From contig NZ_JACHJR010000001.1 in the NCBI RefSeq assembly GCF_014203705.1, positions 6,014,001 through 6,078,000 of the forward strand: a DNA stretch of 64,000 nt. Direction: 5' to 3'. Both the position numbers and the translations under genes were made by a program. Shown here in pieces: positions 1-64,000 of the stretch (its first letter is position 1; every line of letters starts with the position of its first letter). Below the pieces are notes generated by a model. It was given only the letters and a program-made list of their open reading frames with translations. It had not been told where the DNA came from and did no database searches. The stretch comes from Kitasatospora gansuensis. Lineage in GTDB: Bacteria > Actinomycetota > Actinomycetes > Streptomycetales > Streptomycetaceae.

Positions 1-177
1 GCCAGCACCGGGCGAAGCGGGCCGGCGCCGCGTGCCGCCACCAGGCGCTCTGTGATGTCGGCTCCGCCCGCCGACGCACCCCCGCCCAACCCCGGCCACC
101 ATCCGACCCGCCGGCCCGCCGGCCCGTCTCCCCGAGGCTCGTACCCTCCCCGCTCGACAGGGCCAGGCATGCAGCGC

Positions 178-735
178 CTACTGGCTGTGGGCGTCTGGGA
201 TGCGCCAGGTGATCAGGAAACGCTCCGATGGGGGCTGGCCGGGCCGCCCAACCGGGATCATGCTTTTCACGAGGTAGCCGAAGACCTGGTGCTGGGCCTC
301 CTCGGAGATCTCGTCCCAGGTGTCCGGAGTCAGGGTCATCACCTCACGTACCAAGCTGTGGTCGGCCTCGGCGCGCAGCATCTCAATGCGGTCCTCGCGG
401 TCCATCGTGTCGTCGGCGTGCATGGCCCGGATCGAGGCCGGGAGCAGGTTCGGCTCCGCGCGCAGACGCCGGACGATCTCCTGGCAGCCGTAGCGGAAGC
501 CGAGATGCATCTCCAGCGCCTCGCAGTCCGGGTCCCGGTAGCCATAGGGCGAGCCGCTCTCGGCCCCTATGTAGTCGCCTTTTGAGCTGGAACGCCCTGA
601 CGACCTCCCGCCGCCGCGGCGCAGACCGCCGGTCGAGGAGGAGCCGCCACTCACCGGCTTCGACGGCGACCCGGACGGATTGGTGGACAAGTACGGACAG
701 GTGCTGGCGTACTTCGGGCTCAACCACGAGAACAC
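178..735 (-). pseudogene. hypothetical gene fragment, unrecognised
   Basis: This open frame has two parts. The last ~130 residues (from about residue 53, the GDYIGAESG segment) read like real, acidic, codon-biased protein. The first ~50 residues are Ser/Gly/Arg-rich and overlap the plus-strand gene that begins near 575, so they are probably not coding. A start at the internal ATG at 510 is possible but has only a weak GGAG in front. No family recognised. Its real coding part seems to stop abruptly at ~575-585, where the plus-strand gene starts, which suggests a truncated gene at a DNA junction. Confidence 0.35.
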
Positions 736-1340
736 CGAGGTCCTCGTTGACGCAGCCGCGGTCGGACTGGTGGCCGACGTCTGGCGAGACGGCCCGTTGG
801 ACGCGATTCACGCGGCCGGTACGGGGCCGTCCAACGGCGAGATCTTCGCCCAGAGCGTTGACCTCTACCGGACGGCCCGCGCGGCTTTGCTCGCCGCCCG
901 GGACGGCGGCCCGGAGGAGCTGTTCGTGTTCCAGACGATTGCGTCCGACGTGCGGCTGCGGTGGGCGGGCGGTTCCTCCTTCACCCTGATGGCCTGTGGA
1001 GAGCCCACCGAGGAGTTCTGCCAGTATGTCGACAGTGGGATCTGGTTCACCGGCAAGCAGATGAAGGAACTGGGCTGGCGGACCGCGTTGATGCACCGGG
1101 CGGTGTCGGCCGCGGTCAAGACCCCGGGCCACTTCGGCATGCCGGGCTGGCCCGCCGTCGCGGCCACCGCCCTGCGGAGATTCGGCGCGCTGGACCGGGC
1201 GGGCGCGCCCGGGACGCTGCACGACCTCCGCAGCCGTCGGAGCCGCGCTCCGAGAAGCACCGGACCGACTGGGTGCGGACGCGCTCGACTGGCTCTGCCG
1301 CCGGGGCGTGTTCGCCCCGGAAGCGGACGTGCCGCAGTGA
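680..1340 (+). pseudogene. hypothetical protein gene with a likely frameshift
   Basis: The first ~175 codons give a well-behaved protein frame (contains YGQVLAYFGLNHENTEVL and FQTIASDVRLRW) with no family I recognise. Start is uncertain: TTG at 680, but sensible in-frame sequence (VEEEPPLTGFDGDPDG) extends upstream to ~632 without an ATG or GTG. Around 1200-1230 the frame degenerates to Arg/Ser-rich sequence, while the +1 frame becomes protein-like and ends ADALDWLCRRGVFAPEAD before a TGA at 1338-1340. That TGA overlaps the GTG of the next gene (GTGA), as expected for a coupled pair. The simplest reading is one gene with an indel near 1200-1230, either decay or sequencing error. Confidence 0.5.
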
Positions 1341-1531
1341 ACTGGGACGGCATCACCATCGGTGTCCTCGCGGCCTTCGGATGCGTCATGCTCGTGCTCA
1401 CCCAGATCCGGGAGGTACTGGCCAAGCTGCCCGAACTCATCCGGGCCTGGCGCCGAGTGCGCCAGGAACTCGCGGCCCCGCTGCCGGACCCGGACGGGCA
1501 CGACAGCGAGCCTGACACCGGCACCGGATGA
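1337..1531 (+). CDS. small single-pass membrane protein
   Basis: This 64-residue protein starts at a GTG that overlaps the upstream stop by four bases. An N-terminal hydrophobic helix (about residues 6-22, ITIGVLAAFGCVMLVLTQ) is followed by a basic amphipathic stretch and an acidic tail. The coupling suggests it works with the upstream product, perhaps as its membrane partner. No family recognised. A different frame continues as protein-like sequence from 1527, so its C-terminus may have been altered by a second frameshift. Confidence 0.5.
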   Translation: MNWDGITIGVLAAFGCVMLVLTQIREVLAKLPELIRAWRRVRQELAAPLPDPDGHDSEPDTGTG

Positions 1532-1733
1532 GTTCGCCCGGTCGCACCTGGTGCTCGCGGCTCTCCACCGGATCCGTCGGGAACTCGGCGTATCGCTGCT
1601 GCGCGAGCGCTGGATCACCACCGACGTCCGAAGCGCGCCGATTGGGTGGTCGGAGGACCCTTACCGCCCGGCCATGGCGGAAGGTGACGTTCACCGGCGT
1701 CCGTTCCGCCCGGCTCCGGTGACCGCCCCACCA
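1527..1733 (+). pseudogene. protein-coding remnant without start
   Basis: This frame shows plausible coding sequence (DEFARSHLVLAALHRIRREL, then a Trp/Pro-rich stretch) but has no start codon of its own. It runs on antisense into the next gene before stopping at 1928. It is either the frameshifted tail of the preceding small gene or a 5'- and 3'-truncated fragment. Function unknown. Confidence 0.3.
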
Positions 1734-2783
1734 CTACCGTTCCGGGCAGTCCAGTCCCTGAGGCACCTCCGAGAGGTCGACCCCATCAAGGAGCCCCGCT
1801 GCATAAGCCGCCCCGTTCTCCACGTCGTCCGGATGGATGAGGGAGTCGGGGATGTTCAACCCGCGCATGAGGGCCCGCACCGAAATGCTGTACGTCCGCC
1901 CCATGGTGGTCACGGGGCAGGGGAATGATCCGTCCCCGATCGCCCGCCGGGCAGCGGCCTCGGTGATCCCCATCGCTGCCGCAGCCTCTTGGACCCCGAT
2001 GAACGCGGGCAGGAGGTCCGAAACCCGGTAACAGCGGTTCCGGTCCGAGGTGATCCCGCGGGCCGCCGCCTCTTCGCCCGGCGCCGAAAAGAGCCCTCCG
2101 GAGAAGTGACCGGACCGGACACTTTCGTGGAGGGCCATTGTGCGGTCCATGTAATTGTGCTCGTAGAACCAGGACCCGTACTGCTCACCCCGGATGACCG
2201 CCGCCATCTCAGGTGACTGTGCATCAGTAACCCTGATGAAAGGCACCCCGCCCCGCGCCGAGAGCTTGCTCGGAGCAGCCGGCAGGCGGAGTGATTCCAT
2301 ATCGAACCGGGAAGTCTCGCGCATAGTGACCTTCGCTCGGTCGTAGGCGGCGGAGAAGGCAGATTTCACCATGGCGCCCCTGACTGTTTTGGGGGGAAAT
2401 CCTTGTGCGGTCTCTGTCCACGTGATGATCGCCGCTTCCGCCATGTCCGACTGGACTTCTTCTCGGTCGGTGTGGAAGTCCCGAGAGATCTTCCAGGATT
2501 TTGCCCGAAGAACGGGGGAGATGCAGTCCAGAACCACCATGCTCCACCTGTCGTCATTGTCCATGTCGCAGAGCCTTCCTAGTGCAACCATGGATTCCCA
2601 GAGATGGGATCGGGTTCCCGATGTCAATTTGATGCCGGATGGCACGGCAGATTTTCGGAATGTTCTGTAGTCCGGATGCTGCTTCACCGAGCAATCCTGA
2701 ATATCCTGGGCATGGACGCAGACCGGCTCGTTCCCCAGAACCTTTTCGACGTAACGATGGATCCGGTCGAAGACGTCAGGCAT
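1734..2783 (-). CDS. orphan protein with C-terminal HTH-like segment
   Basis: This 349-residue protein belongs to no family I can name. Base composition is visibly lower in GC than the rest of the window. The C-terminal third contains a stretch (VSDLLPAFIGVQEAAAAMGI, then TEAAARRAIGDGSFPCPVT) that resembles a MerR/excisionase-type winged helix-turn-helix, where a helix-turn-helix is followed by a P-rich wing. The N-terminal two thirds are mixed alpha/beta without a recognisable catalytic motif. Start is ATG at 2783 with a weak GGGGTG upstream. The composition, lack of synteny and neighbouring fragments suggest horizontally acquired DNA, possibly from an integrative element. DNA binding is inference only. 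Confidence 0.55.
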   Translation of the reverse strand: MPDVFDRIHRYVEKVLGNEPVCVHAQDIQDCSVKQHPDYRTFRKSAVPSGIKLTSGTRSHLWESMVALGRLCDMDNDDRWSMVVLDCISPVLRAKSWKISRDFHTDREEVQSDMAEAAIITWTETAQGFPPKTVRGAMVKSAFSAAYDRAKVTMRETSRFDMESLRLPAAPSKLSARGGVPFIRVTDAQSPEMAAVIRGEQYGSWFYEHNYMDRTMALHESVRSGHFSGGLFSAPGEEAAARGITSDRNRCYRVSDLLPAFIGVQEAAAAMGITEAAARRAIGDGSFPCPVTTMGRTYSISVRALMRGLNIPDSLIHPDDVENGAAYAAGLLDGVDLSEVPQGLDCPER

Positions 2784-3122
2784 TCACTGCACCCCATTTC
2801 GGAACCACTGTCCCGGGGAGAGCATGGCGGCTGGGGTCGGAGAACACTCGGCCCCTGCCTCCAGTTGGTCCGATCGAGTGAACGGTGTTTGCTGTGAATT
2901 TTCTGACGGACGAGATCACCGGGGCGTTCGCGGAGCCCGCGCTCGACTTTTTTGCTGAGACGTTTCTCCTGGAACATCGCCCCGGTCCGGAACGGCCTGT
3001 TGGGGAGATCGGCGAGCGTGGCGGGCGTATCGGTGCACGGGTGGGAGCCGTGCGGCTGCCTACTGTGGAGGGACGTTCGCACACCGATGAGGTGACGTCC
3101 CGTTCTGTGGGGAGTGGGTCCG
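2784..3122. other. gene-poor intergenic stretch
   Basis: This is a 339-base gap between two divergently transcribed genes. Open frames here read poorly and are probably chance. The promoters for the 1734-2783 gene and the 3123-3653 gene should lie here. I see no repeat or structured RNA. Confidence 0.4.
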
Positions 3123-3653
3123 ATGGCTCGCAAGTTGGCGACGGTGGCAGCCGTCTGCTGTGTGCTGGTGGCGGTGGTCGCGGCGGCGCCGGCCGCCCCG
3201 GCGGCCGGCAGGCCGGGGGCCGGGGTCCGCCCGGGCCTGCACCTCCCGGCACCGCCGGTGGACCGGGCCAGGGCCGGTCAGTTGAAGGTTATGCCGCAGG
3301 ACACCGACCCCGTGCCGGCGGGTGAGTTGGCGACCGTCCGCGCCCTGGTGGTCAACGACGGGTCCGACCGGAGCCAGGCCTTCACCGTGGTGGTGACCCT
3401 TCCTCAGGGCACCACGCCGGAGGAACCGTTCTTCCCCGAGAACTGCGCGGTCGACGGGCTCACGGTGACCTGCCACTACCGCAAGGGCTTGCCCGCCGGG
3501 AACAGCGCCATTGCGATCATCCCGGCCCGGCTCGCCGCCGACGCCACCGGCGTGCTCAACGGCGGCTCGGCCACGGTGAGCGAGGACACCGCTCCGGACG
3601 CGGCCGACACCGGCTATTACGACGTCCCGGTGGCCGACGCCGTGCTGAGCTGA
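3123..3653 (+). CDS. secreted one-module DUF11-like protein
   Basis: This is a 176-residue secreted protein. A classical signal peptide (MARKLATVAAVCCVLVAVVA, then an AAPAAPAA cleavage region) precedes a single Ig-like module with a VRALVVNDGSDRSQAF strand and a CAVDGLTVTCHY cysteine pair. These match positions conserved in the DUF11 repeats of the downstream operon, such as NHGPS and GCTA..VTCGP. ATG at 3123 is chosen over the in-frame GTG at 3114 because GTGGGGAG sits 8-9 bases upstream. The C-terminus has no membrane anchor or sortase motif, so the product is likely released or wall-bound. It is probably functionally linked to the 5243-11765 operon, though separated by a broken gene on the other strand. 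Confidence 0.7.
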   Translation: MARKLATVAAVCCVLVAVVAAAPAAPAAGRPGAGVRPGLHLPAPPVDRARAGQLKVMPQDTDPVPAGELATVRALVVNDGSDRSQAFTVVVTLPQGTTPEEPFFPENCAVDGLTVTCHYRKGLPAGNSAIAIIPARLAADATGVLNGGSATVSEDTAPDAADTGYYDVPVADAVLS

Positions 3654-3750
3654 GCTGGCCGGGCCGGGCCGTCGGTTAGGCCCGGTGGCACGCGCCGCCG
3701 GGGCGGCGGCACGGCAGTCGATGCCGCGTCACCGCGCCGTCGGCCTGGGC

Positions 3751-5026
3751 TCAGCGGTACACCCGGACGAAGTCCGAGGCGAAGCTGACCGTGCCGCCCT
3801 TCGGGGAGGGGTGGTAGTCACCGGAGCAGAGCGAGAGGTTGAGGATCAGGTAGGCGGACCAGTGTGCGCCGACGCCCTTCTTGTCCTCGAAGACCTTGAC
3901 GTCGTTGACGTACCAGTCGACCGAGCCGGCGCGGTAGTGGGCGCCGATGGTGACCCACTCGCCGGGCTTCACGGCGGTGTCGTCGGTCCAGTACTTCTGA
4001 GCCGGAATGACGTGGTTGGTCAGTTCGAGCAGCGCCGGGTTGTCCGGGTGGTACTCGAAGGAGTCGATCTCGTTGCCGCCCTGGTGCCAGGTCCACAGCG
4101 CCGGCCAGGCCCCCCATCTCCTTGGGCGTCCGGATCCGGGTCTCGGCGTAGTCGCCGGTCTTCACCATGAACCGCTCGGAGATGTACTCGGTGGTGATCA
4201 GACCGGTGTCCCAGGCCTTGTGGCCGTTGGGAAGGGTGAAGTTGCTGGGGGTGGCGCTGAAGACCGCCGTGCCGTCGGTCACCGTGACTTTGTCGGGGTC
4301 GATCCGGTCGAGCTTGTCGTCATCCGGGTTGTAGTTGCCGTAGCGGTAGGCGCTGCTGGTCGCCTTGTTCCACTTGGCCGCGGAGATCGGGCCGTCGAAC
4401 TCCTCCCGCCAGATCAGCTTCTTGCCGGCCACCGGCGCAGACGGGTCGGCGTTGGAGGAACCCGTGACGGTGAACACCTGCTCCGGGAGGTTGTACCAGG
4501 CGCCGGCCTGGTCCTGGTAGTACCCGAACATCCGGTACGTGCCCGCCGGGAACGACCGCGCGCCGGTCTTCACGGTCACGTCCTCGGTGCAGACCTGCTG
4601 GTTCGCCACCGCCCCGGGGAAGTCCAGGTTGTTGCCGGCGGCGTCCCGGACCCCGACGCCCACCACCGCCGCGGTGAAGCACTTCGACGCGTGCAGGGTC
4701 AGTTGACCCGTCACCGGGGTCTCGGCGGTCGCGTCGTCCGGGGCCACCCGGTCCGCGGTCACCACGAGAGGGGCCGGGGCGACGGTGAAGGTCTGCTCCG
4801 GCAGGTTCTTCCAGGCACCGCTCTGCTCCTGGTAGTACCCGAACATCCGGTACGTCCCCGCCGCGAACGACCGCGCCCCGGTCTTCACGGTCAGCCCCTT
4901 CGGGCAGATCTGCTGGTTCGTCAGACCGCCGGGAAAGTCCAGGTTGTTGCCCGTCGCGTCCCGGATGCCCACCCCCAGCGAGGCCACCGTGAAGCAGGCG
5001 GAGGACTTGACCTCCGGTCGGTACAT
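3751..5026 (-). pseudogene. GH16 beta-glucanase gene, truncated and frameshifted
   Basis: The reading order is two ~110-residue repeats (each containing GVRDA.GNNLDFPG and GTYRMFGYYQ) followed by a GH16 (laminarinase-like) catalytic domain. The catalytic core is split. Up to EMGG the frame is intact, then a run of six C at 4110-4115 shifts it. Removing one base restores GAWPALWTWHQGGNEIDSFE, containing the GH16 E-I-D-x-x-E catalytic signature, and the frame then runs cleanly to the stop at 3751 (..VSFASDFVRVYR). The 5' end also lacks a signal peptide and the first part of repeat 1; a TGA lies 11 codons upstream of the ATG, and no RBS is visible. Secreted glucan hydrolysis would be the ancestral function. 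Confidence 0.8.
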
Positions 5027-5242
5027 GAATGCCGTTTGGGTGAGCAGCGCTCTGACTCTCCCTCAACAAGGTGATCTGGCGGAGCCGCCCGGCCTCGGCG
5101 GTCAGGCGGCGGTGTGCGGGGGCGGGCAACGGAGTGCAGGGACGCACCCAACCCGGTGACAGAGTGAGCATTAGTCATATTTCCATGCTGGCCGAGGGTA
5201 TCGAGGGAGCGCCGGGTTCGGCCCTCTGGCTGGAGATGACGT

Positions 5243-7507
5243 GTGAAGGCAGCAAGCGTGCCGAGCTCCGCTCGGTGGTCCGCACTGGTGCGCCGGGTCC
5301 GTTGGTTGGCACCCACCGTGCTGGCCCTGACCGTGCTCTGCTTCGGCACGGGCGGGCCGGCCGCCGCCGGGAGCGCCGAGTGTGCCGAGGGCGGAGGCGG
5401 GCTGACCGGGCGTCAGAGCCGGGTGACGGAGGTTGACGGGCCGCTGCTGCTCTCGCTGGCGAACGGCAGTGCCGGCCCGCGCTCCGAGCTGTCGGTCGCG
5501 ACCGGGCCGGGTGCCCCCGCCTGGCTGGGGGACCTCCCGGCAGGCCGGGAGGTGACGATCACCAGGGCCACCCCGGCCGGGGACGGCGTGGCGGAGCCCG
5601 AGCTGTTGGTCCGCACCCCCCGCTGTCCCGCTCCCTCGACCGTCCCCTTCGCCGACGACCCCGCCTCCGATGGTGCGCCGCACGCCCGGCTGCAGTCCTG
5701 GGGCCGGACCCCGGCCGCACGGGTGGCTCCGGGTGAGACCTTCCGCTACACCATCACGGTGGTCAACCACGGCCCCTCGGCGGCCCGGGACGTGGTGGTG
5801 ACGGACAACCTCCCCCGCCCACTGCTCTTCGTCTCCTCCGAGGACGGCTGCACGGCCCGAGGGCAGAAGGTCACCTGCGGGCCGAGACCGCTGGTGGTCC
5901 CGGGCACCACCGCCTCCTGGGTGATCCTGGTCCGCCTGGACCCGGCGTACACCGGCACCGGCGACGAGATCGCCAACCAGGGCAGCGTCGCCTCCAGCAC
6001 CCCCGACCCGCGCCCCGTGAACAACACCGGACCCCGCCCCGGCGCCGGGCTCCCCGGCGGATCGGTGACGGGGCCGACGGCGGACCTGGCGATCGCCAAG
6101 AGACCGTCAGGAACCGGTCCCGTCACACCCGGTGAGACCTTCGAGTACCTGCTCACGGTGGTCAACCACGGCCCCTCCGAGGCTGCGGCCGTGACCGTCA
6201 CGGACCAACTGCCGTCCGCCCTCGCCTTCGTGTCCTCCGCCGACGGCTGCACCGGCCCGGCCGACACCTACGGCGCGATGCTGACCTGCCCCGTCCTGGA
6301 CCGCCTCGCACCCGCCGCCACGAAGAGCCGCTCCGTCACCGTGCGGCTCGACCCGGCCTACGACGGCGACGGCTCGGACGTGCTGAACCGGGCCACGGTG
6401 AGCTCGACCACCCCGGACCCGGAGGTGGCGAACAACACCGTCGCGGTGACCGGCCTGCCGAATCCCGACAGCACCCTCCGGCCCGGCCCACCGGCCGCGG
6501 ACCACACCGTCACCGTCGGTCCCGCCCCGGCCGTCCACTCCGGCCGGCAGAGCACCGCCCGGCTCACCGTCAGCAGCCTCGGCCCGTCCACGAGGCGGCA
6601 GCCCGGCGTCGTCACCGTGACGATGCCCGAGCGGACCACCGTGCCGAGCACGGGACTTCCGCCGGGCTGCACGGCGGAGGCGAGCGGCCGTCAGCTGCGC
6701 TGCACCGTCACCCCCGGCCGACGCCGATCCGCCGACATGCCGTTCGCGGTGGACTTCCCGGTCGACGTCGCGCCGTCCGCGCCTCCGAACACCACACTGA
6801 CCGGCGGCACCGCCGTCGTCCAGAGTCCAGAAGACCGCAACTCCGCCAACGACAAGGCGAGTTGGACCGTTGCCACGTTGGGCGGGAGTGCCGACCTGGA
6901 GACCACCAAACGGGCCGTGCTCCCCGCCGGGCGGCAGGCGGTTTCTCCCGGGGACGTCTTCGCCTACCGGATCGCCGTGCGCAACCACGGCCCCTCCGAC
7001 GCACGCGGCCTGACGGTCACGGACCCGCTGCCCGCTCCGCTCACCTTCGTCTCCGCACCGGACGGCTGCGCCGCGACCGGACAGACCGTCAGCTGCCGCT
7101 CCACCGGCCCGCTCCAGGCCGGGGAGACGGCCGTGTTCGACCTCACGGTGCGGCTGGCGGCCGGCTTCCGGGGCAGCGGCTCGGCCGTCGACAACATCGC
7201 CACCGCCACCTCGGACACCCCGGACCCGGACCGCGCCAACAACACCAACCGGGCGGGCACCACCGGCCCCGACGGCGGGCCGCTGCCCGTCACGATCCCG
7301 CCGACTCCCGGCCCGGAATCCACCCCCACTCCGAAGCCCGCTCCCACCCCCACCTTCGGCCCGAAGCCGCTCCCGGACACCGGCAGCCACCTGCCGGCCG
7401 CGCTGCCGGTGACCGCATCGGTCGCGCTCCTCGCCGGAGCGGGCCTGCTGGCACTCTCCCGCCGGTGGCGCCGCCTGGACGGGGCCCGGCGCTGGCCCCG
7501 GTCATGA
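5243..7507 (+). CDS. LPDTG-anchored cell-surface protein with DUF11 repeats
   Basis: This 754-residue surface protein starts at a GTG with GGAG ~7 bases upstream. Layout: a long signal peptide (to about residue 45), an N-terminal segment of unknown fold, then four DUF11-type repeats beginning near residues 161, 295, 423 (divergent) and 569. The repeats share PGETF.Y, NHGPS, FVSS.DGCT and VRLDPAY. A Pro/Thr linker is followed by LPDTG (residue 710), a hydrophobic helix and an Arg-rich tail, which is a complete sortase sorting signal. It should be covalently attached to peptidoglycan. It is the first gene of a three-gene operon; its stop overlaps an ATG (ATGA). Adhesin or surface-layer role is inferred, not shown. 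Confidence 0.85.
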   Translation: MKAASVPSSARWSALVRRVRWLAPTVLALTVLCFGTGGPAAAGSAECAEGGGGLTGRQSRVTEVDGPLLLSLANGSAGPRSELSVATGPGAPAWLGDLPAGREVTITRATPAGDGVAEPELLVRTPRCPAPSTVPFADDPASDGAPHARLQSWGRTPAARVAPGETFRYTITVVNHGPSAARDVVVTDNLPRPLLFVSSEDGCTARGQKVTCGPRPLVVPGTTASWVILVRLDPAYTGTGDEIANQGSVASSTPDPRPVNNTGPRPGAGLPGGSVTGPTADLAIAKRPSGTGPVTPGETFEYLLTVVNHGPSEAAAVTVTDQLPSALAFVSSADGCTGPADTYGAMLTCPVLDRLAPAATKSRSVTVRLDPAYDGDGSDVLNRATVSSTTPDPEVANNTVAVTGLPNPDSTLRPGPPAADHTVTVGPAPAVHSGRQSTARLTVSSLGPSTRRQPGVVTVTMPERTTVPSTGLPPGCTAEASGRQLRCTVTPGRRRSADMPFAVDFPVDVAPSAPPNTTLTGGTAVVQSPEDRNSANDKASWTVATLGGSADLETTKRAVLPAGRQAVSPGDVFAYRIAVRNHGPSDARGLTVTDPLPAPLTFVSAPDGCAATGQTVSCRSTGPLQAGETAVFDLTVRLAAGFRGSGSAVDNIATATSDTPDPDRANNTNRAGTTGPDGGPLPVTIPPTPGPESTPTPKPAPTPTFGPKPLPDTGSHLPAALPVTASVALLAGAGLLALSRRWRRLDGARRWPRS

Positions 7508-7533
7508 CCCGTCCCAACGAAAGGGCAGGATCC

Positions 7534-9651
7534 GTGCAGGCATCCCCGCACCCCCACCGGTGCCGATGGCCACGCCCGCTCCAGGCCTTGGCCGCCGCCG
7601 TCCTCGGCCTCGGCCTGATCGCCGCCGTGGCCGCCGGCACTCCCGGTCACGCCGATCCGCTGGGCCGGACGGCCCACCGCGCCACAGTGACGTTCCCCGT
7701 CCACGAGGCCTTCGACTCCGCCACCAACAGCGGGACCACCTCCGGCACGGTGACCTTCGACAACGGCTGGATGCGCCTCACCAGCGCCAGCGCCAGCCAG
7801 GCCGGCGCCTGGCAGACGAACGACTCCTTCCCGGCCGACCTGGGCATCATCGCCGAGTTCCAGTACGCCAGTTGGGGCGGCAGCACCTGGGACGGCAAGC
7901 GTGGCGACGGCATGGCCTTCTTCCTCGCCGACGGTGCGGCCACCCGTGGCACGGGCGCGCTCGGCGGAGCCCTGGGTTACGCGTGCGCCGGGACGACCAG
8001 CACGTGCAACACCAACGGCCTACCCGGGGCGTTCCTGGGCGTGGGCATCGACGAGTTCGGCAACTTCTCCTCCAACCTCATCGGCAACGGCGGACCGGGC
8101 GCGGCCACGAACAAGATCGTGGTGCGCGGCGGCGGCGACAAGAACACCGGCTACCGCTTCGGCACCAGCGCCAACGGTCCCGGCGGGTCGGTCGAGACCG
8201 GCAGCCGGGCCAAGCTGCGCACCATCCGGATCTCGCTGCTCCCCAAGGACAAGAAGCTGCTGCTGTCGCTCTGGTCCGACAGTGGACCGGGTACCACCCT
8301 GACGCAGCTGATCACCGACTTCGACATCAACACCATCACCGACCAGCCGAAGCTGCCCAGCACCCTGAGGGTGGGATTCTCGGCCAGCACCGGCGGGGCC
8401 ACCAACAACCACGAGATCGCCGACCTCACCATCAACGCACCAGCCAACCTCTCGATCGCCAAGACCGGCACCCCGGCCTCCGCCAAGGCCGGGGCCGACA
8501 GGGTGACCTACACCGTCACCGTCTCCAACGACGCGACCAACGACGTCACCGGTGCCCGCGTCCAGGACACCGTGCCCGGTCTGACCTCGGTCTCCTGGAC
8601 CTGCACCGCCTCCAGCGGCAGCACCTGCGGGCAGGCATCCGGCACCGGCAACACCATCGACACCACCGCCGACCTCAAACGCGGCGGCACCGCCACGTAC
8701 ACCGTGACCGGCACCGCCCCGACCTCGCCGACCACCCTGCGCAACACCGCCACCGTCACGGCGCCCAAGGACCGGACCGACCTCAACCCCGCCGACAACA
8801 CCGCCACCGCCGTCACCGAGATCACGGCCGGCCCGGCCGACATCACCACCGGCAAGGAGGCCCTCGGCAAGGGCCCGGTCATCCCCGGGCAGACCTTCGA
8901 CTACCGGATCACCACCACCAACCTCGGCCCGGCCGACACCACCAGGGCCGTCATGACGGACGTGCTGCCCAGCCCGCTGCTGTACGTCTCCGCCTCCCCG
9001 GGGTGCACCGCCGACGGGCGGAGGATCAGCTGCGGTCCGGTCGCCAACCTGGCGGCGGGGGCGGCGACCTCATGGACCGTCACCGTGCGGCTCGACCCGG
9101 CCTACGCGGGTGACGGCAGCGACGCCCGCAACACCGCGACCTCCGCCTCGGACGCCGTCGACCCGAAGGCCGACAACAACACGAGTGCCGCCACCGGGCC
9201 GCCGGGCGGCGTGGCGGCCGCCCAGGCGGACCTGGCGGCGGCCAAGAGCGCCGTCGGCACCACCCCAGTGGCCCCCGGCGAGACCTTCGACTACCGGGTG
9301 ACGGTCACCAACACCGGCCCTTCCCAGGCAGTCGGCGTCCGGGCGCTCGACCCGCTCCCGGTCACGCTGGCGTTCGTCTCATCCACCGACAAGTGCGGCT
9401 CCACGGGGCAGTCGGTGACCTGCACGAGCACCGACCCGCTCGCCCCCGGCGCCTCCAGGTCCTGGACGTTCACCGTGCGCCTGGACCCCGGCTACAAGGG
9501 CGACGGCACGGACGTCCGCAACACCGCCACGGCCGCCGCGACCACCGCCGACCCGGTGGCCGCGAACAACACCAGCCCGTCCGCCGGGCCGCCCGGCGGG
9601 ACCGTCCGTTCCCCGGAGGCGGACCTGGACTTCGGCAAGACCACTCCCTGA
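7534..9651 (+). CDS. secreted L-type-lectin-like protein with DUF11 repeats
   Basis: This is a 705-residue secreted protein. The GTG at 7534 is preferred because AAAGGGCAGGA precedes it; an ATG at 7504 overlapping the upstream stop is the alternative. After a signal peptide comes a legume-lectin-like beta-sandwich (about residues 50-300) with the GDGMAFFLADG strand, the G.LGGALGY loop and GVGIDEFGNFS, the usual core of bacterial L-type lectin domains. Three DUF11 modules follow, near residues 305, 450 and 580, the last two very close in sequence to modules in the flanking genes. There is no LPxTG motif or C-terminal helix. Likely a carbohydrate-binding surface or matrix protein; the ligand is unknown. 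Confidence 0.8.
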   Translation: MQASPHPHRCRWPRPLQALAAAVLGLGLIAAVAAGTPGHADPLGRTAHRATVTFPVHEAFDSATNSGTTSGTVTFDNGWMRLTSASASQAGAWQTNDSFPADLGIIAEFQYASWGGSTWDGKRGDGMAFFLADGAATRGTGALGGALGYACAGTTSTCNTNGLPGAFLGVGIDEFGNFSSNLIGNGGPGAATNKIVVRGGGDKNTGYRFGTSANGPGGSVETGSRAKLRTIRISLLPKDKKLLLSLWSDSGPGTTLTQLITDFDINTITDQPKLPSTLRVGFSASTGGATNNHEIADLTINAPANLSIAKTGTPASAKAGADRVTYTVTVSNDATNDVTGARVQDTVPGLTSVSWTCTASSGSTCGQASGTGNTIDTTADLKRGGTATYTVTGTAPTSPTTLRNTATVTAPKDRTDLNPADNTATAVTEITAGPADITTGKEALGKGPVIPGQTFDYRITTTNLGPADTTRAVMTDVLPSPLLYVSASPGCTADGRRISCGPVANLAAGAATSWTVTVRLDPAYAGDGSDARNTATSASDAVDPKADNNTSAATGPPGGVAAAQADLAAAKSAVGTTPVAPGETFDYRVTVTNTGPSQAVGVRALDPLPVTLAFVSSTDKCGSTGQSVTCTSTDPLAPGASRSWTFTVRLDPGYKGDGTDVRNTATAAATTADPVAANNTSPSAGPPGGTVRSPEADLDFGKTTP

Positions 9652-9701
9652 CGACCCGTCACCGGCCGTCGGCCGCTGACCCACCCGTGGAACAGGAACC
9701 G

Positions 9702-11765
9702 ATGCACACCACCACACCCACCTCACGCCGACGGTCGACCCGCCGGCTGACGGCCGGCGCGCTCACCGTGCTGCTGGCCCTGGGGCCGGCTGCCGCCGCG
9801 ACCGCAGCACGGCCGGCCGTGGCGCCCGGCGAGACCTTCACCTACACCCTGAGCACCAAGAACAAGGGCCCCTCGGTGGCCAAGAACGTCACCGCCAAGG
9901 ACACCCTGCCGGACGGCATCACCTTCGTCTCCTCCGACGACGGCTGCACGGCGGTGGGGCAGAAGGTCACCTGCGGGCCGGCGGCGGAGCTGGCGGTCGG
10001 CGCCACCAAGAGCTGGAGCATGGTGGTGCGGCTGAGCCCCTCGTACGAGGGCGACGGTTCGGACCTGGGCAACGTCGCCACCACCGCCTCGGACGCCCAC
10101 GACCCGGCCACGGGGAACAACACCAACCCACCGGTGCGGCCCGACGGTCCGTTCGACCGCAAGTCCGACCTCTCCACCACCAAGGCCGGGGTGGGCGCCG
10201 GGCCGGTCGTCCCGGGCACCGAGTTCGAGTACCTGATCACCACCACCAACCACGGGCCCTCGGACGCCCCGAACGCGATGGTCACCGACAAGCTGCCCGC
10301 CGGACTCACCTTCGTCTCCTCCGCGGACGGCTGCACCGCAACCAGCCAGGACGTGACCTGCGGGCCCGTCACGAAGCTGGCCGCCGGCGCCTCCACGGCC
10401 TGGAAGATCAAGGTCCTGCTGGCCGCCTCCTACCGGGGCGACGGCACCGACCTGAAGAACACCGCCACCTCCAAGTCCGACGCGGCGGACCCCGTCCCCG
10501 GGAACAACACCAGCAAGCCCGCCGACCTGCCCGGCGGACTCGGCGGCGCCGAGGCGGACCTCTCGGCCGTCAAGAAGGCCGGCTCCGACACCCCGGTGGC
10601 CCCCGGCGAGACCTTCGACTACCGGATCACGGCCACCAACAAGGGCCCCTCCGACGCCACCGTGGTGACCTCGACCGACAAGCTCCCGGCCATGCTGAGT
10701 TTCGTCTCCTCACCGAACGGGTGCACCGCCAACGGACAGACCGTCAGCTGCGGCCCGCAGCCGACCCTGGTCGCGGGCGACTCGCTGACCTGGACCCTCA
10801 AGGTGCGGATCGACCCCGGCTACAAGGGGGACGGCTCCGACATCCTCAACACCGCCACGGTGGCCTCCGCCACCAAGGACCCCGTCCCGGCCAACAACAC
10901 CAGCAACGCGGCCGGCCCGCCCGGCTCCAAGGTCAACCCCCCGACCGCGGACCTCGGCGTCACCAAGAAGGCGGTCGGCACCTCGGCGCCGACCCCCGGG
11001 GCGACCTTCGACTACCTGATCACCGTCGTCAACAACGGCCCCTCCGCCGACGCGTACGGCGTGACCCTCGCCGACAAGCTCCCCAAGGAGCTGATCTACG
11101 TCTCCTCCACCCCGGCCGGCTGCACCGAGACCGGCACGGTGGTGACCTGCAAGCGGCCCACCCCGCTGAAGGTCGGCGAGAGCGAGCAGTACGTGCTGAC
11201 CGTCAAGCTCGACCCCGCCTACCGGGGCGACGGCAGCGCGATCAAGAACAGCGCCAAGGTCACCGCCGACAACATCGACCCCAAGACCGACAACGACAGC
11301 TCCACCACCGGCCTGCCCGACGGCAAGGCCGGCGACCCCCGGGCGGACGTCTCCACCGCGAAGGAGACCGTCACGACCACGCCGATCGCCCCCGGCGAGA
11401 CGTTCCAGTACGCGGTGACCGCCACCGACAACGGCCCCTCCGACGCCCTCGGCGTGACGATCAGCGACACCCTCCCCGCCCAACTGCTCTTCGTCTCCTC
11501 GGCGGACGGCTGCACCGCCTCCGGACAGGTCGTCAGCTGCGGACCGGCCGCCATCGCCTCCGGCACCTCGCACCGCTGGGTGTTCACCGTCCGACTCGAC
11601 CCGGCCTACAGCGGCAACGGCTCCGACATCCGCAACATCGCCAAGGCCACGGCCACCACCGAGGACCCCGTCCCCGACAACAACACCAGCAACGCGGCCG
11701 GCCCGCCCGGCAACCTCGTCAGGGGCCCGGAAGCCGACCTGGAGATCGACAAGGTGCCCTCCTGA
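9702..11765 (+). CDS. secreted five-repeat DUF11 protein
   Basis: This 687-residue protein consists of an Arg-rich signal peptide (about residues 1-37) followed by five DUF11-type modules beginning near residues 42, 170, 300, 431 and 562, so the period is ~131 residues (~393 bp). Each module carries PG..F.Y, a N.GPS turn, a Cys pair (GCTA..V.C) and a NNTS end. There is no anchor at the C-terminus. ATG at 9702 has AGGAA six bases upstream. It is the last gene of the operon, 50 bp after the lectin-like gene, and is followed by a strong hairpin. Probably a structural or adhesive extracellular protein. Confidence 0.8.
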   Translation: MHTTTPTSRRRSTRRLTAGALTVLLALGPAAAATAARPAVAPGETFTYTLSTKNKGPSVAKNVTAKDTLPDGITFVSSDDGCTAVGQKVTCGPAAELAVGATKSWSMVVRLSPSYEGDGSDLGNVATTASDAHDPATGNNTNPPVRPDGPFDRKSDLSTTKAGVGAGPVVPGTEFEYLITTTNHGPSDAPNAMVTDKLPAGLTFVSSADGCTATSQDVTCGPVTKLAAGASTAWKIKVLLAASYRGDGTDLKNTATSKSDAADPVPGNNTSKPADLPGGLGGAEADLSAVKKAGSDTPVAPGETFDYRITATNKGPSDATVVTSTDKLPAMLSFVSSPNGCTANGQTVSCGPQPTLVAGDSLTWTLKVRIDPGYKGDGSDILNTATVASATKDPVPANNTSNAAGPPGSKVNPPTADLGVTKKAVGTSAPTPGATFDYLITVVNNGPSADAYGVTLADKLPKELIYVSSTPAGCTETGTVVTCKRPTPLKVGESEQYVLTVKLDPAYRGDGSAIKNSAKVTADNIDPKTDNDSSTTGLPDGKAGDPRADVSTAKETVTTTPIAPGETFQYAVTATDNGPSDALGVTISDTLPAQLLFVSSADGCTASGQVVSCGPAAIASGTSHRWVFTVRLDPAYSGNGSDIRNIAKATATTEDPVPDNNTSNAAGPPGNLVRGPEADLEIDKVPS

Positions 11766-11775
11766 CGGCCCCGGC

Positions 11776-11801
11776 TCCCTGGGCCGACCTCGGCCCAGGG
11801 A
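11776..11801 (+). terminator. terminator of the surface-protein operon
   Basis: A perfect 12-bp inverted repeat (TCCCTGGGCCGA with its complement) with a two-base nominal loop begins 10 bases after the stop of the five-repeat gene. No T-tract, as is common for actinomycete terminators. Confidence 0.75.
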
Positions 11802-12005
11802 TAGCGCTGCGGCTTTGGGGGTACAGCTCGAACTCGGCGCGGCGCAACAAGATCCTCGGTACCGGCTTCCCTTCTGGCGAGGGTCACCTGTCGGCCAGGC
11901 ACAAAAGAAGCTGATGGGCTCGGTCGCTCTGCGGGTCCGTTCTCCGTTTCACTCTCATTTCACATCGCGAGCCGTTGGACGGTCGACGGCGGGTTCGAAG
12001 ACAGC

Positions 12006-12075
12006 GTTTCCGCAGGCCAGGAGGGTGCTGACCTGCGGAAACGATGAGAGATCAACCTGCATTTCCGCAGGTCAG
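12006..12075. repeat. three copies of a 15-bp motif downstream of glnA
   Basis: The motif TTTCCGCAGGYCAG occurs at 12007-12020 (direct), 12028-12041 (inverted) and 12062-12075 (direct). The first two form a 15-bp hairpin with one mismatch (arms 12006-12020 and 12028-12042), which could terminate glnA on the minus strand. The third copy lies immediately beside the glnA stop codon. The rest of 11802-12083 holds no convincing gene. Confidence 0.6.
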
Positions 12076-12083
12076 AGGGGGTC

Positions 12084-13496
12084 CTACAGGTCGTAGTACA
12101 GCTCGAACTCGTGCGGGTGCGGCCGGAGCGCGATCGGGGCGATCTCGTTGGTGCGCTTGAAGTCGATCCAGGTCTCGATCAGGTCCGGGGTGAAGACGCC
12201 GCCCGCGAGGAGGTACTCGTGGTCGGCCTCCAGGGCTTCCAGGACGGCGCCGAGGGAGGCGGGGACCTGGGGGACGGAGGCGTGCTCGTCGGGGGCGAGC
12301 TCGTAGAGGTCCTTGTCGACCGGCTCGAGGGGCTCGATCTTGTTCTTGATGCCGTCGAGGCCGGCCATCAGCATGGCGGCGAAGGCGAGGTAGGGGTTGG
12401 AGGAGGGGTCGGGCGCGCGGAACTCGATGCGCTTGGCCTTGGCGTTGGAGCCGGTGATCGGGATCCGGATCGCGGCGGAGCGGTTGCGCTGGGAGTAGAC
12501 CAGGTTGACCGGGGCCTCGAAGCCGGGGACCAGGCGGTGGTACGAGTTCACCGAGGGGTTGGTGAAGGCGAGCAGCGAGGGGGCGTGCTTGAGCAGGCCG
12601 CCGATGTAGTAGCGGGCGGTGTCGGAGAGGCCCGCGTAGCCCTGCTCGTCGTAGAAGAGCGGGGAGCCCTCGGTCCACAGCGACTGGTGGACGTGCATGC
12701 CCGAGCCGTTGTCGCCGAAGATCGGCTTCGGCATGAAGGTGGCGGTCTTGCCGTTCCGCCAGGCGACGTTCTTGATGATGTACTTGAACAGCATCAGGTC
12801 GTCGGCGGCGTGCAGCAGGGTGTTGAACTTGTAGTTGATCTCGGCCTGCCCGGCGGTGCCCACCTCGTGGTGCTGGCGCTCGACCTCGAGGCCGGCGGCG
12901 GAGAGCTCGAGGGACATCTCGGCGCGCAGGTCGGCGAAGTGGTCGACCGGCGGGATCGGGAAGTAGCCGCCCTTGTACTTGACCTTGTAGCCACGGGCGT
13001 CGCCCTCGGCGGAGCCGGAGTTCCAGGCGCCGGCCTCGGAGTCGATGTGGTAGTACGAGGCGTTCGCGCTGGTCTCGAAGCGGACCGAGTCGAAGACGTA
13101 GAACTCGGCCTCGGGCCCGAAGTAGGCGGTGTCGGCGATGCCGGAGGAGGCGAGGTAGGCCTCGGCCTTCTTGGCGACGTTGCGCGGGTCGCGGCTGTAG
13201 GCCTCGCCGGTGATCGGGTCCTGGATGAAGAAGTTGATGTTGAGGTGCTTCTCCTTCCGGAACGGGTCGAGCCTGGCGGTGGTCAGGTCCGGGACGAGCG
13301 CCATGTCGGACTCGTGGATGGCCTGGAAACCGCGGATCGACGAGCCGTCGAACATCAGGGTCTCGGACGGGTCGAAGGTCGCCGCAGGCACTGAGAAGTG
13401 CTGCATGACGCCCGGCAGGTCGCAGAACCTCACGTCGACGAACTTGATGTCGTTGTCCGCGATGTACTGCTTGACCTCGGCGGCGTTGTTGAACAT
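12084..13496 (-). CDS. glnA: type I glutamine synthetase
   Basis: Glutamine synthetase condenses ammonium and glutamate with ATP and works as a cytoplasmic dodecamer. The 470-residue length is typical of the GSI-beta class. Visible features include the beta-Grasp N-terminal domain ([18 protein letters not shown]), the active-site [11 protein letters not shown] strand, [25 protein letters not shown], and the adenylylation-site tyrosine near residue 398 in [10 protein letters not shown]. Activity is therefore probably controlled by GlnE in addition to transcription. Start ATG at 13496 has GAGGAGG just upstream. The gene is preceded by a GlnR operator at 13545-13582. Identification is firm. Confidence 0.97.
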
Positions 13497-13544
13497 CCAT
13501 CCTCCTCAGCGGGCCGTGTGGTGGCTCACCCTAGGAATGTGCCG

Positions 13545-13582
13545 TTTCCGGTTGGTGACTCCACCGTTTCCTGAATGTTAAC
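13545..13582 (-). promoter_or_regulatory. GlnR operator of glnA
   Basis: Read on the minus strand, the sites are TTAAC, GAAAC, GTCAC and GAAAC, each separated by exactly six bases (11-bp period). This is the a1-b1-a2-b2 half-site arrangement known for the nitrogen regulator GlnR in Streptomyces. It lies ~50-85 bp upstream of the glnA ATG. Assignment is from the known consensus. Confidence 0.85.
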
Positions 13583-13754
13583 CACCCTGCTCCGGCGGGC
13601 GGCAAACGCATACGGTTCCGGGCAAAACGCCACCCCTGCGGAGGGGGTGTCCGAGAAGTGGTCTGGACCACTCCGGAAGCCCGCTCGGAGCGGAATCACC
13701 CGTACGGGGGGAGGGGCCCGAAGATCGTCCGCACTGCCCGGATAGTGTGGATTC

Positions 13755-14222
13755 GTGGACACCAGAGATGCGTTGGGATCGTGGATCGACGGCCCTAAGA
13801 CCGCCGCCGAGCGGATGGGTGCCGACTTCGGCTACCGCGGCGAGCGCCTCGGCCTGCCCAAGGAGGGCCCCGGTGCGCTGGCCGGCCCCGGGCGGCGGAT
13901 CGGTGCACTGTTCGTCGACGGCTGGCTGTGCAGCCTGGTGGCGTACGGGCTGGTGAGCCAGGGCGTCGCGGCGAGCGCCAACATGTGGTCCACGCCGCTG
14001 TTCTACGTCATCACGGTGCTGCTGCTGGCCACCACCGGCACCACGGTCGGCAAGCGGCTGTTCGGGCTGCGGGTGGTCCGGCTGGACGGCGGCCGGGCGT
14101 CCATCCCGCAGGTGCTGCTGCGCACCCTGCTGCTCTGCCTGGTGGTCCCGGCCGTGGTCTGGGACCGGGACACCCGGGGTCTGCACGACAAGGCGGTCGG
14201 CACCGTCGAGGTCCGGATCTAA
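13755..14222 (+). CDS. RDD-family membrane protein
   Basis: This 155-residue protein has a soluble N-terminal ~50 residues, then an RDD domain: GRRIGALFVDG contains the defining Arg and Asp, three hydrophobic helices follow (about residues 55-75, 83-100 and 125-140), and the WDRDTRGLHDKAVGT end is typical of the family. Function of RDD proteins is mostly unknown; some are ion antiporters. It starts at GTG and is divergent from glnA, sharing a ~258-bp regulatory region that contains the GlnR boxes, so nitrogen control of this gene is possible but not shown. Confidence 0.85.
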   Translation: MDTRDALGSWIDGPKTAAERMGADFGYRGERLGLPKEGPGALAGPGRRIGALFVDGWLCSLVAYGLVSQGVAASANMWSTPLFYVITVLLLATTGTTVGKRLFGLRVVRLDGGRASIPQVLLRTLLLCLVVPAVVWDRDTRGLHDKAVGTVEVRI

Positions 14223-14242
14223 TCCTGGTGCCGGACAGTCGA

Positions 14243-14277
14243 ACGGCCCCGCCGCGAGAGTCTCGCGGCGGGGCCGT
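14243..14277. terminator. bidirectional terminator hairpin
   Basis: A perfect 17-bp stem (arms 14243-14259 and 14261-14277) lies between the convergent RDD gene and the DUF4191 gene and can serve both. Confidence 0.8.
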
Positions 14278-14298
14278 GGTGTGTCGGTGGGGGAGCGG

Positions 14299-14997
14299 TC
14301 AGCGGACCTGGCCGCCCTTGGGCATCCGGGCGCCCTTGGGCATCGGGCCCTTGGGGATCGGCGCCTTGGAGAGCAGGTCGCCCAGGGCGCGCAGCCGGTC
14401 GTTGGTCTCGGTGACCTGGCCCGGGGTGATCGCGCGCGGCAGGCGCATCAGGTGCACCTGGAGCTTCTTCAGCGGCACCTCGCCCTCGCCGTTGCCCACC
14501 ACGATGTCGTGCACCGGGATGTCGCCGACCACGCGGGCCATCTTCTTCTTTTCCGCCGCCAGCAGGCCGCGGACCCGGTTCGGGTTGCCCTCGCCGATCA
14601 GCGCGATGCCGGGACGGCCGATCGCACGGTAGACCGCGTCCTGGTTACGGGTGACCGCGACCGGGGTCGGGTTGGCGCTCCAGCCGCGGCGGATGTTGTT
14701 CAGCACGGCCGCGACGGCGCCCGGCTGACCCTCCATCTGACCGAAGGCCGCCTTCTCGGCGCGCCGCCCGAAGACGATCGCCATGGCCAGGAAGCCCACG
14801 ATGAAGCCGAGAACACCCAGGTAGATCGGGTGGTCGATCACAAAGCCGATGGCGAGGAACACGCCGAAGGTGATGAGGCCGACGGCCGCGATGATCAGGC
14901 CGATCTTGGTGTCGACCTTCTTGGTCATTGTGTACGCCTGGCGGATCTGACTGAGCCGCCCAGGGGTATCCGATTTTTGCCTCGCCATAACGCTCAT
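14299..14997 (-). CDS. DUF4191 membrane protein
   Basis: This protein of ~232 residues has two adjacent transmembrane helices after a short basic N-terminus (GLIIAAVGLITFGVFLAIGF and YLGVLGFIVGFLAMAIVF). A soluble domain with FGRRAEKAAFGQMEGQPGA and GLLAAEKKKMARVVGD, characteristic of DUF4191, follows. The C-terminal tail is Lys/Gly/Pro-rich (KGPMPKGARMPKGG). The start is uncertain: ATG at 14997 or 14988, neither with a clear RBS. It sits next to lipA in actinomycetes by conserved synteny; the molecular role is unknown. Confidence 0.85.
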   Translation of the reverse strand: MSVMARQKSDTPGRLSQIRQAYTMTKKVDTKIGLIIAAVGLITFGVFLAIGFVIDHPIYLGVLGFIVGFLAMAIVFGRRAEKAAFGQMEGQPGAVAAVLNNIRRGWSANPTPVAVTRNQDAVYRAIGRPGIALIGEGNPNRVRGLLAAEKKKMARVVGDIPVHDIVVGNGEGEVPLKKLQVHLMRLPRAITPGQVTETNDRLRALGDLLSKAPIPKGPMPKGARMPKGGQVR

Positions 14998-15074
14998 GGT
15001 ACGTGGCGGGGGCACGGGATATCCAAGGGCGCCCCCAAACTGCAACCCGGACGCGCCCCGGGGCCGGCGGTAGC

Positions 15075-15254
15075 TCAGGCCCGGCGCAGCGCACCCGGCT
15101 GCTCGGCCGGGAAGAGCGCGGCGGCCTCGGACCGGTCGGCGGCGTGTCGGCGGTTCTCGCAGACGGCCGACCAGGCGTTCCGGCGGGCCCGCTGCTGACC
15201 ACCCGCCAGGAGCAGCCGCTCGGTGCGCCGCAGGGCGTGGACCAGGATCGACAT
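15075..15254 (-). CDS. small conserved-looking protein beside lipA
   Basis: This 59-residue protein (starts MSILVHALRRTERLLLAGGQ) has a strong RBS, GGGGGAGG, eight bases before the ATG. It is basic in the first half, with a likely amphipathic helix and one Cys. Its position between lipA and the DUF4191 gene matches a small hypothetical gene I recall at the same place in S. coelicolor. No function is known. Confidence 0.6.
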   Translation of the reverse strand: MSILVHALRRTERLLLAGGQQRARRNAWSAVCENRRHAADRSEAAALFPAEQPGALRRA

Positions 15255-15332
15255 GTGCCCAGCCTCCCCCGGAGGTGTTACCGGGCGGTGACCTGCCGGT
15301 CAAAGCCGGATGAAAGGTAGCCGGATGACAGA

Positions 15333-15369
15333 CCGGGGCCGGGACCTGAGATCCACGTCCCGGCCCCGG
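15333..15369. terminator. terminator downstream of lipA
   Basis: A perfect 13-bp GC-rich stem (arms 15333-15345 and 15357-15369, 11-base loop) lies 11 bases beyond the lipA stop on the minus strand. Confidence 0.75.
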
Positions 15370-15379
15370 CTCAAGCAGG

Positions 15380-16333
15380 TCAGACGCCCGCGCGCTCGCG
15401 GTGCTCCAGCGCCTGGCGGTACAGCCGCCCGGCCCGGTACGAGGAGCGGACCAGCGGGCCCGACATGACGCCGGCGAAGCCCAGCTCCTCGGCCTCCTGC
15501 TGGAGCTCGACGAACTCGTGCGGCTTCACCCAGCGCTCGACGGGGTGGTGCCGCACCGACGGCCGCAGGTACTGGGTGATGGTGATCAGCTCGCAGCCCG
15601 CACCCACCAGGTCGGCCAGCGCCTGGCTGACCTCCTCGCGGGTCTCGCCCATACCCAGGATCAGGTTGGACTTGGTCACCAGACCGGCCGCGCGGGCCTG
15701 GGTGATGACGTCCAGCGAGCGCTCGTAGCGGAACGCCGGGCGGATCCGCTTGAAGATCCGCGGCACCGTCTCGACGTTGTGCGCCAGCACCTCGGGGCGG
15801 GACGAGAAGACCTCGGCCAGCTGCTCGGGCACCGCGTTGAAGTCCGGGATCAGCAGCTCGACGCCGGTACGGCCGGTCTCCCGGCCCGCCGTCAGCGCGT
15901 GCACCTGGCGGACCGTCTCGGCGTACAGCCAGGCCCCGCCGTCCGGCAGGTCGTCACGGGCGACACCGGTGATGGTGGCGTAGTTCAGGTCCATCGTGAC
16001 GATCGACTCGGCGACCCGGCGCGGCTCGTCCCGGTCGAAGTCGGCGGGCTTGCCGGTGTCGATCTGGCAGAAGTCGCAGCGGCGGGTGCACTGGTCACCG
16101 CCGATCAGGAAGGTCGCCTCGCGGTCCTCCCAGCACTCGAAGATGTTGGGGCAGCCGGCCTCCTGACAGACCGTGTGCAGCCCCTCCTTCTTCACCAGGG
16201 CGTGAAGCGAGTTGTACTCGGGGCCCATCTTGGCCCGGGTCTTGATCCACTCGGGCTTCCGCTCGATGGGGGTCTCGCTGTTGCGGACCTCCAGGCGGAG
16301 GAGCTTCCTGCCGTCGGGCGCGACAGCGGACAC
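15380..16333 (-). CDS. lipA: lipoyl synthase
   Basis: This radical-SAM enzyme inserts two sulfurs into octanoylated lipoyl domains. The 317-residue protein shows both [4Fe-4S] sites: the auxiliary sacrificed cluster at C56/C61/C67 ([12 protein letters not shown]) and the radical-SAM triad at C82/C86/C89 (CTRRCDFC). The C-terminal [11 protein letters not shown] carries the conserved RSSY motif with the serine that binds the auxiliary cluster. It follows lipB in the same direction ~120 bp away. Substrates encoded here include the two-lipoyl E2 (sucB). Identification is firm. Confidence 0.97.
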
Positions 16334-16455
16334 GTGCGACTCCTAGAACTAGACGGGGTACCCCCAGGGTACGCCTGTGCTTATGGGGCTTGTACCGGGC
16401 CTGCACCCTGCATTCGCAGGGGGCACAGCGCCCCGGTGGCGCTGCACATTCCCGC

Positions 16456-17253
16456 TCAGCGGGTCAGTGCGGGCTCCGGCAGTTCGGCCAGCACCTCGCG
16501 GAGGTGACGTTCCACCACCGGCAGGGCCTCGCCGACCCCGAAATCACGGCCCAGCTCGGAGCTGACCGAGCCGACCCCGGCGTCCCGGATGCCACAGGGG
16601 ACGATCCGGTCGAACCACGTCATGTCGGGGTCGCAGTTCAGCGCGAACCCGTGCATCGTCACACCACGGGCGACCCGCACGCCGATCGCCGCCAGTTTGC
16701 GGTCGTCGCCGCGCTGGCCCGCGTTGGACGCCGCGTACTCCGGACCGGCCAGCCGGGGGTCGATCCCCAGCGGCAACCCCATCCGAAGGGTGAGTTTGCC
16801 GATCTCGACCACCTGGGACGGGTCCACCACCGCGTCCGGGATCTCCGCACCGAGCACCCAGACCCCGCTTCGGCCCTCGATCCGGGTGGTGCCCACCCCG
16901 AACTCGCCGCAGGCCCGGATCAGCGCCTCCTCCAGCCGACGGACGTACGCGACCACGTCGATCGGGTCCGGCAGCTTCACGATCGGGTACCCGACCAGCT
17001 GGCCGGGGCCGTGCCAGGTGATCTCGCCGCCCCGGTTCACCTGCACGACGGGGGTGCCGTCGAGCGGGAAGTCCTCGGGGTTGGTCCGCTTGCCCGCCGT
17101 GTACACCGGCGGGTGCTCCAGCAGCAGCACGGTGTCCGGGATCTCGTCCGCGACCCGCAGCGCGTGCAGCCGCTGCTGCTCCGCCCAGGCCTCCTCGTAC
17201 GGCACCGACCGCTCGCCTATGCCCATCCGTACGAAACGTACCTGCTCGCTCAC
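16456..17253 (-). CDS. lipB: octanoyltransferase (lipoate biosynthesis)
   Basis: LipB moves octanoate from acyl carrier protein to lipoyl-domain lysines, the step before LipA. The 265-residue product shows [18 protein letters not shown], the catalytic Lys in RKLAAIGV, and the catalytic Cys in [13 protein letters not shown]. The GTG at 17253 is chosen because AAGGAG lies six bases upstream; the longer frame to 17292 is not preceded by an RBS. It is upstream of lipA in the same direction. Confidence 0.95.
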
Positions 17254-17353
17254 CGCTGCTCCTTGCCATGGCGTTCGAGACCAACCCGGCAACTGTACGC
17301 CCCACGCTTCGCGCCCCCGCGAGGCCTGTCACTGCGCTCCGGGCATCAGCCAC

Positions 17354-17453
17354 CAGGGGCTCGGGGAACTGCGACGCCGACCTCGTACAAGGTGATCCGT
17401 ACGTAAATGGTCAGGCACTTTCGCAGTGTTGCCCGCCAGCCACGAACCGTCAC
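17354..17453. repeat. short intergenic repeat family, copy A
   Basis: This copy shares AGGGGCTCGGGGAACTGCGA, AAGGTGATCCGT, CAGGCACTTTCGCAGTG and CCAGCCACGAACCGTC with copy B (24977-25097), and most of these with copy C (50458-50599, inverted). It ends exactly at the stop codon of the PucR-type gene and lacks the matching right-hand inverted arm seen in B and C. Confidence 0.8.
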
Positions 17454-19367
17454 CTACCCCTCGGCGAGAAGTTGCAGCCGCAGCGCCAACTGGAGTTCCA
17501 GCGACCGTTCCGGGTGGTTCCAGTCGTGGCCGAGCAGGATCTCGACCCGGTCGAGGCGCTGGACCACCGTGTTCACGTGGACGTGCAGCTCGTCCTTGGC
17601 CCGGGTCAGGCTGCCGCCGCAGTCGAAGTAGGCGCGCAGGGTGCGGACCAGTTCGGTGCCCCGGCGGGTGTCGTAGTCCAGCAGCGGGCCGAGGGTGGCG
17701 CCGACGAACGCGGCCACGTCGTGGCCGTCGCCGAGCAGCACGCCGAGGAAGCCGAGGTCGGCCGCCGACGCCCCGTCACCTTCGCGGCCGAGCACCCCCA
17801 ACGCCCGTACGCAGCGCAGCCCTTCGGTGTACGCCGCGGCGAGCGCCACCGGCCCGGCGGCGACCCGGCCGGCGCCGACCGTGACCGGGAACCCGGCCAG
17901 CCGGGCCAGCCGGTCGGCGGCCAGTTCGGCCGCGTCGCCCGGGGTGCTGCCGCCGTCCTCGGGCAGCAGCAGGACGACGGCCTCGCCGTGCTCGGCGCTG
18001 ATCCCGCGCGAGCCGAACAGGTAGCGGGAGGCCGCGCCCGCCAGCCGGGCCCGGTCGGCGGCGGGGACCATCGCGACCAGCACCAGGTGCGGGCGGCCCA
18101 GGTCGACGCCGAGCCGGCGGCCCCGGGCGGTCAGCCCGGCCGGGTCGCGGTCGGGGGAGCTGAGCAGGTCGGCCAGCAGCTCGCCGCGGACCCGGTTCTC
18201 GGTCTCGGCGACCGAGCGGCGGAGCAGCAGCAGGAGCGCGGTGACCACCCCGGCGCGCTCGAACAGGCGGCGGTCGGCGTCGTCCAGGTCGGGCCGGTCG
18301 TGCAGCACGATGCTGCCCAGCGGTTCCTGGCCGGCCAGCACCGCGCAGACCCAGCTGTCGCCGGCCCGGACGGCGCGGCCCTCGGCGCGCGAGGCCGCGA
18401 CCGCGTCCGACAGTCCGTCAGCTCCCGGCGTGCGCCCGGCCAGTGCGAGCCCCTCGGCGTCGCGTACGCCCACCTCGCCGCCGAGCAGCGCGGCCACCGC
18501 GGCCGCCACGTCGGGGACTTCGGCACCGCGCAGCACCAGGTCGGTGAGCCGGTCGTGGGCCCGCTCGGCGCGCTGGACGGCGGCGGAGTGGGCCTGGATC
18601 ACCGCGTTCGCGGTGTTCAGCTCGGCGAGTGCGGCCCGGGTGTCGGCCAGCGCCTTGGCGGTGTCCAGCGCGATCGCGGCGTGCGCGGCCAGCGTGCAGA
18701 GCAGCGCGACCTCGTCGGGGGAGAACGCCCGGGGCGAGCGGTCGGCGGCGAACAGCACGCCGATCACCTGGCCGCCGAGCAGCAGCGGGACGCCGATGAT
18801 CGCCACCAGGCCCTCGTCCAGCACCCCGGCGTCGATCTTGCCGGTGTGGTGGAACCGCTCGTCGGTGCGGTAGTCCGGCGTCGCGTACGGCCGGGCGGTC
18901 TGCGCCACCAGGCCGCCGAGACCGTCGCCGAGGCTGAGCCGCAGGGTCTGGAACAGCACCGAGACCGAGCCGTCGGTGACTCGCATGTAGGTGTCCCCGG
19001 CGGCCTGGTCCGGCAGGGTCAGGTACGCGGTGTCGGTGCCGAGCAGCATCCGGGCCCGGCGGACGATCGCCTGCAGCACCGCGTCCAGGTCGCGGGAGGC
19101 GGCCAGGTCACCCGCGGTGTCGAAGAGCGCGGTCAGCTCGGCCTCCCGGCGCCGGTGCTGACGCATCGTCCGGTGCACCCGCAGGGCCAGCCAGGTGGCG
19201 TCGTCGATCTCGGCCAGCACGGCCGCGGGCGCGCCCTGGCGCCGGGCCTCGGCGAGCACCTCCGCGAAGTCCTCGGTGGCGGCGCCGGAGGCGAGCAGGT
19301 CGAGCAGCCGCCGTAGGGCGGGGGCGGCGCTGGAGTGGGGGTGCGGGTCGTCCATGGTGCGGGCCAT
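17454..19367 (-). CDS. GAF-domain PucR/CdaR-type transcriptional regulator
   Basis: This regulator of ~637 residues has an N-terminal helical region, a GAF sensor domain (about residues 85-225; ends VIGVLFAADRSPRAFSPDEV), a connecting coiled segment, a GGDEF-like CdaR middle domain, and a C-terminal PucR HTH (RAYFDCGGSLTRAKDELHVH then NTVVQRLDRVEILLG). It probably senses a small molecule and activates or represses the adjacent transporter/dehydrogenase pair, an inference from position. The start is ATG at 19367 or 19355; neither has a strong RBS. A hairpin separates it from the upstream pair, so it is probably its own transcript. Confidence 0.8.
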   Translation of the reverse strand: MARTMDDPHPHSSAAPALRRLLDLLASGAATEDFAEVLAEARRQGAPAAVLAEIDDATWLALRVHRTMRQHRRREAELTALFDTAGDLAASRDLDAVLQAIVRRARMLLGTDTAYLTLPDQAAGDTYMRVTDGSVSVLFQTLRLSLGDGLGGLVAQTARPYATPDYRTDERFHHTGKIDAGVLDEGLVAIIGVPLLLGGQVIGVLFAADRSPRAFSPDEVALLCTLAAHAAIALDTAKALADTRAALAELNTANAVIQAHSAAVQRAERAHDRLTDLVLRGAEVPDVAAAVAALLGGEVGVRDAEGLALAGRTPGADGLSDAVAASRAEGRAVRAGDSWVCAVLAGQEPLGSIVLHDRPDLDDADRRLFERAGVVTALLLLLRRSVAETENRVRGELLADLLSSPDRDPAGLTARGRRLGVDLGRPHLVLVAMVPAADRARLAGAASRYLFGSRGISAEHGEAVVLLLPEDGGSTPGDAAELAADRLARLAGFPVTVGAGRVAAGPVALAAAYTEGLRCVRALGVLGREGDGASAADLGFLGVLLGDGHDVAAFVGATLGPLLDYDTRRGTELVRTLRAYFDCGGSLTRAKDELHVHVNTVVQRLDRVEILLGHDWNHPERSLELQLALRLQLLAEG

Positions 19368-19390
19368 CGTGCCAGTTCTGCGGGGGTGGA

Positions 19391-19425
19391 GGAACGTCCG
19401 GTACCGAACCGGTACCGGACGTTCC
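19391..19425 (-). terminator. terminator after transporter gene
   Basis: A perfect 15-bp inverted repeat (GGAACGTCCGGTACC, arms 19391-19405 and 19411-19425, five-base loop) lies 19 bases after the transporter stop and upstream of the PucR-type gene. It could also act as an operator. Confidence 0.7.
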
Positions 19426-19443
19426 GGGGGGATCGACGGGGGA

Positions 19444-20808
19444 TCAGACGCCGACGGGCTGCCCGGCCGGAGCCGGTGCGTCCTCGCCGACCTCGGCCAG
19501 GTCACGGCCCCGGGTCTCCCGGGCGCAGAGCACCGCGACCACCGTGATCACCGCGGCGATCGCCACGTAGACCGCGATCGGGGTCGAGCTGCCGTAGTCC
19601 TTGAGCAGCGCGGTGGCGATCAGCGGAGCCGGGGCGCCGGCCGCCACCGAGGCGAACTGGGAGCCGATCGAGGCGCCCGAGTACCGCATCCGGGTGGCGA
19701 ACAGCTCGGAGAAGAAGGCCGCCTGCGGCGCGTACATCGCGCTGTGGAAGAACAGCCCGACGCTCACCGCGAGCAGCATCGAGCCGAAGCTCTTGGTGTC
19801 CACCAGACCGAAGAAGACGAACGCCCAGATCCCGACCCCGACCGCGCCGAACAGGTAGACCGGCTTGCGGCCGATCCGGTCCGAGAGCGCCCCGAACAGC
19901 GGGATCAGCGCGAACTGGATCGCCGAGGCGATCAGCACCGCGTTCAGCGCGGTCTGCTTCGGCAGGTGCACGTGACCGACCGCGTAGGCCAGCACGAAGG
20001 TGGTCATCACGTAGTACGAGATGTTCTCCGCCATCCGTGCGCCCATCGCCGTCAGCACCTCGCGCCAGTGGTGGCGCAGCACCGCGACCAGCGGCGGCTG
20101 CTCCGGCGCCTGCGCCTTGCGGGCCTCCGAGGCGGCGAGGGCCTGCTTGAACAGCGGCGACTCGTCCACCGCGAGCCGGATCCACAGACCGACCATCACC
20201 AGCAGCGCGGACAGCAGGAACGGCACCCGCCAGCCCCAGGCGATGAAGTCCGCGTCGGACTGAACGGCCGTCATCAGCGAGAGCACGCCCGCCGCCAGCA
20301 GGTTCCCGGCCGGCGCGCCGCCCTGCGGCCAGGAGGCCCAGAAGCCGCGCCGCTTGGCGTCCCCGTGCTCGGAGACCAGCAGCACCGCGCCGCCCCACTC
20401 GCCGCCGAGCGCGAAGCCCTGCACCAGCCGCAGCACGGTGAGCAACACCGGTGCCGCGATGCCGGCCTGATGGTACGTCGGCAGACAGCCGATCAGGGTG
20501 GTCGAACCGCCCATCAGCAGCAGGCTCAGCACCAGCAGCTTCTTGCGGCCTATCCGGTCGCCGAAGTGACCGAAGACCAGCGCGCCGAGCGGCCGGGCGG
20601 CGAAGCCGATCGCATAGGTGAGGAAGGAGAGCAGGGTGCCGGTCAGCGGGTCGGTGTTGGGGAAGAACACCTTGTTGAAGACCAGCGCGGCGGCGGTGCC
20701 GTAGAGGAAGTAGTCGTACCACTCGATGGTGGTGCCGATCAGGCTGGCGCCGACCACCTTGCGGAGCGAAGCGCCTTGGGTTCTCGCTGCGTCGGGAGAA
20801 CTGGCCAT
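19444..20808 (-). CDS. MFS transporter, metabolite:H+ symporter type
   Basis: This 454-residue protein has about 12 predicted helices and belongs to the MHS branch (ProP, KgtP, ShiA relatives). Signatures are GTTIEWYDYFLYGTAAAL in helix 1, GHFGDRIGRKKLL in the loop between helices 2 and 3, RLVQGFALGGEWGGAVLL in helix 4, and the repeated DRIGRKPVYLFG half-way. These symporters import organic acids or osmolytes with protons. The adjacent 3-hydroxybutyrate dehydrogenase points to uptake of 3-hydroxybutyrate or a related acid (inference). Confidence 0.88.
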   Translation of the reverse strand: MASSPDAARTQGASLRKVVGASLIGTTIEWYDYFLYGTAAALVFNKVFFPNTDPLTGTLLSFLTYAIGFAARPLGALVFGHFGDRIGRKKLLVLSLLLMGGSTTLIGCLPTYHQAGIAAPVLLTVLRLVQGFALGGEWGGAVLLVSEHGDAKRRGFWASWPQGGAPAGNLLAAGVLSLMTAVQSDADFIAWGWRVPFLLSALLVMVGLWIRLAVDESPLFKQALAASEARKAQAPEQPPLVAVLRHHWREVLTAMGARMAENISYYVMTTFVLAYAVGHVHLPKQTALNAVLIASAIQFALIPLFGALSDRIGRKPVYLFGAVGVGIWAFVFFGLVDTKSFGSMLLAVSVGLFFHSAMYAPQAAFFSELFATRMRYSGASIGSQFASVAAGAPAPLIATALLKDYGSSTPIAVYVAIAAVITVVAVLCARETRGRDLAEVGEDAPAPAGQPVGV

Positions 20809-20869
20809 GGGTCACCTGTCTGGGGTTGCGGGGGGACGGGGCGGGGGCGGGACGGGTGAGCGGGGGAGA

Positions 20870-21631
20870 TCAGTGTGCGGTCCAGCCGCCGTCGACCGGC
20901 AGGCTGGCCCCCGTGATGTAGGAGGCGTGCGGGGAGCAGAGCCAGAGGGCGAGCTGGGCCACCTCGTCGGCCTCGATCAGCCGCTTGACGGCGGTCCGGT
21001 CGAGCATGATCTGCTCCACCACCTCGTCCTCCCGGATGCCGTGCGCCAGGGCCTGGGCGGCGATCTGCTTCTCCACCAGGGCGGTGCGCACGTAGGCCGG
21101 GTTGATGCAGTTGCTGGTGACGCCGTACGGGGCGCCCTCCAGCGCGACGGTCTTGCTCAGCCCCTCGAGACCGTGCTTGGCGGTCACGTACGCGGACTTG
21201 AAGGCGCTGGCCCGCAGCCCGTGCACGGACGAGATGTTGACGACCCGTCCCCAGTCCTGCTCGTACATGTGCGGCAGGGTGCGGCGCAGGATGCGGAACG
21301 GGGCCTCCACCATCACCCGCTGGATCAGCGCGAACCGGTCCGGCGGGAACTCGTGCACCGGCGCGACGTGCTGGAGGCCCGCGTTGTTGACGACGATGTC
21401 GGCGTCGTCCGGCAGCGCGTCCACGGCAGCCGGGTCGGAGAGGTCCGCGACGACCGCCTCACCGCCGATCCGGGCGGCGAGTTCCTTGGCCGGCTCGGCC
21501 GCGAGGTCGACGACGTAGACCCGGGCGCCGGCGGCGGCGAAGACCTCGGCGCAGGCCCGGCCGATCCCCGAGGCGGCGCCGGTGACCAGCGCCGTGCGGC
21601 CGGCCAGCGAGCGGGCTGAAGTGGTGTCCAT
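20870..21631 (-). CDS. 3-hydroxybutyrate dehydrogenase (SDR family)
   Basis: This is a 253-residue classical short-chain dehydrogenase: TGAASGIG nucleotide loop, NNAG motif, catalytic Ser in NISSVHG and the Y-x-x-x-K pair in AYVTAKHG, and a C-terminal ITGASLPVDGGWTAH. The insert LQHVAPVHEFPPDRF and KSAYVTAKHGLEGLSKTVAL are close to bacterial D-3-hydroxybutyrate dehydrogenases, which oxidise 3-hydroxybutyrate to acetoacetate with NAD. It is first in a probable two-gene operon with the transporter (61-bp gap). Substrate is by family resemblance. Confidence 0.85.
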   Translation of the reverse strand: MDTTSARSLAGRTALVTGAASGIGRACAEVFAAAGARVYVVDLAAEPAKELAARIGGEAVVADLSDPAAVDALPDDADIVVNNAGLQHVAPVHEFPPDRFALIQRVMVEAPFRILRRTLPHMYEQDWGRVVNISSVHGLRASAFKSAYVTAKHGLEGLSKTVALEGAPYGVTSNCINPAYVRTALVEKQIAAQALAHGIREDEVVEQIMLDRTAVKRLIEADEVAQLALWLCSPHASYITGASLPVDGGWTAH

Positions 21632-21929
21632 GGCCGAGAACGGTAGAAACCGACGGCGCTCACTCCTATGTGCCGGGCAGCCACAGGTCCGGGCGGCTTC
21701 ATGGCGACCGGCGCCATGCGGGCGATCGGGCAGCGGAGGGCCGTCCGGCCAAACACCCGCCGCGACACCTTCCCTACAACGGGCGCCATTGCGTCACCCG
21801 TTCGGAGGATTGCCCGCCCAGATCCACCCATAGCGGCGAAATGCTCGCTACATTCACGCCGATTCCCGACAGGGGGCGCCGCTCCATGCACCGGGGGGAC
21901 TGGTGAGGCGCTCGAGAGGTGTGACTGAT
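21632..21929. other. divergent intergenic region
   Basis: This 298-base gap lies between the divergent dehydrogenase and TPR-regulator genes. No gene, repeat or structured RNA is evident; promoters for both genes must lie here. Confidence 0.4.
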
Positions 21930-23660
21930 ATGCCCCAACGGCCTGCAACCGACAGCCCGGCGTACGGACCGCTCGACCCGCTCGACCCGCACCTCGATCC
22001 GCGCGAGGGGCCGTCCGGGGCAACACCCGGCGGGTCGCCGCAGGCCGCCGAGCCGGCGGCCCCTGTCGGGCCTGCCGCTCCGTCAGGTCCGCCCGGCCCG
22101 TCCGGTCTGGACAAGACCCAGAACCCCCGGCTCGCCGCGCTGATCGAGGAGGCCGGCTTCTCGCACGCCGGGCTGGCCCGCCGGGTCGACCAACTCGGCC
22201 TGGAGCACGGCCTCGACCTCCGCTACGACAAGACCTCGGTGACCCGCTGGCTGCGCGGCCAGCAGCCCCGCGGCGCCACCCCCGCGCTGATCGCGGAGGT
22301 CTTCACCCGCCGGCTCGGGCGCCGGCTGACCGCGCTGGACATCGGCCTGGAGGCCTGCGCCCCGGTCTACGCGGGCCTGGAGTTCGCCGAGAGCCCGCAG
22401 GAGGCCGTCGACATCGTCGCCAGCATGTGGCACAAGGACACCGGCCAGCAGTCCGAGCTGCGCCGGATCGCCTTCACCCCGGCCGGCCTGGTGGTGCCCA
22501 GCCGGGACTGGCTGATCGGCCGCACCGACGAGCGGGTGGCCAGGGACGGTTCCGTCCCCGGCCTGCCCCCGGGGCTTCCTGACGCCTCGTCAGGCCGCCC
22601 GCAGCTGCCCGGCTCCCGTCCCGGCCTGCCCGCCGCCCGGAGCGCCGTACGGGCCCCTCAGCCGGCTCTGGGCCGGGTGCCGACCCAGAGTCGCGGTGCG
22701 CTGCCGCAGACCGCCCTGGAGGCCGCCGAGGCCCGGGAGCAGCGCCCGCCGCTCCGGGTCGGCCGGGGTGACATCGCCGCCATCCGGGCCGTCGGCGACC
22801 TGTTCCGCGCGCTGGACCACGCGTACGGCGGCGGCCACGCCCGCCAGGCGCTGGTCAGGTACCTGGAGAGCGAGGCCGAGCCGATGCTGCGCGGCCGGTA
22901 CGGCGAGCAGATCGGCCGGGCGCTGTTCGGCGCGGTCGCCGACCTGACCCGGCTGGCGGGCTGGACGTCCTTCGACATCGCCGCACACGGCCTGGCCCAG
23001 CGGTACTTCGTCCAGGCGCTGCGGCTCTCCCAGGCCGCGGGGGACAGAGTGCTCGGCGGCTACGTGCTCACCACGATGAGCCAGCAGGCCGTCCACCTCG
23101 GCCACGGCCGGGAGGCGATCCAGCTGGCCCGGGTCGCCCAGCAGGGCGTCGGCGCGGCCGCCGCGCCCACCGTGCAGTCCCTGATGCACGCGGCCGAGGC
23201 CCGCGGCCACGCCCTGCTCGGCGACGTACGCTCCTGCACCACCGCTCTGGTCCGCTGCGAGCGAGCCCTCGGCATCGCCCGCCCCAACGACGAACTGCCC
23301 TCCTGGGCCCGCTACTTCGACGAGGCCCAGCTCGCCGACGAGTTCGCGCACTGCTACCGCGACCTCCAGCAGTGGCGCCCGGCCGCCCAGCACGCCGAGA
23401 AGTCGCTCCGGCTGCGGGCCCCGGCCTACGCCCGCAGCCGGATCCTCTGCCGCCTGGTGCTGGCCGGCTCCCGCCTCGGCCTCGGCGAGATCGACGACGC
23501 CTGCACCCTGGCCACCGAGGCCCTCCGGGCGGCCGGCGAGATGCGCTCCGCCCGCACGGTCGAGTACCTGCGGGACTTCCACCGCCGGCTGACCCCCTAC
23601 CGCGCCAACCAGTCGGCCCGCGCCTTCGACGAGGCCGCCCGGCAGTCGGGGGTGATCTGA
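21930..23660 (+). CDS. TPR-containing regulatory protein, NsdA-like
   Basis: This is a 576-residue protein. A Pro/Gly-rich N-terminal ~60 residues precedes an XRE-like helix-turn-helix region (RLAALIEEAGFSHAGLARRV then DKTSVTRWLRGQQPRGATP). A long alpha-helical tail of TPR-type repeats follows (from about residue 290). This architecture matches the Streptomyces NsdA family of regulators affecting sporulation and antibiotic production. Family membership is inferred from the HTH-TPR layout; the specific target is unknown. ATG at 21930 has GAGAGG ~12 bases upstream; a longer GTG start at 21903 is possible. Confidence 0.75.
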   Translation: MPQRPATDSPAYGPLDPLDPHLDPREGPSGATPGGSPQAAEPAAPVGPAAPSGPPGPSGLDKTQNPRLAALIEEAGFSHAGLARRVDQLGLEHGLDLRYDKTSVTRWLRGQQPRGATPALIAEVFTRRLGRRLTALDIGLEACAPVYAGLEFAESPQEAVDIVASMWHKDTGQQSELRRIAFTPAGLVVPSRDWLIGRTDERVARDGSVPGLPPGLPDASSGRPQLPGSRPGLPAARSAVRAPQPALGRVPTQSRGALPQTALEAAEAREQRPPLRVGRGDIAAIRAVGDLFRALDHAYGGGHARQALVRYLESEAEPMLRGRYGEQIGRALFGAVADLTRLAGWTSFDIAAHGLAQRYFVQALRLSQAAGDRVLGGYVLTTMSQQAVHLGHGREAIQLARVAQQGVGAAAAPTVQSLMHAAEARGHALLGDVRSCTTALVRCERALGIARPNDELPSWARYFDEAQLADEFAHCYRDLQQWRPAAQHAEKSLRLRAPAYARSRILCRLVLAGSRLGLGEIDDACTLATEALRAAGEMRSARTVEYLRDFHRRLTPYRANQSARAFDEAARQSGVI

Positions 23661-23673
23661 GGGTCAGGGGCTT

Positions 23674-24897
23674 TCACCAGCTCTCCGCGGTGACCCGGGG
23701 GCGGCCCTCCCGGGGTGGCGGCTGGGTCTGCCCGCGCAGGCGTTGGGCGAGCAGCGGGAAGAGCAGGACGGAGAGCATGCCCGCGCCGACCAGGGCCGCG
23801 GCGGTGGAGGACGGCAGGCGCTCGGCCTCCACCTCGATGGTGGTGATGACCACCACCAGCGGCAGCGCGGTGGCGCCGAACAGGCCGAGCGCCACCCGGT
23901 CCCGGCCGCCCAGTTCGGGCGGGGCCAGCAGGGCGGCCGGGACTCCGCGCAGTGCGGCCAGCAGCAGCAGGAAGACCGGGACGAGCAGCAGGGTGCCGGG
24001 GTCGGAGAGGAGCGCGTCGAGGTCGAAGTTCATCCCGCTGACCACGAAGAAGATCGGCACCAGGAAGCCGAAACCGATGCCTTCGAGCTTGGCCTCGATC
24101 ACCTCCTCCTCCGCCTCGGGTACCCCGGACAGCAGCAGCCGGGAGACGATCCCGGCAGTGAAGGCGCCCAGCAGCATGTCCAGGCTGAGCCAGATCGCGG
24201 CGCCGACCATCACGGCCAGCACCAGGATCACGGTCCGGACGGCGAACTGCCCGGAGGTGCGCAGGGTGCGCCGGATCAGCCGGGTCACGAAGTCCGGCCG
24301 CGGGCGCCGGGCGTAGCTGACCGCGACGGCGGTGATCACCGCGAAGGCGCCCAGGATGACGGCCGACCTGACCGGGGTGTTGCCGCTCAGCAGCACGGCG
24401 ATCGCGATGATCGGGCCGAACTCGCCGACCGCGCCGGTGGCCATCGTCATCGAGCCGAACGGCGTGGGCAGCGTGCCCGAGTCGCGCAGGATCGGCAGGA
24501 TGGTGCCGAGCGCGGTGGTGGTCAGCGCCAGCCCCGCGAAGGCGCCGCTCAGCGCGTCCCGGTTGATCAGGGCACCCGCGCCGAGCGCGACCGTCAGGGT
24601 GACCAGCCAGGCGCCGACGGCCCGCTTGAGCGGACCGCCGCGCAGCCGGGCGAAGTCGATCTCGTAGCCCGCCAGGAACATCAGCATCGCCAGCCCGAAC
24701 TGGGAGAGCGCGTCGACCAGATCGCCGACCTCCGCCCAGCCGAGCACGTCCGGTCCGATCAGCACCCCGAGCACGATCTCGAACACCACGGTCGGGACCG
24801 CCAGCCAGCGCTGCAGACGGTCGGCGAGCAACGGCGCGGCCACCGCACACGCCGGGATGAGGACGAGCGCGACCGCGTCCACGTCGTCCGCCGTCAT
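23674..24897 (-). CDS. CPA2-type cation:proton antiporter
   Basis: This 407-residue membrane protein has ~12 helices. Signatures include PTVVFEIVLGVLIGPDVLGW near the N-terminus, FLAGYEIDFARLR, GLALTTTALGTILPIL, GEFGPIIAIAVLLSG and the C-terminal PIFFVVSGMNFDL, all typical of the KefB/NhaS family. It should exchange Na+ or K+ for protons across the cytoplasmic membrane. It lacks the cytoplasmic TrkA-N regulatory domain of KefB/KefC. It is transcribed convergently with the TPR regulator. Confidence 0.88.
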   Translation of the reverse strand: MTADDVDAVALVLIPACAVAAPLLADRLQRWLAVPTVVFEIVLGVLIGPDVLGWAEVGDLVDALSQFGLAMLMFLAGYEIDFARLRGGPLKRAVGAWLVTLTVALGAGALINRDALSGAFAGLALTTTALGTILPILRDSGTLPTPFGSMTMATGAVGEFGPIIAIAVLLSGNTPVRSAVILGAFAVITAVAVSYARRPRPDFVTRLIRRTLRTSGQFAVRTVILVLAVMVGAAIWLSLDMLLGAFTAGIVSRLLLSGVPEAEEEVIEAKLEGIGFGFLVPIFFVVSGMNFDLDALLSDPGTLLLVPVFLLLLAALRGVPAALLAPPELGGRDRVALGLFGATALPLVVVITTIEVEAERLPSSTAAALVGAGMLSVLLFPLLAQRLRGQTQPPPREGRPRVTAESW

Positions 24898-24976
24898 CGG
24901 CAGAATGTCCGACTATGAGTCATATCGGCATACTGGCACGACGGCTTGGCCGGACCGCAGAGGCCCGCCGTGCACC

Positions 24977-25097
24977 GTCAGGGGCTCGGGGAACTGCGAC
25001 GCCAGCCTCGAAAAAGGTGATCCGTCCGTAAATGGTCAGGCACTTTCGCAGTGATACCCACCAGCCACGAACCGTCGCCGTTCCCCGAGCCCCTGAC
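24977..25097. repeat. short intergenic repeat family, copy B, with terminal inverted repeats
   Basis: This 121-bp element is bounded by 24-bp inverted repeats (24977-25000 and 25074-25097; 23 of 24 bases match; outer part GTCAGGGGCTCGGGGAAC). The interior shares AAGGTGATCCGT, CGTAAATGGTCAGGCACTTT and CCAGCCACGAACCGTC with copy A. It lies between two minus-strand genes. Confidence 0.85.
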
Positions 25098-25110
25098 GGG
25101 GCTCGTCTCG

Positions 25111-26436
25111 CTACGCCGCCTCGGCAGCCGGAGTCGCGACCGGCACCCGGAGGTCACGCAGCACCGCCTGCGCAGCCCGCCGCCCGGAGACCAGGGCCCC
25201 CTGGACGGTGCTGGTGTCCCGGTGGTCGCCGCAGACGTACAGGCCGGCCAGCAGTCGCACCGGCCGCCGGAAGTTGTGCGGCGGCGGCATCGCCGGCACC
25301 GCGTCCGGGACGTGCCGGACCGTCAGGAACTCCCACTGGGCCGCGGCGGAGCCGTACAGGTGCACCAGGCGCCGCCGCAGCAGCGGCTCGTACCCGGCCG
25401 GCCCGCCCTGGTCGAACCGGCGCCGGCCCAGCACGGTGGTGGCGATCAGCGCGCGCCCGGGCGGCGCGTACGAGGGGTGCAGGTCGCTGAGCACCAGCGA
25501 GTGCGAGAGCACCGGGCGGCCCTGCGGCCGGTCGGCGTCGAGCAGCAGCACCGGCTCGTCCAGCGGTGAGCGGTCGGCGGCGTGGAAGTACGTGGTGACG
25601 GGGTGGAAGTCCGGCACCCGCAGCCCGGGGAGCAGCTGTGCGGCCGACTGTGCGTCGGTGGCCAGCACGACGGCCCGGGCGGTGATCCGGCCGTGCGCGG
25701 CGGTGTGCACGCCGTCGGCGGCCACCGAGGTGACCCGGACCCCGAGCCGGAGCGTCCCGGCGGGCAGGCCCTCGGCCAACTGACTGGGTACGGCGGCCAG
25801 TCCGGCCGCCGGGAGACAGAGTCGCCCGCGGGCGTACGAGCGCAGCACCAGGTCGGCGACCCGGCTGCTGGTGCCGAGCGTCGGGTCGCTGAGCAGCGCG
25901 CCGAGCAGCGGGCGGAGCAGGCCGTCCACCGTCCGCGGCGGCAGGCCGCGGTCGGCCAGCGAGCGGGCGGCGGTGGTCTCCGGGCGGGTCAGCAGCCGGG
26001 GCACCGGGGTGGTGGCGAGCCGCCCGAAGGCCGAGGCGAGCCTGGCCCGGTCCAGCGGACTGCCCAGCGGGCCCCGGGCGGTGGCCTGCCGGGCCGGGGT
26101 CTGCTGCGGATCGCCGAACCGGTGGCGGCGCCCGGCACTGTGCACCAGGACGCCGGGGGCGAGCGGGCTGAGCTCCAGCGGGTCCAGGTCGAGCACCCGG
26201 CCGAGCTCGGGGAAGTCGGTGTTCAGCAGCTGGCCGCCGTGGTCGAGCCGGAAGCCGTCCAGCTCCCGTCCGGCCGCCCGGCCGCCGATCCGTTCCGTGG
26301 CCTCCAGGACCTGGACGGTGAGGCCACGGCCGGTCAGCGCGCGGGCGGTGGCCAGCCCGGCGAGGCCGGCGCCGACCACCACGACGTCCGGGTCGGACGG
26401 GCGGCGGGTGCGACGGGTGAAGTCATGTGCGGGCAC
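25111..26436 (-). CDS. FAD-dependent amine-oxidase/desaturase-like protein
   Basis: This 441-residue flavoprotein starts at GTG 26436, with GGGAGGGAG about eight bases upstream. The N-terminal Rossmann FAD site is complete (VVVVGAGLAGLATARALTGR, then LEATERIGGRAAG), and the C-terminal flavin contact is LYVCGDHRDTSTVQGALVSGRRAA. This is the layout of the flavin amine oxidase/phytoene-desaturase superfamily. No carotenoid or amine-degradation genes are nearby, so the substrate is unknown. Confidence 0.8.
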   Translation of the reverse strand: MPAHDFTRRTRRPSDPDVVVVGAGLAGLATARALTGRGLTVQVLEATERIGGRAAGRELDGFRLDHGGQLLNTDFPELGRVLDLDPLELSPLAPGVLVHSAGRRHRFGDPQQTPARQATARGPLGSPLDRARLASAFGRLATTPVPRLLTRPETTAARSLADRGLPPRTVDGLLRPLLGALLSDPTLGTSSRVADLVLRSYARGRLCLPAAGLAAVPSQLAEGLPAGTLRLGVRVTSVAADGVHTAAHGRITARAVVLATDAQSAAQLLPGLRVPDFHPVTTYFHAADRSPLDEPVLLLDADRPQGRPVLSHSLVLSDLHPSYAPPGRALIATTVLGRRRFDQGGPAGYEPLLRRRLVHLYGSAAAQWEFLTVRHVPDAVPAMPPPHNFRRPVRLLAGLYVCGDHRDTSTVQGALVSGRRAAQAVLRDLRVPVATPAAEAA

Positions 26437-26710
26437 GAGTGTGCTCCCTCCCTGGTCCCGGGGCTGCGGCCGGGCAGGCCGCAGGGTGCCGGGACACGGT
26501 CCTCGCATGTGATGCCCCGTCAATCGGCGAATCAGGCCGGGAGTTCCGTTCCAATCAGGGGGAGTGGCGACAGGAGGCGGGGCACGGTCACGGACTGTGC
26601 GCCGGAAGGGAGCGTTCGACCGTCAGGTGGGCGCGCACGGTCACCGGAGGCGCGCGGTGCGCCGGACACCTGCTGCCGTGCGCCCCCCTGCGCCGCCGCC
26701 TCCGAACGGG

Positions 26711-27616
26711 TCAGACCGCCGCCCGCACCGCCTCCGCGGCCGTCGGGTGCCGGAACCGGAACCCGGCCGCCAACAGCCGTGCGGGGATGGCCCGGTGACT
26801 GCCCACCACCTCCACCGCCATCTCGCCGAGCACCGCCTTGAGCGCGAACTCCGGCACCGCGAACAGCGTCGGCCGGCCGAGCGCGCGGCCGATCAGCTCG
26901 GTCAGCTCCCCGTTGGTCACCGGCTCCGGGCCCGCCAGGTTGAACGGCCCCGACAGCTCCGGCGTGTCGATCAGATACCGCAGCGCGGCCACCTCGTCGG
27001 CGAGCGAGATCACGCTCCAGTACTGCTTGCCGTCCCCCAGCCGCCCGCCGAGACCCAGCCGGAACAGCGGGAACAGCCGGGCGCCCGCGCCGCCGTCGGC
27101 CGAGAGCACCAGCCCGGTACGGGCGTGCGCCACCCGGACGCCCGCCTGCTCGGCCGGGCGGGTGGCGGCCTCCCACTCCACGCAGACCCGGGCCAGGAAG
27201 TCGTCGCCGGGCGGCGCCTCCTCGTCGATCACCCGGTCCCCGGTCTGGCCGTAGAAGCCCACCGCCGAACCGCTGACCAGCACCCGGGGCGGCTCCTTCA
27301 GGTCGGCCAGCGCGGCGGCCAGCGTCTCGGTGCCGAGCACCCGGCTGTCCCGGATCTCCTGCCGGTACGCCTCGGTCCAGCGCCGGTCACCGACCCCGGC
27401 ACCCGCCAGGTGCACCACCGCCTCCACCCCGTGCAGCCCGGCCCGGTCGATCTGCATCAGCTGCGGGTGCCAGCCCACCCCGACGCTGCCGTCCGGCTGC
27501 ACCCCGGTCCTGGACCGCTGCCGCACCAACCGCACTACCTCGTGCCCGTCCGCCAACAGCGAGCGGACAAGCGCCGAACCGATCAGACCCGTGGACCCAG
27601 TCACCGCGATACGCAT
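26711..27616 (-). CDS. TIGR01777-family NAD-dependent epimerase-like protein
   Basis: This 301-residue extended SDR protein has the N-terminal GSTGLIGSALV nucleotide loop, VVHLAGAGVGDRRW, SGSAVGFYGQTGD, and a C-terminal DUF1731-like end (RLLAAGFRFRHPTAAEA). These identify the TIGR01777 (YfcH/SulA-like) family, whose reaction is not firmly established. It is divergently transcribed from the GNAT gene, ~100 bp away. The 274-base gap between it and the flavoprotein gene shows nothing else. Confidence 0.88.
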   Translation of the reverse strand: MRIAVTGSTGLIGSALVRSLLADGHEVVRLVRQRSRTGVQPDGSVGVGWHPQLMQIDRAGLHGVEAVVHLAGAGVGDRRWTEAYRQEIRDSRVLGTETLAAALADLKEPPRVLVSGSAVGFYGQTGDRVIDEEAPPGDDFLARVCVEWEAATRPAEQAGVRVAHARTGLVLSADGGAGARLFPLFRLGLGGRLGDGKQYWSVISLADEVAALRYLIDTPELSGPFNLAGPEPVTNGELTELIGRALGRPTLFAVPEFALKAVLGEMAVEVVGSHRAIPARLLAAGFRFRHPTAAEAVRAAV

Positions 27617-27714
27617 GGCCCCATCCTGGCAGCCGGACCCGCCCGGAGGCCGGTCGGGCCCGCCGAAAGAACCCGCCGAAAAGGCCCGGCAGCGCCACCG
27701 GACGGTCGCCTACC

Positions 27715-28224
27715 ATGGCGGCCATGGGAGCGAACGGCGCAGCTGACCTGACGATACGTACGGCACGGCAGCAGGACGGGCCGGAGCTCGCCCGCCTCGA
27801 CCGGGTCTCCTGGTCCTGGCTCAGCGACGTGGTCCCGCAGCCGGGCCCGGACGCCGAACTCTTCGACGAGCGCCGCCCGCCCGAGCACTTCCTGGTGGCG
27901 GAGTCGGCGGGCCGGATCGTCGGCTACGTCCACCAGGGCCCCGCCACCCCGTTGGCCAGCAACCGCCACATCCGGCAGATCCAGGGCTTCGTGGTCGACC
28001 CCGAGGCCCGCGGCCGGGGCATCGGCAAGGCCCTGATCGAAGCCGCCTGCGACCGGGCCCGGGCCGACGGCATCCGCCGGATGACCCTCCGGGTGCTCGC
28101 CCACAACGCCCCCGCCCGGCGCCTGTACGAGCGCTGCGGCTTCGAGGTGGCCGGCGTGCTGCCGGAGGAGTTCTGGCTGGACGGCGCGTACGTGGACGAC
28201 GTCTGGATGGGCCGCTGGCTCTGA
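27715..28224 (+). CDS. GNAT-family N-acetyltransferase
   Basis: This 169-residue GNAT shows the acetyl-CoA pyrophosphate loop R-G-R-G-I-G-K-A in VVDPEARGRGIGKALIEAA, followed by the motif B sequence NAPARRLYERCGFEVAGVL. Substrate unknown; the FWLDGAYVDDVWMGRWL end resembles ribosomal-protein or small-amine acetyltransferases. Start is ATG at 27715 or 27724. Confidence 0.85.
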   Translation: MAAMGANGAADLTIRTARQQDGPELARLDRVSWSWLSDVVPQPGPDAELFDERRPPEHFLVAESAGRIVGYVHQGPATPLASNRHIRQIQGFVVDPEARGRGIGKALIEAACDRARADGIRRMTLRVLAHNAPARRLYERCGFEVAGVLPEEFWLDGAYVDDVWMGRWL

Positions 28225-28282
28225 CGGACCGTCAAGTGCCAAGCGGCTGACGGGGCGAACGCCTGAACGGTACGGTACCGCC

Positions 28283-29173
28283 GTGACCTACTCGACGCCG
28301 CCCGGCTGGTATCCCGTGCTCGACCCGGGGCCGGACGGGGCTGCCCAGGAGCGCTGGTGGGACGGCGAGGCGTGGACCGCTGAGGTCCGCCCGGTGGGTG
28401 CCGAGCCGGTCGCCGCCGCGAAGCGCGGGGCCAGAACCTGGCTGGTGCTCGCGCTGGTACTGGTCGTGCTGGCCGCGGGAGCGGGCGGGCTGTTCTGGGC
28501 CACCCGGGCCGACGCTCCGGTGCACGAGCCGCTGGCCGCGCCGCCGGCGGTGACGGGCAGCCCGAGCCCCACCCGGACGCCCAGCCCGAGTGCGACCCCG
28601 ACCCCGAGTCCGACCCCGACGCCCACCCCGGCGGCGCCCAGCCGCGCCCCGCTGCCGTCGACCCGCTCGGTGCAGGACCTGTCGCGCGGCTGGGAGGTGC
28701 CCGTCCCGGCCGGCTGGAAGATCGACGACCACGACGGCAAGGTGACCCTGCAGTTCTCCACCAAGCCGTACTCCTGCGACGTCGGCAGCGGCAACTGCGT
28801 ACGGGCGAACTTCGCCGTGGTGGCCGAACGGTCCGAGGGCGCCTCCGCCCAGGCGGTGGCCCGGGCCGAGATGGCCACCTACGCGCCGATCCTGTACGGC
28901 GACCTCACCTCGACCAAAGTGGTGGTCTCGGCCCCGGTGACCGTGGCCGGCGTGACCGGGCACGCCGAGCGCTGGCGGGTGGACCCGGTGAAGGGCGTCC
29001 CCGGCCACGTCCTGGTGGTGGCGGTCCGGGCACCCGGCGGCGGCTTCACCGTGCTGGTCGGTTCGGCGGACGAACACCCGGACGCCCCCTCGCCCGAGCT
29101 GCTCGACCAACTGGTCGCCGCCATCCGCCCGCTCCCCGGCAGCCAGGGCGGCGGCACCGGAGTCTCGGTCTAG
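28283..29173 (+). CDS. DUF2510 membrane-anchored protein
   Basis: This 296-residue protein starts with a DUF2510 module (PPGWYPVLDPG then RWWDGEAWT), common in actinobacterial envelope proteins. A single transmembrane helix (about residues 55-75, WLVLALVLVVLAAGAGGLFW) is followed by a long Pro/Thr/Ser linker and an extracellular alpha/beta domain of ~180 residues with a Cys pair (SCDVGSGNC). The outer domain resembles the LpqN/PsbP-like fold in outline, but I cannot confirm this. Its TAG overlaps the stop of the convergent trpF (shared CTAG). Confidence 0.8.
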   Translation: MTYSTPPGWYPVLDPGPDGAAQERWWDGEAWTAEVRPVGAEPVAAAKRGARTWLVLALVLVVLAAGAGGLFWATRADAPVHEPLAAPPAVTGSPSPTRTPSPSATPTPSPTPTPTPAAPSRAPLPSTRSVQDLSRGWEVPVPAGWKIDDHDGKVTLQFSTKPYSCDVGSGNCVRANFAVVAERSEGASAQAVARAEMATYAPILYGDLTSTKVVVSAPVTVAGVTGHAERWRVDPVKGVPGHVLVVAVRAPGGGFTVLVGSADEHPDAPSPELLDQLVAAIRPLPGSQGGGTGVSV

Positions 29174-29772
29174 CCCGCAGCCTTCGCCCGCTGGACGAAC
29201 TCCGTGATCAGCGCCGGGTCCTTGACCCCGCGCCGTACCTCGACCCCGCTGGAGACGTCCACGCCCCAAGGCCGGGCGGCCGCGATCGCCTCGGCCACGT
29301 TGGCCGGACTGAGGCCGCCGGCCAGCATCCACGACCCGCTCGGCGGGTTGGCGCCCAGCTCGGACCAGTCCCAGGGCTCGCCCGATCCGGGCACCGGCGA
29401 GTCCAGGATCAGCAGGTCCTCGCCGAAGTCGCCGCAGGCCGCCCCCGCCCCGGCCGCCGCCGAGGTGGCCCGGACCAGCCGCAGCCCGAGGTCCCGCAGC
29501 TCGGCGAAGGCGGCGGGCGGGTGGTCACCGTGCAGCTGGACGGCACCCACCCCGGCCGCCGTCGCGGCCCGCCGGACCTCCGCCGACGGCTCCCGGCCGA
29601 ACACCGCCACCGTCAGCACCCCGGCCGGCACCTGCTCGGCCAGCCGCCGGGCGGCCGCCGGCTCGATCCGGCGGGGGCTCTCGGTGAGCACGAAGCCGAT
29701 CGCGTCGGCCCCGGCCGCGATGGCGGCGGCGACGTCCTGTGCGGTGCTCAGACCGCAGATCTTGACGAACAC
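29170..29772 (-). CDS. trpF: phosphoribosylanthranilate isomerase
   Basis: This TIM-barrel enzyme of tryptophan synthesis isomerises phosphoribosylanthranilate. The 200-residue product begins VFVKICGLSTAQDVAAAIA, with the KICG motif carrying the catalytic cysteine, then GADAIGFVLTESPRRI, AVQLHGDHPP, LLILDSPVPG, and GVDVSSGVE near the end with the phosphate-binding strand. This is a true TrpF, not the bifunctional PriA (which begins differently and is ~240 residues). The GTG at 29772 gives the expected N-terminus. trpD is also in the window (62.5 kb), but the two genes are far apart. Confidence 0.9.
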   Translation of the reverse strand: MFVKICGLSTAQDVAAAIAAGADAIGFVLTESPRRIEPAAARRLAEQVPAGVLTVAVFGREPSAEVRRAATAAGVGAVQLHGDHPPAAFAELRDLGLRLVRATSAAAGAGAACGDFGEDLLILDSPVPGSGEPWDWSELGANPPSGSWMLAGGLSPANVAEAIAAARPWGVDVSSGVEVRRGVKDPALITEFVQRAKAAG

Positions 29773-29906
29773 TGTCCCGAAGTCTCCCGCTCCGCTGGGC
29801 CAGGGGCCGGGGCGCTCCCCGTGCCCCTCCGACCCGAGTACGGTACGCGCCCGGCGCCCCGCAGGCACCACCCACTACTCGGCCAACCCAGCCGCCTGAG
29901 CCGCCG

Positions 29907-30425
29907 TCAGCCGCCGTACAGCTCCCAGAGCCGGGGGAACCGCTTCGCCATCTGCTCGGCGTCCTCGAAGTCGAAGCTGTCACCCTCCGGCCGCCGGGGC
30001 TGCGAGGTCCCCAGGTCGGGCAGCGGCAGGCCGGTCAGCTGCTCGTGCGCCTCGTCGGCGGCGTAGCCGAGGTCCTCGGCATCGCCGTCCTCCTCCTCGT
30101 CGAAGTCCGGCAGCAGCTCCGCCAGGTCGTCCGGCTGGTGCAGCGCGCCCTCGAAGACCTCCCGGCCCTGGCCGATCAGCCAGCACCGGAAGAAGTCGAA
30201 GGTGTCCTCCGAAGCACCGTCCAGCATCAGGTACGCCGCCCCCCACAGGTCGTACCGGTAGGCGCGCTGGAACCGTGCCTCGAACAGCCGGGCGAAGTCC
30301 ACCACGTCGTCCGGCGTCAGCTGGGCCAGCCGGTCCACCAGCGCCTCGGCCTGCTCGTCCGGATCGCCCTCGGCCGCGTCCCTGGTCTCGTCGATGAGTT
30401 GCCAGAAGTCCGTCTCGTACATCAC
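29907..30425 (-). CDS. DUF4240 protein
   Basis: This 172-residue acidic protein has the DUF4240 signature (FWQLIDETRDAAEGDPDEQA, then FFRCWLIGQGREVFEGAL). It is cytoplasmic, with a strongly acidic C-terminal half. DUF4240 proteins have no established function. It lies upstream of trpF in the same direction with a 134-bp gap. Confidence 0.85.
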   Translation of the reverse strand: MMYETDFWQLIDETRDAAEGDPDEQAEALVDRLAQLTPDDVVDFARLFEARFQRAYRYDLWGAAYLMLDGASEDTFDFFRCWLIGQGREVFEGALHQPDDLAELLPDFDEEEDGDAEDLGYAADEAHEQLTGLPLPDLGTSQPRRPEGDSFDFEDAEQMAKRFPRLWELYGG

Positions 30426-30481
30426 CGCTCCAGCATCGCCGCTCGGCCGGTCTCCCGCACGCGAGGCGGCCCGCGAAACGC

Positions 30482-30519
30482 GGAACCCCGCGCCGTCCGG
30501 GTGGACGACGCGGGGTTCC
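30482..30519. terminator. terminator hairpin downstream of sucB
   Basis: A 17-bp stem (arms 30482-30498 and 30503-30519, one G-T wobble) lies just past the sucB stop on the minus strand. Confidence 0.7.
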
Positions 30520-30535
30520 GGCGGATCTGACGCCC

Positions 30536-32284
30536 TTACAGGCCGAGCTCGACCTCGAACTCGCCGGCCTCGAGGATCTCCTTGACCGCGACCAGGAAGC
30601 GGGCGGCGTCGGCGCCGTCCACCAGGCGGTGGTCGTAGGAGAGCGAGAGGTAGGTCATGTCACGGACGCCGATGACGGTGCTGCCGTCGACCTCGATGAC
30701 GACCGGGCGCTTGACGGTGGCGCCGATGCCGAGGATCGCGGCCTGGTTCGGCGGCACGATCACGGTGTCGAACAGCGCACCGCGCGAGCCGGTGTTGCTG
30801 ATGGTGAAGGTCGCGCCGGACAGCTCGTCCGGGCTGATCTTGTTGCCGCGGACCTTGCCGGCCAGCTCGGCGGTCTTCTTCGAGATACCGGCGATGTTGA
30901 GGTCGCCCGCACCCTTGATGACCGGGGTCATCAGACCCTTCTCCGAGTCCACCGCGATACCGATGTTCTCGGAGTCGAAGTAGGTGATGGTGCCCTCGTC
31001 GCCGTTGATCCGGGCGTTGATCACCGGGTGGCTCTTCAGCGCCTGGGCGGCGGCCTTGACGAAGAACGGCATCGGGGACAGCTTCACGCCCTCACGGGCG
31101 AGGAAGGAGTCCTTGGCCTTGCCGCGCAGCTTCATGATCTTGGTGATGTCCACCTCGACCACGCTGGTCAGCTGCGCCTGCTCGTGCAGGGCCTTCATCA
31201 TGTTGTCGCCGATGACCTTGCGCATCCGGGTCATCTTGACGGTCTGACCGCGCAGCGGGGACGCCGCGGCGGCGGCCTTCGGCGCGGCGGCCGGGGCGGC
31301 CACCGGAGCCGGGACGGCCTTCGCGGCCTCGGCGGCGGCGATGACGTCCTGCTTGCGGATGCGCCCGCCGACACCGGTGCCGGTGACCGCGGAGAGCGCG
31401 ATGCCCTGCTCGGCCGCGAGCTTGCGGACCAGCGGGGTGACGTAGGCGTCCGAGCCGTCGGCGGCCGGAGCCACCGGGGCGGCGGCGACCGGAGCCGGCG
31501 CGGCCACGGGGGCCGGGGCCGGAGCAGCGACCGGAGCGGGAGCGGCGACCGGGGCAGCGGCCACGGGGGCCGGCGCGGCCACGGGGGCCGGGGCCGGGGC
31601 GGCGACCGGAGCCGGAGCCTCGACAACCGGGGCAGGAGCCGGGGCGGCGGCGGCCGGAGCCGCACCCGCCGCACCGATCAGCGCGAGCTGGGCGCCGACC
31701 AGGGCGGTCTCGTCCTCGCCGACCAGGATCTTCACCAGCACACCGGCGACCGGCGACGGGATCTCGGTGTCGACCTTGTCCGTGGAGACCTCGAGCAGCG
31801 GCTCGTCGACCTCGACGGTGTCGCCCTCGGCCTTGAGCCAGCGGGTGATGGTGCCCTCGGCGACCGACTCGCCCAGAGCGGGGAGCAGCACCGGGGTGGC
31901 GTCGGCGGCGGGCGCGGCAGCGGCCGGGGCGGCAGCCGGAGCCTCGGCCACGGGGGCCGGAGCGGCGACGGGCGCCTCGACGACCGGGGCGGGGGCGGCC
32001 GGAGCAGCCTCCGCGACCGGGGCCGCGGCGGCGACCGGCGCACCGGAGCCGTCGTCGATGATGGCCAGCTCGGCGCCGACCTCGACCGTCTCGTCCTCGC
32101 CGACCTTGATCGAGGCCAGGATGCCGGAGGCGGGCGCCGGGATCTCGGTGTCGACCTTGTCGGTCGAGACCTCGAGCAGCGGCTCGTCGACCTCGACGCG
32201 GTCACCCTCGGCCTTCAGCCAACGGGTGACGGTGCCTTCGGAAACGCTCTCGCCCAGCGCGGGCAGTGTTACTGAGACCGCCAT
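30536..32284 (-). CDS. sucB: 2-oxoglutarate dehydrogenase E2, dihydrolipoamide succinyltransferase
   Basis: This E2 core subunit of the 2-oxo acid dehydrogenase complexes is 582 residues. Layout: two lipoyl domains, each with the lipoylated Lys in [10 protein letters not shown]; Ala/Pro/Val-rich flexible linkers; the E3-binding domain ([14 protein letters not shown] then [14 protein letters not shown]); and the catalytic domain with [15 protein letters not shown] (DHRxxDG). Its lipoyl lysines are the substrates of LipB and LipA encoded at 15-17 kb. It is directly downstream of lpdA (63 bp), so the E2-E3 pair is co-transcribed. It could also serve pyruvate dehydrogenase, as single E2 proteins do in actinobacteria. 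Confidence 0.93.
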
Positions 32285-32347
32285 GGTTTCAGCGACTCCT
32301 ATCAAGTCTTGCGTACAGGAATGGATGGACTGCCGGGACGAGCGCGA

Positions 32348-33736
32348 TCAGTCGTGCGCGTGCAGAGCCTTGCCGGCCAGCGCCAGGTGCGCCTCGCCGA
32401 GCGCCTCGGACTGCGACGGGTGCGCGTGGATGAGCTGCGCGACCTCGGCGGGCAGCGCCTCCCAGTTGTAGATCAGCTGGGCTTCGCCGACCTGCTCACC
32501 CATGCGGGCGCCGACCATGTGGACACCCACCACGGCGCCGTCCTTGACCTGGACGAGCTTGATCTCGCCGGCGGTCTTGAGGATCTTGCTCTTGCCGTTG
32601 CCGGCCAGGTTGTACTTGAGCGTGACGACCTTGTCCTTGCCGTACAGCTCGACGGCCTTGGCCTCGGTGATGCCGACGGAGGCCACCTCCGGGTTGCAGT
32701 AGGTCACCCGCGGCACGCCGTCGTAGTCGATCGGCACGGCCTTGAGGCCGGCCAGCCGCTCGGCGACCAGGATGCCCTCGGCGAAGCCGACGTGGGCCAG
32801 CTGCAGGGTCGGGACCAGGTCACCGACGGCCGAGATGGTCGGCACGTTGGTGCGCATGTACTCGTCGACCAGGACGTAGCCGCGGTCCATCGCGACCCCG
32901 GCCTCCTCGTAGCCGAGACCGGCCGAGACCGGGCCGCGGCCGATGGCGACCAGCAGCAGGTCGGCGTCGATCTGCTTGCCGTTCTCGGTGGAGACCCGGA
33001 CGCCGTCGGCGGTGTACTCGACACCGGAGAAGCGGGCCTTCAGCTCGAACTTGATGCCACGCTTGCGGAAGGCGCGCTCCAGCAGCTTGGAGGAGTTCTC
33101 GTCCTCCAGCGGGGCCAGGTGCGGCAGGGCCTCGACGATGGTGACGTCGACGCCGAAGGACTTCCAGACCGAGGCGAACTCGACACCGATCACGCCGCCG
33201 CCGAGGATGACGGCCGACTTCGGGATGCGGTCGAGCTTGAGCGCGTGGTCCGAGGAGATCACGCGGTCGCCGTCGATGTTCAGGCCGGGGATCGACTTCG
33301 GCACCGAGCCGGTCGCGAGGACGATGTGACGCCCCTCGACCCGCTGGCCGTTGACGTCCACCGAGGTCTGCGAGGAGAGCAGGCCCTCGCCCTGGATGAA
33401 GGTGACCTTGCGGGAGGCCACCAGGCCCTGCAGGCCCTTGTACAGGCCGGCGATCACGTCGTCCTTGTACTTGTGGACGCCGTTGATGTCGATGCCCTGG
33501 AACGTGGCCAGGACGCCGAACTCGGCGGCTTCCTTGGTCTCGTCGGCGATCTCGGCCGCGTGCAGCAGGGCCTTGGTCGGGATGCAGCCGCGGTGCAGGC
33601 AGGTGCCGCCCAGCTCACCCTTCTCGATCAGCGCAACGCTCAGACCCAGCTGCGCTGCACGGAGCGCCGCGGCGTAACCGCCGCTTCCGCCTCCGAGAAT
33701 GACTACGTCGAAAACGGTGCTGGCGTCGTTCGCCAC
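32348..33736 (-). CDS. lpdA: dihydrolipoamide dehydrogenase (E3)
   Basis: This flavoprotein reoxidises dihydrolipoamide with NAD. The 462-residue product has FAD loop VVILGGGSGGYAAALRAAQL, redox-active disulfide C46/C51 in GGTCLHRGCIPTK, the NAD site AVILGGGVIGVEFASVW, the second FAD site ISAVGDLVPTLQLAHVGFAE, and the dimer-interface active-site His-Glu pair in HAHPSQSEALGEAH. The GTG at 33736 has GGAGG seven bases upstream and gives the standard N-terminus. It is the first gene of the lpdA-sucB operon. Confidence 0.96.
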   Translation of the reverse strand: MANDASTVFDVVILGGGSGGYAAALRAAQLGLSVALIEKGELGGTCLHRGCIPTKALLHAAEIADETKEAAEFGVLATFQGIDINGVHKYKDDVIAGLYKGLQGLVASRKVTFIQGEGLLSSQTSVDVNGQRVEGRHIVLATGSVPKSIPGLNIDGDRVISSDHALKLDRIPKSAVILGGGVIGVEFASVWKSFGVDVTIVEALPHLAPLEDENSSKLLERAFRKRGIKFELKARFSGVEYTADGVRVSTENGKQIDADLLLVAIGRGPVSAGLGYEEAGVAMDRGYVLVDEYMRTNVPTISAVGDLVPTLQLAHVGFAEGILVAERLAGLKAVPIDYDGVPRVTYCNPEVASVGITEAKAVELYGKDKVVTLKYNLAGNGKSKILKTAGEIKLVQVKDGAVVGVHMVGARMGEQVGEAQLIYNWEALPAEVAQLIHAHPSQSEALGEAHLALAGKALHAHD

Positions 33737-34084
33737 GTCACGTCCTCCATGCAAAGGGGTGCGGTTCGCCGGGCCGGTCGCGGTCCGGTGGGGCAGGGCG
33801 CCCTCGTAAGGCGCCCAGTCGTCCGGGAGTACATCCTCGCACTTGTTCGCGGCGGCTGGTGGCCGGGGCTGCCCCGGACAGCTCGGCCGGTTGCCAGGAG
33901 GGCTCTCGGATGTCCCGTACGTCAGGGTATATCCGCAGCTCACAGCCGTGTGACCACGCGGGAGAGGGTGGGCCGGCCGGGCCGGTGGGGTGGGCTGTTC
34001 CACCGTACGGAACAAAGTTTCGCCCGCGGCGAACACGCGTTGTCAGAAACGGTCGGATCCACTACCGGCCGGTAACCGAAAAAA
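33737..34084. other. promoter region of lpdA-sucB
   Basis: This ~350-base gap holds no convincing gene. The lpdA promoter should lie here; I see no clear operator or riboswitch. Confidence 0.4.
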
Positions 34085-34118
34085 GCGGGGCCCCGCGCCG
34101 AGTGGCGCCGGGCCCCGC
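34085..34118 (-). terminator. terminator downstream of pepA
   Basis: A nested hairpin (outer arms GCGGGGCCC at 34085-34093 and its complement at 34110-34118, inner GCGCC/GGCGC) lies 17 bases beyond the pepA stop, with an A-rich stretch on its far side that reads as a T-tract on the minus strand. Confidence 0.75.
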
Positions 34119-34134
34119 CGGGGGCTCAGAGAGC

Positions 34135-35634
34135 TCAGGCCGCGCCGTTGGCGGCGGTCTCCTCGGCGAACCGGAGCAGCGTGCGGATCGCGCTGCCGGT
34201 GCCGCCGCGGGGGGTGTAGCCGAACGGGGCGCCCTCGTGGAAGGCAGGGCCCGCGATGTCTAGGTGCGCCCAGTCGATGCCCTCGGCGACGAACTCCTTC
34301 AGGAACAGACCGGCCACCAGGCCGCCACCCATCCGCTCACCCATGTTGGCGAGGTCGGCGATGGTGGTCTCGGTCATGCCCTTGCGCAGCTCGACCGGCA
34401 GCGGCATCGGCCAGGACTGCTCGCCGGCCGCCTCGGCGGTGGCGTGCAGGCGGTCGCGCAGCTCGTCGGAGTTGGCCATCACACCGAAGATCCGGTTGCC
34501 CAGGGCCAGCACCATCGCGCCGGTCAGGGTGGCGACGTCGACGATCACGTCGGGCTGCTCCTCGCCGGCCCGGACGATCGCGTCGGCCAGCACCAGGCGG
34601 CCCTCGGCGTCGGTGTTCAGCACCTCGACGGTCTTGCCGCCGTACATCCGCAGCACGTCACCGGGGCGGGTGGCGGTGCCGGACGGCATGTTCTCCGCCA
34701 GCGCCAGCCAGGCGGTGACGTTGACCTGCAGGCCGAGGCGCTTGGCCGCGACCACGGTGGCGAACACGGCGGCGGCGCCGGCCATGTCGCACTTCATGGT
34801 CTCGTTGTGCCCGGCCGGCTTCAGCGAGATGCCGCCGGAGTCGTAGGTGATGCCCTTGCCGACGAAGGCGAGGGTGGCCTTGGCCTTGGGGTGGGTGTAC
34901 GCCACCTTCACCAGCCGGGGCGGGTTGGCCGAGCCGGTGCCGACGCCGAGCAGGCCGCCGAAGCCGCCCTTGGTCAGCGCCTTCTCGTCCAGCACCTCGA
35001 ACTTGAGGCCGTGGTCCTTGGCGGCGGCCTGGGCGATCGCGGCGAAGGACTTCGGGTTGAGGTCGTTCGGCGCCGCGTTGATCAGGTCGCGGGCGCGGTT
35101 GATCTCCTCGCCGACGGCGGTGGCGCGCTCGATGGCGGCCTTGGCGTCCTTGCTGCCCTTGCGCTCGGTGAGCACGGTCAGCTCGCCGACCGGGGCCTTG
35201 CCGTCACCGTTGCGGTAGGTGCTGTAGGAGTACGCGCCTAGCAGCGCGCCGAGCGCGACCGCCTCGATCTCCTCGGCGGAGACGGCGGGCAGCGCCAGCG
35301 CGGCCTTCTTGGCGCCCGCGAGGGTACGGGCGGCGACGCCGGCCGCCTTGCGGAGGGTCTCCAGCGAGTGGCCCTGCTCGGCCTCGCCGAGGCCGACCGC
35401 GAGCACGAGCGGAGCCTTGACACCTGCGGGAGCGGGAAGCTTGACCGCCTCGCCCTCGGCACCCGTCGCGCCCAGGGTGGCGAGCAGCTCGGCCAGCTTG
35501 CCGTCGAACGCCTCGGCCACGGCCTCCGCGCCGGACGCGAGCAGCAGGCCCTTCGGGCCCTTGGCCACGCCGATCACCAGGGCGTCCGCGCGCAGCGAGG
35601 CGGCGGAGGAGGTGCTCACAGACAGTGCAGTCAC
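34135..35634 (-). CDS. pepA: leucyl aminopeptidase (M17 family)
   Basis: This cytoplasmic di-metal aminopeptidase of 499 residues has the C-terminal catalytic domain with AFVGKGITYDSGGISLKP (metal-binding Lys and Asp), MKCDMAGAAAV, and the family signature NTDAEGRLVLADA. The N-terminal macro-like domain is less conserved, as usual. The GTG at 35634 is preferred: AGGA is eight bases upstream, and the longer frame adds an unlikely Pro/Arg-rich extension. It lies downstream of cobS in the opposite sense of order but on the same strand. Confidence 0.95.
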   Translation of the reverse strand: MTALSVSTSSAASLRADALVIGVAKGPKGLLLASGAEAVAEAFDGKLAELLATLGATGAEGEAVKLPAPAGVKAPLVLAVGLGEAEQGHSLETLRKAAGVAARTLAGAKKAALALPAVSAEEIEAVALGALLGAYSYSTYRNGDGKAPVGELTVLTERKGSKDAKAAIERATAVGEEINRARDLINAAPNDLNPKSFAAIAQAAAKDHGLKFEVLDEKALTKGGFGGLLGVGTGSANPPRLVKVAYTHPKAKATLAFVGKGITYDSGGISLKPAGHNETMKCDMAGAAAVFATVVAAKRLGLQVNVTAWLALAENMPSGTATRPGDVLRMYGGKTVEVLNTDAEGRLVLADAIVRAGEEQPDVIVDVATLTGAMVLALGNRIFGVMANSDELRDRLHATAEAAGEQSWPMPLPVELRKGMTETTIADLANMGERMGGGLVAGLFLKEFVAEGIDWAHLDIAGPAFHEGAPFGYTPRGGTGSAIRTLLRFAEETAANGAA

Positions 35635-35855
35635 TAAACGATCCTGTTCTTTCGCGGTCCAAGCCGGGTGCGGCGCCGGTGCCGCACCGGCAACGACCCC
35701 GGGCGTGCTCCGCTGGAACAGGGCGCAGGGGTCACGGTGCTCACCGCATGGTAGTCCGCATGCTGGGATGGTGCCGCCCCGGATACCCATCTGATTCGGT
35801 CACGATGCGTGAGTGGTGACCAGCGACCCTCGGGCGCACGGCGGTTGAGGGGGTG

Positions 35856-36614
35856 TCAGGAGAGGGCGAGCGCGAGCAGCGCCCCGGTCGCGGCCGTCTC
35901 CGCCGTCGCCCCCAGGACGTCGCCGGTGATCCCGCCGAACCGCCGGACGCAGCGGCGCAGCAGCAGCCACCCGCAGCCGAGCCCGACGGCCAGGGCGAGC
36001 GGGTGCCACGGCGAGATCCAGCCCAGCCCGAACGCCATCAGCGCCGAGACCCCCAGCGCGGCGGGCCAGCGCACCGTGGCGGCGACCATCGCGCCGAGCC
36101 CGCCCGGCCGGGCGGCCGGGACGGAGCGCAGGCAGCCCCAGGTCAGTGCGCACCGGGCGGCCAGCGCGGCGGTCAGTACGGCGAAGGCGCCGCGCCAGAG
36201 CGAGACCGCGAACTCCCCGGCCAGTGCGGCGATCTGAGCCAGCAGCACCAGCAGCAGCGTCAGTACGCCGAACGGGCCGATGTCCGACTGCTTCATGATC
36301 CGCAGCGCGTCCTCGGCCGGTTTCCCGCTGCCGAGCCCGTCCGCGACGTCCGCCAGGCCGTCCAGGTGCAGCCCGCGGGTCAGCCCGGCCAGGACGGCCA
36401 CCGCCGCCACCGCCCCGAGCAGCGGCCCACCGCGCCAGGCGAGCAGCGCACCCGCGCCGGCCGCGACCGCCCCGAGCACCAGCCCGACCACCGGGGCGGC
36501 CAGCATCGCCCGCCCACCGGTCTCCCGGTCCCAGCGGTCGACCCGGACCCGCAGCACCGAGAGCGTGCCGAAGGCGAACCGCAGCCCGTCCAGCAAATCA
36601 GCCCCTCCGGCCAT
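35856..36614 (-). CDS. cobS: cobalamin synthase (adenosylcobinamide-GDP ribazoletransferase)
   Basis: This integral membrane enzyme joins adenosylcobinamide-GDP and alpha-ribazole at the end of B12 synthesis. The 252-residue product is highly hydrophobic and carries the family motif GLHLDGLADVADGLGSGKP followed by ALRIMKQSDIGPFG. The ATG at 36614 begins the typical N-terminus (MAGGADLLDGLRFAFGTLSV). This start codon and the first codons lie inside the left arm of a 161-bp inverted-repeat element; the open frame continues upstream through the element but reads as Arg-rich nonsense. It is downstream of cobT. Confidence 0.92.
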   Translation of the reverse strand: MAGGADLLDGLRFAFGTLSVLRVRVDRWDRETGGRAMLAAPVVGLVLGAVAAGAGALLAWRGGPLLGAVAAVAVLAGLTRGLHLDGLADVADGLGSGKPAEDALRIMKQSDIGPFGVLTLLLVLLAQIAALAGEFAVSLWRGAFAVLTAALAARCALTWGCLRSVPAARPGGLGAMVAATVRWPAALGVSALMAFGLGWISPWHPLALAVGLGCGWLLLRRCVRRFGGITGDVLGATAETAATGALLALALS

Positions 36615-36760
36615 TGGTGGGCGGCGTCGCGTCGCCGGGGCACGCACCTCGCCGGCTTCTCGTCGGTCGCCGATGCTCCGCATGGACTTCCTCCTCGGCG
36701 CCGCCGAGGCACGCACCCCAACGCCGCTCCTTCATCCGCCCACCAATGGCCGGAGGGGCT
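36600..36760. repeat. 161-bp inverted-repeat-bounded element, copy 1
   Basis: Perfect 25-bp terminal inverted repeats (36600-36624 and 36736-36760; outer part AGCCCCTCCGGCCATTGG) enclose a ~110-bp core. The core is nearly identical to that of copy 2 (38748-38909), including CGGCTTCTCGTCGGTCGCCG and GCCGAGGCACGCACCCCAAC. The element fills exactly the space between the cobT stop (36760-36762) and the cobS start (36612-36614 is inside the left arm). Confidence 0.9.
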
Positions 36761-37884
36761 CAGCCCCGGTTGAGCAGTTCGGCGGCGGTCGGCAGCCGGG
36801 GCGGCTCGACCGGGCCGCGCTCGGCCACGGTCATCGCCGGTACGTCCGAGGGCTCGGCCAGGGTGTCGGCGGCGGCCTGCAGCAGCGGCAGCGCGAGCAG
36901 GGCGCCGACGCCCTCGCCCATCGAGATGGCCAGGCCCTGAACGGGCGTCAGGGTCAGCCGGTCGTACGCCTTCGCCTGGGCGGGTTCGCCGGTGGACTGC
37001 CCGGCCCGCCACCACTCGGGGGCCCGGAAGGCGATCCGCTGGGCGACCAGCGCGCAGGCGGCCGAGACCACGCCGTCCAGCACCACCGGCAGCTTGCGGG
37101 CGGCGGACTGGAGCAGGAAGCCGGTGATGGCGGCGAAGTCCGCGCCGCCGACGGCGGCGAGCAGCGCGAGCTGGTCGCCGAGCACCGGGCGGGCCCGGCG
37201 CAGCGAGTCACGGACGGCCGCGCACTTGACCATCCAGGTGCGGTCGTCGATGCCCGAACCCCGGCCGGTGACGGCCGCGGCGTCGGTCCCGCAGAGCGCG
37301 CCGACCAGGACGGCGGCCACGGTAGTGGAGCCGACCCCGAGGTCGCCCAGCACCACCAGGTCGGTCCCGGCGTCGGCCTCCTCGTCGGCCACCGCCATCC
37401 CGGCCCGGAACGCCTTGATCGCCTCGGCCTCGGTGAGCGCGTCCGCCAGGTCGATCCGGCCGGAGCCGCGGCGCACCCGGAAGCGGCTGACCTCGGCCGG
37501 GAACTCGTGGGGGTCGGCGTCCACCCCGACGTCCACCACCCGCAGCCCGGCGCCGTACCGGCGGGCCAGCACGGCCACCGGGGCGGTGCCGTCCAGCACC
37601 GCGTGCACCCGGCGGGCGGTGCCGCCCTGGGCGGGCAGCTCGGAGACGCCGACCGCGGCGATCCCGTGGTCCGCCGCGAACAGCACCACCTTGGCGGCGG
37701 TCAGCGGCCGGACCGGCGAGCTGCCCTGCACCGAGGCGAGCCAGCTGCCCAGTTCCTCCAGCTGCCCGAGGCCGCCGCGCGGCTTGTCGAGCTGCTGCCA
37801 GCGCTCCTCGCCGGCCCGGCGAGCGCTCTCGTCAGGGCGCTCCACGAGCGAGGAGAAAGTGTCGAGATCCACGGTGGTGTCCAT
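36760..37884 (-). CDS. cobT: nicotinate-nucleotide--dimethylbenzimidazole phosphoribosyltransferase
   Basis: CobT makes alpha-ribazole phosphate for the lower B12 ligand. The 374-residue product has DKPRGGLGQLEELG at the N-terminus, FAADHGIAAVGVSELP, LGDLGVGSTTVAAVLVGAL, and the C-terminal GLAISMGEGVGALLALPLLQ with the catalytic Glu. The ATG at 37884 gives the usual start. It follows cobU with a short gap and is separated from cobS by the repeat element, so read-through into cobS must cross the hairpin. Confidence 0.94.
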   Translation of the reverse strand: MDTTVDLDTFSSLVERPDESARRAGEERWQQLDKPRGGLGQLEELGSWLASVQGSSPVRPLTAAKVVLFAADHGIAAVGVSELPAQGGTARRVHAVLDGTAPVAVLARRYGAGLRVVDVGVDADPHEFPAEVSRFRVRRGSGRIDLADALTEAEAIKAFRAGMAVADEEADAGTDLVVLGDLGVGSTTVAAVLVGALCGTDAAAVTGRGSGIDDRTWMVKCAAVRDSLRRARPVLGDQLALLAAVGGADFAAITGFLLQSAARKLPVVLDGVVSAACALVAQRIAFRAPEWWRAGQSTGEPAQAKAYDRLTLTPVQGLAISMGEGVGALLALPLLQAAADTLAEPSDVPAMTVAERGPVEPPRLPTAAELLNRG

Positions 37885-37895
37885 CGTCTGGAAGG

Positions 37896-38456
37896 CTACA
37901 CGCCAGTGGGTTTGACGGTCAGCACCTGCCCCGCGACCACCAGCAGGACCTGCTCGGAGGCGTCCGCGACCGCCATGTTCAGCCGCCCCAGGGTGTCCCG
38001 GAACCGCCGTCCGGCGGCGGTGGCCGGGACCACGCCCATCCCCACCTCGTTGCTCACCGCGATCACCTGACGGCCGGTCACCCGCCAGGCCGCCGCCAGC
38101 GCGTCGCAGCGCTGCTGCACCGCCGTCTCCGCGCCCTCGTACCAGGCGGAGTCGTCCCAGGCCCCGCACTCGTCCAGCACGGCGGTCAGCCAGAGCGCCA
38201 GGCAGTCGATCAGCACCGGCGCCGGGTCGGTCCGGTCCGCCAGCACCGCCTCCAGGTCGCAGGTCTCCGCGGTGCGCCAGGTCACCGGCCGCCGCTCCCG
38301 GTGCAGTTCGACCCGCCGGGCCCAGTCCTGGTCGCCGTCCCGGGTGCCGCTGGTGGCCACGTACAGGACGTCCTCGTACGGGACGAGCAGCTGCTCGGCC
38401 CGGGTGGACTTGCCCGAGCGGGCGCCGCCGAGGATCAGGGTGCGGGGGAGTGCCAT
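37896..38456 (-). CDS. cobU: adenosylcobinamide kinase / cobinamide-phosphate guanylyltransferase
   Basis: This bifunctional B12 enzyme phosphorylates and then guanylylates adenosylcobinamide. The 186-residue product has the P-loop GGARSGKST (residues 10-18), the guanylylated-His region ELHRERRPVTWRTAE, VLIDCLALWLTAVL, and VSNEVGMGVVPATAAGR. The second ATG (38456) is chosen because GGGGGAGG is at a proper distance from it. It is first in cobU-cobT-(element)-cobS. Confidence 0.94.
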   Translation of the reverse strand: MALPRTLILGGARSGKSTRAEQLLVPYEDVLYVATSGTRDGDQDWARRVELHRERRPVTWRTAETCDLEAVLADRTDPAPVLIDCLALWLTAVLDECGAWDDSAWYEGAETAVQQRCDALAAAWRVTGRQVIAVSNEVGMGVVPATAAGRRFRDTLGRLNMAVADASEQVLLVVAGQVLTVKPTGV

Positions 38457-38543
38457 GCCGCCCATCCTCCCCCACGAGGCATGGGGCGCTCCGGGGCGGG
38501 CACGCTAACCTGCGCAGCAGAACCGAGAAGCGAGGAGCCGGGC

Positions 38544-38744
38544 ATGGTCTGGACGTGGCGGTACGAGAAGGCGGACGGCACCCTCGTCCAGCAGCCGGGC
38601 GAGCAGGAGGAGTTCCCCGGGCAGGGGGACGCCGAGTCCTGGATCGGCGAGGAGTGGAAGGACCTGCTGGCCAAGGGCATCGAGCAGGTCGTCCTGCTGG
38701 ACGACGGCAAGGTGATCTACACGATGAGCCTGCAGGAGGGCTGA
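38544..38744 (+). CDS. small conserved actinobacterial protein
   Basis: This 66-residue acidic protein (MVWTWRYEKADGTLVQQPGE) has AGGAG ~7 bases upstream of the ATG. The sequence alternates short beta strands and one helix and has no membrane segment or cysteine. It looks conserved because of its codon pattern and strong RBS, but I do not recognise a function. It is divergent from cobU and followed at once by copy 2 of the 161-bp element. Confidence 0.7.
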   Translation: MVWTWRYEKADGTLVQQPGEQEEFPGQGDAESWIGEEWKDLLAKGIEQVVLLDDGKVIYTMSLQEG

Positions 38745-38747
38745 GCT

Positions 38748-38909
38748 GGGCCCTCCGGGGGTTGGGGGGCGGCGTCGCGACGCTGGGGCACGCACCTCAC
38801 CGGCTTCTCGTCGGTCGCCGATGCGCTGTATCAGGCTCCCTCCTCGGCACCGCCGAGGCACGCACCCCAACGCCGCTCCTTCTTCCACCCCCCAACCCCC
38901 GGAGGGCCC
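38748..38909. repeat. 162-bp inverted-repeat-bounded element, copy 2
   Basis: Terminal inverted repeats of 25 bp (38748-38772 and 38885-38909; 24 of 25 match; outer part GGGCCCTCCGGGGGTTGG) enclose a core almost identical to copy 1. The arm sequence differs from copy 1 at several positions, yet both arms changed together and still pair. It lies between convergent genes. Confidence 0.9.
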
Positions 38910-38912
38910 GCG

Positions 38913-39782
38913 TTACTTCGCGCCGACCAGGTGCAGCAGGGCCGCGACCTGACGGTACGGATCCTGCTGACCGGCGCGCTCCTCGGCGTCCAGCAGCTGG
39001 GCCAGCTGGCGGCCGTCCACCGGGGCCTCGTGGTCCGGGGTGGTGTCGGTGAAGACCCGCACCCCGTACCAGCAGCGCAGCGGGACGGCGATCTCGGCCA
39101 GCGTGGTGGTCAGGTCGGCCAGCCGGTCGGCGCGGGCGGTCAGGCCGAGCCGGTTGGTGTACCGGGTGGTGTCGAAGGCGTCCAGGGTGGTGCGCCAGTC
39201 GCCGTTCAGCCCGGGGCGCATGGCCAGCGCGTCGGCGTTGCGGACCACCAGCGAGAGCACGCCGCCCGGCGCCAGCAGGCGGGCCAGCGAGGCGAGCATC
39301 GGGTCCGGGTCGGAGAGGTACATCAGCACCCCGTGGCAGAGCACCACGTCGAAGCTGCGCGGGCCGAACCAGCGCCCGACCTGGTGGCAGTCGCCGCCCA
39401 GCAGCTGGACCCGCTCGCGGACCTGCTGCGGTTCGGCGGCCAGCGCGGCCTGCGCGGCGCCGAGCGTCACCGGGTCCGGGTCGAGGCCGGTGACCAGGTG
39501 GCCGGCCCGGGCCAGCCGGAGCGCCTGGGTGCCCTGGCCGCAGCCGACGTCCAGCACCCGCAGCCCGGTCAGCCCGGCGAGCTGCCCGGCGAGCTGACGG
39601 GCCACCAGCTCCTGCCGGACCAGCGTGCGGAGCCCGCCCTGCCGCTCCAGCCAGGTGGCCGCGGTGGGCAGTGAACCCCGGGTGGGCAGCCGGTCGTGCA
39701 TCCCGGCGCCCTGTCCGGGCAGGCCGTGGCCCCCGGACCAGCCCTCAGCCGTCCAGGGCTGGGCCCAGGGCGGCTGCTGCAC
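38913..39782 (-). CDS. class I SAM-dependent methyltransferase
   Basis: This 289-residue protein has the SAM-binding motif I LRVLDVGCGQGTQALRLA, motif post-I VTGLDPDP, the acidic VVLCHGVLMYLSDPDPML region and LAPGGVLSLVVRNADAL. This pattern is that of methyltransferases related to the tRNA-modifying CmoA/SmtA group and other small-molecule enzymes. The target is unknown. It is transcribed with the upstream DUF3043 gene, 12 bp apart. The real N-terminus may be shorter than the GTG used here. Confidence 0.85.
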   Translation of the reverse strand: MQQPPWAQPWTAEGWSGGHGLPGQGAGMHDRLPTRGSLPTAATWLERQGGLRTLVRQELVARQLAGQLAGLTGLRVLDVGCGQGTQALRLARAGHLVTGLDPDPVTLGAAQAALAAEPQQVRERVQLLGGDCHQVGRWFGPRSFDVVLCHGVLMYLSDPDPMLASLARLLAPGGVLSLVVRNADALAMRPGLNGDWRTTLDAFDTTRYTNRLGLTARADRLADLTTTLAEIAVPLRCWYGVRVFTDTTPDHEAPVDGRQLAQLLDAEERAGQQDPYRQVAALLHLVGAK

Positions 39783-39793
39783 GGGCTCGGCGG

Positions 39794-40390
39794 TCAGGGC
39801 TTCTCGCCCCGCTTGACCTGGGGCTTCGGCAGCCGCAGGCGGCGCATCTGGAGCGTGCGCATCAGGCCGTACGGCACCGCGCCCTTGGCGTTCTGCCCCG
39901 GGAAGTTGGTCGCGAGCGCCTTGCGCAGGCCGAAGCCGAGGCGCAGGAAGTCGGCGATCACCAGCACGAAGAACAGCAGGAAGAGCAGCGTGGAGGCCAG
40001 CTTCAGCAGGTTCGACGGGACCACGCTGAGGACCAGCACGAGCACCGCGTACGGCAGGAAGAACTCGGCCAGCGACCAGCGGGAGTCCACGTAGTCACGG
40101 GCGAAGCGGCGCACCGGGCCCTTGTCACGGGCCGGGAGGTAGCGCTCGTCGCCCTCCAGCAGCGCGGTGCGCTGCTTCTCCCGCTCGGAGCGCATCCGCT
40201 CGCGGGACTGCTTGGCGGCCTCCTTGCGGTCCTTGGGGACCGTCACCCGGGTGCGGCGGTGGGCCTCGGCCTCGCTGCGCTTGGGGGTGGGCCGGCCCTT
40301 GGGGGCCTGCGGGTCACGGGGCAGGTTGTCGTCCTGCTCGGCCAGCGCGGTGGCGGAGGAGGAGGCATCGTCTGAGCGGCGTCGGAACAC
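39794..40390 (-). CDS. DUF3043 membrane protein
   Basis: This ~198-residue protein has a charged N-terminal half (Lys/Arg/Glu-rich, EAAKQSRERMRSEREKQRTA, probably helical). Two adjacent transmembrane helices follow (FLPYAVLVLVLSVVP and LASTLLFLLFFVLVIADF), then a basic tail. This is the DUF3043 layout seen beside pspA in actinomycetes. Function unknown. The GTG giving VFRRRSDD is used; a GTG seven codons upstream is possible. Confidence 0.85.
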   Translation of the reverse strand: MFRRRSDDASSSATALAEQDDNLPRDPQAPKGRPTPKRSEAEAHRRTRVTVPKDRKEAAKQSRERMRSEREKQRTALLEGDERYLPARDKGPVRRFARDYVDSRWSLAEFFLPYAVLVLVLSVVPSNLLKLASTLLFLLFFVLVIADFLRLGFGLRKALATNFPGQNAKGAVPYGLMRTLQMRRLRLPKPQVKRGEKP

Positions 40391-40424
40391 ACCACCAGCG
40401 TACGTGGTCACTCCCGGCAAATCG

Positions 40425-40476
40425 GTGTGCCCTAGGACCCAAACACATATCGAATGCCCTCGGAGTGTCCCCTAGG
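40425..40476. repeat. 40-bp-spaced direct repeat upstream of pspA
   Basis: GTGTGCCCTAGG (40425-40436) and GTGTCCCCTAGG (40465-40476) match at 11 of 12 positions with start points exactly 40 bp apart. They lie in the 274-bp gap between the divergent DUF3043 and pspA genes; they could be paired regulator sites. Confidence 0.4.
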
Positions 40477-40664
40477 CGTTCACCGGGGCTTCGGTGGATC
40501 ATGGTCAGGGGTCGTCTCCACCCAGGGGATGAGGCCGGGGCGTTTCGGCTGTAGCAGGCTTGTTGCAGGCAGGAGCACTGCGGCGAGGACGCCGCCGCGC
40601 ATAGACTCGATCCTGTCCAGTACGAGTCGGAACCGCAGGCCCGAGAAGGGGGCACCCGAGGCCC

Positions 40665-41447
40665 ATGAGCGACGGAATCATGAAGCGTATGGGGCTGATT
40701 TTCCGCTCCAAGGCGAACAAGGCCCTGGACCGCGCGGAGGACCCCCGCGAGACGCTCGACTACTCCTACCAGAAGCAGCTCGAACTGCTGCAGAAGGTGC
40801 GCAGGGGCGTCGCCGACGTGGCCACCTCGCGCAAGCGGCTGGAGCTCCAGCTCACCCAGCTGCAGCAGCAGTCCGCCAAGTACGAGGACCAGGGCCGCAA
40901 GGCGCTCTCGCTCGGCCGCGAGGACCTGGCCCGGGAGGCGCTGACCCGCAAGGCCAACATGCAGTCCCAGATCACCGATCTGGAGGTGCAGTACCAGCAG
41001 CTCCAGGCCGAGGAGGAGAAGCTCACGCTCGCCTCCCAGCGGCTGCAGGCCAAGGTGGACGCCTTCCGCACCAAGAAGGAGACCATCAAGGCCACCTACA
41101 CCGCGGCCCAGGCGCAGACCCGGATCGCGGAGTCCTTCTCGGGGATCTCCGAGGAGATGGGCGACGTCGGCCTGGCGATCCAGCGGGCCGAGGACAAGAC
41201 CGCGCAGATGCAGGCCAGGGCCGGCGCGATCGACGAGCTGCTGGCCTCCGGCGCGCTCGACGACGCCAGCGGTCTCGGCCGCAAGGACGACATCGAGGCC
41301 GAGCTGGAGCGGGTGGCCGGCGGCAGCGACGTCGAGCTGGAGCTGGCCCGGATGAAGGCCGAGCTGACCGGCGGTTCGCCGGCGCCCCAGCAGGCGATCG
41401 AGCAGGGCAAGCAGGACACTCCTCCCACGATCAACTACAACAAGTAA
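40665..41447 (+). CDS. pspA: PspA/IM30-family membrane-stress protein
   Basis: This 260-residue peripheral membrane protein assembles into ESCRT-III-like oligomers and protects the cytoplasmic membrane. An N-terminal amphipathic helix (IMKRMGLIFRSKANKALDRA) is followed by a long coiled-coil hairpin (about residues 30-180) with the typical EDPRETLDYSYQKQ entry. The C-terminal ~60 residues, ending in an NYNK tail, are typical of the actinobacterial form. ATG at 40665. It is followed by pspAA 25 bp downstream. Confidence 0.95.
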   Translation: MSDGIMKRMGLIFRSKANKALDRAEDPRETLDYSYQKQLELLQKVRRGVADVATSRKRLELQLTQLQQQSAKYEDQGRKALSLGREDLAREALTRKANMQSQITDLEVQYQQLQAEEEKLTLASQRLQAKVDAFRTKKETIKATYTAAQAQTRIAESFSGISEEMGDVGLAIQRAEDKTAQMQARAGAIDELLASGALDDASGLGRKDDIEAELERVAGGSDVELELARMKAELTGGSPAPQQAIEQGKQDTPPTINYNK

Positions 41448-41472
41448 CCCCCGACGCAGGGAGACCACCGGC

Positions 41473-41766
41473 ATGATCATGCGGGTCATGGGCGAGGGCC
41501 AGTTCCAGGTGGCCGAGAGCCACCTCAACCGGCTCAACCAGCTGGACGACGAACTCCTCGCCGCACTCGAGTCGGGGGACGAGCAGCACTTCCGGGCGGC
41601 GCTCGGCAGTCTGCTCGACGCGGTCAAGGAGTACGGCACACCACTGCCGGACGACTCCCTGGAGCCGTCCGACCTGATCCTGCCGGATCCGGAGGCGACG
41701 CTGGACGAGGTCCGGGCACTGCTGCGGGACGAGGGCGACGGGCTGATCCCCGGTCTGCCGGAGTGA
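41473..41766 (+). CDS. pspAA: PspA-associated protein PspAA
   Basis: This 97-residue protein (MIMRVMGEGQFQV..LNRLNQLDDELLAALES) matches the small PspAA partner often encoded next to PspA in actinobacteria. An N-terminal beta strand and a helical acidic C-terminus are visible. It is likely a cytoplasmic partner modulating PspA. Its stop is followed by a perfect terminator. Confidence 0.85.
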   Translation: MIMRVMGEGQFQVAESHLNRLNQLDDELLAALESGDEQHFRAALGSLLDAVKEYGTPLPDDSLEPSDLILPDPEATLDEVRALLRDEGDGLIPGLPE

Positions 41767-41770
41767 CTGA

Positions 41771-41812
41771 CGACGAAGGGCGGGCCCCCACCAGGGGGCC
41801 CGCCCTTCGTCG
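41771..41812. terminator. bidirectional terminator of pspA operon and nadA
   Basis: A perfect 19-bp stem (arms 41771-41789 and 41794-41812, loop ACCA) lies between the convergent pspAA and nadA genes. Confidence 0.9.
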
Positions 41813-41826
41813 TGTTCCGTGCGGGG

Positions 41827-43008
41827 TTACGGCAGGGCCAGCATTCGGTCCAGCGCGGCCTTGGAGTACTTGGCGACCTCCGGGTCCACGGTGATCACGT
41901 TCGGCACCCGGCCGTCGACCAGCGACTCCAGTGCCCAGACCAGGTGCGGCAGGTCGATCCGGTTCATGGTGGAGCAGAAGCAGACGGCCCGGTCCAGGAA
42001 GACGACCTCCTTGTCCGGGTGCGCCTTGGCCAGCCGGCGGACCAGGTTGAGCTCGGTGCCGATGGCCCACTTGGAGCCGGGCTCGGCCGCGTCCAGCGCC
42101 TTGATGATGTACTCGGTCGAGCCGACCAGGTCGGCCGCGTCGACCACCTCGTACTTGCACTCCGGGTGCACCAGCACGTTCACGCCGGGGATCCGGGCCC
42201 GGACGTCGTTCACCGAGTCGATGGTGAACCGGCCGTGCACCGAGCAGTGGCCGCGCCAGAGGATCATCTTGGCGTTCCGCAGCTGCTCGACGGTCAGGCC
42301 GCCGTTCGGCTTGTGCGGGTTGTAGAGCACGCAGTCGTCCAGCGAGAGGCCCAGGTCGCGGACGGCGGTGTTCCGGCCGAGGTGCTGGTCCGGCAGGAAG
42401 AGCACCTTCTCGCCCTGCTCGTACGCCCAGGTGAGCGCGCGCTCGGCGTTCGAGGAGGTGCAGATGGTGCCGCCGTGCTTGCCGGTGAAGGCCTTGATGT
42501 CGGCGGAGGAGTTCATGTACGAGACCGGGACGGTCACGTCGGCTATGCCGGCCTCGGTGAGCACGTCCCAGCACTCGGCGACCTGCTCGGCGGTGGCCAT
42601 GTCGGCCATCGAACAGCCGGCCGCCAGGTCCGGCAGGATGACCTGCTGGGCGCTGCTGGTGAGGATGTCGGCCGACTCGGCCATGAAGTGCACGCCGCAG
42701 AAGACGATGTACTCGGCCTCGGGCTTGTTGGCGGCGTCGCGGGCCAGCTTGAACGAGTCGCCGGTCACGTCGGCGAACTCGATCACCTCGTCGCGCTGGT
42801 AGTGGTGACCGAGGATGAAGACCCGGTCTCCCAGGGCGGCCTTGGCCGCGCGGGCGCGCTCGACCAGGTCGGGGTCGGAGGCGGGCGGCAGGTCGCCGGG
42901 GCACTCGACGCCGCGCTCGCTGTTCGGGTCGGCCTCGCGGCCGAGCAGCAGCAGAGCGAGCGGCGTCGGGGTGGGGTCGACGCCGTAGGTCTCGGTGGTG
43001 GTGGTCAC
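41827..43008 (-). CDS. nadA: quinolinate synthase
   Basis: This [4Fe-4S] enzyme condenses iminoaspartate with dihydroxyacetone phosphate to quinolinate in NAD synthesis. The 393-residue product shows FILGHHYQRDEVIEFADVTG, VFCGVHFMAESADIL (cluster Cys), HGGTICTSSNAERAL, HPECKYEVVDAADLVGST (cluster Cys) and FLDRAVCFCSTMNRIDL (cluster Cys). The GTG at 43008 has GGAGG ten bases upstream. nadB and nadC are not adjacent. Upstream (43068-43090) an AT-rich patch, CTATCTATGATAACC, stands out against the GC background and may be the promoter. Confidence 0.95.
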   Translation of the reverse strand: MTTTTETYGVDPTPTPLALLLLGREADPNSERGVECPGDLPPASDPDLVERARAAKAALGDRVFILGHHYQRDEVIEFADVTGDSFKLARDAANKPEAEYIVFCGVHFMAESADILTSSAQQVILPDLAAGCSMADMATAEQVAECWDVLTEAGIADVTVPVSYMNSSADIKAFTGKHGGTICTSSNAERALTWAYEQGEKVLFLPDQHLGRNTAVRDLGLSLDDCVLYNPHKPNGGLTVEQLRNAKMILWRGHCSVHGRFTIDSVNDVRARIPGVNVLVHPECKYEVVDAADLVGSTEYIIKALDAAEPGSKWAIGTELNLVRRLAKAHPDKEVVFLDRAVCFCSTMNRIDLPHLVWALESLVDGRVPNVITVDPEVAKYSKAALDRMLALP

Positions 43009-43183
43009 GGGCGGGTGCCCTCCTGTGCGGCGGAGCTCTGAGCTGGGGCCATGCCTTTTCGTCTATCTGACGCTATCTATGATAACCCGTTCGCGTCACT
43101 CTGACGATGGCCAACGTGTCGATGTGACGAGAACCGCGTGCCGCTGCGGTGTGTTCCCGGCCCCTTCGGGTTTGCTACCGGCC

Positions 43184-44110
43184 ATGAAGGCAATCGCGAT
43201 CAGGCAGTACGGCGGCCCCGAGGTCGTCGAGTACACCGAGCTCCCCGACCCCAAGGTGGGACCCGACTCCGTCCTGGTCCGGGTGAAGGCCGCCGGGGTC
43301 AACCCGGTCGACTGGAAGATCCGGCAGGGGTACCTGGACGGCATCATCGACGCGCACTTCCCGCTGATCATGGGCTGGGACATGGCCGGCGTGGTGCAGG
43401 CCGTCGGCGGCGGGGTGACCGAGTTCCGCCCCGGCGACGAGGTGATCGGCTACGTCCGCAAGGACGCCGTCGAACACGGCACGTACGCCGAACTGGTCGC
43501 CGCCCCGATCCGCACGCTGGCCCTAAAGCCCGCCGCCCTCGACTGGGCCCAGGCCGGCGGGCTGCCGCTGGCCGGACTGACGGCCTATCAGTCGCTGGTC
43601 AAGGCGCTCGCGGTGAAAGCCGGCGAGACCGTGCTGGTGCACGCCGCCGCCGGGGGAGTGGGGGTGCTCGCGGTCCAGCTCGCCCGCGCCCTCGGCGCCC
43701 GGGTGATCGGCACCGCGAGCGAACGCAACCACGCCTTCCTACGGTCCCTCGGCGCCGAACCGGTCGCGTACGGGGACGGGCTGGCCGACCGGGTCAGGGC
43801 GCTCGTCCCCGAAGGGGTGGACGCCGCACTCGACCTGGTCGGCGGCGACGCGGTCGAGGTCTCCGCCGGCCTGGTCAGGCACCCCGACCGGATCGCCTCC
43901 GTCGCCGACTACGGCGTCGTCGCCAGGGGCGGCCACTACGTCTGGGTCCGCCCCGACGCCGCCGACCTCACCGAACTGGCCCGCCTCGCCGACGCCGGTC
44001 TGCTGACCGTCCCGGTCGCCTCCACCTTCCCGCTCTCCCAGGCGGCCAGCGCCCAGGCGTTGAACGCGGAGGGGCGGACCAGGGGAAAGATCGTTCTACT
44101 GGTCGACTGA
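43184..44110 (+). CDS. NADP-dependent quinone-oxidoreductase-like protein (MDR family)
   Basis: This 308-residue zinc-independent medium-chain reductase has an N-terminal GroES-like domain (KVGPDSVLVRVKAAGVNPVD, GWDMAGVVQAVGGGV) and a Rossmann domain with VLVHAAAGGVGVLAVQLARA. It should reduce quinones or enones with NADPH. The substrate is unknown. It is divergent from nadA; the ATG at 43184 gives the standard MKAIAIRQYGG start. Confidence 0.9.
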   Translation: MKAIAIRQYGGPEVVEYTELPDPKVGPDSVLVRVKAAGVNPVDWKIRQGYLDGIIDAHFPLIMGWDMAGVVQAVGGGVTEFRPGDEVIGYVRKDAVEHGTYAELVAAPIRTLALKPAALDWAQAGGLPLAGLTAYQSLVKALAVKAGETVLVHAAAGGVGVLAVQLARALGARVIGTASERNHAFLRSLGAEPVAYGDGLADRVRALVPEGVDAALDLVGGDAVEVSAGLVRHPDRIASVADYGVVARGGHYVWVRPDAADLTELARLADAGLLTVPVASTFPLSQAASAQALNAEGRTRGKIVLLVD

Positions 44111-44213
44111 CACCGCGTGAGCCCCTGGGCAGTGCAACCGCGGGATCTGCCCAGGGCCTCGGAGGGTGCAAAATGGTGCGGCGTTTCGTTTCTTCCAGTG
44201 GAGAGCCTCCCCC

Positions 44214-44678
44214 ATGAGCACCAACAGACCGTCAGAACCGGGCGGGGCATCCCTGGACGAGACCGACCGCCTGCTGCTGGCCCACCTGAGCCGGGACGGG
44301 CGGGCCTCGTACGCCGAGATCGGGCTGCTCGCCAACCTCTCCGCGACCGCCGTCCGGCGCCGGATCGACCGGCTCCGGGCCCGGGGGGTGGTCCGGGGGT
44401 TCACCGTCGTGCTGGACCCCGACGTGCTGGGCTGGCAGACCGAGGCGTTCGTCGAGGTGTACTGCCGGGAGCGGACCGCGCCCGAGGAGATCCTGGCCAG
44501 CCTGCGGCAGTTCCCCGAGGTGGTGGCGGCCTGGACGGTGACCGGTGACCCGGACGCGCTGGTGCACCTGCGCGCCGTCGACACCCGGCACCTGGAGGCG
44601 GTCATCGAACGGATCCGCAAGGAGCCCGGCGTCCAGCGCAGCCGCAGCTCCGTGGTGCTCTCCCGGCTGATCGGCTGA
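44214..44678 (+). CDS. Lrp/AsnC-family transcriptional regulator
   Basis: This 154-residue protein has an N-terminal winged HTH (LDETDRLLLAHLSRDGRASY then AEIGLLANLSATAVRRRIDR) and a C-terminal RAM ligand-binding domain (VVAAWTVTGDPDALVHLRAV). These regulators bind amino acids. ATG at 44214 has GGAGAG eight bases upstream. The PLP decarboxylase 188 bp downstream in the same direction is the likely target (inference from position). Confidence 0.93.
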   Translation: MSTNRPSEPGGASLDETDRLLLAHLSRDGRASYAEIGLLANLSATAVRRRIDRLRARGVVRGFTVVLDPDVLGWQTEAFVEVYCRERTAPEEILASLRQFPEVVAAWTVTGDPDALVHLRAVDTRHLEAVIERIRKEPGVQRSRSSVVLSRLIG

Positions 44679-44866
44679 CCCGTCCGGAGCAGTCGGCCGG
44701 GTGACGCAGGAAAGCTGCGCCGACCCGCTCGAACACGCTCGAATCGGACCCGTACCGCCGCGTTCCGACGCGCGCGGGCGCGCTCCCGCTGCCTAGGCTG
44801 ATCATGTCCGGCCGGCCCCACCAGCCCCGGGCCTCCCATGACACCCACTCAGTGAGAGGGACAGCC

Positions 44867-46228
44867 ATGTCCGCAGCCCCCGACCGCATGCACCGGCCCG
44901 ACAACGAGCTGGTCGACCTGGTGTTCAACTACATGCGGGAGCGGCTGCAGTACGACCCCGTGCCGCTGGACCACCCCGGGGACGGCGAGCACCTGAAGGC
45001 CCAGCTGGCCGGTCTGCTGAACGCGAACGGCAACGACCCGGCCGACGTGCTCAAGCTGTACGACCACGAGCTGTCCCGCGCGGTGATCTCCGCCGACAGC
45101 CCGCGCTACCTGTCCTTCATCCCGTGCGCCCCCACCAAGGCCGCGCTGCTCTTCGACATGGTGGTCTCCTGCGCCTCGCTGCAGGGCATCTCCTGGCTGG
45201 AGGCGGCCGGCGCGATCGCCGCCGAGAACCAGGTGCTGCGCCTGATAGCGGACCGGGCCGGCCTGCCCGAGACGGCGGGCGGCACCTTCGTCTCCGGTGG
45301 CTCGGCGGGCAACCTGTCCGCGCTGGTGGTCGCCCGGGACACCGCCCGGCGGCGGCTCGGCCCGGACGCCAAGCTGCGGATCGCGGTCTGCGACCAGGTG
45401 CACTCCTCGGTCAAGAACACCTTCAACATCATCGGCGTCGAGGCCTTCAAGGTCCCCGCGGTCGACCGCCGCTTCACCGGCGAGGCCCTGCGCGCGGCGC
45501 TGGCCGCCGACCCGAACCCCGAGACCGTGATCGCCGCCGTCGGCACCGCGGGCACCACCAACGAGGGCATCGTCGACGACCTGGCGGGCATCTCCGAGGT
45601 CACCCGCGAGCGCGGCATGTGGTTCCATGTGGACGGCGCGTACGGCGGGGCCGGGCTGTTCGCCCCGTCCGTCCGGGAGCGCTACAACGGCATCGAGCAC
45701 GCCGACTCGTTCGTGGTGGACCCGCACAAGTGGCTGTTCGCGCCGTTCGACTGCGCCGCGCTGATCTACCGCAACCCGCAGCTGGCCCGCGCCGTGCACA
45801 CCCAGGACGCCTCCTACCTGGACGTGCTGCACACCGAGGGCGACGAGTGGAACCCCACCGACTACGCCTACCACCTGACCCGCCGGGCCCGGGGCCTGCC
45901 GCTCTGGTTCTCGCTGGCCGTGCACGGCACCCAGGCGTACACCGACGCGATCGAGACCGGCCTGACGCTGGCCAGGGACACCGCCGCGCTGATCGAGCGC
46001 ACCGAGCACCTGGAGCTCCTGATGGAGCCTCAGCTCTCCGCGGTCTGTTTCCGCCGCACCGGCTGGACCCAGCAGGACTACTACCGCTGGTCCCAGCAGC
46101 TGCTGGCCGACCAGATCGGCTTCGTCACCCCGACCGGCTGGGACGGGGAGACGGTGGCCCGGTTCGCCTTCCTGCACCCCGGCACGACGATGGAGATGGT
46201 CGAGGAGATCCTCGCCACGATGGCCTAG
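44867..46228 (+). CDS. PLP-dependent group II amino-acid decarboxylase
   Basis: This 453-residue fold-type I PLP enzyme has FVSGGSAGNLSALVVARD (cofactor phosphate), VAAVGTAGTTNEGIVDD, WFHVDGAYGG (PLP-pyridine Asp), and the PLP lysine in SFVVDPHKWLFAPFDCAALI. It belongs to the aromatic-L-amino-acid/glutamate decarboxylase-like group; the exact substrate cannot be read from sequence. ATG at 44867 follows GAGAGGGA. The Lrp gene upstream suggests amino-acid-responsive control. Confidence 0.88.
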   Translation: MSAAPDRMHRPDNELVDLVFNYMRERLQYDPVPLDHPGDGEHLKAQLAGLLNANGNDPADVLKLYDHELSRAVISADSPRYLSFIPCAPTKAALLFDMVVSCASLQGISWLEAAGAIAAENQVLRLIADRAGLPETAGGTFVSGGSAGNLSALVVARDTARRRLGPDAKLRIAVCDQVHSSVKNTFNIIGVEAFKVPAVDRRFTGEALRAALAADPNPETVIAAVGTAGTTNEGIVDDLAGISEVTRERGMWFHVDGAYGGAGLFAPSVRERYNGIEHADSFVVDPHKWLFAPFDCAALIYRNPQLARAVHTQDASYLDVLHTEGDEWNPTDYAYHLTRRARGLPLWFSLAVHGTQAYTDAIETGLTLARDTAALIERTEHLELLMEPQLSAVCFRRTGWTQQDYYRWSQQLLADQIGFVTPTGWDGETVARFAFLHPGTTMEMVEEILATMA

Positions 46229-46872
46229 AGCCGCCGGGGCGGGCGGTCGAAGACGCAGTCTCCGCACAGGCCCGCCCCCGGCGCCCGGTAGTACAGACAG
46301 CAGCTGGTCCGGCGTCCCGTCGCGGTGAGCGCGCCCCGCAGCGGGGGCCGGTCCAGCAGCTCGGCGGCCAGCTCCCGCCCGGCGCCCAGCACCCGTACCG
46401 CGCCCGCCAGTGCCGAGGCCGCGTTGCCCCGGAGCAGGCCCTCGGCGACGGGCGTCACCGCGCGGATCCCCGCCGCCAGCGGCGTCAGCCGGCGCTCCAC
46501 CACCGTCCGGTGCAGCGCCGCCGCCAACGGGCCGTCGGGAACCACCGCCCCCGGCACCCAGAGCTCCAGCGAACCGCCCTCCGGCAGCCGCCAGTACGAG
46601 CGGTCGAAGTCCGGTACCGCCCCGCCCAGGACGGCCGTACCCAGCGCCACCGACCAGAGCCGGGCGGCCACCCCGAGCTGCGCCACCGAGGCGGCCACCC
46701 GGGGCTCGGCCGTACCGAGGCGTTCGCCGACCTCGGCGATCCGGCGCCGCCAGAACTCCGGCGCGGACAGCTCGGCGATCGGCCGGAAGCCGTCCGGCAG
46801 CGGGCCCTCGACGGTGGCGAAGAACGGACCGACGGCGGCCGCCCGGCGCAGCGCCTCACCGCCGCCCGTCAC
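46225..46872 (-). CDS. FhuF-like [2Fe-2S] protein
   Basis: This 215-residue protein has a C-terminal C-C-x10-C-x2-C signature (C191, C192, C203, C206; RTSCCLYYRAPGAGLCGDCV), the unusual cluster-binding motif of FhuF-type ferric-siderophore reductases. The rest is weakly conserved helical sequence, as in that family. The GTG overlaps the stop of the upstream GNAT gene (GTGA), so the two are translationally coupled. Ferric-siderophore reduction is the likely role; no siderophore genes are adjacent. Its stop overlaps that of the convergent decarboxylase gene. Confidence 0.8.
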   Translation of the reverse strand: MTGGGEALRRAAAVGPFFATVEGPLPDGFRPIAELSAPEFWRRRIAEVGERLGTAEPRVAASVAQLGVAARLWSVALGTAVLGGAVPDFDRSYWRLPEGGSLELWVPGAVVPDGPLAAALHRTVVERRLTPLAAGIRAVTPVAEGLLRGNAASALAGAVRVLGAGRELAAELLDRPPLRGALTATGRRTSCCLYYRAPGAGLCGDCVFDRPPRRL

Positions 46873-47741
46873 AAGAACGCCGGGTTGGGGATGTACGGGG
46901 CGGGCGGCCGCATCCCGCGTACCGCGAGGTAGCCCTCGGTGGAGAGCGAGAGGCCGACCTCCAGGCCGACGTCCACCGCCCACTCCTGCTCGGCGGTCAG
47001 GCAGTCGATCACCACCTCCGCCCCGTCCGGTGTACGGGCCAGCGCCTCGCGCAGCAGCCGGGTGGCGATCCGCTTGGAGGTGGCGGCCAGCAGCTTCACC
47101 GCGCCGCCGGTGCGGTAGCAGTAGCCGCTGCCCGCCAGGGTGTCGGCGATCAGCAGTTCGTCGTAGTGGGCCAGCATGAAGTCATGGTCCACCCCGTGGG
47201 CCGAGCCCCGGACCCGGCGGTCGACCGAGTCCAGCAGATGACGGTGGGTCGGATTGCCCGGGTGCACCGGGATGTCACCCGGGTCGATCAGCCCCGCCCG
47301 GTCCACCGTCCCGGTCAGCCGGATGGTCGGGTGCAGGGTGAAACCGGCCCGCCGGTAGCGGCGGGCGGCGGCGGGGGACGGCGAGGCACAGAGCATCCCG
47401 CGCAGGCACCCCCGGCCGTACGTGCCGGCCTGCTCCAGCAGCAGCCGGCCGACGCCCTGGTTCTGGGCGCTCGGCAGCACGGCGAAAAGTGACAGCAGCC
47501 ACAGCCCCTCCCGCCGCATCGAGAGGGCCACCCCGACCGCCTCGCCGTCCTGCTCGGCGATCCAGCAGCCCGGCTGGTCGTGTTGGATCGCGTGCACCGT
47601 CCTGGCCAGCTCCCGGACCAGCTGGGCGGGGGCGGGCGGCGGGCCGTCGCCCCCGTCGGCCGGATCGCGGAAGGCCGCCCGGCTGACCGATTCGACGGCC
47701 GCGGCGTCGGCAGGGGTGTCCTGGAGCTGACGAATGATCAC
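46869..47741 (-). CDS. GNAT-family acetyltransferase coupled to FhuF-like gene
   Basis: This 290-residue protein has an N-terminal GNAT domain (LFAVLPSAQNQGVGRLLLEQ with Q-N-Q-G-V-G acetyl-CoA loop) followed by a second, degenerate GNAT-like half (about residues 150-290). The GTG at 47741 gives the VIIRQLQDTPADA start; the longer frame is unlikely. It overlaps the FhuF-like gene by four bases. Substrate unknown; a siderophore- or iron-linked acylation is possible from the coupling but unproven. Confidence 0.75.
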   Translation of the reverse strand: MIIRQLQDTPADAAAVESVSRAAFRDPADGGDGPPPAPAQLVRELARTVHAIQHDQPGCWIAEQDGEAVGVALSMRREGLWLLSLFAVLPSAQNQGVGRLLLEQAGTYGRGCLRGMLCASPSPAAARRYRRAGFTLHPTIRLTGTVDRAGLIDPGDIPVHPGNPTHRHLLDSVDRRVRGSAHGVDHDFMLAHYDELLIADTLAGSGYCYRTGGAVKLLAATSKRIATRLLREALARTPDGAEVVIDCLTAEQEWAVDVGLEVGLSLSTEGYLAVRGMRPPAPYIPNPAFL

Positions 47742-47953
47742 CCCTTCATCCTGCCGTCGCGGCGGGTCCCGGACGGCCGGTTTGGCAGGATCGGACGATG
47801 ACCACGCTCTCCCGGTGTGCGAGCATGGGTGCGTGGGGGAGTGGGTACCACGCCCCGCAGAGAACCTCAGAAGAACACCGCCCGGGAAATGAATCCGGGT
47901 GGCCGCTGGTTGGTACTGGCGGCAGATCGTCGTCACAGACCGGGAGTACACAG

Positions 47954-48307
47954 ATGAGCGTCCAGGACGAGACCACCGTCGAGAGTGGTCTGCTCCTCTC
48001 CGATGCCGCCGCGGCCAAGGTCAAGGGGCTGCTGGACCAGGAAGGCCGCGACGACCTCGCGCTGCGCGTCGCCGTGCAGCCCGGTGGCTGCTCGGGCCTG
48101 CGCTACCAGCTCTTCTTCGACGAGCGTTCGCTCGACGGCGACGTCGTGAAGGACTTCAACGGCGTCAAGGTCGTGACCGACCGGATGAGCGCCCCCTACC
48201 TCGGCGGCGCGACCGTCGACTTCGTCGACACCATCGAGAAGCAGGGCTTCACGATCGACAACCCGAACGCCACCGGCTCCTGCGCCTGCGGCGACTCGTT
48301 CAGCTAA
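47954..48307 (+). CDS. erpA: A-type iron-sulfur carrier (ErpA/HesB family)
   Basis: This 117-residue HesB-fold protein has the three cluster-binding cysteines in the usual places: GGCSGLRY, and GSCACGDSFS at the C-terminus (C-x-C). It carries Fe-S clusters to apo-proteins; clients encoded nearby include LipA, NadA, the Rieske protein and the FhuF-like protein. ATG at 47954 has GGGAG seven bases upstream. The symbol follows the family; IscA/SufA naming is also possible. Confidence 0.9.
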   Translation: MSVQDETTVESGLLLSDAAAAKVKGLLDQEGRDDLALRVAVQPGGCSGLRYQLFFDERSLDGDVVKDFNGVKVVTDRMSAPYLGGATVDFVDTIEKQGFTIDNPNATGSCACGDSFS

Positions 48308-48315
48308 GCGGTACC

Positions 48316-48349
48316 GCGAAAGGCCCCCGCCACGGCGGGGGCCTTTCGC
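48316..48349. terminator. terminator after erpA
   Basis: A perfect 16-bp stem (arms 48316-48331 and 48334-48349) lies between the convergent erpA-like and lipoprotein genes. Confidence 0.88.
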
Positions 48350-48360
48350 ATGCCCGGTGC

Positions 48361-48921
48361 TCAGTGCTGGGGGCCGCCGACCGGGTCGGGGCCCTGGGAG
48401 CGGGGGATCTCCTGCTTGGTGTTCTGGTCGAAGACCGTCCGGCCGCCCAACTGGCTCTTCAGGTCGGCCGACACCTCCTGCTGCTTGGCCAGCGCGGCGC
48501 ACTCCATGCCGGCCTTCTGCGGCTCGGTCACGACGACCTTGGCCAGCACGGTGCCGGGCTTGGACTCGTCCAGCTTGAGGCCGTACTTCTCGCAGATCCC
48601 GCCGTAGAAGGTCACGGACAGCCGCAGGCCGTCCACCCGGTACTGGCTGCCCGCCAGCCTGCCGGACGGGTCGGGCTCGCCGACCGCGATGCCCGGCCTG
48701 GTCTCGGCCGGGGTCGGTTCGGCGGACGGCTTCGGCGGGTCGGCCGGCAGGGGGGCCAGGTTGGACGGGCTCGCGGACGGGCTCGCGGCCGAGGCGCTCG
48801 GCGAGGCGGCGGCCGGGCCGGAGGTCGCGGACCCGCAGGCGGTGGCGGTGCCGAGGGCGAGCAGCAACACGGCGGCGCCGACGGCCCGCCGGAGTGGGGT
48901 GGCTGCGGTCTTCTGGTCCAT
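48361..48921 (-). CDS. putative lipoprotein
   Basis: This 186-residue protein has a signal peptide ending ALGTATACGS, a plausible lipobox with Cys at residue 29, then a Ser/Ala/Pro-rich linker and a globular C-terminal domain with two Cys (ICEKYG, MECAAL). It is probably anchored to the outer face of the membrane. No family recognised. Confidence 0.75.
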   Translation of the reverse strand: MDQKTAATPLRRAVGAAVLLLALGTATACGSATSGPAAASPSASAASPSASPSNLAPLPADPPKPSAEPTPAETRPGIAVGEPDPSGRLAGSQYRVDGLRLSVTFYGGICEKYGLKLDESKPGTVLAKVVVTEPQKAGMECAALAKQQEVSADLKSQLGGRTVFDQNTKQEIPRSQGPDPVGGPQH

Positions 48922-49007
48922 GGTGCGTGTTCCTCCCGAGGGCTCAGCACTCCGCCACCGCAGCGGCGCTGTGCGGATCTGACGTGTCCGGGAGGAATCC
49001 GGTTCCG

Positions 49008-49226
49008 TCAGGCGCCGTACTCCGACATCCCGGCCACCAGGCGGCGCGTCCGGGAGGGCACCGAGACGCCGGCGGGGGCGGCGTGGGCCGGCTCGGCCGG
49101 GACGGCGTGGGTGGGCCAGAAGACCTCCATCCGCCGGGACGAACTCACCAGTGCGTCAAGGGAGTCGGCGTCCACTTCACCCTTGAGGGCGGCAGGGACG
49201 CGCAGGGTCGGCCGGTTCGGCATCAT
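49008..49226 (-). CDS. small hypothetical protein
   Basis: This 72-residue protein (MMPNRPTLRVPAALKGEVDA) contains an SSRRMEVFWPTHAVPAE segment and a basic tail. The codon pattern is that of a real gene, but no RBS stands out and no family is recognised. It lies between the lipoprotein gene and the divergent kinase gene. Confidence 0.5.
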   Translation of the reverse strand: MMPNRPTLRVPAALKGEVDADSLDALVSSSRRMEVFWPTHAVPAEPAHAAPAGVSVPSRTRRLVAGMSEYGA

Positions 49227-49459
49227 CGGTCTTCGCTCCGATCGGCGGGCCGTGACGACAACGTCACGGACCAGGACGGGGCGGCTGTTCCGGCCCCGGT
49301 ATCCCCGACCCTAGATCGGGCCCCGGCCTCCGGCCAGAGCTACCGCGCGGTAGTACTCCGCGGGGTGAATCCGGAGGCACGGTGGGCGGGCCGCGGCCGG
49401 GCCGGTACCGTGGGAGCGTCAATTTCACCGTTGTTCCGGCCCCTCGCCCGGCCACCTGA

Positions 49460-50446
<987 letters not shown>

Positions 50447-50457
50447 CCATTTACGGT

Positions 50458-50599
50458 CCAGGGGCTCGGGGCTCTGCTGATGTGCGGCTCCGCCGCGTGG
50501 GCGACGAGATCTGGCGTGCGGGTCACTGCGAAAGTGCCTGGCCCGCTACGCACGGATCACCTTTTACGAGGTCGGCGTCGCAGTTCCCCGAGCCCCTGG
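50458..50599. repeat. short intergenic repeat family, copy C (inverted)
   Basis: This 142-bp element is bounded by perfect 14-bp inverted repeats (CCAGGGGCTCGGGG at 50458-50471 and its complement at 50586-50599). On the complementary strand it contains the family sequences GGGGCTCGGGGAACTGCGAC, AAGGTGATCCGT and CAGGCACTTTCGCAGTG of copies A and B. It lies between two convergent genes. Confidence 0.85.
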
Positions 50600-50606
50600 C
50601 GTGTGC

Positions 50607-51992
50607 CTATGCAGTGCGAGTGATCAAGTACGCCGTGCCGTGGGTGAAGCCGTAGTCGGTCGGGAGAGCTTCGCCGGCGTAGGTCTGCGACCGCATGTCG
50701 CACCAGGCGGGGATGTCGAGGCGGGCGGCTGCGTCGTCGGCGAGGACCACGACGGTGCCGCCGATCGGGACTTCGGTGATGCGCTTGGCGAGTTCGATGA
50801 CCGGCAGGGGGCAGCGTTTGCCGAGCATGTCGAGGACCAGGGTGTCCGTGGTGCCGGCCGGGGCGGGGAGGTCGAGGCCGAGGGGGGCCCGGACGTCGGC
50901 GACCAGGCGGGGGAGCAGGTCGAGGAAGCGGGTGATGTCCGCTTCGGGGGTGCCGGGGGGCAGCGAGATCCGGATGTTTCCCTCGGTCAGTACGCCCATC
51001 GCGGCCAGCACGTGGCTGGGTGTCAGGGTGCTGGACGTGCAGGAGGAGCCGGAGGAGACCGCGAAGCCTTCCCGGTCGAGTTCGGTGAGCAGGACCTCGC
51101 CGTCGACGTAGAGGCAGGAGAAGGTGACCAGGTGGGGGAGCCGGTGGACGGGGTCGCCGACCACCTCCACCTCGGGGACCAGCTGCGGCACCTGACGGCG
51201 GATCCGGTCCACCAGGGCGTGCAGCCGGGCGTTCTCGGTCTCGGCCTCGGCCCGGACGGCGCGCAGTGAGGCGGCGGCCGCGACGATGGCGGGGACGTTG
51301 ACGTAGCCCGGGACCCGGCCGCTCTCCCGTTCGTCGGCGGGCAGCGGCGAGGCGTACCGGACGCCCTTGCGGACGGCGAGGACGCCGACCCCGGCGGGGC
51401 CGCCCCACTTGTGGGCGCTGGCGGTGAGCAGGGACCAGCCGGCGGGGACCGGGAGCCGACCGGCCGACTGGGCGGCGTCCACCAGGAGCGGGACGTCGCC
51501 GAGCAGGGCGGCGGTCTCCTCGACCGGCTGGAGGGTGCCGACCTCGTGGTTGGCGGACTGCAGCACGGCCAGCGCGGTGTCGTCCCGGAGCAGGGCGGCG
51601 AACTCCGGGGCGGTGACCCGCCCCTGGCGGTCCACCGGGGCGACCGAGACGCTGCCGCCGTCCGCCGCCACCCGTTCGGCGGTGTGCAGCACGCTGGAGT
51701 GCTCGACGGCCGAATGGACCAGGTGACGGCCCGTCCGGCGGCGGCCGGTCAGTGCACCGAGCATCCCCAACTGGACGGCCTGGGTGCCGCTCGCGGTGAA
51801 GGAGACCTCGTCGGCGCGGCAGCCGAGCACCTCGGCGACGGTCTCCCGGGCGGCGTCGAGCAGCATCCGGGCCTGCCGCCCGGAGCGGTACAGCCGGGCG
51901 GGGTCGGCCCAGCCCTCGTCCAGGGCGGCGGTCAGCGCCTGCCGGGCGACGGGGTGCAGCGGTGCAGTGGAGGCCACGTCGAAGTAGGACAC
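50607..51992 (-). CDS. cysteine desulfurase fused to TusA-type sulfurtransferase
   Basis: This is a 461-residue two-domain protein. The N-terminal class V aminotransferase domain has VDAAQSAGRLPVP, the PLP lysine near residue 196 in SAHKWGG, and the persulfide cysteine loop SSGSSCTSS, typical of group II desulfurases (IscS/NifS). From about residue 385 a TusA domain follows, LDMLGKRCPLPVIELAKRI, with the sulfur-accepting Cys of the C-P-x-P motif near residue 395. The fusion should pass sulfur from cysteine directly to a TusA acceptor. The GTG at 51992 gives the standard SYFDVASTAPLHP start. Confidence 0.9.
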   Translation of the reverse strand: MSYFDVASTAPLHPVARQALTAALDEGWADPARLYRSGRQARMLLDAARETVAEVLGCRADEVSFTASGTQAVQLGMLGALTGRRRTGRHLVHSAVEHSSVLHTAERVAADGGSVSVAPVDRQGRVTAPEFAALLRDDTALAVLQSANHEVGTLQPVEETAALLGDVPLLVDAAQSAGRLPVPAGWSLLTASAHKWGGPAGVGVLAVRKGVRYASPLPADERESGRVPGYVNVPAIVAAAASLRAVRAEAETENARLHALVDRIRRQVPQLVPEVEVVGDPVHRLPHLVTFSCLYVDGEVLLTELDREGFAVSSGSSCTSSTLTPSHVLAAMGVLTEGNIRISLPPGTPEADITRFLDLLPRLVADVRAPLGLDLPAPAGTTDTLVLDMLGKRCPLPVIELAKRITEVPIGGTVVVLADDAAARLDIPAWCDMRSQTYAGEALPTDYGFTHGTAYLITRTA

Positions 51993-52334
51993 GAACCACA
52001 GCCTACTGACCGTCAGGCGGCACCCCTTTTGTGAGGGTTCGTGGGCACCCGGCCGGCTGCCCGACGGTCCGTCACCCGCGTGTCCAGGGGCCGTCGTCCG
52101 GGGGTTCGTGCGAACCTCGAACGGCTGCATTGACCTGCGACTCCACTCCTTCGGGGGCTGATCGGGTAGCCGGGCGGCGCGTTACCGGGGGCTGCTCGTG
52201 AGTGCCGCATAAGGATGCAGTAGCGTTTGGCCCGCATAAGCATTCAAACCGTGCCCGTGGCCGGGTCGCCGGGGAGGCGCACAGCGACTCCCGGGGGCGA
52301 CGCGATCCCGGGCGAGACTTCGGGAAGGCGCTAC
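51993..52334. promoter_or_regulatory. divergent regulatory region of ctaC
   Basis: This 342-base gap holds no gene. It contains the palindrome GGTTCGTGCGAACC (52103-52116) and two direct copies of CCGCATAAG (52205-52213 and 52232-52240, 27 bp apart), both positioned ahead of ctaC. Either could be a regulator site. Confidence 0.4.
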
Positions 52335-53186
52335 GTGAGTCCCAACGGCTCCGACCGCTCGCCGCGGCGCACGATGCGGCGGAAGCTGCCTCAGGCGCTG
52401 GCACTGGGCCTCGTCATCGCGACCGCCACCGGCTGCTCGGCCAATAAGCTTCCCAGGCTTGGCCTCCCCAGCCCCGTCACCGCCGAGGGCCCGATGGTCC
52501 TCCGGATGTGGCAGGGCTCGTGGATCGCGGCTCTGGTGGTCGGCGCACTGATGTGGGGTCTGATCATCTGGAGTGTGATCTTCCACCGCCGCAGCCGCAC
52601 CAAGGTGGAGGTCCCCCCGCAGACCCGGTACAACCTGCCGATCGAGGCGTTGTACACCGCGGTCCCCCTCGTCATCGTCTCGGTGCTCTTCTACTTCGTC
52701 GCACGTGACGAGGCCCGGTTGACCCAGACCTCCGCCAAGCCGGACCACATGATCAACGTGGTCGGCTTCCAGTGGAGCTGGGCGTTCAACTACGAGAACA
52801 CCGAGAACCCGGACCCGGCCAACACCCAGGCCGCGTACGAGGTCGGCACCCCGGCCGAGCCGCCGACGCTCTACCTGCCGATCAACGAGACGGTGCAGTT
52901 CCGCCTCACCTCGCGGGACGTCATCCACGACTTCTGGCCGGTCAACTTCCTGATGAAGCAGGACGTCGTCCCGGGCGTGGTGAACAAGTTCGAGGTCACC
53001 CCGACCTCGTACGGCACCTTCCGCGGTAAGTGCGCGGAGCTCTGTGGTGTGGACCACTCGCGGATGCTGTTCAACGTCAAGGTCGTGGACCGGGCGGAGT
53101 ACGACAAGCACCTGGCGGAGCTTCGGGCCAAGGGCCAGAAGGGCGCGGTGCCCTCGGGCATCACCACCATGGGAAGTGAGAAGTGA
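52335..53186 (+). CDS. ctaC: cytochrome c oxidase subunit II
   Basis: This 283-residue lipoprotein subunit of the aa3 oxidase carries the CuA site that receives electrons. It has a lipobox Cys at residue 34 ([11 protein letters not shown]), two transmembrane helices, the QWSWAF aromatic stretch, and the CuA ligands in [12 protein letters not shown] (about residues 233-244). The GTG at 52335 is the likely start. Its TGA overlaps the ctaD GTG (GTGA), so the two are coupled. Confidence 0.95.
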
Positions 53187-54964
53187 CTATCCTCAACGAG
53201 CCCGCCGCCGCCGGCGGGGCTGCCGGGGCCACGGTCACGGCCGGTGCTGAGTCGACCCGGAAGCCCGGGTCCACCATCATCAAGTGGCTGACCACCACCG
53301 ACCACAAGACGATCGGCACCCTGTACCTGGGGACGTCGTTCGCGTTCTTCCTGATCGGTGGTGTGCTCGCGCTGGTGATGCGCGCCGAGCTGGCTCGTCC
53401 GGGGACGCAGATCCTCTCGAACGAGCAGTTCAACCAGGCGTTCACCATGCACGGCACGATCATGCTGCTGATGTTCGCGACGCCGCTCTTCGCCGGTTTC
53501 GCGAACTGGATCATGCCGCTCCAGATCGGCGCACCCGACGTCGCCTTCCCGCGACTGAACATGTTCGCCTACTGGCTGTACCTGTTCGGCTCGATCATCG
53601 CGGTGGCCGGCTTCCTCACCCCGCAGGGTGCGGCCGACTTCGGCTGGTTCGCCTACTCCCCGCTGTCGGACGCGGTCCGTTCGCCGGGCATCGGCGCCGA
53701 CATGTGGATCATGGGTCTGGCCTTCTCCGGCTTCGGCACGATCCTCGGTTCGGTCAACTTCATCACCACCATCATCTGCATGCGCGCCCCCGGCATGACG
53801 ATGTTCCGGATGTCGATCTTCGTCTGGAACGTCCTGCTGACCGCCGTGCTGGTGCTGCTGGCCTTCCCGGTCCTCGCGGCCGCGCTGTTCGCCCTCGAGG
53901 CGGACCGGAAGTTCGGGGCGCACGTCTTCGACCCGGCCAACGGCGGGGCGCTGCTCTGGCAGCACCTGTTCTGGTTCTTCGGTCACCCCGAGGTGTACAT
54001 CATCGCGCTGCCGTTCTTCGGCATCGTCTCGGAGATCATCCCGGTCTTCAGCCGCAAGCCGATGTTCGGCTACTCCGGCCTGATCGCGGCCACCATCGCG
54101 ATCGCCGGTCTGTCGGTCACGGTGTGGGCGCACCACATGTACGTCACGGGACAGGTCCTGCTGCCGTTCTTCTCGTTCATGACCTTCCTGATCGCGGTCC
54201 CGACCGGGGTGAAGTTCTTCAACTGGGTCGGCACCATGTGGAAGGGCTCGCTGAGCTTCGAGACCCCGATGCTCTGGACGGTCGGCTTCCTGGTGACCTT
54301 CCTGTTCGGTGGTCTGACGGGTGTTCTGCTCGCCTCCCCGCCGATCGACTTCCACGTCTCGGACTCCTACTTCGTGGTGGCGCACTTCCACTACGTGGTG
54401 TTCGGCACCGTGGTGTTCGCGATGTTCGCCGGCTTCCACTTCTGGTGGCCGAAGATGACCGGCAAGATGCTCGACGAGCGCCTTGGCAAGATCACCTTCT
54501 GGACGCTGTTCATCGGCTTCCACGGCACCTTCCTGGTCCAGCACTGGCTCGGCGCGGAGGGCATGCCCCGCCGCTACGCCGACTACCTGGCCTCGGACGG
54601 CTTCACCACGCTGAACACCATCTCGACCATCGCGTCGTTCCTGCTCGGTCTGTCGATCCTGCCGTTCCTCTACAACGTCTGGAAGACCGCGAAGTACGGC
54701 GAGAAGATCGAGGTCGACGACCCGTGGGGCTACGGCCGTTCGCTGGAGTGGGCGACCGCCTGCCCGCCGCCGCGGCACAACTTCCTCACCCTGCCCCGGA
54801 TCCGTTCGGAATCCCCGGCGTTCGACCTGCACCACCCGGACATCGCCGCGCTCGACTACCTCGAGTACCACGGTGAGCCGGCGAAGCACTTCGAGGGTGT
54901 CACCCCGGCGAAGTACGACGCTCCGCAGCTGGGCAAGGGCCCGAAGAAGGACGGGGACGCCTGA
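53183..54964 (+). CDS. ctaD: cytochrome c oxidase subunit I
   Basis: This 593-residue, 12-helix catalytic subunit holds heme a, heme a3 and CuB. Motifs visible are [12 protein letters not shown] (heme a His), [15 protein letters not shown] with the crosslinked His/Tyr, [10 protein letters not shown] (CuB histidines) and [10 protein letters not shown] (heme ligands). It starts at a GTG overlapping ctaC and ends overlapping the ctaF ATG by one base. Confidence 0.97.
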
Positions 54965-55380
54965 TGAAGGAACAGGGCAAGATCTTCCTGGGCTTCGCCG
55001 TCTTCATCCTGGCGATGGCCATCACCTACGGGGTGTGGACCAACCACTCCGAGCACGGTGTGGAGGCCGCCGGCACCACGGCGCTCTTCCTCGCCTTCGG
55101 CCTGTGCGCGATGGTCGGTTACTACCTGGCCTACACCGCCAAGCGGGTCGACACCGGCGCGGGTGACAACCCCGAGGCCGAGGTCGCGGACGACGCCGGC
55201 GAGCTGGGCTTCTTCGCCCCGCACAGCTGGCAGCCGCTCTCGCTGGCGATCGGTGGCGCGCTCGCGTTCATGGGCGTCATCTTCGGCTGGTGGCTGCTGT
55301 ACTGGTCGATCCCGATCATCCTGATCGGCCTGTTCGGCTGGGTCTTCGAGTTCTACCGCGGTGAGGACCAGAACCAGTAG
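54964..55380 (+). CDS. ctaF: cytochrome c oxidase subunit IV
   Basis: This 138-residue protein has two N-terminal helices, a short linker and two more hydrophobic segments, matching actinobacterial subunit IV of the aa3 oxidase. It is translationally coupled to ctaD (TGATG overlap) and completes the ctaC-ctaD-ctaF operon. Confidence 0.93.
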   Translation: MKEQGKIFLGFAVFILAMAITYGVWTNHSEHGVEAAGTTALFLAFGLCAMVGYYLAYTAKRVDTGAGDNPEAEVADDAGELGFFAPHSWQPLSLAIGGALAFMGVIFGWWLLYWSIPIILIGLFGWVFEFYRGEDQNQ

Positions 55381-55401
55381 GTTCCCCCGCACCCGCCGTA
55401 C

Positions 55402-55441
55402 CGAGCGGCCGGGCATCCCTGACGGGGTGTCCGGCCGCTCG
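55402..55441 (+). terminator. terminator of ctaCDF
   Basis: A 14-bp stem (CGAGCGGCCGGGCA at 55402-55415 with 55428-55441; one wobble pair) is followed by TTTT, a nearly classical intrinsic terminator. Confidence 0.8.
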
Positions 55442-55562
55442 CGTTTTGCGGCCCTCCGGGTGGCCCGCTCACCCGCTCGGGTCAACCGGGACTGCGGGCG
55501 CGGGCCGCTCGGGGCTGACTGTTCTTACGATCTGATAGGTCGTCGGAACCAGGGAGGCAGCC

Positions 55563-56810
55563 GTGAGGACCAGGCACGGAGTCGCGCTGACGGCTGCACT
55601 GCTGCTGTTGGGGCCGGTGGTCGGCTGCTCCTCCGGGAGCGCCCCGGCCGCTGTGGAGACCGTCGAACCGGCGGACGTGAGCGGGCTGGTGCACACCTCG
55701 GCCAGTGGCGAGGTGGACCCGGCGAAGCCGCTCACCGTCACCGCCGACCAGGGCGGCCACCTCACCGACGTCACCGTCACCGGGGCGGACGGCCGGGTGG
55801 TGGCCGGGCAGCTGGCCGCGGACCTGAAGAGCTGGCGGAGCACGGGCCGGCTCAAGGCGGGCACCCGGTACGCGGTGCGGGTCGCCGCGGACGACGGCCG
55901 GGGCGGCCGGGGGGAGACCAGCAGCTCGTTCGGCACGGTGGCCGCCCAGCACCTGCTCACCGCCGAGCTCGGCCCCGACTCCTCCGGCAGCGGCGTCTAC
56001 GGCGTGGGCCAGCCGCTCACCGTACAGCTCTCCGAGGCGGTCAAGGACCCTGCGGGGCGTCAGGAGGTCGAACGGGGCCTGACGGTGGCCTCCGAGCCCG
56101 CCGTGACCGGCGCCTGGTACTGGGTGGACGACAAGAACCTGCACTTCCGGCCGAAGGAGTACTGGCCGGCCAACGCGAAGATCCGGCTGGCCTACGACCT
56201 GCAGGGCGTACCGGTCGCCGACGGCCTGTACGGCGGCGAGGCGGTCAGCCGCTCACTGCGGACCGGCGACCGGGTCGAGGTGGTGGTGGACGCCGCCTCG
56301 CACCACCTGACGTACCGTCGCAACGGCGAGGAGGTCAGGTCCATCCCGGTCACCACCGGCAAGCCCGGCTTCGCCACCCGCAACGGCATCAAGGTGGTGC
56401 TGGGCCAGGAGTCCCAGGTCCGGATGAACGGCGAGTCGATCGGCATCCGGGAGGGCAGCACCGAGGCGTACGACCTCGAGGTGAAGTGGGCCACCCGGGT
56501 GACCTGGAGCGGCGAGTACGTGCACGCCGCCCCGTGGTCGGTCGGCTCCCAGGGCGTCGAGAACGTCAGCCACGGCTGCACCGGGATGAGCACCGAGAAC
56601 GCCAAGTGGTTCTACGACCAGACCCGGATCGGCGACCTGGTCCAGGTGGTCAACAGCAAGGGCGCCGGCATGGAGCACTTCGGCAACGGCTTCGGCGACT
56701 GGAACATCCCCTGGGCCGAGTGGCTCCAGCACTCCGCGCTGGGCCAACCGGTCTCCACGGCGGGCGCCTTGGGGATGCAGGCGACCGGGAACGCTCCGCT
56801 GCTTGATTGA
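55563..56810 (+). CDS. L,D-transpeptidase, lipoprotein
   Basis: This 415-residue peptidoglycan cross-linking enzyme makes 3-3 links. Lipobox GPVVGCSSG (Cys near residue 22) anchors it. Two Ig-like domains (about residues 40-250) precede the YkuD catalytic domain with the His-x13-16-S-H-G-C signature: YVHAAPWSVGSQGVENVSHG with Cys at residue 339. This matches the Ldt class of mycobacteria and streptomycetes. GTG start. It lies between the two respiratory operons. Confidence 0.93.
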   Translation: MRTRHGVALTAALLLLGPVVGCSSGSAPAAVETVEPADVSGLVHTSASGEVDPAKPLTVTADQGGHLTDVTVTGADGRVVAGQLAADLKSWRSTGRLKAGTRYAVRVAADDGRGGRGETSSSFGTVAAQHLLTAELGPDSSGSGVYGVGQPLTVQLSEAVKDPAGRQEVERGLTVASEPAVTGAWYWVDDKNLHFRPKEYWPANAKIRLAYDLQGVPVADGLYGGEAVSRSLRTGDRVEVVVDAASHHLTYRRNGEEVRSIPVTTGKPGFATRNGIKVVLGQESQVRMNGESIGIREGSTEAYDLEVKWATRVTWSGEYVHAAPWSVGSQGVENVSHGCTGMSTENAKWFYDQTRIGDLVQVVNSKGAGMEHFGNGFGDWNIPWAEWLQHSALGQPVSTAGALGMQATGNAPLLD

Positions 56811-56817
56811 CGAACCC

Positions 56818-57183
56818 TCAGCGGTACGCGACACCCAGGGCCGTGGTGACCGCGGCCAGGGCGTCGGCGTGGCTGAGGCCGAGGCGGGCGGCGCGTTCCG
56901 CGTAGTCGGTGGCGGCCGCGGCGGCGAGGCGGTGGGCGGTGTCGCCGGTGGCGGCGATCAGGGTGCCGCGGCGGCCGTGGGTCTCGACCACGCCGTCGGC
57001 CTCGAGTTCGCGGTAGGCGCGGGCCACCGTGTTGGCGGCCAGGCCGAGTTCCTCGGCGAGGGCCCGGACGGTGGGGAGCTTGAGTCCGGCGGGCAGTGCC
57101 CCGCTCCGCGCCTGGTCGGCGATCTGGGCCCGGACCTGCTCGTACGGGGGAGTGGCGGCGTCGTGGTCGACGGACAGCTGCAC
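56818..57183 (-). CDS. GntR-family regulator, YtrA type
   Basis: This 121-residue regulator has a GntR winged HTH (PPYEQVRAQIADQARSGALP, then LPTVRALAEELGLAANTVAR) and a short C-terminal helix pair instead of a large ligand domain, as in the YtrA subfamily. The GTG at 57183 is chosen because AGGAG precedes it; the ATG at 57213 adds ten residues. No transporter pair is adjacent, so the target is unclear. Confidence 0.88.
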   Translation of the reverse strand: MQLSVDHDAATPPYEQVRAQIADQARSGALPAGLKLPTVRALAEELGLAANTVARAYRELEADGVVETHGRRGTLIAATGDTAHRLAAAAATDYAERAARLGLSHADALAAVTTALGVAYR

Positions 57184-57230
57184 GGGATCTCCTGACGGTT
57201 CGTTACCCGTCATTCTGCCGCAGGAAGGCC

Positions 57231-57264
57231 GATGGCCCCCCACCGTGAACGGTGGGGGGCCATC
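57231..57264. terminator. terminator of the qcrCAB operon
   Basis: A perfect 16-bp stem (arms 57231-57246 and 57249-57264) lies ~20 bases beyond the qcrB stop on the minus strand. Confidence 0.85.
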
Positions 57265-57284
57265 GGCTGTGGCGGGTACGAGAA

Positions 57285-58937
57285 TCAGTGGTGGCCGTGG
57301 CCGCTGGTGATCTCGTGGTGCTCCTCGGCGGTGGGCTTGGGGATCTGGTTCCCCTCGCCGTAGAAGCCCTGGGAGAGCTTCGCGCGGGTCTTGGCGAGGA
57401 CGCCGACCTTGCGCTTGACGCCGTTCTCGTCGACCTCGTCCGGCAGCTCGATCGGCTTGGGCTGCTCGTGCGCGGTGATGGTGTGCAGCTTGCCCGCGGG
57501 CAGCTGGGCGTGCACCTCGACGAACTCACCGTGCGGCAGGCGCTTGATGACGCCGGTCTCGCGACCGTGCAGCACCTTGTCCTTGTCGCGGCGCTGGAGG
57601 CCGAGGCACCAGCGCTTGGTGACGAAGAAGGTGATCACCGGCACCACGAAGAACCCGACCCGCACGAAGTACGTGATGTCGTTCAGCGAGAGGTGCAGGT
57701 GGGTGGCGAACAGGTCGTTGCCACCGCCGACCAGCAGGACCAGGTAGAGGCTGATCCAGGCCGCGCCGAGACCGGTGCGGACCGGGGCGTTGCGCGGGCG
57801 GTCCAGGATGTGGTGCTCGCGCTTGTCGCCGGTCACCCAGCTCTCGATGAACGGGTAGACCGCGATGGCCACCAGCACCAGCGGGAAGATCATCAGCGGG
57901 ATGAACACACCCAGGTTCAGGGTGTGGCCCCAGAGGCCGATCTCCCAGCCCGGCATGATGCGGATCAGACCCTCGGAGAAGCCCATGTACCAGTCGGGCT
58001 GCGCGTCGGTGGAGACCTGGTCGGGGCGGTACGGACCGTACGCCCAGATCGGGTTGATGGTCGCGATCGCCGAGACGGCCGAGATGATGCCGAAGACCAG
58101 GAAGAAGAAGCCACCGGCCTTGGCCATGTAGACCGGCATCAGCGGCATGCCGACGACGTTCTTCTCGGTCTTGCCCGGGCCCGCCCACTGGGTGTGCTTG
58201 TGGTAGAAGACCAGGATCAGGTGGGCCACCAGCAGGCCCAGCATGACGCCCGGGATCAGCAGCACGTGGATGGTGAAGAACCGCGGCACGATGTCGGTGC
58301 CGGGGAACTCCCCGCCGAACAGGAACATCTGCAGGTAGGTGCCGACCAGCGGCACGGCCAGGACCGCGCCCTCCATGAAGCGGATACCCGTACCGGAGAG
58401 CAGGTCGTCCGGGAGCGAGTAGCCCATGAAGCCGTCGAACATGCCCAGGAACAGCAGCAGGAAGCCGAACAGCCAGTTGACCTCGCGCGGCTTGCGGAAC
58501 GCGCCGGTGAAGAACACGCGCATCATGTGCACGAGCATCGCGGCGACGAACACCAGCGCGGCCCAGTGGTGGATCTGACGGATCAGCAGACCGCCGCGGA
58601 CCTCGAACGAGATGTCCAGCGTGGAGGCGTACGCCTCCGACATCCTGATGCCCTGGAGCGGGGCGTACGAGCCGTGGTACACGGTCTCGCCCATGCTCGG
58701 GGTGAAGAACAGCGTCAGGTAGACGCCGGTCAGGATGATGATGATGAAGGTGTAGAGGCAGATCTCACCGAGCATGAAGGACCAGTGGTCCGGGAAGATC
58801 TTCCGCAGGTTGGCCTTGGCCAGGGTGTAGAGGCCGAGACGGCCGTCCACCCAGTCCGCGGCCGACTCCGCCTTGTTGGCGGGCTTGGCACGGGTGCTGG
58901 CCGGCTTTGCGGCACCCTTGGTGCTGCTCGCGGTCAT
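57285..58937 (-). CDS. qcrB: cytochrome bc1 complex cytochrome b subunit
   Basis: This 550-residue membrane subunit carries two b-type hemes (QIHHWAALVFVAAMLVHMM with H..H ligands; FFTIHVLLIPGVML, LLVAHLILVFYH) and the Qo-site sequence NPIWAYGPYRP (PEWY-like position). It has the C-terminal extension typical of actinobacterial QcrB. ATGA overlap with qcrA. Last gene of qcrC-qcrA-qcrB. Confidence 0.96.
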   Translation of the reverse strand: MTASSTKGAAKPASTRAKPANKAESAADWVDGRLGLYTLAKANLRKIFPDHWSFMLGEICLYTFIIIILTGVYLTLFFTPSMGETVYHGSYAPLQGIRMSEAYASTLDISFEVRGGLLIRQIHHWAALVFVAAMLVHMMRVFFTGAFRKPREVNWLFGFLLLFLGMFDGFMGYSLPDDLLSGTGIRFMEGAVLAVPLVGTYLQMFLFGGEFPGTDIVPRFFTIHVLLIPGVMLGLLVAHLILVFYHKHTQWAGPGKTEKNVVGMPLMPVYMAKAGGFFFLVFGIISAVSAIATINPIWAYGPYRPDQVSTDAQPDWYMGFSEGLIRIMPGWEIGLWGHTLNLGVFIPLMIFPLVLVAIAVYPFIESWVTGDKREHHILDRPRNAPVRTGLGAAWISLYLVLLVGGGNDLFATHLHLSLNDITYFVRVGFFVVPVITFFVTKRWCLGLQRRDKDKVLHGRETGVIKRLPHGEFVEVHAQLPAGKLHTITAHEQPKPIELPDEVDENGVKRKVGVLAKTRAKLSQGFYGEGNQIPKPTAEEHHEITSGHGHH

Positions 58938-60004
58938 CGGCTGCGCTCCCAGTAACTCGGGCCAACGGGCTCGTCGAAGTCGCCGGTGGCGACCAGGTAG
59001 CCCTTTTCGTCAACAGTGATCTTCAGCTGCGGCAGCGGGTGACCGGCCGGGCCGAAGATGACGCGGGCGCCGTCCGCCAGGTCGAAGGTCGACTGGTGGC
59101 AGGGGCAGAGCGCGTGGTGGGTCTGCTGCTCGTAGAGGCTGATCGGGCAGCCGACGTGGGTGCAGATCTTCGAGTAGGCGAGGATGCCCTCGAAGCCCTT
59201 GTCCCGGGACTCCTTGTCCTTGATGTCCTCCGGAGCGATCCGGATCAGCATCAGGGCGTCCTTGGCGATCTGGACCTGGAACTCGTGCGAGTCCTCCTCC
59301 AGACCCTCGGGCTTCGCGAAGCTCAGCGAGCCGACCACGATGTCCTCGGGCTTCATCGGCTCGTTGGTGTTCATGTTGATCAGCTGGATCGGCTTGGCCT
59401 TGGTGGCCTCCTTCCAGCCGGTGTGCTCCAGCTTGTCCTCGGGCAGCGGCCCGAGGTCGCGGAGCAGCACCACACCGGAGAGCGGCACCAGGGCCATCGA
59501 CCCGATCAGGGTGTTGCGGATCATCTTGCGGCGGCCGAAGCCGGACTCGGCGGCGCCGGTCTTGAACTGCTCGATGACGTCCGCGCGGACCTCGTCGTCG
59601 GCCTCGATCGCGTGGCGCTCGGCCGGCAGCTCGTGGTCCGACATCAGGGTGCGGGCCCAGTGGACCGCGCCCGCGCCGATGCAGAAGAGCGCCACCCCGA
59701 GGGTCAGGCCGAGCGAGAAGTTCAGCGCGCTGACGTGACCGATCGGGAAGATGTAGACGATCTTGTCGATCGGGAAGATCACGAAGGACGCGATGAACCC
59801 GACCGTCGACAGCATCGACAGGATGAAGAGCAGCGAGACCTGACGCTCGGCCCGCTTGGCGGCCCGCTCGTCGATGTCGGTGCGACGCGGCTCGTGGGCC
59901 GGCAGGCCCGGGTCGGCGAACGGGTCACCGTGTGCGGCGACCTCGGTGCCGTGGGAGTCGTGCGACTCCGGCAGGGTGTCCTTGGACATGTTGTCGTGGC
60001 TCAT
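58934..60004 (-). CDS. qcrA: cytochrome bc1 complex Rieske iron-sulfur subunit
   Basis: This 356-residue protein has three N-terminal transmembrane helices (actinobacterial type) and the Rieske domain: CTHVGCPISL and CPCHQSTFD (about residues 281-303) give the Cys/His ligands and disulfide. Its ATG overlaps the qcrC stop and its stop overlaps the qcrB start, so translation is coupled through the operon. Confidence 0.96.
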   Translation of the reverse strand: MSHDNMSKDTLPESHDSHGTEVAAHGDPFADPGLPAHEPRRTDIDERAAKRAERQVSLLFILSMLSTVGFIASFVIFPIDKIVYIFPIGHVSALNFSLGLTLGVALFCIGAGAVHWARTLMSDHELPAERHAIEADDEVRADVIEQFKTGAAESGFGRRKMIRNTLIGSMALVPLSGVVLLRDLGPLPEDKLEHTGWKEATKAKPIQLINMNTNEPMKPEDIVVGSLSFAKPEGLEEDSHEFQVQIAKDALMLIRIAPEDIKDKESRDKGFEGILAYSKICTHVGCPISLYEQQTHHALCPCHQSTFDLADGARVIFGPAGHPLPQLKITVDEKGYLVATGDFDEPVGPSYWERSR

Positions 60005-60810
60005 GACTTCTTGGCCTTGGTGGTGTGGGCGGCGACCCAGATCGCGATCGCGATCAGGCTGCCGAGTCCGAAGATCCAACCGAACAGACCCTCGGTCACC
60101 GGGCCGAGGCTGCCCAGGCTCAGACCGCCGGGGTTGGGCTCGTCATTGGTGGTGTGGCGGACGAAGGCCACGATCTGACGCTTCTGCTCCTCGGGCATGA
60201 TGCCGTCGGGGAAGGAGGGCATGTTCTGCGGGCCGGTCTGCATGGCCTCGTAGATGTGCTTGGGGTCCACGCCGTCCAGCGCGGGAGCGTACTTGCCCTG
60301 CGACAGGGCACCGCCCTGGCCCGCGAAGTTGTGGCACTGGGAGCAGTTGGTGCGGAACAGCTCGCCGCCCTTGGCGACGTCGTCCGGGTTGGTCGAGGTG
60401 TACTGCTCCTTGGCCGGAGCGACCGGGCCGGGGCCGAGCGAGGCCACGAAGGCGGCCATCTGGTCGATCTCGGCCTGGGAGTAGATGTTCTTCTTCTTCG
60501 GCACCTGGGCGCCGGGCTGCTGAGCCGGCATCCGGCCGGTGGCAACCTGGAAGTCCACCGCTGCGGAACCGACGCCGACCAGGCTCGGACCGTCCGAGCT
60601 GCCCTGCCCGTTCAGACCGTGGCAGGAGGAGCAGCCCACGGCGAAGAGCTTCTTGCCCTCGTCGATCGCGAGCGACTGCACCGAGCTGTCGGCCTGCGCC
60701 TTCTCGGCGGGCAGGAACGCGGCGTACAGCCCCCCGGTGGCCGCCAGGGCGAAGAGTAGGACGACCAGCGCCGCCAGTGGATGGCGCCGTCGTGCGGAGA
60801 GCTTTTTCAC
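60001..60810 (-). CDS. qcrC: cytochrome bc1 complex diheme cytochrome c subunit
   Basis: This 269-residue diheme cytochrome cc replaces soluble cytochrome c and passes electrons directly to the aa3 oxidase. Heme sites are C60-S-S-C63-H64 and C156-S-Q-C159-H160. There is an N-terminal signal anchor and a C-terminal membrane helix (GWIFGLGSLIAIAIWVAA). It is the first gene of the qcrC-qcrA-qcrB group, ~140 bp after ctaE. Confidence 0.96.
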   Translation of the reverse strand: MKKLSARRRHPLAALVVLLFALAATGGLYAAFLPAEKAQADSSVQSLAIDEGKKLFAVGCSSCHGLNGQGSSDGPSLVGVGSAAVDFQVATGRMPAQQPGAQVPKKKNIYSQAEIDQMAAFVASLGPGPVAPAKEQYTSTNPDDVAKGGELFRTNCSQCHNFAGQGGALSQGKYAPALDGVDPKHIYEAMQTGPQNMPSFPDGIMPEEQKRQIVAFVRHTTNDEPNPGGLSLGSLGPVTEGLFGWIFGLGSLIAIAIWVAAHTTKAKKS

Positions 60811-60949
60811 GGATTAACCCCGGGGTCAGGATCTGGTCGGCTGGTGGGCGTGCCTCGCGGCCCGGTCTGCCCGGGCCGGCTGCGGGGACGCGCGCGGTCG
60901 GTCGGTGCGGGTACGGCTCCGGCCGTCGGCCAGCGACCTGATCAGCTGG

Positions 60950-61570
60950 TTACTTGATCAGGTAGATGGTCGCGAACAGGGCGATCCACACGACGTCGAC
61001 GAAGTGCCAGTAGTACGACACCACGATCGCGGCGGTGGCCTGCTCGTGCGTGAACCGCTTGGCTGCGTACGTCCGTGCCAGGACCAGCAGGAACGCGATC
61101 AGACCACCCGTCACGTGCATGCCGTGGAAGCCGGTGGTCAGGTAGAACACCGTGCCGTACGGGTCCGAGGACAGCGAGAGGCCGTCCTTCTTGACCAGCT
61201 CGGTGTACTCGAAGATCTGGCCGCCGATGAAGATCGCGCCCATCACGAAGGTGATGATGAACCACGAGCGGAGCTTCTTCACGTCACCGCGCTCGGCGGC
61301 GAAGACGCCGAGCTGGCAGGTGAGGGAGGAGAGCACCAGGATCGTGGTGTTCACCGAGGAGAAGGGCACGTTGAGCGCGTGGGCCTTCTCAGACCAGAAC
61401 TCCGCGCCCTTGACCGAGCGGAGCGTGAAGTACATCGCGAACAGGGCCGCGAAGAACATCAGCTCCGAGCTCAGCCAGACGATGGTTCCGACGCTGACCA
61501 GGTTCGGCCTGTTGACCGCTCCGTGCGCGTGTCCGGTTTCTGTTGCTGTTGCTGTCGCCACGACGGACAT
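60950..61570 (-). CDS. ctaE: cytochrome c oxidase subunit III
   Basis: This 206-residue subunit has five or more helices, with [36 protein letters not shown] and [16 protein letters not shown], conserved in CtaE. ATG at 61570 has AAGGGA eight bases upstream. It leads a probable ctaE-qcrC-qcrA-qcrB transcript that builds the bc1-aa3 supercomplex with ctaCDF. Confidence 0.95.
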
Positions 61571-61981
61571 TATGTCGGTCCCTTATTCCGTCTTCACGCC
61601 GGGGGGTGTACCTCGGAGTGTCCGGTGCGTGCGGTATGCCCCGTTGGCAGCCGACGGGGCGTCGGACGAGGGCTCCGAGGAGGTGGCGTCCCATTTCTGA
61701 CGGTTCATTGACGGCAGGAGTACCCGTTCGCCCCGCGTGTCCTTGCGGGGCGCGAGGGGGTCGGTCGGCTAGCGGGTCCGCCGTACGAGTGGAACAGCTC
61801 TTCTGGGGTGACGATCCGTCGCCCGTGTGCGCGACGGGCGTGGCGGCTCGTCCGAGGGAGATCGCGCCAGAGGGTCACCACGAGGGGTGTGCGGGAGTAG
61901 CATCCGGAAGTGAACGTGGTCCGGGTCACACCGGGCCGGAGCACAGCCATATAAGAGGACGAGTACCCGGGAGCAGGGCCC
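61571..61981. other. divergent promoter region of ctaE
   Basis: This 411-base gap has no convincing gene. Two hairpins are visible: CGCCCCGC at 61729-61736 with 61745-61752, and CCGTCGC/GCGACGG around 61817-61838. They may be regulatory or attenuator structures; I cannot assign them. Confidence 0.35.
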
Positions 61982-62407
61982 ATGGCGCACACGACCGACG
62001 AGACGCTCACCGTCCTCGTCTACAGCGACGACCGGAACACCCGTGAGCAGGTCACCCTCGCGCTGGGCCGCCGCCCCGCCGCCGACCTCCCCGAGGTCGA
62101 CGTGCTGGAGTGCGCCACGGTGCCCGCCGTGCTCCGCGCCCTGGAGAAGGGCGGGATCGACCTCTGCGTGCTGGACGGCGAGGCCGTCCCGGCCGGCGGC
62201 CTCGGGGTGGCCCGGCAGATCAAGGACGAGATCTACGGCTGCCCGCCGGTGCTGGTGCTGATCGGCCGGCCGCAGGACTCCTGGCTGGCCGCCTGGAGCC
62301 GGGCCGAGGCCGCGATCTCCCACCCGGTGGACCCGGTGGCGCTGGCGGAGGCCGCCGCCACCCTGCTCCGGGCCCGGGCGGCCAAGCGGACGCCCGCCCA
62401 CCGCTGA
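61982..62407 (+). CDS. atypical stand-alone receiver-domain protein
   Basis: This 141-residue protein has the CheY-like alternation: VLVYSDDRN (acidic pair), GIDLCVLDGEAV (putative phospho-Asp), then VLVLIGRP. The conserved Lys before the last strand is replaced (AISHPVDPVAL, normally K-P). There is no output domain and no kinase gene beside it. It may be a non-phosphorylated or ligand-sensing pseudo-receiver. Confidence 0.75.
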   Translation: MAHTTDETLTVLVYSDDRNTREQVTLALGRRPAADLPEVDVLECATVPAVLRALEKGGIDLCVLDGEAVPAGGLGVARQIKDEIYGCPPVLVLIGRPQDSWLAAWSRAEAAISHPVDPVALAEAAATLLRARAAKRTPAHR

Positions 62408-62511
62408 GGCCCCGTCAGGCCGCGTCTCACCTGTAGAGAAGGACCCCGCGTCCGGGCACCCCGGATCGCTAGGCTGGCTCCAGCATCCCCGATCGAGAGC
62501 TGGAGTCAGCC

Positions 62512-63588
62512 ATGGTGAACGCGCAACCTGCGAACGGCGGTAGCGACCCCGCGCAGGTGGTCCGCACCTGGCCGGACCTGCTGAGCACGCTGCTGGCCGG
62601 GCAGGACCTCGGTCAGGCCGACACCGCCTGGGCGATGGACCGGATCATGGGCGGCGAGGCCACCCCCGTCCAGGTGGCCGGCTTCGTGGTCGCGCTGCGG
62701 GCCAAGGGCGAGACCGTGGACGAGATCGCCGGCCTGGTCGACTCGATGTACGCGCACGCCCAGCAACTGCACATCCCGGGCCCGGCGGTGGACATCGTGG
62801 GCACCGGCGGCGACCGGGCCAAGACGGTGAACATCTCCACCATGTCGGCGATCGTCGCGGCGGCCGCCGGGGCCAAGGTGGTCAAGCACGGCAACCGGGC
62901 CGCCTCCTCCGCCAGCGGCGCCACCGACGTACTCGAGAAGCTCGGCATCAGCCCGGACGTGACGCCCGCCCGGGTGGCCGAGATCGCCGAGGAGGTCGGC
63001 CTGACCTTCTGTCCGGCGCCGATGTTCCACCCGGCGATGCGGCACGCCGCCCCGGCCCGCCGCGACCTCGGGGTGCCGACCGCCTTCAACATCCTCGGCC
63101 CGCTGACCAACCCGGCCCGGGTCACCGCGCACGCGATCGGCTGCTTCGACACCCGGCTGGCCGGGCTGATCGCCGGCGTGCTGGCCCGGCGCGGTGCCAC
63201 CGCGCTGGTCTTCCGGGGCGACGACGGTCTGGACGAGCTGACCATCTCCACCACCTCGCACGTCTGGCTGGTGAAGGACGGTCAGGTCACCGAGACCACC
63301 TTCGACCCGCGTGACGTCGGCATCGAGCCGGTCGGCATCGAGGCGCTGCGCGGCGGCGACCCGCAGTTCAACGCCGACGTGGCCCGCCGGATGCTGGCGG
63401 GGGAGCGCGGCCCGGTCCGGGACGCCGTCCTGCTGAACAGCGCCGCCGCGCTGACCGCGCTGGAGCTGACCGACGCCCCGCTGGCCGAGCAGCTCGCGGC
63501 CGGCATGGCGCGGGCTGCCGCCGCCATCGACTCGGGCGCGGCGGAGGCCCTGCTGAAGGACTGGGCGGCGGCCACCACCCGTACCTGA
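62512..63588 (+). CDS. trpD: anthranilate phosphoribosyltransferase
   Basis: This tryptophan enzyme transfers phosphoribose to anthranilate. The 358-residue product has [20 protein letters not shown] (PRPP site), [20 protein letters not shown], and [22 protein letters not shown] at 62512 has GGAG eight bases upstream. The next pathway step, trpF, is at 29.2 kb, so the pathway is scattered as is usual in streptomycetes. Confidence 0.96.
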
Positions 63589-63598
63589 ACGGTGAGTT

Positions 63599-63629
63599 GA
63601 AGGCCCGGCAGGCTGCCTGCCGGGCCTTC
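63599..63629 (+). terminator. terminator of trpD
   Basis: A perfect 15-bp stem (arms 63599-63613 and 63615-63629; nominal one-base loop) begins 10 bases after the trpD stop. Confidence 0.8.
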
Positions 63630-63655
63630 GCGCTGTCCGGATGGCGGACGGGTGT

Positions 63656-63684
63656 TTGACCACTTTCGGAGGCTCGCCTAGAGT
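63656..63684 (+). promoter_or_regulatory. promoter of the riboswitch transcript
   Basis: TTGACC (63656-63661) and TAGAGT (63679-63684) with a 17-base spacer match the principal-sigma consensus. Transcription would start near 63691, right at the riboswitch. Confidence 0.65.
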
Positions 63685-63692
63685 CCTCGGCA

Positions 63693-63810
63693 GGTCATGA
63701 GTGACAGCGACAAGCCCCAGCTTGCTGTCCGGCAACCCTCCGTCCGTGGCGGGGTGCCCTGGGTGAGGACCGGGCTCCGCGGCGAACCGTCCGCGTGGCA
63801 AGCGCGGACG
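63693..63810 (+). promoter_or_regulatory. SAM-IV riboswitch
   Basis: The sequence follows the actinobacterial SAM-IV pattern I know: opens GGTCATGAGTGACAGC, then CAAGCCCCAGCTTGCTGTCC, GGCAACCCTCC, GGCGGGGTGCCCTGGGTGA with GACC closing the first stem, and a downstream GGCAAGCGCGGA element. It lies between promoter and start codon of a class V aminotransferase gene, where this riboswitch class is known to occur. It should turn expression off when S-adenosylmethionine is high. Confidence 0.85.
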
Positions 63811-63863
63811 TCGGCGGCACAGCTGCACCCCGAGGTCCCGGACCTTCCGAGGAGTGCACTCCC

Positions 63864-64000
63864 ATGTCTGTTTCCACCGAAATCTGCGCCCCGCTCGCCG
63901 TCCTCGGCCACGACGTCCAGGTCCCGCTGGTCACCGGCGAGAAGGTCAGCTACGCCGCCCTGGACTACGCCGCCAGCTCCCCGGCGCTTCAGCGGGTCTG
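63864..64000 (+). CDS. class V aminotransferase (cysteine-desulfurase-like), partial
   Basis: Only the first 45 residues are in the window (MSVSTEICAPLAVLGHDVQV). The segment YAALDYAASSPALQRV matches the N-terminal cofactor loop of class V aminotransferases. ATG at 63864 has GAGGAG ten bases upstream. The SAM-IV riboswitch before it links the product to sulfur metabolism. The gene runs beyond the window edge. Confidence 0.8.
   Translation, partial: MSVSTEICAPLAVLGHDVQVPLVTGEKVSYAALDYAASSPALQRV

Follow-up and report, generated by a model that had tools for sequence, protein, structure and literature searches.

Inverted repeats beside cobS belong to a gene-less palindromic element family with a conserved hairpin core and a replication-linked orientation

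Two palindromic repeats and their relatives

A 64,000-nucleotide stretch of the Kitasatospora gansuensis genome (the window) carries two inverted-repeat elements, one of which occupies the whole gap between cobT and cobS. Are such repeats folded RNAs that serve the neighboring genes, or copies of a mobile palindromic unit? The initial annotation considered both, and suggested that the first copy might control cobS. Its description of the repeats holds, with a refinement of one boundary. The arms of copy 1 (36600-36624 and 36736-36760) are complementary at 25/25 positions, those of copy 2 (38748-38772 and 38885-38909) at 24/25, and the two cores share 88-89% identity. The true extent of copy 1 is 36601-36759, with an outer arm at 36601-36624 and a partner arm at 36736-36759, the 25th base pair of the arm as first drawn being an A-T pair contributed by the duplicated target. 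The outer arm holds an ATG in frame with cobS (minus strand, 36614-36612), as had been noted. The folding sense of copy 1, whose ends belong to class A, is the minus strand, the same as that of the cobU-cobT-cobS genes, and fold z-scores are -5.9 for the minus strand and -1.0 for the plus strand. Its conserved core spans 36624-36727 (minus strand; covariance model R1, 110.7 bits, G000:C1:6050624-6050727), and the best-conserved part of that core, three tandem G·A motifs and a GC-GGA-GC apical hairpin, lies at 36656-36696 (minus strand; alignment A1 and its pair table). Copy 2 (38748-38909, minus strand) is placed between two convergent genes, with its core at 38772-38876 (minus strand; R1, 101.1 bits, G000:C1:6052772-6052876).

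DNA and covariance searches recovered 27 copies in the window's own genome (G000), per-genome counts being lower bounds as the large searches scored only part of the candidates; thus the similarity of the two window repeats is far above chance. A copy is about 160 bp long and reaches about 200 bp where an additional hairpin has been inserted. At the genus level, the element was found in 49 of 70 genomes by DNA search. With the covariance model, 172 of 298 Streptomycetaceae genomes gave matches, as did, across the class, 74 of 395 sampled genomes representing 22 of 138 genera; named records with matches are mainly Streptomyces and Kitasatospora. Copies also occur on Streptomyces plasmids. Phage records and viral contigs contained no match, and a phage origin was therefore dropped. 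A group of 98-nt, short-armed Streptomyces sequences resembled an ancestral single-copy RNA gene; these sequences, too, have outer ends and are additional copies of the element. The initial annotation knew of no RNA class that fits, and Rfam agrees: no model matched the element at the gathering threshold, nor did a permissive search with copy 1 return any. In the open-access papers covered by our literature search, no earlier description of the family was found.

Insertion sites and the exchange of ends

Both window insertions are missing from all 18 related genomes in which cobS-cobT and the downstream region are present. In one relative (G038, locus L269), the empty cobT/cobS junction reads ...CACG-TCA-GCC..., with a single TCA, whereas in the window TCA flanks copy 1 as a direct repeat (36598-36600 and 36760-36762), which indicates a 3-bp target duplication. 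On the minus strand the right-hand TCA reads TGA, the stop codon of cobT, thus cobT was left intact by the insertion and the in-frame cobS ATG came to lie in the arm. Copy 2 has no clear duplication. Among the wider set of elements, TNA flanks are identical in 21 of the 26 copies that have TNA on both sides, and a second set of ends sits in CTAG targets; comparison of related plasmids gave a core-deleted class B copy, a ragged alignment and no clean class B empty site. The mobile palindromic unit proposed earlier is thus borne out by the target duplication and by the empty sites in relatives. Target duplications with clonal arms had been named as the mark of a simple mobile element rather than of structure under selection; the duplications are there, but the arms are not clonal. 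Lacking coding sequence, present in many copies, bounded by terminal inverted repeats and associated with empty sites and with target-site duplication, 3 bp long where it is best resolved, the two window repeats are copies of a gene-less, non-autonomous palindromic mobile element family of the MITE-like type.

TNA and CTAG are the target types of IS5-superfamily elements. Together with ends that start GA... or GG..., they fit the rules generally known for IS5-superfamily derivatives. Elements with IS5-type (DUF4096) transposases in the same genomes have ends of similar style (CTAG-GGCGTGTCTGA...; NTA-GAGCTCGTAACA...), which are not identical to those of our family. A search with class A arms in two genomes (G000 and G034) returned only element copies and solitary ends, and beside the plasmid matches inspected for one class B end there was no transposase, apart from one lying more than 2 kb off. 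An autonomous element with identical ends and a transposase was therefore found in neither G000, G034 nor the inspected plasmid matches, and so we infer a helper. Class A arms lacking a partner occur at G000:C1:1297103, 1201389, 4617640, 1543867 and 3395195, and in locus L029 an arm ends abruptly at GGCGGCGTC beside a gene; these are possible half-elements.

The shared core with compensated arms, described earlier from two copies, proves to be a property of the whole family, in which the arms co-vary within copies. The two arms of one copy differ by a mean of 1.1 mismatches in 22 positions, whereas class A arms of different copies in the same genome differ by 7.8. At the same time, copies with unrelated arms can have 78-nt cores only 0-1 differences apart. 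The cores of L025 and L027 are alike at 78/78 positions, and those of L011, with TNA-type ends, and L016, with CTAG-type ends, at 77/78. Such near-identical cores under unrelated arms show that cores and ends have been recombined, or that cores have been converted, while the arms within each copy remained matched.

About seven copies of the window's genome with different arms (L010, L012, L014, L024-L027) have an extra hairpin (GCGCCCTCCTTGCCCGGCATCGGGCAGGAG..) inserted at a common position in the core, and the Streptomyces copies L118, L130, L155, L181 and L196 contain other small G/C-rich palindromes within the core. These extra structures have the look of nested palindromic insertions. At about 1480-1703 of its locus, the copy L015 (G000:C1:1188194-1188292), with arms of a third kind (GGGGGGCCGCGCGGGTCAGGCTGG), directly adjoins a cobalamin riboswitch. 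The riboswitch match begins at model position 45 of 189, with GGCATAA just before the element, and L015 may have inserted within the cobalamin aptamer.

Structure and constraint of the core

The conserved core of about 100 nt forms a hairpin on one strand only. In an alignment of 47 cores, the 37-pair hairpin has 95.2% of its cells paired, and 15 pairs are changed on both sides. For instance, pair 32-71 is C-G in 34 cores and G-C in 13, pair 35-68 is G-C in 37 and C-G in 9, and pair 10-93 occurs as four pair types. The check proposed in the initial annotation, a covariance-model search with a covariation test, recovered the family, and none of 500 shuffles reached the observed value on any of five measures. 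In slid controls the paired cells drop to 27-50%, a comparison in which the structure has an advantage because it was derived from the same sequences; the compensatory changes are independent of that. The core thus has the covarying secondary structure expected of a structured RNA. Its best-conserved part consists of three 2x2 loops with GA on both strands, set between isolated pairs, above which stands the GC-GGA-GC apical hairpin. Other families of the class have the G·A motifs as well, with a different apical loop.

At the paired positions of the core, G·T fills 324 cells and A·C 13, and the mismatches of the arms also show an excess of G·T (179 vs. 46, or 106 vs. 40 with each repeated context entered a single time). 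In 154 of 155 elements the folding strand is the more stable of the two under RNA and DNA parameters alike, with a median advantage of 9.8 kcal/mol under DNA parameters. The G·T excess and the consistent stability of one strand show that the folding strand is under constraint, acting either as RNA or as single-stranded DNA.

Orientation relative to replication and its explanation

Since the core is asymmetric, its direction can be compared with that of replication, for which dnaA was used as the origin marker. The folding sense points toward dnaA in 189 of 252 copies from 21 genomes (P about 8e-16), a pooled figure that would be too high if some insertions are common to several species. The majority points toward the origin in 16 of the 21 genomes and three are ties, so concordance varies by genome. 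In the window's genome 24 of 27 copies agree, in G018 23 of 25, and two genomes are significant singly (5e-5 and 2e-5). The bias is seen at every distance from dnaA. Outside Streptomycetaceae, 20 of 30 copies in six genomes point toward the origin (P = 0.10, with the terminus taken as opposite the origin). With the folding sense directed toward oriC, the strand that folds serves as the leading-strand template. Gene orientation was rejected as the cause: tandem gene contexts of the window's genome comprise 8 sense and 8 antisense copies, yet 24 of its 27 copies agree with replication. With orientation to genes so mixed, cis-regulation fails to explain the replication bias. Replication-linked orientation is itself known for Tn7, IS200/IS605 and several IS families (PMC5371812). 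For the coupling of this polarity to a conserved hairpin in an element without genes, no report was found in the open-access literature searched.

We consider it probable that these repeats are a gene-less palindromic transposable family with a folded core pointing to oriC, mobilized in trans and carrying the core as a cis-acting module. IS5-superfamily-type DDE transposases would move the element in trans by reading its ends, while the folded strand, either single-stranded DNA at the fork or RNA, would be a module of the element itself that aids mobility or survival at replication forks. As to how the core would bias orientation, it might steer insertion into replicating DNA with one polarity, or insertions of the other polarity, which place a strong hairpin in the lagging-strand template, might be short-lived. 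The matching of arms within copies could arise by template switching across the palindrome or by selection for pairing. A bolder form of this proposal, which we put forward tentatively and regard as rather doubtful, is a replication-coupled mobile element governed by folding, in which a portable, strand-specific core with its tandem G·A helix would be recognized at the fork by a host or transposon factor, and the ends would be interchangeable, their mutual match counting for more than any fixed sequence. If true, this would be a modular type between DDE MITEs and single-stranded DNA transposons.

The repeats could also be ordinary IS5-superfamily MITEs, with the core as an ancestral relic, ends that are ordinary terminal repeats of several resident transposases, and a bias reflecting the known polarity of transposases that contact the sliding clamp. 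The target types and the style of the ends agree with this, as does the replication-linked orientation already known for other elements (PMC5371812). A passive relic, however, should not retain covariation, a preference for G·T over A·C and invariant tandem G·A motifs across the class and under unrelated ends. Moreover, no polarity is evident among the IS5-type transposase genes of G000 and G018 (a small sample, judged by eye), and the genomes and plasmid matches inspected yielded no element with the same ends. We think this explanation possible but somewhat improbable.

Alternatively, insertion might be random, and copies with the more stable hairpin in the lagging-strand template might be deleted or selected against, through palindrome slippage or cleavage. 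In E. coli, hairpins are more prone to deletion if they are in the lagging-strand template, and here it is the more stable strand that is kept off that template. However, groups of near-identical copies (identical scores, presumably recent) point toward dnaA in 36 of 45 cases (P = 7e-5), as biased as the whole set. Type-3 cores, whose predicted DNA stability difference is only about 5 kcal/mol, occur in the strongly biased G018. Loss as the source of the bias therefore seems unlikely. Since the bias of recent copies equals that of the others, we favor polarity at insertion over later loss, although fast loss might also account for it.

A host-serving RNA, i.e., a cis-regulatory or mRNA-stabilizing hairpin such as has been proposed for ERIC and NEMIS and here for cobS, could draw on the strong sense-strand RNA hairpin, on copy 1 lying in sense between cobT and cobS with an in-frame ATG in its arm and on the copy that adjoins a cobalamin riboswitch, but is very improbable given that the site is not conserved in 18 relatives, that tandem contexts in the larger set are more often antisense than sense (52 vs. 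33, crude gene finder) and that insertions adjoin stop codons of diverse genes. Control of cobS, as suggested in the initial annotation, was accordingly rejected as a general role, and we saw no support for a selected one: the insertion is confined to one lineage, and the copies show no preference for the sense direction of genes, their orientation tracking replication. Copy 1 may nevertheless alter cobS translation by accident, the start region now lying in a strong stem.

Bacterial MITEs are usually regarded as what decay has left of single insertion sequences. A core that persists across a class under changing ends is a candidate for a functional module within a mobile element. ERIC/IRU, NEMIS/Correia, RUP and YPAL/RU-2 (PMC2229807, PMC10969869) are likewise gene-less, intergenic and about 100-200 bp long, with palindromic ends, target duplication and a long RNA hairpin, but do not have one covarying tandem-G·A core under unrelated ends across a class, or replication-linked orientation. 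IS5-superfamily IS and MITEs share targets and end style with our family, and similar-ended DUF4096 transposases are in the same genomes; our family differs in having no transposase gene, no identical-ended IS that could be found and many arm sequences per genome. IS200/IS605 and REP/REPIN, mobilized as single-stranded DNA by HUH transposases, also have strand-specific hairpins and replication-correlated orientation (PMC5371812). IS200/IS605-type elements, however, have neither terminal inverted repeats nor target duplication, in contrast to the long matched arms and duplications here; REP/REPIN are built of 20-40 bp units with a conserved tetranucleotide tag, whereas ours is a single unit of about 160 bp in which no tag was seen. 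Furthermore, the folding strand here is the leading-strand template, the opposite of the lagging-template rule given for IS608. In Tn7 (TnsE) and clamp-targeted IS, replication direction sets insertion polarity as well, but the asymmetry of our element lies in a hairpin core rather than in a transposase-coding body with different ends. The orientation bias links the element to DNA replication, and insertion polarity is open to direct test. The elements are scattered through the genomes of antibiotic producers, in which strong hairpins beside stop codons could influence both operon expression and assembly.

The window has several other features. A SAM-IV riboswitch lies at 63693-63810 (plus strand; Rfam RF00634, 101 bits). 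Repeat units of about 390 bp at 5758-11753, several copies of which are 61-76% alike, probably belong to a repetitive multidomain gene. Two 211-bp copies at 31675-32266, 82% alike and beside a dihydrolipoamide dehydrogenase-like gene (32348-34036), are likely duplicated lipoyl domains. Finally, a 101-bp direct repeat (17354-17454 and 24979-25079) shows 91% identity between copies 7.6 kb apart.
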